A stretch of 37,893 bases of DNA from Nitrospirota bacterium. GTDB lineage: Bacteria; Nitrospirota; Nitrospiria; Nitrospirales; Nitrospiraceae. Shown one piece after another: positions 1-37,893 of the stretch (positions are counted from its first letter, which is position 1; the number at the start of each line of letters is the position of its first letter). A program made the translations under genes and the position numbers. Where the stretch lies: positions 1 through 37,893 of the forward strand of contig VBOL01000291.1 in NCBI GenBank assembly GCA_005887945.1, written 5' to 3'. A model generated the notes under the pieces. The model was not told the DNA's origin. It did no database searches and saw nothing but the letters and a program-made list of their open reading frames with translations.

Positions 1-955
1 CCGGCGTCACATCGAACGCGGGATTGTAGACGGCAATTCCGGCTGGTGCCACGGGATGGCTGCCGTGAATGGTGGTAACTTCTACCGGATTCCGTTGTTC
101 GATCGGAATGTCCGCTCCTGTTTTGGTCTTCAAATCAATCGTGGAATAGGGCGCGGCCACGTAGAAGGGAATTCCATGGGCTTTCGCCAGCACTGCGACT
201 GAGTAGGTACCGATCTTGTTCGCCACGTCCCCATTTGCCGCGATCCGATCGGCCCCCACGATACAGAGGTGAATTTTCCCCTGCCGCATCAGTGTGCCGG
301 CCATATTGTCCGTGATCAGCGTCACAGGAATCTTGTCCTGCATCAATTCCCAGGCCGTGAGCCGCGCGCCCTGCAACACCGGCCTGGTTTCGTCTGCGAT
401 GACTTGAATCTGCTTCCCCTGCTCCCAGGCCGCACGAATGACGCCCAATGCCGTTCCGTAGCCGGCTGTGGCCAGCGCACCGGCATTGCAATGAGTCAGA
501 ACCGTTTGACCGCTCGCAATGAGTTCCGCTCCGTGCTGTCCCATTGCCTTACAGAGGACGATATCTTCATCGAGAATAGCTTGTGACTCCTTCAGCAGAG
601 CGGCTTTGATGGACGCAACTGACTGCATGCGTAACGAGGTGAGCAGGCGTTTCATCCGTTCGATGGCCCAAAACAGGTTGACCGCCGTCGGCCTGGTCGC
701 CGCGAGGCGATCGCAGATCACGAGCACCGCCTTGGCGAAGGCCTCGTAATCGGATGTCGTGACGGTCTGCGCACCAAGTGCGACCCCCATCGCCGCAGTC
801 ACACCGATCGCCGGAGCGCCTCTGACCTTGAGGCTGCGAATCGCGTCGGCAACGGTCTGATAGTCCCGGCAGTCCAAAAACTCGATGTATTCCGGGAGTC
901 GGCTCTGGTTAAGCAGCCGTACTGCGCCGTCTTTCCATTCAACGGTAGGAACCAT
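1..955 (-). CDS. mtnA: S-methyl-5-thioribose-1-phosphate isomerase, 3' end beyond left edge
   Basis: Minus-strand reading from ATG at 955 gives [62 protein letters not shown], with the typical MtnA RGAPAIG motif. Not in the ORF track because it is open at the window edge. Confidence 0.9.
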
Positions 956-999
956 AGAGGAATCTTGTAGCGGGAACTGGGATGCAGTGCAAGGGGTGG

Positions 1000-2169
1000 C
1001 TAACGTTTCTGGCGGCCGCTCCACTCTAAAATCGTGATCATGACCACAATCAAGCAGGCTTGCACGAGCAGCAGCAGCGCCTCAGCCGTTCCGGCATCAC
1101 GGAGGGCCAAGGCTGCCAGCCCGAGGCAAATCGTCATGAGAAAAATCATCGCGACACTGGCCTGGCGAGACCCCAACGCGCGCTCCAACCGGTGATGGAG
1201 ATGGTCTTTGCCCACGTAGTCGAGCCATTCCTTGATGGAGCGCACTTTCCCTGTCGCCACCCGTTCCACGCTGATATGGATCATGTCGTAGATGAGCACG
1301 CCGAAGATGAGGAGCGGATTACTGAATGAGACGATCGGATTATGATCCGCCCAATTCCCTTTGACGGCGAGACAGGCCAGCGTGAAACCGAGGAAGGTCG
1401 CCCCACCGTCTCCAAGAAAAATCACGGCGTGCCTACGTCCTCGAAAATTGTAGGGGAGAAATCCCACCCCTGCCCCAATGATGGCAATGGCAAGCCAACC
1501 CAATCCCGGCTGGTTTGTTTCAAATGCCACCGCCCCCATGAATCCGGCTATGAGAATCGCAAGTCCCGTGGCCAGGCCATCCATACCATCAAAAAAGTTG
1601 AAGGCGTTCGTGATCCCGACGATCCAGAGCAACGTCAGCATGACGTTCGCAATATCGCCGACTGGACCGCTTGGAAACAGCGTCAGCACCTTGCCCGTGG
1701 CAATGACGATCCCGGCTGCCACAAGCTGAGCGACCAGCTTCGAAGAAGCAGGCAATTCCCAAATGTCATCAATGATTCCGACGATCAACAACAGCGATCC
1801 GGCCGCGAGGGTTGCGATCATCCAGTCTGGTAGGATCGAATTCATCAACACCGAACCAAGGAATCCAAGATAGACGGCCGCACCACCGAGCCTGGGAGTC
1901 GGGTGCGCATGGATCTTACGATCAGACGGTTGATCGACCAGCCCCCACTGATGACTGAGATGCACCATGAGCGGCGTCAACGCGCCGGCGCCGAGAAACG
2001 CAAAGAGAAGGATGTAGAGCCACCGAAGACCTTCGAACACGAAGAGTTGACGAACCGTGGGGACCGCCAAGGTCACCGCTCCCAGCAGGGCCCCCAGCGC
2101 AGCCGGTGTCAGCCAGCGCCGGCTGCTGCGCAACGCGAACGGTGAGACCTCGACGTCAATGGCTTTCAC
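1000..2169 (-). CDS. WecA/MraY-family polyprenyl-phosphate GlcNAc/HexNAc-1-phosphate transferase
   Basis: Multi-TM protein with [41 protein letters not shown] and [12 protein letters not shown] motifs of the glycosyltransferase 4 (MraY/WecA) membrane family. Confidence 0.9.
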
Positions 2170-3245
2170 GATAGGACCTTGGTCAACGATTGTAGAATTT
2201 GATGGACTTCGTCGTCTGTGAGACCAGGATAGAGTGGGATCGAAAGCGCTGTTCGATCCGCTTCGTCACTGTTGGGGAAACCAGACTGATCCAGATACCG
2301 GTGGAGCGGTCGAAAAACGGGCTTGCGACAGTGAATCCCCTGCTGCTCCAATGTACTGATGAGGCCAAGCAAACCCTCAGGATCGGTCCGGAGATGCGGG
2401 AGTCTAATTGTAAATCGATAGTATCCATGCGTCCTGCCTGGAGGCACGCTTGGACAGACGGCGGCCTTGGAGGACAGTGCTTCCCGATAGGCTGTCGCGA
2501 GGAAGCGGCGCCGTTCATGAAAGGTCGATAGCCGTCCCAGTTGAGATAGCCCCAGCGCTGCTTGCAAGTCGGTCAGCTTGAGATTGCAGGAGGAAGGGTC
2601 TAGTTTCGGTGCGCCATCATATTCGCGCAACGACCTGACTCGTTCGAGTAACGCCCCCTCATTCGAAAGTACCATCCCGCCTTCTCCGGCACACAACAGC
2701 TTTGTCGCGTAGAAGGAACACACCGTGAGTCGCCCGACCGTACCAACAGGCCGACCCTGTTCCGTTGACCCTAGCGTCTGCGCACAATCCTCAATCAGCG
2801 CGATCCCCAGCCGCTCGAGTGCCGTCAGATCAGCCGGCAGGCCGAACAGATGTGGGATAATGATCGCACGAGTCCTATTGGTCACCACTTGGCAGACTGC
2901 GAGCGGATCGATGTTGAACGTATTCAAGTCAATGTCGACGAGCGTGGCCTGTGCCCCGACCCGTTGCGTCGCGAGCCATGGCGCCGGACAGACGTAACTC
3001 GGCATGATGACTTCATCACCGGCTCCAATCCTGAGCGCCCGCAGCGCCAGTTCGAGCGCCGCAGTCCCTGAACTGACGGCCACCCCACCCTGCAGGCCAA
3101 AGAACCCTGCCATCCCACGTTCGAATCGCTCCACCCACGGCCCTTGGGCAATCTGCCCGGAACGAAGCACCTCGGTCGTCGCTCGGAAGTCCTCCTGGCC
3201 GATCGCAGGCCGTGAGTGGGGAATCATTGTCGCCACAGTCGTCAT
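2166..3245 (-). CDS. DegT/DnrJ/EryC1/StrS-family PLP-dependent sugar aminotransferase
   Basis: IPHSRPAIGQEDFRATTEVLRSGQIAQGPWVERFE, SSGTAALELALRAL, LIEDCAQTLGS and SFYATKLLCAGEGGM (PLP lysine region). 4-nt overlap with both neighbours. Confidence 0.9.
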   Translation of the reverse strand: MTTVATMIPHSRPAIGQEDFRATTEVLRSGQIAQGPWVERFERGMAGFFGLQGGVAVSSGTAALELALRALRIGAGDEVIMPSYVCPAPWLATQRVGAQATLVDIDLNTFNIDPLAVCQVVTNRTRAIIIPHLFGLPADLTALERLGIALIEDCAQTLGSTEQGRPVGTVGRLTVCSFYATKLLCAGEGGMVLSNEGALLERVRSLREYDGAPKLDPSSCNLKLTDLQAALGLSQLGRLSTFHERRRFLATAYREALSSKAAVCPSVPPGRTHGYYRFTIRLPHLRTDPEGLLGLISTLEQQGIHCRKPVFRPLHRYLDQSGFPNSDEADRTALSIPLYPGLTDDEVHQILQSLTKVLS

Positions 3246-3886
3246 ACGCCAATATTAATAAACAACCGCAGCGGAACAAAGCCTTCTGCGTTTTTCACCC
3301 GACCTTGGATGCCGCGGAAATGCGCCCCGGCCCGGATCACATCCACGATACTCAGACCTTCGATGTTGGTTTTTTTCACCTGCGATGCGTGGGTCTCGAT
3401 CGATTTGACCTTCTCCTCAAGCACCTGGTCGATATCGACAAAGACGGTCGGCGAGAAGTTCTGGGTTGTCGGTCCTTCGTAGAACAACACGTTCTTGGTA
3501 TAGCGGGTCGCGGTGATCGTACTCATCGCCAGGTGCCGATGGTCCTGATGGGTATCGTCGTGATAGTGCGAGAAAATAAAGTGCGGCTGAACCTTCTTCA
3601 CCACCTCTTCAATCTCCTGAATCAATTCGCGTCCCATCGGAACCGCCGTGTCCTCATACCCGCCCCAGAAAATCTTTTCGGCCCGTAATTGTTTCGCCGA
3701 TTCTTCCTGCTCGCGCTTGCGTACGCCGCTCGATCCACCCTTGTCGCCGGCTGTCATCACCATCAAAAAAATGCGATGCCCCTTTTGCGCATACTTGAGC
3801 AACGTTCCGCCGCACCCGGCTTCAATATCGTCCGGATGTGCGCCGATTGCCAGTATCCGCATCGGCACTCTACGTTCGTTCGCCAT
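3242..3886 (-). CDS. PIG-L family N-acetylglucosaminyl deacetylase (LmbE-like)
   Basis: MRILAIGAHPDDIEAGCGGTLLKYAQKGH and FSHYHDDTHQDHRHLAMST motifs. Start could be 3886 or the internal Met at 3862. Confidence 0.9.
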   Translation of the reverse strand: MANERRVPMRILAIGAHPDDIEAGCGGTLLKYAQKGHRIFLMVMTAGDKGGSSGVRKREQEESAKQLRAEKIFWGGYEDTAVPMGRELIQEIEEVVKKVQPHFIFSHYHDDTHQDHRHLAMSTITATRYTKNVLFYEGPTTQNFSPTVFVDIDQVLEEKVKSIETHASQVKKTNIEGLSIVDVIRAGAHFRGIQGRVKNAEGFVPLRLFINIGV

Positions 3887-3968
3887 CTCATCCCCCTCGC
3901 TCGGTATCAGCCCGCAATATTCACGAAAGCTTCTACTACAGCCGCCGATACGCTGCTACGACAAGCCT

Positions 3969-3990
3969 GGCGGCGAGCGGGCTCGCCGCT
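3969..3990. repeat. GC-rich stem-loop GCGGCGAG-CGGG-CTCGCCGC
   Basis: 8-bp perfect stem (3970-3977 / 3982-3989) plus a closing G.U pair, between the wbqC-like stop and the PIG-L start. Confidence 0.8.
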
Positions 3991-4010
3991 CAGTCGGTCA
4001 ACATACTGTT

Positions 4011-4808
4011 TCAAGTATGCCTCCCTCCCTCGCGGCTCCGCACGCCCGTCTCGCATGGCATCTCGGCGGTTTCGTCACGAACCCTCGTGAATAATGCGGG
4101 CTGGCCCGCCGTGACCACGTTCTGTCCCGACCGTGCATCGCGCAATCGCGTCAGCGCCTCCGGGCCGCAACAGAACAACAGATCGATTGCCGACATGGCC
4201 GGCATGAATGGTTCATAGACTTGCTGATACATCGGATGTTGGAACTGTTGAATCTCCAGCCTCAACCCGGACGATTCAAACCGCGCGGTGTCCAGATACT
4301 GCTCCCCGCCTGGACCGGAGAAATATCCCGATGCTCCAACGGCATGGCAGAGATCGATCAACCGGTCGGTGGGCTCTTCGCGCGCCTCCCACTCCGACGC
4401 ACAGCGAACGGGCGTCGTAATACCGAAGGCCCCGAGCAGCCAGCGAATCACCGCCATATTCAGCTCGTGCAGCCGCTCCCATGACTCCTTATAGACGCTG
4501 CGCAACTCCGGCAGATAGCGGTCGCGGAATGGCGCCCGCGCATAGTGCATCTCAATGGCGCGCAGGTGCTGACTCCGCCAGGCCACGGCTTGATTGATCC
4601 GGACATCTTTCACCAATTGGCCAAAGTGATGGAGGACCGGCACGGTCACCCAGTGGCACCCGTCTGCAGTTCTGATTCGATTGCGATTTTGCCACTCGTT
4701 CTTCTTGAATTGCACCGAATCCAAGGCAATGAACAGATCCGCTTGATCGATCTTGTCCAGATACCCAAGCCAGGGCAGAAACTGCGGTTGATGAATGGTG
4801 ACACGCAT
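4011..4808 (-). CDS. WbqC-like family protein
   Basis: MRVTIHQPQFLPWLGYLDKIDQADLFIALDSVQFKKNEWQNRNRI matches the WbqC-like family N-terminus. Start trimmed from the ORF track (4835) to MRVTIHQP. Confidence 0.85.
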   Translation of the reverse strand: MRVTIHQPQFLPWLGYLDKIDQADLFIALDSVQFKKNEWQNRNRIRTADGCHWVTVPVLHHFGQLVKDVRINQAVAWRSQHLRAIEMHYARAPFRDRYLPELRSVYKESWERLHELNMAVIRWLLGAFGITTPVRCASEWEAREEPTDRLIDLCHAVGASGYFSGPGGEQYLDTARFESSGLRLEIQQFQHPMYQQVYEPFMPAMSAIDLLFCCGPEALTRLRDARSGQNVVTAGQPALFTRVRDETAEMPCETGVRSREGGRHT

Positions 4809-4814
4809 GAGATC

Positions 4815-4890
4815 AAGTAAGAAGTCTGAAGGCAAAAGGTAAAAGTTTCATGCTTATTTTGCCTTTACACTTTTTCCTTTTTACTTTCGG
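4815..4890. repeat. Two opposing degenerate 7-nt-phased repeat arrays forming an imperfect inverted repeat
   Basis: + strand AAG at 4815, 4822, 4829, 4836, 4843 (exact 7-nt period), then CTT at 4863, 4870, 4877, 4884 (exact 7-nt period). Perfect core arms AAGGCAAAA (4829-4837) / TTTTGCCTT (4857-4865). Confidence 0.8.
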
Positions 4891-6385
4891 CGTCAACAGA
4901 CGACGAAATCGGTCCCACGAAGATCGGATTACTCAGGAGCTCGCCGCTGCCGGTGATCTCCACTCGATAGGTCATCCGTTCTGCTGTCGGCACAGTTGTG
5001 TCGGCCCAGTCGGCGCGGAACGGTGTCTCACCTGCCAACAGAGCGACCACCTGGCCGGAACGAATCACCCGCACCTTTACAGGATGGCGCTCTCGATCGG
5101 TCGCCGTGACGGAGAGCCGGACCATGAGATCGCGAGCCCCGCCTGGATCCAGATTGTCACCAACCGATGCTGATTTGGTTTCACCCTGGCACAGAACTCG
5201 GAACTCATCCAGTCGAAGCTGGACGTGATGATCGCCATCTCCCACCGCATAGGAGTGACCGGACCGAAGCGCCTCTAGCACGCCAGCGGCTGTCCGTTCT
5301 TTCACCCAAAGCGCGGTCACAAGTCGATGCAGGTCCTTACCGGCATCGCTCAATCCATGAAACGCCAGCTCCCCGATGAGCACCGGTGTTGGCCGCGATT
5401 CATTCGCAGGCAATTGCAGCAGCCGATCCCATAGTTCACCCGGCTTGACGCTTGTTCGCCCATCCTGATAGAGCCCGCCAAATCCGGTATACCCCGTCGT
5501 CTGCAGCAATGCCTCAGAGTGGGGCTCCGTCTTTACCGTAACGGTTCCCAATGGCCCAGCAGCATATTCATGAAAGTCTCGCGCTTCAGTCATCGACCAA
5601 AAGACAAGCCCACCCTTGTCCCTCACATCATCGATGAGGGCCTGATAGGGACGATACCCCAGCCGGTCGTCATACGAACTAAACGCAGGCTGACTCAGAG
5701 GCCAGGCATTGACCACCAGCGCCACCGCAAGGACGACCAGGATACAGGCGATAGTTCGCCGTGAGGATCGCCGATCGGTACTGCGCCTGAGTGGCCGCCA
5801 CAGCCAAACTGCGGGAACGACCAACAAGATCGGCACGCCATTCACCGCCCCCCGCCAATCGAATGTATAGGAGCCCGGGTTCCCACTCGCAGGAAGGGAC
5901 CGATAGTCCTCCGGATTGGTCAGGCCGAGCACCAGCAGATTGCGTTGGGCATTGTGCATCGTCAACGTTTGTCTCAATAGTGAACCGGTCCAATGGTAAT
6001 AGGGGGCGACCTCGACACCCGGCAGGATGATCAGCTTCGGGTGACGGCTCTGCACTGCCGCAATCTCGTCCAAGTACCGTTCGATCCCATACTCCAACAC
6101 AGATGGAAAACGGACCTGTCGTTTCAAGAGACCAGGCAAGGGCCAGAGTCCATACTGATAGCGGAGAGAAAAGTTGTCGGTCAAAATCAGTACATCCAGC
6201 CCGAGTTGTTCCGCCCGTTCGGCCAGCGCCTCAACGGTCAGTTCACCGGTACTGGCAGTACTATGGACGTGCACCGTGGCCAACAACTGCTGTCGGTCAT
6301 CCGATGCCTGTGCGCGCGCAACAGAACCTGACAGGCATGACACCACGATCATAGATGACAGTATCAGTCGACGCGTACATTTCAT
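4865..6385 (-). CDS. Membrane-anchored PHP-domain protein
   Basis: LLATVHVHSTASTGELTVEALAERAEQLGLDVLILTDNF (PHP motif) and IILPGVEV. N-terminal signal-like segment (MKCTRRLILSSMIVVSCLSGSVARAQA) and two internal hydrophobic segments. Start trimmed to MKCTRR, 13 nt after the upstream gene. Confidence 0.75.
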   Translation of the reverse strand: MKCTRRLILSSMIVVSCLSGSVARAQASDDRQQLLATVHVHSTASTGELTVEALAERAEQLGLDVLILTDNFSLRYQYGLWPLPGLLKRQVRFPSVLEYGIERYLDEIAAVQSRHPKLIILPGVEVAPYYHWTGSLLRQTLTMHNAQRNLLVLGLTNPEDYRSLPASGNPGSYTFDWRGAVNGVPILLVVPAVWLWRPLRRSTDRRSSRRTIACILVVLAVALVVNAWPLSQPAFSSYDDRLGYRPYQALIDDVRDKGGLVFWSMTEARDFHEYAAGPLGTVTVKTEPHSEALLQTTGYTGFGGLYQDGRTSVKPGELWDRLLQLPANESRPTPVLIGELAFHGLSDAGKDLHRLVTALWVKERTAAGVLEALRSGHSYAVGDGDHHVQLRLDEFRVLCQGETKSASVGDNLDPGGARDLMVRLSVTATDRERHPVKVRVIRSGQVVALLAGETPFRADWADTTVPTAERMTYRVEITGSGELLSNPIFVGPISSSVDAESKKEKV

Positions 6386-6398
6386 CTGTCCGTCTCGC

Positions 6399-8807
6399 TT
6401 ACAGATGAACACTGAGCGCCTCGGCAAAGATTGATTCGATTGCATGAACCATTGAGACCGACCCATATCGGCTGTCCACGCTACAGCTCGCTGCCAGGCC
6501 TAATTGCGTTGCCCACTCCGGTCGATCAAGTAACCGACGCAGTGCCTCCGCCAATGCACCGGCATCACCAGGAAGCACCAGCAAACCAGTTCGCTCGTGG
6601 CTGATGACGGCTGGAATTCCACCGACGCGGGAAGCAATCACCGGCAGTCCGGCTGCCATGGCTTCGATCAGCGCACGCCCCATCCCTTCATTGAGCGAAG
6701 GCAAGACGAACAGATCCATCCCGGCGAGACAGGCCTCGATGTCATCCCTGTGACCCAAGAGATGTACGGCATCGCGGAGACCGGCCAACTCCGATTGCTG
6801 CAGAAGTGCGTCATGCCGATCCCCACTACCGATGATCACGAGATGGAGGGAGGGAAAGTCCGGCTTCAACTTAGCGACGGCCTCGATCAGGTATTCATGG
6901 CCTTTAACATCGGTGAGCCACCCGACCGATCCGACGATCAGCGCTTCCGGTGGACAGCCAAACCAATCCGGCTGCTGTTTCCCCTGAACCCTCGCCCGTC
7001 CGAACCGCTCACGATCGATCCCGCTAGGCACGACGACGAACCGGTCGGCCTCGCCGACAGCGCGATCGAGGTGATCCTGCCGTTCCGCTTCCGTCAGCGC
7101 AATCAATCGATCCGTGAGCACACTCAGCACCCGTTCGATCTGAAGAAACAGCCAGGATCGGAAGGGACCGAAATGTCCGTAGAACACATGGCCGTGCGGC
7201 GTATGGACAATGACTGGCACTCTCGCTAGCCAGGCAGCCACTCGTCCTAACACACCGGCCTTCGATGTATGGGTATGGACCAGTGCCGGCTGCTCTTGCC
7301 GGAACAGGCGAATCAATTGCCACAGGGCCTGTGCATCCTTGATGGGATGGACCTCTCTCGTCAGCGAGGGTAGCAGCATCCAGCGAATTGCAGCCTTCTC
7401 AAGTTGCCGACAATTCTCCTCGGTCGCTGCCTGGCCGCCTTGCGCATCCCAACAACCTGGATATCCGGCGACCACAAGCGGCTCGAACTGCGCGCGGTCA
7501 TGGCCGAGTGCGGTCAGCATCGTGTTCTGCGCTGACCCGCCATAGTCGAGGCGCGTAATCACATGGATCACCTTCCGCGCCCTAGGAGCCTGTTTGTCCT
7601 TCGACAGGCTCGCGAATAGACGATCCAGATCGGCCGTGTGCGCCGCCCAGTTGTAGCGCCGTTCCACGACCTCCCGACCTTTCTTTAAGAAGCGCTCTCG
7701 CTTACCCGGTTGATCACGAAACCGCTTCAGCAGCAATCGTAATGTCTTTGCGAGAGACAATCCGTCTGTCCCTTCCGTCACAAGCAGCGGATCGACCGTG
7801 CTCAATACTTCTGGAATCGCGCCGACCGGGGTCCCCACCACCGGCGTGCCGCAGGCCAGCGCCTCGACCGTCACTAAGCCGAACCCTTCGAGTTGCAGCG
7901 TCGGCAACACGACCAAGTCAGAGGCCTGGTAGTATTTCGCCAGCTGATCCTCCGGCACGAATCCGAGCAACTGCACGGAGTCTTGTAATCCCCTGCTGTG
8001 AATCAGTTCCTCCAGTCGAGGGCGCAGCTGGCCCTCCCCGCCGATCAGGAGCAGAAGATTCCGCTGCTCCTCCCCGAGCATCGTCATAGCCTCGAGAAGA
8101 TTTTCCAACCCCATGCGGGGTACCAGATTGCGAACCGTAAACAACAGCGTGCGGCTCTCCGGTAACTTGAGCTCCCGTCTGATCTCGTTCCTATCGTGTG
8201 CCGGATAGAACGTGGCCGGATCGGCTGCGCCGGGAACCACGGTGATGTCCTTCGGCGCAATTCCGTGCGTGGCCATTACTTGTTGCTTCATGAATTCGCT
8301 CAAGACGATCACATGATGACAGCGGCGGATCACCATTCGTTCAATCCAACGACGGGCGCGCCCGCTCAGCCGCCGCCTGACCCGTTCCAGCGTCGTCGCC
8401 GCCTGTTCTGCCCTGGTGAGGTACTCCTCATGCGCCAATGAGTGACAGACATAGACCCAGAGGCTGACCATCCCATAGCGGAACAAGATCGGGCCCAGTC
8501 CAGCCAGTGATTGATGAATCATAGCGATATCGACAGGACAGGCCTGCCGCGTTAGATCAAATGCCCGAAGAGAATTCTGTACTGAAGACCAGACAAAGGC
8601 CGGCTCGCTGGTTCGCGTCACAGGATACCGCCGTTCGGTCACGCTTCCAATCGATAGGTTGGCCTCCGCAGACTCGAAGGGAGCCCGCGCGATCACGTGC
8701 ACGTAATGGCCCAGTTTGGCGAGCCCCAACGCCTGCTGCCGGAGGACTCGCTCGGCGCCACCGATTACCCGTTCGACCGTGACTTCTGCAAACAGGACGA
8801 TCTTCAT
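6399..8807 (-). CDS. Tandem GT4-GT4 (GT-B fold) glycosyltransferase fusion
   Basis: Starts MKIVLFAEVTVERVIGGAERVLRQQALGLAKLGH. First C-terminal domain has YYQASDLVVLPTLQLEGFGLVTVEALACGTPVVGTPVGAIPEVL. A second N-terminal domain begins KVIHVITRLDYGGSAQN, and the second C-terminal domain has MDLFVLPSLNEGMGRALIEAMAAGLPVIASRVGGIP. Start at 8807 overlaps the upstream stop (ATGA). Confidence 0.88.
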   Translation of the reverse strand: MKIVLFAEVTVERVIGGAERVLRQQALGLAKLGHYVHVIARAPFESAEANLSIGSVTERRYPVTRTSEPAFVWSSVQNSLRAFDLTRQACPVDIAMIHQSLAGLGPILFRYGMVSLWVYVCHSLAHEEYLTRAEQAATTLERVRRRLSGRARRWIERMVIRRCHHVIVLSEFMKQQVMATHGIAPKDITVVPGAADPATFYPAHDRNEIRRELKLPESRTLLFTVRNLVPRMGLENLLEAMTMLGEEQRNLLLLIGGEGQLRPRLEELIHSRGLQDSVQLLGFVPEDQLAKYYQASDLVVLPTLQLEGFGLVTVEALACGTPVVGTPVGAIPEVLSTVDPLLVTEGTDGLSLAKTLRLLLKRFRDQPGKRERFLKKGREVVERRYNWAAHTADLDRLFASLSKDKQAPRARKVIHVITRLDYGGSAQNTMLTALGHDRAQFEPLVVAGYPGCWDAQGGQAATEENCRQLEKAAIRWMLLPSLTREVHPIKDAQALWQLIRLFRQEQPALVHTHTSKAGVLGRVAAWLARVPVIVHTPHGHVFYGHFGPFRSWLFLQIERVLSVLTDRLIALTEAERQDHLDRAVGEADRFVVVPSGIDRERFGRARVQGKQQPDWFGCPPEALIVGSVGWLTDVKGHEYLIEAVAKLKPDFPSLHLVIIGSGDRHDALLQQSELAGLRDAVHLLGHRDDIEACLAGMDLFVLPSLNEGMGRALIEAMAAGLPVIASRVGGIPAVISHERTGLLVLPGDAGALAEALRRLLDRPEWATQLGLAASCSVDSRYGSVSMVHAIESIFAEALSVHL
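7586..7611. repeat. Inverted repeat GAGCCTGT-10nt-ACAGGCTC within the GT-GT linker
   Basis: + strand GAGCCTGTTTGTCCTTCGACAGGCTC read directly; arms 7586-7593 and 7604-7611 are perfect reverse complements. Confidence 0.85.
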
Positions 8808-10975
8808 GCCACGCCCACTCCCATCGTCCGGCAGGAAACAGGCTGAGCCACCTGCCGGTGCCACAGTTCCAACACCATGAGCGCATAGAGTTGATCCGTG
8901 AAATTCCGCCGGCCACTGTCGTGCTCTGCGAGCAGCCACTGCACATAGGCAGGATTGACATAGCCCCGCCGGCGGATTGCCTCATCGGAGAGCAAATCCC
9001 GACTCATTTCACGCAGATCCTCTCGCAGCCATCGCCCGATTGGCAGCATGAAGCCTCGCTTAGGGCCAGAGATAATACTTTCAGGCAATACACCTTGCAA
9101 CGCTGACCTCATAAATCCCTTTAACTTCCAGCCTTGCAATCTGGTCGCTGCCGGCAATGAACAGGCGAAGGCCAGCAGATGGTGGTCGCAGAACGGGACA
9201 CGCAGTTCGAGTGAGTGGACCATGCTCATCCGATCGCCCATCCGCAACAGATCGTCCGGCAAATAGGTTTGCAGATCAACGCCCATTGCGCGATCGGCTG
9301 GTTCGTGTGAAGGCCATTGGCCGAAGAGACTCCGGACATTGCGAAGCGCCGAGCTGTCGGCCACAGCGCAACGGAGTCCATCGGCAAACAGTGGCGCGTC
9401 CCATCCAGCCGGCTGAAACGTCGTCCAGCGGAGGTATTGCTCATCTAAAGGGCGATAGCCATCCAGCAGAAATCGTTTGATGCGGCCACGAACGTCGCGG
9501 CCTCCTGAACCATCCTGAAGACAGGAGGCGGCACGAGACGCAATCCATGAGCGCATCGCCACAGGAAGCGCCGCATAGCGAGCCGCTGCGCGCAGCCCAA
9601 GATAGCGTGGATAGCCGCCGAAGAGTTCGTCGCCGCCAATACCGGACAGCGCAACCGTCACGGACTTTCTGGCTACCTCGGACACCAAATACGTGGGAAT
9701 GGCTGAGGAATCAGCAAATGGTTCCCCCATGCCGGCCACCACGCGAGGAAGCAGCGAGACCGCATCGGGACGCAGCACGGCTTCTGTGTGGTCCGTTCCG
9801 AAGTGTGTCGCGAGGAGCCTGGCGGCCTTGAGTTCATTGTAGGATTGGTCTTCCGGTGCGTCGTAGCCGATGGAAAACGTTTTGATCGATCCAGGAATCG
9901 TCTCGCGCATGCAGGCCAAGATCGACGCGGAGTCCAACCCACCGGACAAAAACAAGCCGAGCGGCACGTCGCTGACCAGATGCGCCTGCACGGAATCACG
10001 TAGCGTGTTCAGAAACCGCTCACGTTGGTCGCCCCGTGGAGCCTCAACCTGGGACAGGGCCTCTTCTTCTGGACGATAATAGCGCCAGAATTCCAACCGA
10101 CCCCGTACAATCTTGAGGGCCTCTCCTGGTCGGAGCTGATAGACGCCCTCCACAATCGTATCGGGGCCCGGCACATAGAGCAGCGACAGAAAATCTGCGA
10201 TGGCCTGCGGACGGATCGTCCAATCCGGCAACCCTTCCAGCAGTGAAGGCAGTTCCGACGAAAAGAGTACACGATGGCCGGCGCCCGCTTTCCCCGGTTG
10301 GACAGAGTAGTACAGGGGTTTGATCCCCAACCGATCGCGGACCAGCAGCACCAGGTCCCGCTCTCGATCCCAGATGGCGTAGGCAAACATCCCCCGCAGC
10401 CGGTAGACCGCTTCTGGTCCCTCCTCTTCATAGAGATGCACCAGGACTTCGGTATCACAAGCTGACTGAAAACTGTGGCCTTTCTGGGTCAACTCCTCGC
10501 GGAGTTCGCGATAGTTGTAAATCTCCCCGTTCAAAACAGCCCAGACAGAGCCGGTCTCGTTCCGAACTGGTTGATGACCGCCAGCTGGGTCAATCACCCG
10601 TAATCGCCGCACCGCGAGGGCCACGCCTGCGTCGTGATGCGTCCCTTCGTCGTCCGGCCCCCGATGGACAAGCCGGTCGAGCATCCGGTCAAGCAGGACC
10701 GGATCGCTGTCCCCCACAAGGCCGCAAATACCACACATGGAATGGCGACTCCAAATTGACCCGGCTACCGACTCTTCTCCGTCAAGACGCGAGACCTCCT
10801 GAGGCGGCACGTCGACCGGCTCGTATCGGGTATGTTTGGCAGACCCCACCGACGTCAGCAGCGACCGCACTCCGAGCGTGGCTAATGCGCCAAGCAGGCA
10901 GAGCGCAACGATGATGCCCAAAAATCTGATTGAGCGCCGCCACAGCCGGTGTCTGAACCAATGGGATGTACTCAT
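8804..10975 (-). CDS. Asparagine synthetase B-type glutamine amidotransferase, with in-frame N-terminal membrane extension (canonical start at 10738)
   Basis: MCGICGLVGDSDPVLLDRMLDRLVHRGPDDEG (class II glutaminase), LNGEIYNYRELREEL, PLGLFLSGGLDSASILA (PP-loop) and SGIGGDELFGGYPRY. The 79 codons upstream are open and in frame. Confidence 0.9.
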   Translation of the reverse strand: MSTSHWFRHRLWRRSIRFLGIIVALCLLGALATLGVRSLLTSVGSAKHTRYEPVDVPPQEVSRLDGEESVAGSIWSRHSMCGICGLVGDSDPVLLDRMLDRLVHRGPDDEGTHHDAGVALAVRRLRVIDPAGGHQPVRNETGSVWAVLNGEIYNYRELREELTQKGHSFQSACDTEVLVHLYEEEGPEAVYRLRGMFAYAIWDRERDLVLLVRDRLGIKPLYYSVQPGKAGAGHRVLFSSELPSLLEGLPDWTIRPQAIADFLSLLYVPGPDTIVEGVYQLRPGEALKIVRGRLEFWRYYRPEEEALSQVEAPRGDQRERFLNTLRDSVQAHLVSDVPLGLFLSGGLDSASILACMRETIPGSIKTFSIGYDAPEDQSYNELKAARLLATHFGTDHTEAVLRPDAVSLLPRVVAGMGEPFADSSAIPTYLVSEVARKSVTVALSGIGGDELFGGYPRYLGLRAAARYAALPVAMRSWIASRAASCLQDGSGGRDVRGRIKRFLLDGYRPLDEQYLRWTTFQPAGWDAPLFADGLRCAVADSSALRNVRSLFGQWPSHEPADRAMGVDLQTYLPDDLLRMGDRMSMVHSLELRVPFCDHHLLAFACSLPAATRLQGWKLKGFMRSALQGVLPESIISGPKRGFMLPIGRWLREDLREMSRDLLSDEAIRRRGYVNPAYVQWLLAEHDSGRRNFTDQLYALMVLELWHRQVAQPVSCRTMGVGVA

Positions 10976-11862
10976 GACAATCCATCACCCCGCTCGGCAA
11001 TGAGCTCAAACGATGGGGCCCAGACCATGCGCCCTCCTGTCACCTTATAGAGCACCTCCGCACAGGACCAGAACGCCGTCGCACCAATCCGCCACTTTAG
11101 GCGGCTCATCCATGGACTTGCCGGGGTGAGAGGCCCTCGACTCGGCACCGAATTATAGATCGCGATGGTGTGCAATCCGATCCCCTTCAACATCGAGCGG
11201 AGCGCCTGAGGCGAATACAGAAAGAGGTGAAACGCTTGATCATAGCGAGACCCGACCCACCGGGCCGGTGTCCTCATCGGCAGATGAAATGCCCCATTGG
11301 TTGCTCTGATCACGACGAGGCCCGATGGCGTCAGTGCGCCCGCGACCTGCCGTAAGAGGCTCGCCGGATTCGTCACCGTCTCCAATACGTTCACGAGGGT
11401 AATCACGTCGAACGGTTCGCGCTCCCCGGTTTGTTCCAACCAATCGGACGGAAGCACCGTCAGCTGACGACGAGCCGCGCGCACGACTGCCTTCTTCGAC
11501 AACTCTAGCCCATAACAGGTCCATCCCGCCAACTGACAGAGCGACAAGAACGCGCCATCTCCACAGCCTACATCGAGCAGCCGACCGGGAGGCTGCCGGT
11601 ACAGGCCAAGACGGCGCGTGACACTTTCAAAAACCGGGTGGCGATCCGACGACGCCTCGGCCTCGCCGTAGGCCTCGTCGTAGTCTTCACGGTAAAACTC
11701 CTCTACCAGAGTTCCCAACGGACGAGGATTCAGAAACACGAGATCACAGCCAGGACAACGCACATAACGTCTGGTCGGCGTCTGAAACACATCGACCGGC
11801 AGCGCTTGACTGCCACAGGGACAGACGATCTGTTCTGTCTCTGGCATGGCTGCCGTTTTCAC
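10972..11862 (-). CDS. Class I SAM-dependent methyltransferase with N-terminal zinc-ribbon-like CxC...CxxC
   Basis: CPCGSQALPVDVFQTPTRRYVRCPGCDLVFLNPRP, then LLDVGCGDGAFLSLCQLAGW. GTG start at 11862 in a GTGA overlap (ATG alternative at 11847). Confidence 0.85.
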   Translation of the reverse strand: MKTAAMPETEQIVCPCGSQALPVDVFQTPTRRYVRCPGCDLVFLNPRPLGTLVEEFYREDYDEAYGEAEASSDRHPVFESVTRRLGLYRQPPGRLLDVGCGDGAFLSLCQLAGWTCYGLELSKKAVVRAARRQLTVLPSDWLEQTGEREPFDVITLVNVLETVTNPASLLRQVAGALTPSGLVVIRATNGAFHLPMRTPARWVGSRYDQAFHLFLYSPQALRSMLKGIGLHTIAIYNSVPSRGPLTPASPWMSRLKWRIGATAFWSCAEVLYKVTGGRMVWAPSFELIAERGDGLS

Positions 11863-13022
11863 GCCACCACCTGTTTCTGAACGGGTGCTGGCAAGCCCGC
11901 GTCCTGCATCGCCGCATCAAAGATCGCCGTCGTATTCGCAACCATTTGGTCCACTGTAAACCGCTCCTGTACCACGGCTCGCCCTGCTGTTCCCATCTCC
12001 GATGCAGGGGTTGAATAGTTCAATACTTCCCGAATCGCCCTCGCCAGCGCTTGGGGATCTCGCGGGGGCACGAGCAATCCTGTCTTGTGGTCTTCAATTA
12101 ATTCCGGAACACCGTTGACTCGCGACGCGACCACAGGACAACCCATCGCCAACGCTTCCAACAGTACAAACGAAAACCCTTCGGATAGGGACGGCAACAC
12201 GAAGACATCCGCCGCAGCCAGAATATCGGCGATGTCCTCACGGACCCCCAGAAACCGACAGGCCCGTTCGACAGCGAGTTCTACTGCTAGGCGATGCAGT
12301 TGGTCACGAAGCTCGCCGTCTCCCACGAACACACAACAGAGCTGTGGCCATGTTTCGAGTAGGCGAGGAAGCGCCAGCAAGAGGTAGCGATGGCCCTTCT
12401 GTTCCGTCAATCGCGCAATCGTGACCAACACCGGTCCCTGTATAATTCCCAACTCCTGCCTGACTTTTTGGCGATCCGGCTCCGAAGGGAAGGCCGACGG
12501 GTCCACGCCGTTGTAGACCGTCTGCGTCTTCGCCGCCGCAGCCGGGCACTCATCGATCAGGTCGCGACGATTGGCATCCGAAACACAGATAATCTGATGG
12601 ACTAGGGGGAGCGTCAGACGCAATAAGAACGTATAGAGGCCTCGTCTGAGCGAACGGACCTCGTAGTCTTTCAGCGAATTATGGACGGTCGAGATAATGA
12701 CCGGCACAGCAGCCAGACGTCCTGCGATTCGTCCATAGAAATTGGCCCTGGCTCCGTGCGTTTGGAGAATCGTCACTTGCTCACGCGCAAGCAACCGCGT
12801 CAACCGCCAGAGGGCAATCGGGTTAAACAGCGGCGCCAAGTGGACAAGATGCGTCTCCACACCGCGCTCTTTCATGCGCCCCACGAACGGACCAGGCTCC
12901 GGACAGATCAGCAGCGCTCGATACCGAGCCCGGTCGAGATGGTCAAAGAGCAGCTCCAGATACCGTTCACCGCCTCCATAGGCCGCAGACCCGGCCAGTT
13001 CTGCGAGGACGATTGGAGTCAC
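11859..13022 (-). CDS. GT4-family glycosyltransferase
   Basis: ILQTHGARANFYGRIAG, VTIARLTEQKGHRYLLLALPRL and ADVFVLPSLSEGFSFVLLEALAMGCPVVASRVNGVPELI. GTG start at 13022 in a GTGA overlap. Confidence 0.85.
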   Translation of the reverse strand: MTPIVLAELAGSAAYGGGERYLELLFDHLDRARYRALLICPEPGPFVGRMKERGVETHLVHLAPLFNPIALWRLTRLLAREQVTILQTHGARANFYGRIAGRLAAVPVIISTVHNSLKDYEVRSLRRGLYTFLLRLTLPLVHQIICVSDANRRDLIDECPAAAAKTQTVYNGVDPSAFPSEPDRQKVRQELGIIQGPVLVTIARLTEQKGHRYLLLALPRLLETWPQLCCVFVGDGELRDQLHRLAVELAVERACRFLGVREDIADILAAADVFVLPSLSEGFSFVLLEALAMGCPVVASRVNGVPELIEDHKTGLLVPPRDPQALARAIREVLNYSTPASEMGTAGRAVVQERFTVDQMVANTTAIFDAAMQDAGLPAPVQKQVVA

Positions 13023-13861
13023 GGCTTTCTCCCTAGGATTAATAGACTCCCTCGCAAGTGCGGGATGAGATAGAACGGCACCTTGGCCCAGTTGATTGCG
13101 CTTTGGCAAGCGGTCTGTTGGCAGTCCTGCGTGTCCTCGCCAAGAAAAAACCGTGACAGAGCGATCTCAAACCCGACGTGGCGCAGCATTTCTGCCAGTT
13201 CATGCATCGCGTATTCCCGCGCGTGCGGTCGCCATTCATCGTTCGGATCGTCGTAGCCGGGAGGGGCCAGCCGATCGTTGGGCGATCGACCGATCAACAG
13301 CTTGAAGATATTGCCGATGCGAGTAACATTCGGGGTCGTGATCACGAGATGGCCGTCGGACTTCAAAATTCTGTAGGCTTCCGTCATCAGATGAAACGGC
13401 GAGGTGAGGTGTTCGACGATTTCCAGCGCAAACACGAGCTGCGCGGAATGGTCGGGTAACGGGACTTTTTCCTGGTACCCTTTGGACGTGAAGTGTTGCC
13501 CGACCGGATCGAGGTTGACGATGAGAATCTCCACATCGGCATCCTGTCTCATGAACTGCACGAACTCGGGACTGGCCATCAGCCCTGCGCCAAACAGACG
13601 GGCCGCTCTCGTCGGCTCGATTCCACGCAAGAGACGTAACAGACTGCCTGGGAAGGGACCGAAATCCACGATCGTTTGTGGTCCGTCCGGCAACCGCTGC
13701 AATCCGCTTTGGAGCGCAACATGGAGACGATCACGACATTTCAATGCGTGATTCATCGGCGTAGTGAAGCGCGCGTCCTGCGTTCCAAACGTCTCGTACT
13801 GAGAGGGTCGGTAGGCTCGCACCAGGCGATTGAATTGGCTTTTGGTGAGGTTACAACCCAT
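13019..13861 (-). CDS. SAM-dependent methyltransferase
   Basis: TIVDFGPFPGSLLRLLRG, LVFALEIVEHLTSPFHLMTEAYRILKSDGHLVITTPN. Start trimmed to MGCNLTKSQFN, 5 nt after the upstream stop; the ORF-track N-terminus overlaps the upstream gene out of frame. Confidence 0.8.
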   Translation of the reverse strand: MGCNLTKSQFNRLVRAYRPSQYETFGTQDARFTTPMNHALKCRDRLHVALQSGLQRLPDGPQTIVDFGPFPGSLLRLLRGIEPTRAARLFGAGLMASPEFVQFMRQDADVEILIVNLDPVGQHFTSKGYQEKVPLPDHSAQLVFALEIVEHLTSPFHLMTEAYRILKSDGHLVITTPNVTRIGNIFKLLIGRSPNDRLAPPGYDDPNDEWRPHAREYAMHELAEMLRHVGFEIALSRFFLGEDTQDCQQTACQSAINWAKVPFYLIPHLRGSLLILGRKP

Positions 13862-13866
13862 TGGAT

Positions 13867-15201
13867 TCACGGCCTCATGGGAAGAGGTTGCCGACGGCAC
13901 AGAGACACCATCGGGAGACCCGCCTGCGCCAGAACCGCCACTGATAGGACCATAAGGCACGGTAGCACAGGCAGCGCATACCGGCCAGCTTCCACTGTGA
14001 ATGGTATGTAGCCCAACATCAGGCCGATCGGGAATATATAAAGCGGCAGGAGCTGCCGCCAACGAGACCGATGGGACCAGGCACTCCATAGCGCCAACAC
14101 GACCAACCCGGGAATTAGCAGCAGTCGTTTCGCCACGCTGTAGGTGGCTACCAGCCAACCTCGGTCGGCGGCATCCCCCGTGAGCCCTTGCACAAACCCT
14201 AGATCCGAATTCACCAGATAGAACGAGTTCCCGATCCAGAAATCGAAAGCCCGTGTCAGGGTCAGCCAGAGGTATCGGACCGGCTCATCTGCAATGCGCG
14301 CCCATCCCTTCGCGCGCAAGAGCCGATCGGTCGACACGTCATACATCGCATGGGCATAGGGCAACGGTGTAATCCCGGCGCTCTCCCAAATCTGTGCCTC
14401 GGTCTGGTAGGACATGGGCCAACTCCCCCGCGAAAGAGGATCGCTGCCCATCCAGAGACCCGCGCCTATTCCCGCAGAGATAGGAATCACTGCATCGAAC
14501 GTCAGATAGTTACGTATCGTCCAGGGCACCACGATAAGCAGACAGGCGAGTAGATAGACGGTCGCGCAGCAGGTCTTGATCCCTACGACCTCCGTCCCCT
14601 GATAGGCCAGCGCGGCGACGCCGATGCCAAGCAGCATCGCGGCCGGCTTGCAGAGAATGGTCAATCCGGCGAGCAGCCCCGCTATGGCGAAGGTCTGAAG
14701 CCGTCGGGAATCGATAAAAACAATCGTCGCCCACACCCAGGCGCTCATCAGCAGCGTTAGCAAACCTTCGCTCCTGATCCGAGGGTCGTATGTCCAATAG
14801 GCTGGATAGAGAAACATGGCGGCCGCCGCGATCGCACCGCTCCAAGGGCCGAACAGTCTAGCTCCGACACGGAAGATACAGAAGCTCGTGCCGACGTCGC
14901 AAGCGACGTGCAGATACTGCACCCATTCGGGTCGGTGACCGGCCACGCTATAGAAAGCGGCCAGGACGACAGGATACAGCGGACCGACGTGGGCCGACGG
15001 CGTCGTGCCGTCCATGGTGAACGCTCCCAGCGACGCCAGATTCCAGGCCAAGGCATCGAACAGATCATCGACGGCATATCCTTGTCGTGCCGTGTGGAGA
15101 ATAGTCCAGGCTCGCGCCAGCAGCCCAAGCGCACCGGCCAATATCAACAGCGCGGTGGGAGACCATAGTCCGGCTAGGCTCTTGTCGCTGACCTGCGTCA
15201 T
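13867..15201 (-). CDS. GT39/ArnT-like GT-C integral membrane glycosyltransferase
   Basis: Polytopic protein with an acidic first-loop motif (ARQGYAVDDLFDALAWNLASLGAF), HVGPLYPVVLAAFYSV, and DPRIRSEGLLTLLMSAW. ATGA overlap at 15198-15201. Confidence 0.75.
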   Translation of the reverse strand: MTQVSDKSLAGLWSPTALLILAGALGLLARAWTILHTARQGYAVDDLFDALAWNLASLGAFTMDGTTPSAHVGPLYPVVLAAFYSVAGHRPEWVQYLHVACDVGTSFCIFRVGARLFGPWSGAIAAAAMFLYPAYWTYDPRIRSEGLLTLLMSAWVWATIVFIDSRRLQTFAIAGLLAGLTILCKPAAMLLGIGVAALAYQGTEVVGIKTCCATVYLLACLLIVVPWTIRNYLTFDAVIPISAGIGAGLWMGSDPLSRGSWPMSYQTEAQIWESAGITPLPYAHAMYDVSTDRLLRAKGWARIADEPVRYLWLTLTRAFDFWIGNSFYLVNSDLGFVQGLTGDAADRGWLVATYSVAKRLLLIPGLVVLALWSAWSHRSRWRQLLPLYIFPIGLMLGYIPFTVEAGRYALPVLPCLMVLSVAVLAQAGLPMVSLCRRQPLPMRP

Positions 15202-15938
15202 TTCATACAAATTCCGATGAGATTCGTATCGCCGGCCACACCTTCCTCATATTCAATATCTTCAGGGGTGATTGCCTCCAACGTGGGCCCACCCTGAAGC
15301 CGACTGACCAGACCACCGAGCCAATGCCGAATCGGGCGCGGAACAAGATTGCGGAGGCCGCCCGGATCGAATCGCCGCACGGCATCCATCGATCGTTCAG
15401 CGACTTTCAATCGCGCGCCTTGGCGGCGGCCGAACCAGCGGATGGTCGAGAAGTATGGCGATAGGATGTCTCGAAACTCTTCCTGGTTGTACTCCCGCAC
15501 GTGATAGGGGTCTTCTGGCTTGCATGCCACACCCTTCCCGTGAGGCGTAAAGATGACCAGCGTGCCGGTCTTGCGTAAGACGCGCGCGACTTCAGCCACG
15601 AACCGTCGATCGTCCATGATATGTTCGATCGTATCTTGCGACAGGATACAGTCGAAGGATTCGTCCCGAAAACCGAGCGCACAACCATCCATCGCCAAAA
15701 ACGACGCGCCTGAATGACCATAGCGGGCACGGTTGCGGGCGACGATCTGAGGCGCGCAGTCCACCCCGACGACTCGACCAGCCTTTCCGCTCAGATAGTC
15801 GGATCCATAGCCCGTCCCGCAGGCAAGATCGAGCACCCGCAACTGGTCAAGCCGTGGGACCTGCCTGGCTGCCCACACATATCCAGACAAGTTCACGATG
15901 TGTTGTGTGTCGGTCGGATAGGCACCGCGTCGTTCCAT
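15198..15938 (-). CDS. Class I SAM-dependent methyltransferase
   Basis: RVLDLACGTGYGSDYLSGKAGRVVGVDCAPQIV, FDCILSQDTIEHIMDDRRFVAEVARVLRKTGTLVIFTPHG. Confidence 0.88.
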   Translation of the reverse strand: MERRGAYPTDTQHIVNLSGYVWAARQVPRLDQLRVLDLACGTGYGSDYLSGKAGRVVGVDCAPQIVARNRARYGHSGASFLAMDGCALGFRDESFDCILSQDTIEHIMDDRRFVAEVARVLRKTGTLVIFTPHGKGVACKPEDPYHVREYNQEEFRDILSPYFSTIRWFGRRQGARLKVAERSMDAVRRFDPGGLRNLVPRPIRHWLGGLVSRLQGGPTLEAITPEDIEYEEGVAGDTNLIGICMK

Positions 15939-15954
15939 CAGATCGTCCTTCTCC

Positions 15955-16926
15955 CTACCCTTGCGGTCCGGAGGAATAGGAACTCACCTGCTCGACCGGC
16001 TGCGGTCCACTCCATAATCGACGGATCGTCATCAGGCAACTCTGTATCCGCCAGCGCCGGTGCGCCGCCGGCGCGCACCCCATCGACTGCAGCAGTCGCC
16101 ATCCCGCGCCGCCCGCAATCCACCCTTTCATGAGCCGGCGCTTAACCGGAGAAAAATGTTTCTCGATGTAGCGGATGCGACTCAACTCCCACTCGAGGTT
16201 CAATCGATCGACAGCACGTCCGCTGCTCCGCCCAACAAGGTGCACGATCTCCGACTCAGCAAGATGGTACACGCGATACCCTTGCCGATGAATCCGCATA
16301 CAAAGATCTACGTCTTCGAAATACATAAAAAATCCCTCGTCGAGTCCACCAAGCTGGCGCAACAGCTCGGTACGCACCATCAGGCAAGCGCCGTTCGCCC
16401 AATCGACGTCTTGGGATTGTGTACAATCGAATTCGTGCGTCGCCGCGGCAGTCGCTTGCATGGTAGGGGCTATTCGTTGGAACAGGGCTGAATAAAACAG
16501 GTGATCGCGAATGGAGGGAAAAGGGAAACAGGTCCGGCTCAAGTTCCCTTCTCCCGTCCGTTGTTTGCAACTCACCGCGCCGACGTCAGGATGGCTGTCC
16601 AAATATCCGACCATCGTCGCCAGAGCCTGGTCCTTGACGATCGTGTCGCTATTCAGCAAGAGCACATGCCTCCCGCGACTCACGGCAACCGCTTGATTCA
16701 CCGCCTTCGCGAAGCCCCGATTGTCCGGATTCGCAACGACCCTCATGGCAGGATAGACATCCTTCAACGCGGCCACCGTCCCGTCCCGCGAATCATTATC
16801 GACGACGATTGCTTCGAAGGTGGTGGCGATTGTGTGGGCATGGATAGAGCGGAGACAGTCGATGAGTACCTCCTTCGTGTTGTAACTCACGATGGCGATA
16901 GATAGATCGATCATCGAAGGAGTCAT
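15955..16926 (-). CDS. GT2-family glycosyltransferase (rhamnosyltransferase-like)
   Basis: MIDLSIAIVSYNTKEVLIDCLRSIHAH, VVDNDSRDGTVAAL, LLLNSDTIV and MYFEDVDLCMRIHRQGYRVYHLAESEIVHLVG. Start 16926 or 16914; the longer ORF-track N-terminus overlaps the flippase gene. Confidence 0.88.
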   Translation of the reverse strand: MTPSMIDLSIAIVSYNTKEVLIDCLRSIHAHTIATTFEAIVVDNDSRDGTVAALKDVYPAMRVVANPDNRGFAKAVNQAVAVSRGRHVLLLNSDTIVKDQALATMVGYLDSHPDVGAVSCKQRTGEGNLSRTCFPFPSIRDHLFYSALFQRIAPTMQATAAATHEFDCTQSQDVDWANGACLMVRTELLRQLGGLDEGFFMYFEDVDLCMRIHRQGYRVYHLAESEIVHLVGRSSGRAVDRLNLEWELSRIRYIEKHFSPVKRRLMKGWIAGGAGWRLLQSMGCAPAAHRRWRIQSCLMTIRRLWSGPQPVEQVSSYSSGPQG

Positions 16927-16949
16927 GAGTGTGTACCAGTTGTCATCCG

Positions 16950-18446
16950 TCAGCGATGCTCCCAGAGAACTTTCATTCGTGGAACCTCCACCAGCCAGAG
17001 ATAGCAGCCATAGAGTCCAAGTCCTCCCAGGCAAGCGGAAACCAACATCCAGGAAGCCGGCGGCGTTGATTCTGCTCCCGACAGCAGGAGAATAATTCCG
17101 GCAAGGAGCCCTGCAAGGAGACAGGCTCTTCCAATCGACCAAAATGTCCCATTCGCTGCCGTTCCGATGAGGGCTCTGGTCCCGATACCTTGCAACAGTA
17201 CTCCGACCGCGTAGCTGACGACGAGCGCGGCGGCAGCGCCGGTGAGACCAAAACCCATAGTGAGTGGCACAATCACCAGGGCGTAGCAGAGGAACTGCCC
17301 CCTCCAACTCTTCATCTGCAGATCCGGCCGGTTTGCCCCATAGTGCAAAGCGGTCATGATGCTCAAATACCCGGCGCAGACGGCATACAAGCAGAGCATT
17401 CTGAGTGGGCTGACGATGGCGAGCCACTGAGGACCAAATGCCACTGGCACAATGATTGGAGCGAGCACCGCAACGCCGGCCGCCAGTGGAATGAAGATAA
17501 GTCCAACCAGGCCCATTTGAAGTTCGAATACACGGGCCACACCAAGTCGATCCCGTTGAAGCAACGCGTAGGTAGGCATGCTGATCTGATGGATCAACAC
17601 CGTGGCCCGCACGCCCAACAAGAGAGGAATCGCCAGCGCGATCTGATAGAGACCCAACGCCTCTTGGCCGAGTACGCGACCGATGACCAGCTCTCCCCCG
17701 CTCATGACGCCGAAGATACAGAGCGTTGTGACATTCAATTGTTTTCCATAGCGCAGAAAATAATTGCGTGCAGGGCGGTAGAGCGATAGACGTGGCCGGA
17801 ACGGTGCCACCCAAAATGACAGGAGGCTGCCCACGCACATTCCGGCCAGCTGCCCAAGCAAGAGCGCCCATACGTTGCGGAGCCACAACGCGAGAGCGAT
17901 GATCGCGCCGGCTTCAATCACGCGTCGGACGAGATCCATGGTGACACGCAGTCGCAAATCCAGGTTCTTTAAGACGATTGCCATCGCCGGACTCTGTAGC
18001 CCCTGCAGCACGAGCAACCAGGCATGCACCCGCAACAACGACGCCAGTTGAGGCATCTGCATGGCCTGGCCGATCACATCGGCCGCTGCCCAGAGACAGG
18101 CTGCCATGGCGACTCCCCGCGCAATCGCTACTGTCCACGCGACAGCCAAATCCTCACGGTTAACCTCAGCCTTGGCAATCAAGGCCGATTCAAGGCCAAG
18201 TTCACTGATTGTCATGAATGCCAGGACGATGGTGGCAGATGCAGCCATCACGCCGAAATCGGCCGGAGTTAACAGGCGTGCCACCACCATGAGTTGGATC
18301 GCCGCGATCACTTTATCCAGCACAAATCCAGCCCCAGCCCATCCACCAGCCTGGAGAATCCGATGGCGCAGACGAAGCGGGGCTGGTTCAGCCATGTCTT
18401 GCTTCACCTGAGACTCTGTCAAAGCCATATCGCCACTCGTCATCAT
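16950..18446 (-). CDS. Wzx-type oligosaccharide flippase (MOP superfamily)
   Basis: RILQAGGWAGAGFVLDKVIAAIQLMVVARLLTPADFGVMAASATIVLAFMTISELGLESALI is typical of polysaccharide flippases; polytopic. ATGA overlap at 18443-18446. Confidence 0.87.
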   Translation of the reverse strand: MMTSGDMALTESQVKQDMAEPAPLRLRHRILQAGGWAGAGFVLDKVIAAIQLMVVARLLTPADFGVMAASATIVLAFMTISELGLESALIAKAEVNREDLAVAWTVAIARGVAMAACLWAAADVIGQAMQMPQLASLLRVHAWLLVLQGLQSPAMAIVLKNLDLRLRVTMDLVRRVIEAGAIIALALWLRNVWALLLGQLAGMCVGSLLSFWVAPFRPRLSLYRPARNYFLRYGKQLNVTTLCIFGVMSGGELVIGRVLGQEALGLYQIALAIPLLLGVRATVLIHQISMPTYALLQRDRLGVARVFELQMGLVGLIFIPLAAGVAVLAPIIVPVAFGPQWLAIVSPLRMLCLYAVCAGYLSIMTALHYGANRPDLQMKSWRGQFLCYALVIVPLTMGFGLTGAAAALVVSYAVGVLLQGIGTRALIGTAANGTFWSIGRACLLAGLLAGIILLLSGAESTPPASWMLVSACLGGLGLYGCYLWLVEVPRMKVLWEHR

Positions 18447-19630
18447 GCTGTTCGCCGCGTCGCGGCAAACGCCGCGCTGCACACGTGTTCCAATTCTTGG
18501 GCTCGTGCTCCCCACGTATGGGCCTGGATCACTGCCATCCGTCCTCGTTCACCCATCTTCATTCGCTCATCAGGGTCCTTAAGAAGCCGGACCAATTGCC
18601 GGGCCAAATCCTGCGCATCGTCTGGCTCCGCTGCGAGCCCGCAGCCGATGGCCTCCACCGTCTCTCCGTAGCCGGGCCCAACCGTCGTGACCACGGGGCG
18701 CCCACAGGACAGATATTCCCACAATTTCATAGAATCACCGGGATAGGATCGAGTCTGCCGATGCAACACGACACAGACATCGCAGGCCGCAATCCAGGAG
18801 GGTACCTGCGCCCAATCGGCCCGACCGACAAAGTGGACGATATCCATCAATCCTTGTTGCTGGACAAGCTGTTCGAGCGCGTGTCGTGTTTGGCCTTCTC
18901 CCACCAGCAAAAACCTGGCGGAGGGGACCTTGTCATGCACGAAAGGCACGGCTTCGATCAACGTTTCCAACCCATGCCAGGGAAAGAATCCGCCGACAAA
19001 TCCGACATAGGGGCCTGTGACAGGAAGTCCGAGGACTTTCCTGGCAGCATCATGCGATTGAGGATGGAAGCGATCCTCGTCAACTCCGTTGCGAATCACG
19101 TGGCAACGCTCCGGTGGGATTCTCCAGGTATCCTGCATCTGTGTCACGATCTCGCGGCAGATGCTCACCACCGCCTGAACACGGCGCACAGCTGTTTTCA
19201 ACGCAGCGCGAAGCACCCATCGCACGAACGGGAGCCGCCAGATCCCTTGCACCTCTTCCTCCGGCAAACCATTTACAAATAGCACGCTCGCACAGGGATG
19301 GTTGGACAGGGCTAGCAGCGGGGCCATCTGCCCTGGCGAATCGAACCACAACAGCACGTCCGGCCCCCACGCCGTCAGCTCATGCCGCAAGACGTTCCAT
19401 GAAGCAATAAGAAACGAGACGGGCCGAAGACCAGCCACCCGCCAGACAGACACGGGCCGGAACGACAGCGAGGCGAACTCCTGCGCGAGCTGATGCCCTT
19501 GAGCAGGCTGGGGCGCCACGATCCGGATGGTATGGGTGCGTAGCGAAAGGGCCTTGGCAAATTCCAGCACCTGCCGGGATCCGCCAGCCGCAATGCTCAG
19601 GTCTTCATCGCAGAACACGAGGATGCGCAT
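18443..19630 (-). CDS. GT4-family glycosyltransferase
   Basis: MRILVFCDEDLSIAAGGSRQVLEFAKAL, VGFVGGFFPWHGLETLIEAVPFV, WEYLSCGRPVVTTVGPGYGETVEAIGCGLAAEPDD. Overlaps the upstream gene by 26 nt. Confidence 0.85.
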   Translation of the reverse strand: MRILVFCDEDLSIAAGGSRQVLEFAKALSLRTHTIRIVAPQPAQGHQLAQEFASLSFRPVSVWRVAGLRPVSFLIASWNVLRHELTAWGPDVLLWFDSPGQMAPLLALSNHPCASVLFVNGLPEEEVQGIWRLPFVRWVLRAALKTAVRRVQAVVSICREIVTQMQDTWRIPPERCHVIRNGVDEDRFHPQSHDAARKVLGLPVTGPYVGFVGGFFPWHGLETLIEAVPFVHDKVPSARFLLVGEGQTRHALEQLVQQQGLMDIVHFVGRADWAQVPSWIAACDVCVVLHRQTRSYPGDSMKLWEYLSCGRPVVTTVGPGYGETVEAIGCGLAAEPDDAQDLARQLVRLLKDPDERMKMGERGRMAVIQAHTWGARAQELEHVCSAAFAATRRTA

Positions 19631-20795
19631 GGGGTATAGGCGCCTGCTCGGTGGCAAGCCACTCTCTCAAGCGATTGGTGAGGTGTGTCCAGCTGAACCT
19701 TTGTTTAACAAAGCGCCGTCCAATGGATGCCATGCGGACCTGCCGGTCCGGATCGTTCAAGAGTACCATCACCGCTTGAGCCAATGCGGCCGGATCGTCC
19801 GGCGGAACCAAGGCGACTCCGGCCTCTTGAAGAAACGTGGCGGAGACAGAGGGGATCGCGCTGGCGATCACGGGCCTTCCGCAGGCAAGGTAATCAAAGA
19901 TTTTGACCGGAGACGTTTCGCCCCGGTCCCCACGGAACGGAGCCACACAGAGCGTCATGGCACCAATCCACGTGGGAACCTCCTGATAGGGTATCCTGCC
20001 GGCCCAGGTAATACACGGATTAAGTGCCAAACGATCCGCCTGTTGCTTCAACTCCAGGGCGCCTTCTCCGTCACCAACCAAGAGTAGATGCACGGATGGT
20101 CTGGTGCGTCTGATGATGGCGAACGCATCCAACAAACACTGCAATCCTTGATAGCGGTAGAAACTCCCGACAAAACCGATGTAGTCCCGGTCTAGCCCCA
20201 ACCCGATTTGACGCCGACATGCCGCTGCGTCCTGAGGGATAAACAAGCCTGTGTCCGTTCCACTCGGCAGCACGGCAATTCGCTCAGCGGCAACCCGATA
20301 GCGGCGAACAACGAGATCGCGTAGTCCATCTGTCAGGACGACCACGCGATCGCAGCGGCTGAGGGCGAAGGACGCCAGCCAGTGTTTGAGTCTCCTCTTG
20401 AGCGTGCGGTCGGTCTCCGACCAGTCAGGCACCGGCTCCCCGTTCACTTCACAAACGCACTGCGCTCCAACCAGTCTCGCGAACAACAACGGATGAGGAC
20501 TGTCCATCCACCGGTAATACACGACATCCGGTTTCGACCGATACGCTCGCAAGAAACCGGCGATACAGGAGAGAACCGCGTAGGAAACCGGACGCAACAC
20601 CGGCCAAGGAAGAAGTGGAATCGGCGCAGTTGAAAATCCTCGCTGGAGCAACGAGGAGCGATACCGTGGAGGAAGGACTGTTACGCTGTCGCCTCGTTCG
20701 ACGAGTTGGCGCGCCAAGGACCAGAGACGGACGAGCCCTACGGGATCGGATGGTGCATCCGGCTCATACCAATAACAGAAGAGGAACCACCTCAT
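19605..20795 (-). CDS. GT4-family glycosyltransferase
   Basis: MRWFLFCYWYEPDAPSDPVGLVRLWSLARQLVERGDSVTVL, VGFVGSFYRYQGLQCLLDAFAII, FDYLACGRPVIASAIPSV. Start trimmed to 20795 (ATGA overlap). Confidence 0.85.
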   Translation of the reverse strand: MRWFLFCYWYEPDAPSDPVGLVRLWSLARQLVERGDSVTVLPPRYRSSLLQRGFSTAPIPLLPWPVLRPVSYAVLSCIAGFLRAYRSKPDVVYYRWMDSPHPLLFARLVGAQCVCEVNGEPVPDWSETDRTLKRRLKHWLASFALSRCDRVVVLTDGLRDLVVRRYRVAAERIAVLPSGTDTGLFIPQDAAACRRQIGLGLDRDYIGFVGSFYRYQGLQCLLDAFAIIRRTRPSVHLLLVGDGEGALELKQQADRLALNPCITWAGRIPYQEVPTWIGAMTLCVAPFRGDRGETSPVKIFDYLACGRPVIASAIPSVSATFLQEAGVALVPPDDPAALAQAVMVLLNDPDRQVRMASIGRRFVKQRFSWTHLTNRLREWLATEQAPIPHAHPRVLR

Positions 20796-22174
20796 ACGAG
20801 CGCTCGCTGAGGGGCAGGGTCCGTCTGCTCCGATGTCAGGCGTGGCAAGATCATGACGAGCCCCGCGCACAGCCAGAAGGGCTCCATGATGCGGATGATA
20901 ATGAAGGTGTTGGCTCCGATACCATGCGCGAGCATGGCCACCATGCCGAGTAGCAATCCATGAGCCAATCCCTTACAGAAGGGATCCTGTTCGACCAGAA
21001 AGGTCTCGCGCGCGCGCCGCCACAAGCGGAAAATCAAGAAGATGAACGCGACGAGGCCAGCGAGACCCGTTTCGCCGAGGATCTTGACGTATTGGGCGTC
21101 CGCCCAGGCATAGCCGGTGACACCGCGGCCGAGCACAGGACTGTGGAGCCAATCTTTCAGCACATACTGCCAGGAACGCAGCCGCTCTGTCGTGGAGAGA
21201 TCCAACCCAACGCGTCCCACTGTGATTTCGCCCCCGTATTGACGTCCGAAAAATGTCTCATTGACCCGATCCTTCACATTAGCAGGCGCGGCAAAAGGGA
21301 GCACGACCGCGAGCAGGAGCATGAGTGCGAGCACACCAGGTCGCCGCCATTGCGTCGCGGCGACCGCCAGCATCAAGCTACCAGCAGCCAGGTAGGACGA
21401 GCGGGAGAGGGTGGCCATGAGAGCCAGACTGATGAACCCCATGAGAAGCACGAGCATCACCCGAATTGGTCCGGACTTCAAGTGTAGGAAAAGGCCCATG
21501 ACAATCGCCATGATAAAAACCAGGTACCCGCCGAGGGTATTGGGTTCGCCACTTTCCCCTTCAAACGGCGCGCTCGCCCGTTGTCCGCTTGGGATCTGAA
21601 CGATCGCATAGATACTAATCACGAAGCAGATCGCGAGCAACGCCATCACCAGACTGACAACCTGTCGTTTGGTCGACACATGATTGACGACCATAAAGAA
21701 CACAAAGAAGTATTCAAAATATTTCAGGATGAAAAAGAATCCCGTGAGCGGACGGACGCGACCGGCGATGACGCCGATCAGTGTCGCTAGCACACAGATC
21801 AGCATGTAGTAGACGATGGGCCGATTGATCGGAGTTTCGCGAATGAGGGCTAGATCGCGATAGATGATTGTTTTGACCAGCCAACTGAATCCGATGATCA
21901 CGAGCAAGAGGTCGTCCACTCGTAGCGAGAGATCTCGCAGACCAACTCCTCTCCCATCCACACGCCCGACCGCGATTTCCGGAGAGAGCAACATGGAACA
22001 AATCAGCAGAAAGAGCGAAGCGGGAACCGACGTGAAAGCCACCAGCACAATGAGAAAACCGAAGACGGCTTGTACCCCGACCATGGGGGTCGTCAGCGTG
22101 AGGCCGAGCGCAAGGACGGCGGCCAACACCGAGACGATGACGACATCTTGTGGTTTCACCATCGACGCATGCAT
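20792..22174 (-). CDS. O-antigen ligase/polymerase-like membrane protein (Wzy/WaaL superfamily)
   Basis: Polytopic protein with GESGEPNTLGGYLVFIMAIVMG, TLSRSSYLAAGSLMLA and HSPVLGRGVTGYAWADAQYVKILGETGLAGLVAFIFL. Confidence 0.85.
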   Translation of the reverse strand: MHASMVKPQDVVIVSVLAAVLALGLTLTTPMVGVQAVFGFLIVLVAFTSVPASLFLLICSMLLSPEIAVGRVDGRGVGLRDLSLRVDDLLLVIIGFSWLVKTIIYRDLALIRETPINRPIVYYMLICVLATLIGVIAGRVRPLTGFFFILKYFEYFFVFFMVVNHVSTKRQVVSLVMALLAICFVISIYAIVQIPSGQRASAPFEGESGEPNTLGGYLVFIMAIVMGLFLHLKSGPIRVMLVLLMGFISLALMATLSRSSYLAAGSLMLAVAATQWRRPGVLALMLLLAVVLPFAAPANVKDRVNETFFGRQYGGEITVGRVGLDLSTTERLRSWQYVLKDWLHSPVLGRGVTGYAWADAQYVKILGETGLAGLVAFIFLIFRLWRRARETFLVEQDPFCKGLAHGLLLGMVAMLAHGIGANTFIIIRIMEPFWLCAGLVMILPRLTSEQTDPAPQRALV

Positions 22175-22198
22175 GGGATGTCGGCTCCTACTGCCGCG

Positions 22199-24337
22199 TC
22201 AGCGATACTCGTAGCGGTAGACACCGTAGTCCGGCGTGACCTCGGATTTCACGTTCGTCAAGACGATGCCCATCACATTGGCCTGCGCATGGTCCAGGAG
22301 GAACTTGGCCCGTTTGAGGGCATTCCGACCGATCCGCCCGACTTGGTAGACCAGGATCGTCCCGTCGACGCATGAGCTGAACGCCACCGCATCCGTGACC
22401 GGGAGAATGGGAGGAGTATCGAAGAGTACGAGGTCGTATTCCTCATTCATCTCACTCACGAGCATCTTGATCTTGTTCATGTTGAGGAACTCATTCGGAT
22501 TGCCGACCTCCGACCCGCTGGTCAGAATATGCAGATTGTCCAGCCCCGGCGTGCTCATCACCCGATCTGCTCCCATCGGCCCGAGCATCAGATCCGTCGC
22601 GGATCGCACGTGACTGCGCCAAGAGGTACTGCCCACCAAGGCATCCGCCAGGCCGGGGACCCGCTCCAGACCCAACCGCTGATGCACAATCGGCCTCCGA
22701 AGGTCTGCGTCGACGAGCAGTACCCGCTGCCCTTCCTGGGCGAGCATGATCGCCAGATTGGTGACACAGGTACTCTTGCCTTCTCCAAGGCCCGCGCTGG
22801 TGAAGAGGACGGATTTGACCTTCCGATCCATGCTGGCGAATTGAATATTCGCCCGCAGCGACCGCAGACTCTCGGACAGGACAGACTTCGGATCGATTAG
22901 GCAAATGAGTTTCGAGAAATTTTCCACGGTCGATGCAGAGGCATGGGCTGGAAGCCTCGCGCGAGCGGCTTTCTCCATTTCCTTACCGTCGAACTGCGGG
23001 ATGACGCCGAGGACCGGCACCTTGAGAAATTCTTCGACCCCCTCGATGGTACCGATCGACGTATCGAACGATTCCCGCGCAAAGGCTAAGACGATCCCGA
23101 GAAAGACCCCCATGAGAGAGCCAACCATAAGGTTCAGCCCCGTGTTGGGCGCATTGATCGGTGCACTGGGTATGATGGCCGGCGCTACAATCGTCACCTC
23201 TTCGATCCGTTCCGCACTCTTGATTTGCAGTTCTTGATGCTTGCCCTTGAGCGTCGCCAACAAATCCGCGTTGACTTTCACATTACGCTCAAGGCGACTC
23301 ATCTCAATCGCCGCTCGCGGGAACTGTAAATACCGGTTCCGATAGTGATCGCGCTGATCCAGAAGCGTAGTTTCTCGGTCTTGCATGGTCTTGAGCTTGG
23401 CTCGGAGCTCAAGAAGCATCTCGGCTCTGACGTTATCGATCTTCTTCTGCTGCTCCAGGACTTGCGGGTGATCCGTTGTGTAGTTGATCAGGAGGGTATT
23501 TCGTTCCTGGAGGAGATCAAGGAGGCGCTGATTCAGGATCGTGAGCAGCGCATTCTGTTCCTCCGTGAAGATCCGACCGGTTTGGTTCCCAATCACCGCA
23601 TCGGTTCGCTTGAGCACCGAGATCTGCCGTTCCCCCTCCGCCCGCTTTCGCGTCACTTCATTATGCTGCTCTTCCAGCTTGGTGAATGTCTCCAGCGCGG
23701 CGCGCGCCTCATCGGTCAGGAAGACCTGCCCTTCCCGTTCCCTAAACGCCCTCAGCGCTTCTTCCGCATTGTTCAACTGCTGTTCAAGCTCAGCCAGCTG
23801 TTCCTCGACAAACCGTTGCGACTCCATGACGAGACGGTTCCGGGTCATGATATTTTCAAACCGATACGCATTGGCCACTGAGTTGGCCGTCTTCTCTGCC
23901 ATCTCTGGTTGACCCGAGGTGGCCGTAATGCGGATAATGTTCGTATCGCCTTCCCGCTGCGTTTTGATTTCCTGACCGAGGTTATACACCTTGTTGAGGT
24001 AGGTGGCCGATCGCTTTTCGTCCTGCGCCACATTTGCGGGTACTAGACCTAATTCCATCGCCACGCGCTCCATCACGGGGAACCCCCGGATAAACTCGGT
24101 CTGGGAGTTGAGGTCGTTGGCGTTGGAGTAGGACATGGTTTCCATCAACTGTTGGGCCACGGTGCTCGTTCGATCGAACTTTACCCGCGCAGACGCTTCA
24201 TATAGGGGATTCGGCTTGAAGATTTCAGAAAACAGAAACGTGAACAACACCACCAGCCCTGCCGCCAGTAGAATGAGGTACTTCCGCTTTTTAACGATCA
24301 ACCAGTAGTCGATGACGTTGAGTTCGTATTGGGCCAT
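22199..24337 (-). CDS. Wzz chain-length determinant fused to BY-kinase (polysaccharide tyrosine autokinase)
   Basis: N-terminal Wzz (NVIDYWLIVKKRKYLILLAAGLVVLFTFLFSEIFKP), coiled coils, then Walker A LFTSAGLGEGKSTCVTNLAIMLAQEGQRVLLVDADLRRP, DLVLFDTPPILPVTDA, and C-terminal tyrosines DYGVYRYEYR. Confidence 0.93.
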   Translation of the reverse strand: MAQYELNVIDYWLIVKKRKYLILLAAGLVVLFTFLFSEIFKPNPLYEASARVKFDRTSTVAQQLMETMSYSNANDLNSQTEFIRGFPVMERVAMELGLVPANVAQDEKRSATYLNKVYNLGQEIKTQREGDTNIIRITATSGQPEMAEKTANSVANAYRFENIMTRNRLVMESQRFVEEQLAELEQQLNNAEEALRAFREREGQVFLTDEARAALETFTKLEEQHNEVTRKRAEGERQISVLKRTDAVIGNQTGRIFTEEQNALLTILNQRLLDLLQERNTLLINYTTDHPQVLEQQKKIDNVRAEMLLELRAKLKTMQDRETTLLDQRDHYRNRYLQFPRAAIEMSRLERNVKVNADLLATLKGKHQELQIKSAERIEEVTIVAPAIIPSAPINAPNTGLNLMVGSLMGVFLGIVLAFARESFDTSIGTIEGVEEFLKVPVLGVIPQFDGKEMEKAARARLPAHASASTVENFSKLICLIDPKSVLSESLRSLRANIQFASMDRKVKSVLFTSAGLGEGKSTCVTNLAIMLAQEGQRVLLVDADLRRPIVHQRLGLERVPGLADALVGSTSWRSHVRSATDLMLGPMGADRVMSTPGLDNLHILTSGSEVGNPNEFLNMNKIKMLVSEMNEEYDLVLFDTPPILPVTDAVAFSSCVDGTILVYQVGRIGRNALKRAKFLLDHAQANVMGIVLTNVKSEVTPDYGVYRYEYR

Positions 24338-24373
24338 CGGATTAGCGTCCTTCTCTTATCTTGCCTATGACTA

Positions 24374-25195
24374 TTATCGCCCCAACACTGCATTAAAAAT
24401 GAACGCCGGATAGAGCGGCATGATCGCAGCCTGGATGATCGGCATGATCTTTTTTCCAGCTTCAGAGGCGTCGCCCAGATGTTCGCGCGGTACAAATACG
24501 ATGTCGTTTTCCTCCAGCGCGAGATTCCTCGTCAAATCGCCATAGGTAAACGCGCGCGCGAGATCGGCCATGAGAATGCGCGGCTTTGCGAGGTCGCCAC
24601 CTCGGATGACCCGGACTTCCTCCATCACCGCCGTTTCCTGATACATATCGGCGGCCGCAAGAGCTTGAAGCACGGTCATGTGTCTCGGCATGGGAACCAT
24701 CCCTGGCTTCTTCACATCCCCAAACACGAAGACGCGTTTGACCTTCAAGACTTTTTTCTTCAGCAGGACCTGCACGCGCGGCTCGCGCATATAGGGCACT
24801 GCGGCTTCCCGGACACGGGCTTCCGCCGCTGCAGCCGTGATGCCCCCGACATCCACTTCCATAAATCCGACTGAAATCTTCCCGTTCTCCCGCACGACGC
24901 TGGCGAACTTCTCCTCGCCGGCACCACGACGAATCACCAGCTCAAGCGTGTCACCCGTTTCGATGGGCGTTTCCGAGGTCGGGACGGTTTCATCAGCATA
25001 GACATCTCCCTTCGGCAACGGTGGGACCGCAGTCCCGGAGGGGCTGATTGCCGACGGTGGCAAAGACGAGCTGGCCGGATTGTGGCACCCGAGAAACGCC
25101 ACAGCGAGAACCGCACCAGCACCCAGAAGACCAATGAGATATCGGGGTATTAGCTGTCGCACGGCCTCATCTCCTATTCTCCTATTACGGATCAA
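24374..25195 (-). CDS. Wza-like polysaccharide export lipoprotein (poly_export/SLBB)
   Basis: Lipobox-like LAVAFLGCHNPASS; ETGDTLELVIRRGAGEEKFASVVRENGKISVGFMEVDVGGITAAAAEARVREA; VFVFGDVKKPGMVPMPRHMTVLQALAAA. Confidence 0.88.
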   Translation of the reverse strand: MIRNRRIGDEAVRQLIPRYLIGLLGAGAVLAVAFLGCHNPASSSLPPSAISPSGTAVPPLPKGDVYADETVPTSETPIETGDTLELVIRRGAGEEKFASVVRENGKISVGFMEVDVGGITAAAAEARVREAAVPYMREPRVQVLLKKKVLKVKRVFVFGDVKKPGMVPMPRHMTVLQALAAADMYQETAVMEEVRVIRGGDLAKPRILMADLARAFTYGDLTRNLALEENDIVFVPREHLGDASEAGKKIMPIIQAAIMPLYPAFIFNAVLGR

Positions 25196-26193
25196 CCGAT
25201 GGGCACTACTTCCACAATGTGTACGGAGGCCGCGGTTCGTAAATCTACCGTCTTCGATACCGGTACGTGAGCTGATACAGCCTGTTGCGAGACTTGCAAG
25301 ATCGGACGGAGCGGGTACTGCCGATTTAACTGAGACACAACTCCGATCTCGCCGGTGTTCAGACGAACGGTCGTGCCTAACGGATAGATCGAGAGTTGGT
25401 CGACCAAAGCCTTCAGAAGATGATATGGAAACACCGTCTTGCCGTTTACGAGCAGCGCACGGATCGCCCGATGGGGCGACACGCCAATCCGATAGGGCCG
25501 TGAATTCATCAGAGCGTCAAAGACGTCTGCCAGCCCGATGACGAGGGCCATCTCATCGATCTGATCACCAGTCAGCCGGTTGGGATAACCGCTGCCATTC
25601 CATCGCTCATGCTCTTGGAGGATCACCCTCCCCACCCATGGATAGGCTTCTCCGACATCCTTGAACAGGCGGGCTCCCTGCTGTGGATGCTCCCTTACGT
25701 ACTGGAGTTCTTCTTCCGTCAACGCCTCGATCTTGTACACCAGAGAGTCCGGCAGGGCGAACATACCGAGATCGTGCAGCAATCCCGCTAACGCAACCTG
25801 TTCGAGCTTCGCCGACTCGTATCGGAGCGCTTCCGCAATCTTCACACTCACGATTGCGACGCTCACGGCATTTCTGACGAGATAGTCTCCGGCATCTTGC
25901 TGCAGAACCATCTGAACCAACTTGTCATTGGCTCCAATAGACGCCACGACGCCGGATGCGATCCGGGCTAATTCATCGAGCGTCCAAGGCTGCCTCGTCT
26001 GAACCGCACGCTTGACTCCCTGAAGCTCATGGCATGCACGCCGATACCAATCAATCTCCGCAACAGACGGTGAGGACGTGGAATGTGGAATAGGGAGGTC
26101 GGTCCGCGCAAGAAGGCGAGTGGAGCTTTTCACATCGGGACCAACGGCTTCCTGACTCGATTGTCCTCGAATAAGATCGGTTAACCGCGTCAC
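25192..26193 (-). CDS. HD-GYP domain protein, variant motif
   Basis: AGLLHDLGMFALPDSLVYK, EHPQQGARLF, ILQEHERWNGSGYPNRLTGDQI, GLADVFDALMNSRPYR. GTG start at 26193; ATGA overlap with the export gene. Confidence 0.87.
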   Translation of the reverse strand: MTRLTDLIRGQSSQEAVGPDVKSSTRLLARTDLPIPHSTSSPSVAEIDWYRRACHELQGVKRAVQTRQPWTLDELARIASGVVASIGANDKLVQMVLQQDAGDYLVRNAVSVAIVSVKIAEALRYESAKLEQVALAGLLHDLGMFALPDSLVYKIEALTEEELQYVREHPQQGARLFKDVGEAYPWVGRVILQEHERWNGSGYPNRLTGDQIDEMALVIGLADVFDALMNSRPYRIGVSPHRAIRALLVNGKTVFPYHLLKALVDQLSIYPLGTTVRLNTGEIGVVSQLNRQYPLRPILQVSQQAVSAHVPVSKTVDLRTAASVHIVEVVPIG

Positions 26194-26238
26194 TTCCCCC
26201 CCAGTCTCTCTCTCTAATGCTCAGACGTGTCACGACCG

Positions 26239-26424
26239 CTATCGGATATTCACTCGTTTACCAACTGGAAAAGGCGTCACAGGCTTCTCCTCCATTTTGG
26301 CAAACTCCCGTTCCAACATGGCCCTGATGAAGCCACTAGTTGTGTACCCCTGCTGTTTTAGCTTATCGAGCTGGGTTTTGAGATCGACGGGTAACTGAAT
26401 CACGATTCGTACGAGATTTGGCAT
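26239..26424 (-). CDS. Ribbon-helix-helix (CopG/Arc-like) DNA-binding protein
   Basis: 61 aa: MPNLVRIVIQLPVDLKTQLDKLKQQGYTTSGFIRAMLEREFAKMEEKP, with an RHH-like beta strand (RIVIQLP) and TTSGFIRAMLEREF helix. Good SD (GGGAGCGAGGGT) before ATG. Confidence 0.75.
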   Translation of the reverse strand: MPNLVRIVIQLPVDLKTQLDKLKQQGYTTSGFIRAMLEREFAKMEEKPVTPFPVGKRVNIR

Positions 26425-26660
26425 ACCCTCGCTCCCTTAAAAAAAATAGACACACATATGCTAAGCCAGCACGAGTGACTGCACATGCTATGCCTTGCTA
26501 GCAAGTGATGAAAGATGAATAAAATTGAGGTCTTATGCTATGAAACCTTCACTGGGAGCGACAGGAGAGACGAAAATCGCCTTGCAAGACGTGAAATGTG
26601 CACTTTTTCACTTGCTCGGATTCACCTGAAAATCAGCAACTGTGTTCCGGTAACGTAGGT
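26425..26660 (-). promoter_or_regulatory. Putative operator/promoter region upstream of the RHH-HD-GYP-polysaccharide genes
   Basis: AT-richer noncoding gap with three ATGCTA motifs (26458-26463, 26485-26490, 26535-26540), a fourth TTGCTA (26495-26500), the palindrome CTTGCTAGCAAG (26494-26505), and a T8 tract (minus strand) before the SD. Confidence 0.45.
26494..26505. repeat. 12-bp perfect palindrome CTTGCTAGCAAG
   Basis: Read directly from the sequence; it equals its reverse complement. Confidence 0.95.
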
Positions 26661-26685
26661 CAACCCCATGCGGCCCAAACGGTGG

Positions 26686-29229
26686 TCAATGAGGGTCACG
26701 CCATTGATTCCAAATCCGAGCCCAGTTCACCTGTTCGCAGGCCCACAGACACGAGGCGCTATTCGTCGGCTGCCACAGCAACTCGCTCGCTCGATGTACG
26801 TGGAGCATCGCGTCAGAAACTGCCCCGGTAAACCACACCCCGCCGTCACGGTCGGTTCGTAACACCGTACTGCTTTCTGACGCGTAGGCATCGAGAACGT
26901 CCGCGGCCGGGTGTCTGTAGGGATTATGGCGACCAGCGGAAAATACGGCATACTGGGGATGCAACGATGCCAACCAGTCACGATTCAACGAGCTCACCGC
27001 CCCGTGATGAGGCACCTTGAGGACCTCGATCGGACCGTGAGATGGTGTGCGGGTCATTCGTGACAAGCCATCTCGCTCGACATCCGCAGCGAAGAGCATC
27101 GTATGATTACCACAAGTCAGACGCGTCACCACTGAACGATTATTCAACACATGTCCACCCACATGGTTATCGTGGAGCGGCACATCGAGTTGCTCGCCCG
27201 CTGGTGGGTTGAGGACCACCATCCGACAGGAACCGGACGACACGATCTCCTGTCCTTCTCTGGCTACCTGTTCTTGTAGCCCTTGATCGGCCAGTGACTG
27301 CTGCAATCGTCGATAGAACAGTTCTTCGCGGGTCTCTCCCGACCCCCAATAGCGCTTGACGATGAAATGACGGACCACCCAGGCAAGACCTCCGACATGA
27401 TCAAGTTGGGGATGTGTGCCAATGACATGGTCAATGGCATGAATCCCCCGGTTCCAGAGAAACGGAGCCACCACCCCACGGCCCATGTCGAACCGCTCAT
27501 ACGCCGCCCCTCCGTCGATCAACACCACCTGTCCATCAGGCAACTCAACGACCGCGCTATCACCTTGCCCGACGTCCAGAAACGTGACTCGGAAGTGATC
27601 CCCATCAAGAAAGATTCGTGGGGACCAGGCCCACCACAGCAATACCAATAATACTCCGGTGCTTGCTGCCAATCGGAACGCCGCGCGGCCCACTCGCTGC
27701 CACAGCAATACAAGACAGCCATAAAATAACACTATGGTGAGAGCGGAAGGGGCCGCGACATGCCATTCCCCTCCCGGTATCATCGATACCCGACGGATCG
27801 CAGCCACAAAGTACTCGAGGAACCACTGATTCAGCGAAGCCAGGGGCAGGATGGTTCCCCCAACCACGATCTGCCAAATTCCGGCACCAAGTCCGATCGG
27901 AACCAGCAGAATCCCCATCACGGGAACGGCCACCACATTGGTGAAAAGACCGAGCCAGGGCAATTGATTGAAATAGTACGCAACAAGAGGAAGGGTCACT
28001 ACGGTGACCACCCCGCTCATGACCACAGAGTCTCTCCCCCATCGGGCGCAGGTTTTCAGGAACGACGCCTCGTTCGGCAGCTCCACCAATTCAGCCGCGG
28101 TCGGCCAGGAGAACCACCCGGCAATGGCGATGACGGACAAAAATGAGAGCTGAAAGGAGATATCGAATAGCGCCTGAGGATCGTGCAGCAAAATCCCCAC
28201 CGCGGCGGCAGAGAGGGCATGGAACATACGGCGCTCCTGGCCGAGCCAGATCGCACTCAGCCCCACAGTCACCATCAGCAACGACCGCATCGTTGCCAGT
28301 TCTGCCCCGGCCAGGCAGGCATAGCCTGCGACAGGAAGGAGCGTACAGACAGCGGCCATGCGAGTCGGCGTGATTCTCCGAGACAGCGCAAGAAGCCAAT
28401 CGGCAGGCAACAGAATCATCGTCCATCTGACGACCGCGAAGATGAGCAGAGCGACGAGGCCCAAGTGGCTCCCTGAAATAGAAAGGAGATGGACCGTCCC
28501 GGTCACCATGAACTGATCACGCAGATCCGGGTCCAAATACCCTCGATCACCGATGATGATGCCCACATATAGTCCCAGTGCAGGCTGGGGAATGGTTTGC
28601 AACGCGGCAAGACGGATACTGCCTCTCCACCGATCAAATTGATTCCAAATCGCCCACCAGGCATGCGCACGCCCAGACTCAAGAAACTGCACTGCCCCGG
28701 ATCCGGTCACCGTGGCTATCGCATCAATCCCATGCCGCTCAAGATAGACCGCATAGTCGAACCCACCAGGATTCAATGACCCGCTTGGACGGCGCAACAT
28801 CCCTCGAAAGCGGACCCGATCGCCCTGGAAGAATATTCGTTCAGGAGTGCGCCAGGTCAGCCGGACACGTCTAGACGCTCCCGATGCATCGATAGAATCG
28901 TCCGACCTGATGATCATGACAAGTCTGTCTGGCGCCTGTTGCACGGGTGCCACGATTCGACCAGTCACCTCGATCACCGCATCGGACGACTGCTCGCCCA
29001 TCGGGTCATGGGCAGCCAGGTTGACGGCCACACTCCAATAGACGACTCCCACTAAAAGTGCTCCGTAAAACCACGTCGCTTGGCGGACGGAGAACCGATT
29101 GAGTCGTTCGAGGACGACGGTGCCTAGCGCAACGAGGAGGAGCAGGAACGACACGGACAGGGGGAAATAGGGAATCTGCGATCCGACGAGGAGCCCAGCG
29201 ATGAAGGCAACGGTGAGGGACGGCAGCAT
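26686..29229 (-). CDS. comEC: ComEC/Rec2-family competence protein (membrane channel plus metallo-beta-lactamase domain)
   Basis: VRFRGMLRRPSGSLNPGGFDYAVYLERHGIDA, GIIIGDRGYLDPDLRDQFMVTGTVHLLSISGSHLGLVALLIF, FDISFQLSFLSVIAI, VTFLDVGQGDSAVVELPDGQVVLIDGG, GTHPQLDHVGGL, VPHHGAVSSL. Confidence 0.95.
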   Translation of the reverse strand: MLPSLTVAFIAGLLVGSQIPYFPLSVSFLLLLVALGTVVLERLNRFSVRQATWFYGALLVGVVYWSVAVNLAAHDPMGEQSSDAVIEVTGRIVAPVQQAPDRLVMIIRSDDSIDASGASRRVRLTWRTPERIFFQGDRVRFRGMLRRPSGSLNPGGFDYAVYLERHGIDAIATVTGSGAVQFLESGRAHAWWAIWNQFDRWRGSIRLAALQTIPQPALGLYVGIIIGDRGYLDPDLRDQFMVTGTVHLLSISGSHLGLVALLIFAVVRWTMILLPADWLLALSRRITPTRMAAVCTLLPVAGYACLAGAELATMRSLLMVTVGLSAIWLGQERRMFHALSAAAVGILLHDPQALFDISFQLSFLSVIAIAGWFSWPTAAELVELPNEASFLKTCARWGRDSVVMSGVVTVVTLPLVAYYFNQLPWLGLFTNVVAVPVMGILLVPIGLGAGIWQIVVGGTILPLASLNQWFLEYFVAAIRRVSMIPGGEWHVAAPSALTIVLFYGCLVLLWQRVGRAAFRLAASTGVLLVLLWWAWSPRIFLDGDHFRVTFLDVGQGDSAVVELPDGQVVLIDGGAAYERFDMGRGVVAPFLWNRGIHAIDHVIGTHPQLDHVGGLAWVVRHFIVKRYWGSGETREELFYRRLQQSLADQGLQEQVAREGQEIVSSGSCRMVVLNPPAGEQLDVPLHDNHVGGHVLNNRSVVTRLTCGNHTMLFAADVERDGLSRMTRTPSHGPIEVLKVPHHGAVSSLNRDWLASLHPQYAVFSAGRHNPYRHPAADVLDAYASESSTVLRTDRDGGVWFTGAVSDAMLHVHRASELLWQPTNSASCLWACEQVNWARIWNQWRDPH

Positions 29230-29257
29230 GAGCCTCCCTCAATGGGGGGCGACGACT

Positions 29258-30607
29258 CTAACCCAGATGAATCTTGACGACGTCGACAAGATGATTGGCC
29301 ACTTCACGAATCTGGTCATCTCGCTCACCCTCGACCATCACCCGCAAGAGCGGTTCGGTCCCGGAGTAGCGTACCAACACGCGTCCGCTGCCGTTGAGAC
29401 GCTGTTCACTTTCTTGGATCGCGCGTTGGAGTTCGGGGACTGTGTCGAGGTTCGGCTTCTTCGTCACATTCACGTTGAGTAATACTTGTGGCACCGCCGT
29501 CATGGCTTGGGCCAACTCGGACAAGGGCTTCTCCGTTCGCTTCATCAGCGACAAGATTTGCAACGCTGAAATCAAGCCGTCCCCGGTCGTATTATGATCC
29601 AGGAAAATGAAATGCCCCGACTGCTCCCCTCCAAAGTTATATCCCTCGGCCAACATCCGTTCGAGCAGATATCTGTCACCGACGGCAGTCCGCGCGAAGA
29701 CGATACCCGCTTTGGTCATGGCAAGCTCCAATCCGAAATTGCTCATGACGGTCCCCACCACCGTCTGCTTCGCCAGTTGCCCTTGGCGATGAATATCGAG
29801 CGCCAACATCGCCATAATATGATCGCCGTCCACGACGCGTCCCTGTTCGCAGACGAAGATGGCGCGATAGGCATCCCCGTCCAGCGCCACTCCGAGATGA
29901 GCCCCGTGCTCGCGGACCGCCTTCTGCAGCAATGCGGGATGCACCGCGCCACAGCCGGCATTGATATTCATCCCGTCCGGCTTATTGCCGATCACTTCGA
30001 CCTTCGCCCCGAGTTCGCGCAACACCGTTGGCGCGACCTTATAGGCTGCGCCATTGGCACAATCGACCACCACGTTGATCCCCTGAAAGTCCAGCTCCTT
30101 CGGGAGAGACCGTTTGACGAACTCGATGTAACGCCCCTCGGCATCATCGATTCGATAGGCTTTCCCGATGGCGTCGGCCGTCGGCCTTAGATGGGCAATC
30201 TCGTTCGAGACGATGAGCCTCTCAATGCGAGATTCCATCTCATCGGGCAGCTTGAACCCGTCGTTGGAGAAAAACTTGATGCCGTTATCCTGGTAGGGAT
30301 TATGCGAGGCTGAGATCACCACCCCTGCATCGGCACGAAGGCTCCTCGTCAAGAATGCAATCGCCGGCGTCGGCATCGGACCGACCAGCAACACATCGAC
30401 ACCCATCGAGCAAATCCCCGAGGTCAACGCCGACTCCAACATATAGCCGGAGATGCGGGTGTCCTTGCCGATCACGATCTGATGGCGTCCGGATCGGCGC
30501 ATAAACAAATGTGCCGCGGCTCGACCCAGTTGCATCGCTATTTCGCTGGTCATCGGATCGAGATTAGCGACCCCTCGGACCCCATCGGTACCGAACAATT
30601 TACGCAT
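29258..30607 (-). CDS. glmM: Phosphoglucosamine mutase
   Basis: [74 protein letters not shown]. Confidence 0.97.
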
Positions 30608-31496
30608 GTTGTGCTTTCATGGAAACGGTCGTCTGTCGATTAATCGCCGCTGTCACCTGCACCACATCCTTCATCGCCCTCACGTCGTGGACGCGAAGGA
30701 TTCCAGCCCCACGATCCACTGCCATCGCCACCGCCGCCGCCGTACCCCATTGCCGCTCCTGTACAGGACGATCCACGAGCTGCCCGAGGAATGCTTTCTG
30801 TGAGACACCGACCAACAATGGACATTCAAACTGCGCGAAATGGCGCAATTGGGCTAACAGCGTAAGGTTATGTACCAGCAGCTTACCAAATCCGATACCC
30901 GGATCAAGAATGATTTGTCTTCGTACAATGCCATGTGCCATCGCGAAACGGATTCGTTCCTCGAAAAAATCTGAGATCTCGCCGACCACATCGTCGTAGC
31001 GGGGGGCCTGTTGCATCGTACGCGGCGTACCGTACATATGCATCAGAACGATTCCGGCTCCCGTTCTGGCGACCACATCGACTATGGCGGGGTCGCCCCG
31101 TAAAGCCGTGACATCGTTTACGAGAACCGCCCCCGCGTCGAGGGCCGCGCGTGCAACAGCAGCTTTTGAGGTATCGATTGAGACTGGAACGGTGACGGCT
31201 TTTACAACTGCCGTCACAACGGGAATCGCACGACGACGCTCTTCTGCCTCGTTCACGACATCGGCACCGGGACGCGTCGACTCTGCGCCGACATCCAACA
31301 GATCCGCCCCTTCTTCTACTAACCGGACAGCATGGGCCACAGCGGCTTCTGCATCCAAATAGCGGCCACCGTCGAAGAACGAATCCGGCGTCACATTCAC
31401 TACGCCCATAATTAACGGTCGGTCGGGGAATTCGATCAGCCGATCTTTCGCCTGTCGTGTCAATGTCCTCGGTTCTAACACCAAACGTGCCTCCAT
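30600..31496 (-). CDS. folP: Dihydropteroate synthase
   Basis: [84 protein letters not shown]. Start trimmed to [11 protein letters not shown]. Confidence 0.95.
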
Positions 31497-31571
31497 ATGA
31501 GGTATCCGCCACGCGACACAAGACCGCCACCTATCGTGGCCGTATAGGGTACACGTCACAACACACCACTC

Positions 31572-31593
31572 GCGAGAAGGACTCCCTTCTCGC
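31572..31593. repeat. Stem-loop: 9-bp perfect arms GCGAGAAGG / CCTTCTCGC, 4-nt loop
   Basis: Direct reading in the ftsH-folP intergenic region. No adjacent U-run on the minus-strand transcript. Confidence 0.85.
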
Positions 31594-31616
31594 CTATCGT
31601 CTTTCAGATGTACTGC

Positions 31617-31651
31617 CCCGGGACTCCAATGCCCTGAAATGGTGTCCCGGG
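31617..31651. repeat. Stem-loop: 8-bp perfect arms CCCGGGAC / GTCCCGGG, 19-nt loop
   Basis: Direct reading, starting about 17 nt past the ftsH stop codon on the minus strand. Confidence 0.8.
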
Positions 31652-31667
31652 ACCAACGATGCAGAAT

Positions 31668-33479
31668 TTAGGCAGGAACCGCTTGAGATGTGGACTGCAT
31701 GATGATGTGATCAATATCAGGCCCGTCGAGCACTTCTTTCTCCAAGAGTGCTTCCGCCAAACCCTTCAGACTGGCCATGTTTTCCGTGAGCAGCCGCTTC
31801 GCCCGCTCATAGTTTTCCGTCACAAGCCGTTTAACTTCCTGGTCGATCTCCATGGCTATTTGATCACTGAAGTCGCGCTGGCTCCCGAGCTCTCGCCCAA
31901 GAAAAACCTGTTCGTTTTGTTTGCCGAACGTCAGGGGGCCCATCTTTTCGCTCATGCCCCATTCACAGACCATCTTCCTCGCGAGATCCGTCGCCCGCTC
32001 GAGATCGTTCCCCGCTCCAGTCGTCATGTCCTTCAAGACCAACTCTTCCGCTACACGCCCTCCCATGAGGATGGCGAGTTGATTGTACAAATACACCTTC
32101 GAATAGCCATGCCGGTCATCGGTGGGGAGCTGCATCGTCACGCCCAAGGCACGGCCCCGAGGAATAATCGTCACTTTATGCACGGGATCCGTTCCAGGAA
32201 TCAGCTTGGCGATCAGCGCGTGCCCGGCTTCATGATAGGCCGTCGTCCGTTTCTCCTCGTCGCTCAAGATCAGACTCTTCCGTTCAGCCCCCATCAGCAC
32301 TTTGTCTTTGGCCATCTCGAAGTCGATGACTTCCACTTCCTTCTTGTTTAGTCTCGCAGCCCAGAGTGCCGCTTCGTTGACCAAGTTCTCCAGGTCGGCC
32401 CCTGAAAATCCCGGCGTGCCGCGTGCGATTTTTTCCAGCTCCACATTTGTCGCGATCGGAACTTTCTTCGTGTGCACCTTGAGAATTTCAGCACGGCCAC
32501 GCAAATCCGGTCGATTGACCACGACTTGCCGATCAAAACGCCCCGGTCTGAGCAAGGCAGGGTCGAGGACATCCGGCCTGTTGGTCGCAGCGACCAAGAT
32601 CACACCTTCTGTCGTATCAAATCCATCCATCTCAACGAGCAATTGATTGAGTGTCTGTTCACGCTCGTCATGACCTCCGCCCAACCCTGCTCCACGAAGC
32701 CGACCAACGGCATCGATTTCGTCGATAAAGATAATGCAGGGAGCATGTTTTTTCCCTTGCTCGAAGAGATCGCGAACACGGGACGCTCCGACGCCGACAA
32801 ACATTTCCACGAAATCCGATCCGCTGATACTGAAAAACGGTACACTGGCTTCACCGGCAATGGCCTTGGCCAGCAGCGTTTTCCCTGTACCGGGAGGACC
32901 GACGATCAAGACACCCTTGGGAATGCGGCCGCCGAGCTTTTGGAACTTGCGCGGATCCTTAAGAAACTCGATGATCTCGAGCACTTCGTCCTTGGCTTCA
33001 TCGATACCTGCAACGTCAGAGAACATCACCTTCTTACGCTCCTCCGTCAGCAGACGAGCACGGCTCTTCCCGAATGAGAGCGCCTTATTGCCCCCCATCT
33101 GCATTTGCCGCATCAAGAAGAACCACAACCCCAGGAACAGTACAAACGGCCCCCAGGTCACAAGGAACGTAATGTACCAAGGGCTTTCATCCGGTGGCTT
33201 CGCCTCAATCTGCACCCCCCGATCCCGCAAGACCTGCACCAATTCAGGATATTCCACCGAGTAGGTTCGAATACGGGTCTTGTCTTTCAGGACGGCGCTG
33301 ATGTGGCTGGCTTTGATGATGACCCGCTCGACCTCTCCCTTGTCGAGTTTGGTCATGAACTCGCTAAAAATCACATCTTCTTCAGGCTCATGATGCGGCA
33401 CGCTGAACAGGTTGAACAGCAAAATCATGAAGAGGCCAACGACGACCCAGAAAAGTATATTCTTTGTCCTGGAATTCAT
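31668..33479 (-). CDS. ftsH: ATP-dependent zinc metalloprotease FtsH
   Basis: [85 protein letters not shown]. Confidence 0.98.
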
Positions 33480-33582
33480 CCAGTTCTCCTTGTGGATGGC
33501 ACGCTCAAACGGTCAGAAAAACCGCGAACGTGAGTAATGTTACCACAGGTGCATTCATACTGACAACCGTGTGGCCAAAGCC

Positions 33583-34122
33583 TTACTCTTGATCTCCCTC
33601 CATATCCAAGACAGCCAGATAGGGAAGGTTCCGGTACTTCTGCTGGTAATCGAGCCCATACCCGACCACATACTTATTCGGAATCTTGAACCCCACATAG
33701 TCGATGGCGACATTGATGGTCCGACGATCTGGCTTACTCAGTAAGGTGCAGATTTTAATCGACCGAGGCTTCTTTTTCGCCAAGGTCTTGACCAAGTGTT
33801 GGGCCGTCAGTCCGGAATCGACGATGTCTTCCACCAGCAAGACGTCTTTACCCTTGATGTCCTCGGTCAGCTCGGTCACCATTTTAACCTTGCCGGATGT
33901 TTTTGTCCGAGACCCGTCACTCGTCACCATAAGAAAGTCGACCCGCATGGGAATTCTGATTGCGCGAGCCAAATCAGCATAGAAGGCATAGGCCCCCTTC
34001 AACACTCCCACCAAGACGAAATCCTTCCCTGTATAATCGGTCGTGATCTGCTTGCCCAGCTCGCGAATCCGGGCATGCATTTCTTCCTGCGTCACGATCG
34101 GCCGACCGAAGATCCGTTCCAT
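33583..34122 (-). CDS. hpt: Hypoxanthine phosphoribosyltransferase
   Basis: DFVLVGVLKGAYAFYADLARAI, KDVLLVEDIVDSGLTAQHLVKTL. Confidence 0.95.
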   Translation of the reverse strand: MERIFGRPIVTQEEMHARIRELGKQITTDYTGKDFVLVGVLKGAYAFYADLARAIRIPMRVDFLMVTSDGSRTKTSGKVKMVTELTEDIKGKDVLLVEDIVDSGLTAQHLVKTLAKKKPRSIKICTLLSKPDRRTINVAIDYVGFKIPNKYVVGYGLDYQQKYRNLPYLAVLDMEGDQE

Positions 34123-34128
34123 GCTCCC

Positions 34129-35613
34129 TCACTCCTTCTCTGACACCTGGTTGGTCACCGAAACAACCAAACAACGTGTCGTCCTACCACAAACGACGAA
34201 GCGCTCATCTTGCCGCATTCCCACTATCCAGAGAATTCCCTCGGGCGCCACCAATAATGGAACATTCCCACGTTCGTGTCGAGGAACCTTCCTATCGATA
34301 AAGAAATCCTGCAGCTTCTTGCGCTTCCCCTTCATCCCATGGGGAGAGAATCGATCGCCGGCTTGCCAAGCCCGAACCGACAATGGCTCCGAAAACCGGT
34401 CAGCATCGAACAATACTAGTCCTTGAGAAGGAGCCCTGCCCATCTCCTCGGCAGCACGACGAGTCATGAGTTGTACCTGAATTTGCTGATTCGTTCTAGC
34501 CCAATAAACCGTTGAAGGTACTGGAAGCGGCAGGACCTCCCTCTTCCTTTGCCCTGAACCAGTCTCATGCTCGTGACCTCCTCCTGCACTTCGGCTAAAT
34601 CGCACCGACCCCTGATCTAGAGTCACGAGGACCTGCTTCAAAGACAGCCGGGCCCCGCTCCTTCCCTTGAGGAAGACACGGCGAACTGACTCCACTACGC
34701 GGAGGCTGCTGGCGCGCCCCACTTCTTCGTAGGTCCGCAGGATTGACCGAACGAGACGCCGCTGAAGCGCAACCGGCAACTCGATGAGGGCCTGGCGACC
34801 GACTCGTTGCACGCCTCTGGACTCATGGCTGACACGTGTGCGCACCAGCTCATTTGTAATTTGCTCCAGGTATTGTTCGTCCTCGCGTAGCAAGTCCGCC
34901 TGCCGCTGTAACACACGAACGGCAGCCGGCGTCAACCCCGTGATGACAGGAAGGAGTTCCTTCCTGATCCGATTGCGATGATAGAGCGGCTTCTCATTGC
35001 TCGAATCACGACGATAGGTCAGCCCCTCATGATCCAAATATGCCACCACTTCCTCGCGGGTGGCTGCGAGAAGAGGACGAATAATCCTGTCTTCACGGGC
35101 GTATGGCATCCCGGCTAACCCTGCCATTCCCGCCCCCCGCAACAGCCACATGAGCACCGTTTCCGCCTGGTCATTGGCGGTATGACCGACCGCAATACAG
35201 TCCGCCCCTACCTCGTGAGCCAATTGCTTCATGAAGTCATAGCGCGCGTCGCGGGCCGCGGCTTGAAGCGATGAGCGCTGTCGTCGCTTGACCAGCTTGG
35301 GTCGATGAATGACAAGAGACAGCTGTCGTTCCCGGCAGAAGGTTTTGAGAAACGACTCGTCACCGTCGGACTCCACTCCGCGCAGCCCATAGTTACAATG
35401 GACCGCTGTTAGCCTGAGCCGCCAGGAGGAGGCCAGGTGGTGGAGGAGAGACAACAACGCGACCGAGTCGGGCCCGCCCGACACCGCCACGAGCAGGTGC
35501 TGACCGGGAATAAACAGCTGGTGCTCACGCACCGTTCGAACAAGATGGGTCAACAACGCCGGTCGTGCGAAGGACCTGGATGACGGCCTCAGGACCGTAG
35601 TCTCAAGGGCCAT
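34129..35613 (-). CDS. tilS: tRNA(Ile)-lysidine synthetase
   Basis: LLVAVSGGPDSVALLSLLHHLASSWRLRLTAVHCNYGLRG, DCIAVGHTANDQAETVLMWLLRGAGMAGLAGM. Confidence 0.96.
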   Translation of the reverse strand: MALETTVLRPSSRSFARPALLTHLVRTVREHQLFIPGQHLLVAVSGGPDSVALLSLLHHLASSWRLRLTAVHCNYGLRGVESDGDESFLKTFCRERQLSLVIHRPKLVKRRQRSSLQAAARDARYDFMKQLAHEVGADCIAVGHTANDQAETVLMWLLRGAGMAGLAGMPYAREDRIIRPLLAATREEVVAYLDHEGLTYRRDSSNEKPLYHRNRIRKELLPVITGLTPAAVRVLQRQADLLREDEQYLEQITNELVRTRVSHESRGVQRVGRQALIELPVALQRRLVRSILRTYEEVGRASSLRVVESVRRVFLKGRSGARLSLKQVLVTLDQGSVRFSRSAGGGHEHETGSGQRKREVLPLPVPSTVYWARTNQQIQVQLMTRRAAEEMGRAPSQGLVLFDADRFSEPLSVRAWQAGDRFSPHGMKGKRKKLQDFFIDRKVPRHERGNVPLLVAPEGILWIVGMRQDERFVVCGRTTRCLVVSVTNQVSEKE

Positions 35614-35615
35614 GG

Positions 35616-36560
35616 TTACTGAACTCCTTGCTGAATACGCCGCAAGCTGCTGCGAGCCTGCTCCACATCACGGGCAATTTGCTTCGACAGCTCATCGGCA
35701 GATGCAAAGGTGCGATCGCCGCGTATCCGTGCCACAAATTGCACTGAGATCTCCTGGCCATAGAGATCACCGGTCTGATCCAAAAGATTGACTTCGATCA
35801 GCCGCTCGCCCGCTCCAAAGGTCGGCCTGGTCCCAATGTAGCCAATCGCATCATAGGTCTGAGTACCATGGACAGTCCGCGCGGCATAGACTCCATCGGG
35901 CGGCACGACGCGATCAGCCGGGACGCGCAGATTGGCCGTAGGCCAGCCCATCGCCTGCCCCTGTTGCATCCCGTGCACAACGGTGCCTCGAATCCCATAG
36001 ACGCGTCCAAGCAATGTGGTAACCCGCTCCATATTTCCTGCCTGAATAAGCTGGCGAATCCTGCTTGAACTCACCACGTCCCCCTCAATCATCACGGGAG
36101 TCACGGGATGCACGAGGAAGCCGTACTGCCCGCCAAGACGCACGAGGTCATCGATATGCCCTGCCCGGCCCTTCCCAAACGCAAAATGATTGCCCACGAA
36201 CAGTTCAGACAGGGCGAGAGAGCGATGCAGGATGTCTTCGGCAAATTGATCCGGGCTCATCGCCGCGAAGGTGGGGGTAAAGTCCAGGAAGACCACTTCA
36301 TCGATTCCCGCGGCTTCGAGGTGCGCAAGCTTTTCCTCCGGACTGGTGAGGAAGCGAAAATCGACGCGGGGTGCAAGGATTTTTACCGGATGTGGTTCGA
36401 AGGTCAGCACGAGCGCAGTCCCCTGTGCCTTCTGGGCCGTCTCGACCACTGTCTGCAGCAGCGCTCGATGGCCCAGGTGGTGGCCGTCGAAATTGCCGAT
36501 CGTGGCGACCGGATAGGCACGTGGACACTCACCCCACAGCCCACGCGTCACTTTCAGCAT
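35616..36560 (-). CDS. ribF: Bifunctional riboflavin kinase/FAD synthetase
   Basis: VATIGNFDGHHLGHRALL, LFVGNHFAFGKGRAGHIDDL, VVSSSRIRQLIQAGNMERVTTLLGR, GWPTANLRVP. Confidence 0.96.
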   Translation of the reverse strand: MLKVTRGLWGECPRAYPVATIGNFDGHHLGHRALLQTVVETAQKAQGTALVLTFEPHPVKILAPRVDFRFLTSPEEKLAHLEAAGIDEVVFLDFTPTFAAMSPDQFAEDILHRSLALSELFVGNHFAFGKGRAGHIDDLVRLGGQYGFLVHPVTPVMIEGDVVSSSRIRQLIQAGNMERVTTLLGRVYGIRGTVVHGMQQGQAMGWPTANLRVPADRVVPPDGVYAARTVHGTQTYDAIGYIGTRPTFGAGERLIEVNLLDQTGDLYGQEISVQFVARIRGDRTFASADELSKQIARDVEQARSSLRRIQQGVQ

Positions 36561-36565
36561 GGTCG

Positions 36566-37537
36566 TCAGCGGAGGAGGCGCGCTGCGTCTTTGGCAAAGT
36601 ACGTCAGAATGAGACCTGCTCCGGCCCGCTTAATCGAGAGCAACGATTCCATCATGGCCCGCGATTCGTCGAGCCAGCCAGCGTTGGCGGCCGCTTTGAT
36701 CATGCTGTACTCCCCGCTCACTTGATAGGCCGCCACCGGCAACAACATCTGCGCTCTGGCCGCGGCAATGATGTCGAGATACGGCAGTGCCGGTTTCACC
36801 ATGATGATGTCGGCTCCTTCTTCGACATCGAGGGCGATCTCCCGAAGTGCTTCCCGGCAGTTGGCGGGATCCATCTGGTATGACTGCCGATCGCCGAATT
36901 GAGGACTCGAACACGCCGCATCCCGAAACGGTGCATACAAGCAGGACGCAAATTTGGCGGCATAGGCCATGATCGGCAGCTCTGGAAAACCCGCCTGATC
37001 CAGTTCCGCCCGGATCGCCGCCACCCGCCCATCCATCATATCGGACGGCGCCACCATGTCGGCCCCCGCTTGCGCATGGGTCCTGGCCATCGCACGGAGA
37101 CACTCCAACGTTTCATCATTGAGAATGCGACCGTCCTTGACGATTCCGCAATGGCCGTGATCGGTGTATTCGTCGATGCATACGTCGGTCACGACCATCA
37201 GCCCCGGAACCTGGTCCTTCACCGCTTTGACGGCCCGCTGCACGATGCCATTCGGATCAAACCCCGAACTCCCCCGATCATCTTTTCGGTCAGGAATCCC
37301 AAAGAGGATGATAGCGGGGATCCCCAAGGCCGCAATCTCACTGGCTTCTTTCACCAAGAGATCGACCGAGAGCCGGAATTGGCCCGGCATGGAGGTGATC
37401 TCCTCCCGCCGATCTCGCCCTTCGACGACAAACAGCGGATAGATAAAGTCGGACGGGGCAAGGCTCGTCGCCCGTACCATGCGGCGAAATGCCTCATGCT
37501 GTCGCAGCCGCCGGAGCCGCTGTATTGGGAAGGCCAT
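36566..37537 (-). CDS. hemB: Porphobilinogen synthase (delta-aminolevulinate dehydratase)
   Basis: [88 protein letters not shown]. Confidence 0.97.
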
Positions 37538-37541
37538 CGGA

Positions 37542-37893
37542 TCACTTCCTCGGGAGATTCGTCAAGAACACCACGAGGTCGCGCACAGAAATCATGCCGA
37601 CCAGTTTGCCACCCTGAGTCACGCCGAGATGGCGGATATGCGTTTGGGCCATCAGATCGTTGGCATCTAACACTGTCTTATTCTCCTCGATCGTCAAGAT
37701 AGGGGCCGACATAATCTGTTCGGCTGTTGGCTTGTGGGTGTCGGCTCCAGCCGCTACCACCCGCCGGACCATATCGGTATCCGTGAGGATGCCGACGATC
37801 TCCTTCCCATTCGTCACGAACAGGCTGCCGATACCACGATCCCTCATGATACGTGCCGCCGTCTGTGCATCCGTATCCCGCTCAACCGTAATA
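37542..37893 (-). CDS. CBS-domain protein, 5' end beyond right edge
   Basis: Frame is open to the window edge: [47 protein letters not shown] ... [46 protein letters not shown]. Confidence 0.85.

Follow-up and report, generated by a model that had tools for sequence, protein, structure and literature searches.

Opposing heptad arrays at a PHP/WbqC gene junction belong to a dispersed intergenic family of Nitrospira whose repeat unit appears to be replaced at conserved sites

The element between the PHP and WbqC-like genes

In a 37,893-nt stretch of Nitrospira DNA (hereafter the window), two short repeat arrays facing each other across a small centre separate a PHP-domain protein gene from a WbqC-like gene, the latter having its closest named relatives in Nitrospira and other Nitrospirota. 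Read along the minus strand, the PHP gene comes first, followed by the element and then by the WbqC gene, whose ATG lies just beyond the left arm (Table 1). A sequence-only reading of this DNA had described five AAG and four CTT triplets at exact 7-nt steps in opposite orientation, a perfect 9-bp core shared by the two arms, and a PHP C-terminus (ESKKEKV) ending inside the right arm; the coordinates of all three were verified, with the translated PHP frame reaching its stop codon at 4865-4867.

Table 1. Features at the junction, in window coordinates
Feature	Position	Strand	Description
WbqC-like gene	4011..4808	-	Pfam WbqC E=2e-73; ATG at 4808; same ATG start in relatives
Left array	4815..4845		Five AAG-phased degenerate heptads, AAAAGNN type on the + strand; exact 7-nt spacing (AAG at 4815, 4822, 4829, 4836, 4843)
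AAGGCAAAA	4829..4837	+	Left half of the perfect 9-bp inverted core
Centre/loop	4846..4856		Sequence unlike the loops of this genome's other copies
Right array	4857..4887		Opposing heptads, NNCTTTT type; exact 7-nt spacing (CTTT at 4863, 4870, 4877, 4884)
TTTTGCCTT	4857..4865	+	Right half of the perfect 9-bp inverted core
PHP-domain protein gene	4865..6466	-	Pfam PHP E=5e-6; last codons (ESKKEKV) and stop enter the right array

When the entire window was scanned for self-matches at lag 7, at least 18 of 28 positions matched at just two places, which are the two arms, and the left array gave the top score. The repeat is highly degenerate (Tandem Repeats Finder: 2.7 copies, score 31), and its units run head to tail within arms that oppose each other, a long one-orientation run of near-exact unit copies being absent from the window copy. 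A heptad model with five constant positions and a neighbouring pair of variable ones was rejected, as phase-shuffled profiles score as well. Folded in silico, the RNA of the window copy shows no unusual stability (z = -1.1 vs. shuffles), no terminator-like site (a GC-rich stem followed by a U-run) was found at 4800-4900, and no Rfam family matched the copy, the best chance match reaching 21.9 bits against a gathering threshold of 76.

Further copies in the genome and the genus

Searching the window's own genome (G000) with a 121-base query gave two more matches at 76%, and opposing AAAAG/CTTTT heptads also occur on contigs C21, C74, C138 and C179; C123/C183, C121 and C227 hold related places. 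These copies have the 7-mer in common and unrelated loops; no conserved core, loop or fixed end sequences were found among them. Second copies therefore exist, and the sequence-only reading of a dispersed, intergenic, opposing heptad element was borne out, but its suggestion of a mobile repeat inserted as a unit was not, because copies at different sites share the 7-mer and neither loop nor ends. Two of the related places (L002, G000 C183:297-354, and L003, C123:143-200) have near-identical arrays and flanks and both lie at contig ends; they represent a locus that was duplicated, or else an artefact of assembly or strain variation.

Across 41 related genomes, the AAAAGNN pattern gave 45 forward matches compared with 4 for a reversed-pattern control (several matches may be registers of one element), while GTGATNN gave 41 vs. 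0 and GCTGANN 9 vs. 0. When 1.44 Mb sampled from three Nitrospira genomes was scanned without regard to the unit, 34 period-7 and 29 period-9 opposing pairs were identified, compared with 0-4 per sample at other periods, and ten 400-kb Markov simulations, run at a slightly stricter threshold, yielded no period-7 opposing pairs. The opposing pairs are mostly intergenic, and their split among gap types (31 co-directional, 13 convergent, 9 divergent) resembles that seen for every gap of 60 nt or more (397, 173 and 166, respectively). Several unit classes stand side by side in a single genome, and the copies typically pair arrays on opposite strands across a variable spacing. Many of the genomes compared are fragmented MAGs, and these comparisons cover sampled stretches of the own genome and use simple ORF calls. 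Together, these results establish that the window feature is one copy of an intergenic family dispersed through this Nitrospira genome and the genus, and that the family's design is a loop, unrelated between copies, flanked by opposing arrays whose units are degenerate 7-mers or, in some cases, 9-mers.

More elaborate arrangements were also observed, such as nested composites at G000 C281:5447-5594 (L293) and C179:6638-6758 (L302), in which outer arms of 9-mers (GCGAGACGG type) enclose inner arms of 7-mers (CGAAGTT type). One 400-kb stretch of another genome (G019 C8:1-400000; L220-L239) contains about 20 opposing 9-mer arrays (GTTTATCTG type), a density far above that in G011. In another phylum, an Omnitrophota contig (WJMG01000071.1; L088) carries AAAAGTN/CTTTTNN opposing arrays at 4848-4989, 5691-5845 and 6516-6668, around and downstream of a WbqC-like gene.

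Unit turnover and arm covariation at orthologous junctions

We compared orthologous junctions at three sites: PHP/WbqC, the site of the C138 copy between genes that we take, judging from their encoded sequence rather than a family search, to be nuoE and nuoF, and a third on contig C179. At PHP/WbqC an array (at least 14/21 lag-7 or at least 16/21 lag-9 matches) was called in 14 of 46 Nitrospirota loci, window included, and at nuoE/nuoF 24 of 28 species had at least one arm with at least 14/21 lag-7 matches, presence rates that are inflated by the choice of junctions, all three having been picked because the own genome has copies there, a choice that does not inflate unit turnover or arm covariation. 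The units found across the three junctions comprise AAAAGNN, AAAATGC, CGTGAAA, GGCGTSA, TCAGCNN, GTGATNN and AATGGTT.

Within the PHP/WbqC junction, AAAAGNN is carried by the window, L039 and, as a single arm, N. moscoviensis (L061); GTGATNN by L041, L042, L048 and L052; GCTGANN by L040, L044, L046, L049 and L051; and 9-mers by L074 and L078. The remaining loci have no array or weak traces, so that array-free junctions exist, and the presence/absence comparison proposed with the sequence-only reading finds the element in some relatives and missing in others. A contig labelled Gammaproteobacteria (JAHKKL010000131.1; L076) has a WbqC locus and 9-mer array nearly the same as those of the Nitrospirota locus L078, and is therefore probably mis-binned.

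At nuoE/nuoF the units are AAAAGGT, AAAATGC, CGTGAAA, CGTGAAG, GGCGTSA, GGGGTAA and AATGGTT, yet the periodicity summed over the 28 species stands out sharply (z = 28 at lag 7 and z = 22 at lag 14). The C179 junction is likewise periodic (lag 7 z = 23), with at least 7 unit classes as read by eye; on a tree of the flanking DNA, unit class changed at least 12 times among 23 species. GC-rich unit classes occupy the same sites in relatives. Taken as sequence comparisons, these findings suggest that the design persists at conserved sites while the 7-letter sequence is repeatedly replaced, which is the main point and one that the sequence-only reading missed. Separately, the C74 junction in L199, L202, L203, L204, L206 and L210 holds a different GC-rich palindromic insert (GCAGGATGCTGAAAAAG...TTTTTGAGCATCCTGC), which looks like a conventional MITE-type Nitrospira repeat.

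The two arms change together. Own-arm complementarity at nuoE/nuoF is 33.7, compared with 24.0 +/- 1.4 when arms are permuted among species (maximum over 5000 permutations, 29.0), and at C179 it is 36.7, compared with 21.8 +/- 1.6 (maximum over 5000, 28.3). With flank distance held constant, left-arm unit distance at nuoE/nuoF predicts right-arm unit distance (partial Mantel r = 0.64, 0/2000 permutations), and unit distance itself shows no correlation with the distance of the flanks (r = -0.13 and 0.01). Individual pairs of species point to replacement as a cassette: L339 and L346 have flanks 97/95% identical with arrays 43% identical, L327 and L328 have flanks 97/95% identical with arrays 55% identical, and L328 and L337 have arrays 94% identical with flanks of 91/86%. 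Some unit transitions look gradual, such as those in L165 and L171, where mixed AAAAGNN/AAAATGN arms were read by eye; the same inspection placed the AAAAGNN and AAAATGN classes within common outer boundaries at nuoE/nuoF and C179. On the strength of these comparisons, the two arms are seen to carry matching units, and the entire arm-loop-arm stretch may differ completely between close relatives whose flanking genes do not.

How the element meets the upstream reading frame also varies among species. The sequence-only reading held that the repeat supplies both tail and stop codon of the PHP protein, which stands for the window but not as a general rule. A KKEK tail was found solely in the window and L039, both with periodic DNA, other relatives having different tails, and thus no KKEK tail encoded by non-periodic DNA turned up. 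The NuoE frame is open through the first arm and loop in some species, and in L168 and L177 it is apparently open through nearly the entire element, with a stop 90-96 nt in, so that translation of the array would add a 30-residue tail to NuoE. The element often supplies the upstream stop codon but need not do so. The idea that it serves to place stops in all frames was rejected as inconsistent across species, because some nuoE frames read through the arm.

Candidate processes and comparison with known systems

A DNA-level process fits these observations because period and complementarity are kept, the unit changes in both arms, and gene orientation matters little. Our preferred reading, which we hold tentatively and put at roughly 45%, is that of a site-bound DNA quasi-palindrome in which slippage and template switching may homogenise the arms and the cassette would now and then be exchanged. 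During replication, each arm would pair with the other and with itself in registers shifted by multiples of 7, and slippage and template switching could then copy units within and between arms, keeping period and complementarity while the unit drifts (e.g., from AAAAGNN to AAAATGN by way of mixed arms). A fork that breaks at the hairpin might let one cassette be swapped for another, and the element would be tolerated between stop and start codon, where it can supply the upstream protein's end; any effect on mRNA would probably be secondary. Template switching is documented as creating and homogenising inverted repeats (PMC8794818, PMC8604942). Most copies, however, mismatch at several heptad positions, which counts against this quasi-palindrome reading, as in-register template switching should give perfectly complementary arms. 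Nor does slippage with template switching explain the reuse of one unit at unlinked sites with unrelated loops, or the preference for periods 7 and 9.

Covariation between arms is commonly read as proof that an RNA structure is under selection. The corresponding alternative is a REP-like intercistronic stem-loop under selection, protecting or separating two messages, in which pairing alone matters and units are free to co-change; this account is weaker than the DNA-level one and rather unlikely in our judgement, but still live. It predicts the covariation seen across species at nuoE/nuoF and C179, and at nuoE/nuoF own folds are stabler than chimeric ones (-31.4 vs. -25.8 kcal/mol), although sense and antisense folds there are of near-equal stability (-31.4 vs. 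-30.4) and the window copy folds scarcely better than shuffles. About half of copies lie between co-directional genes, but those in divergent or convergent gaps are about as frequent as such gaps themselves, and in some species the NuoE frame passes through first arm and loop. Sense-strand mismatches favour G.U over A.C in nonamers (43 vs. 22) and in heptads (114 vs. 87; ratio 1.31, bootstrap 0.99-1.76, p = 0.07), the heptad count softening, once more copies were pooled, an early reading of no G.U bias in heptads (39:32, 26:28). This 114:87 bias hints at some RNA-level constraint and is suggestive rather than decisive, because orthologues are non-independent and a transcription-linked C-to-T bias could equally produce an excess of the same sign. 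With a weak window fold, no gene-orientation bias and a borderline G.U signal, the mRNA processing or polarity role proposed in the sequence-only reading is not supported. Since the arms covary across many unrelated units at conserved sites, with a sign of RNA selection that is weak at most, the family offers a test bed for selection vs. template-switch mutation.

Other accounts of the same patterns appear less probable. These may be self-renewing intergenic elements that inherit an architecture and not a sequence, a dedicated process rewriting or swapping both arms at fixed junctions from a lineage-specific unit repertoire; we regard this as improbable, and equally so its candidate process, a repeat-adding polymerase or recombination pathway. 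Still less probable is a ribbon-helix-helix or nucleoid protein binding contiguous 7-bp units in opposing orientation, for which there are precedents in Omega of pSM19035, which binds contiguous 7-bp WATCACW repeats, direct or inverted (PMC9499535), one Nitrospira class being ATCACNN, and in the paired opposing arrays of Geobacter metallireducens, interpreted as global-regulator sites (PMC2700814). A specific binding protein would hardly permit what is seen here, namely several unit classes coexisting in one genome and, where the flanks of two species are 95-97% identical, a different class at the same site. Insertion of a non-autonomous transposable element of MITE or REP type would account for copies that are dispersed, intergenic, inverted in their arms and found at a given junction in some relatives but not in others, but we consider it very unlikely: the G000 copies share a unit and neither loop nor fixed end sequences, and two of the junctions hold some form of array in almost all species, so that it is replaced and not simply gained. 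Chance low-complexity DNA is already refuted, for although the window repeats are degenerate and A/T-rich and score just 31, the window has just two such places and they form the pair, Markov simulations yield no opposing pairs, and relatives carry GC-rich unit classes at the same sites.

Near-identical neighbouring genes can flank completely different intergenic cassettes of one design, and the family would account for much unannotated intergenic DNA in Nitrospira and apparently, from one Omnitrophota contig, in some other phyla. In the open-licence literature we found no description of heptamer or intergenic arrays of this kind in Nitrospira, nor of unit replacement at conserved sites. The STRR heptads of cyanobacteria are tandem 7-mers in intergenic DNA; to our knowledge they form direct arrays and not opposing pairs. 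Heptanucleotide long simple sequence repeats are attributed to Mrazek et al. 2007 where that work is cited in PMC4679880. The TAACTGA repeats of Beggiatoaceae resemble the present family in being intergenic heptads that in some cases run over the end of the upstream ORF and provide stops in all frames, but they repeat a single invariant unit in direct orientation, mostly close before start codons, with one inverted case in 170 sets (PMC4679880). Omega/parS of pSM19035 shares the contiguous 7-bp units, direct or inverted, with one Nitrospira class resembling WATCACW; it serves as a plasmid centromere, its unit is fixed and it has a cognate protein (PMC9499535), and WATCACW units are absent from the AAAAGNN-type window copy, ATCACNN occurring in some relatives only. 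In template-switch quasipalindromes, inverted arms likewise co-change without two independent substitutions, but they lack tandem 7-nt arm structure and cassette exchange at conserved sites (PMC8794818, PMC8604942).

The closest description found is that of the Geobacter metallireducens "predicted global regulator binding sites" of classes 1-3, which share the opposing tandem-array architecture. These are opposite-strand pairs at variable distance, each site comprising 3-5 tandem octa- or heptanucleotides (GTTGCTYN, TCTCCGTS or MTYCTGA); they are multicopy, some lie between genes of one pathway (proBA), and they are interpreted as IHF/HU sites, regulator binding being hypothetical in the source paper (PMC2700814). 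Their units differ from the AAAAGNN of the window and from the other Nitrospira classes, and the text consulted deals with one genome and mentions neither a comparison of orthologous sites nor covarying arms nor replaced units (PMC2700814). While the open-licence literature searched contained no account of unit turnover at conserved sites, the paired opposing-array architecture itself is already known from Geobacter.
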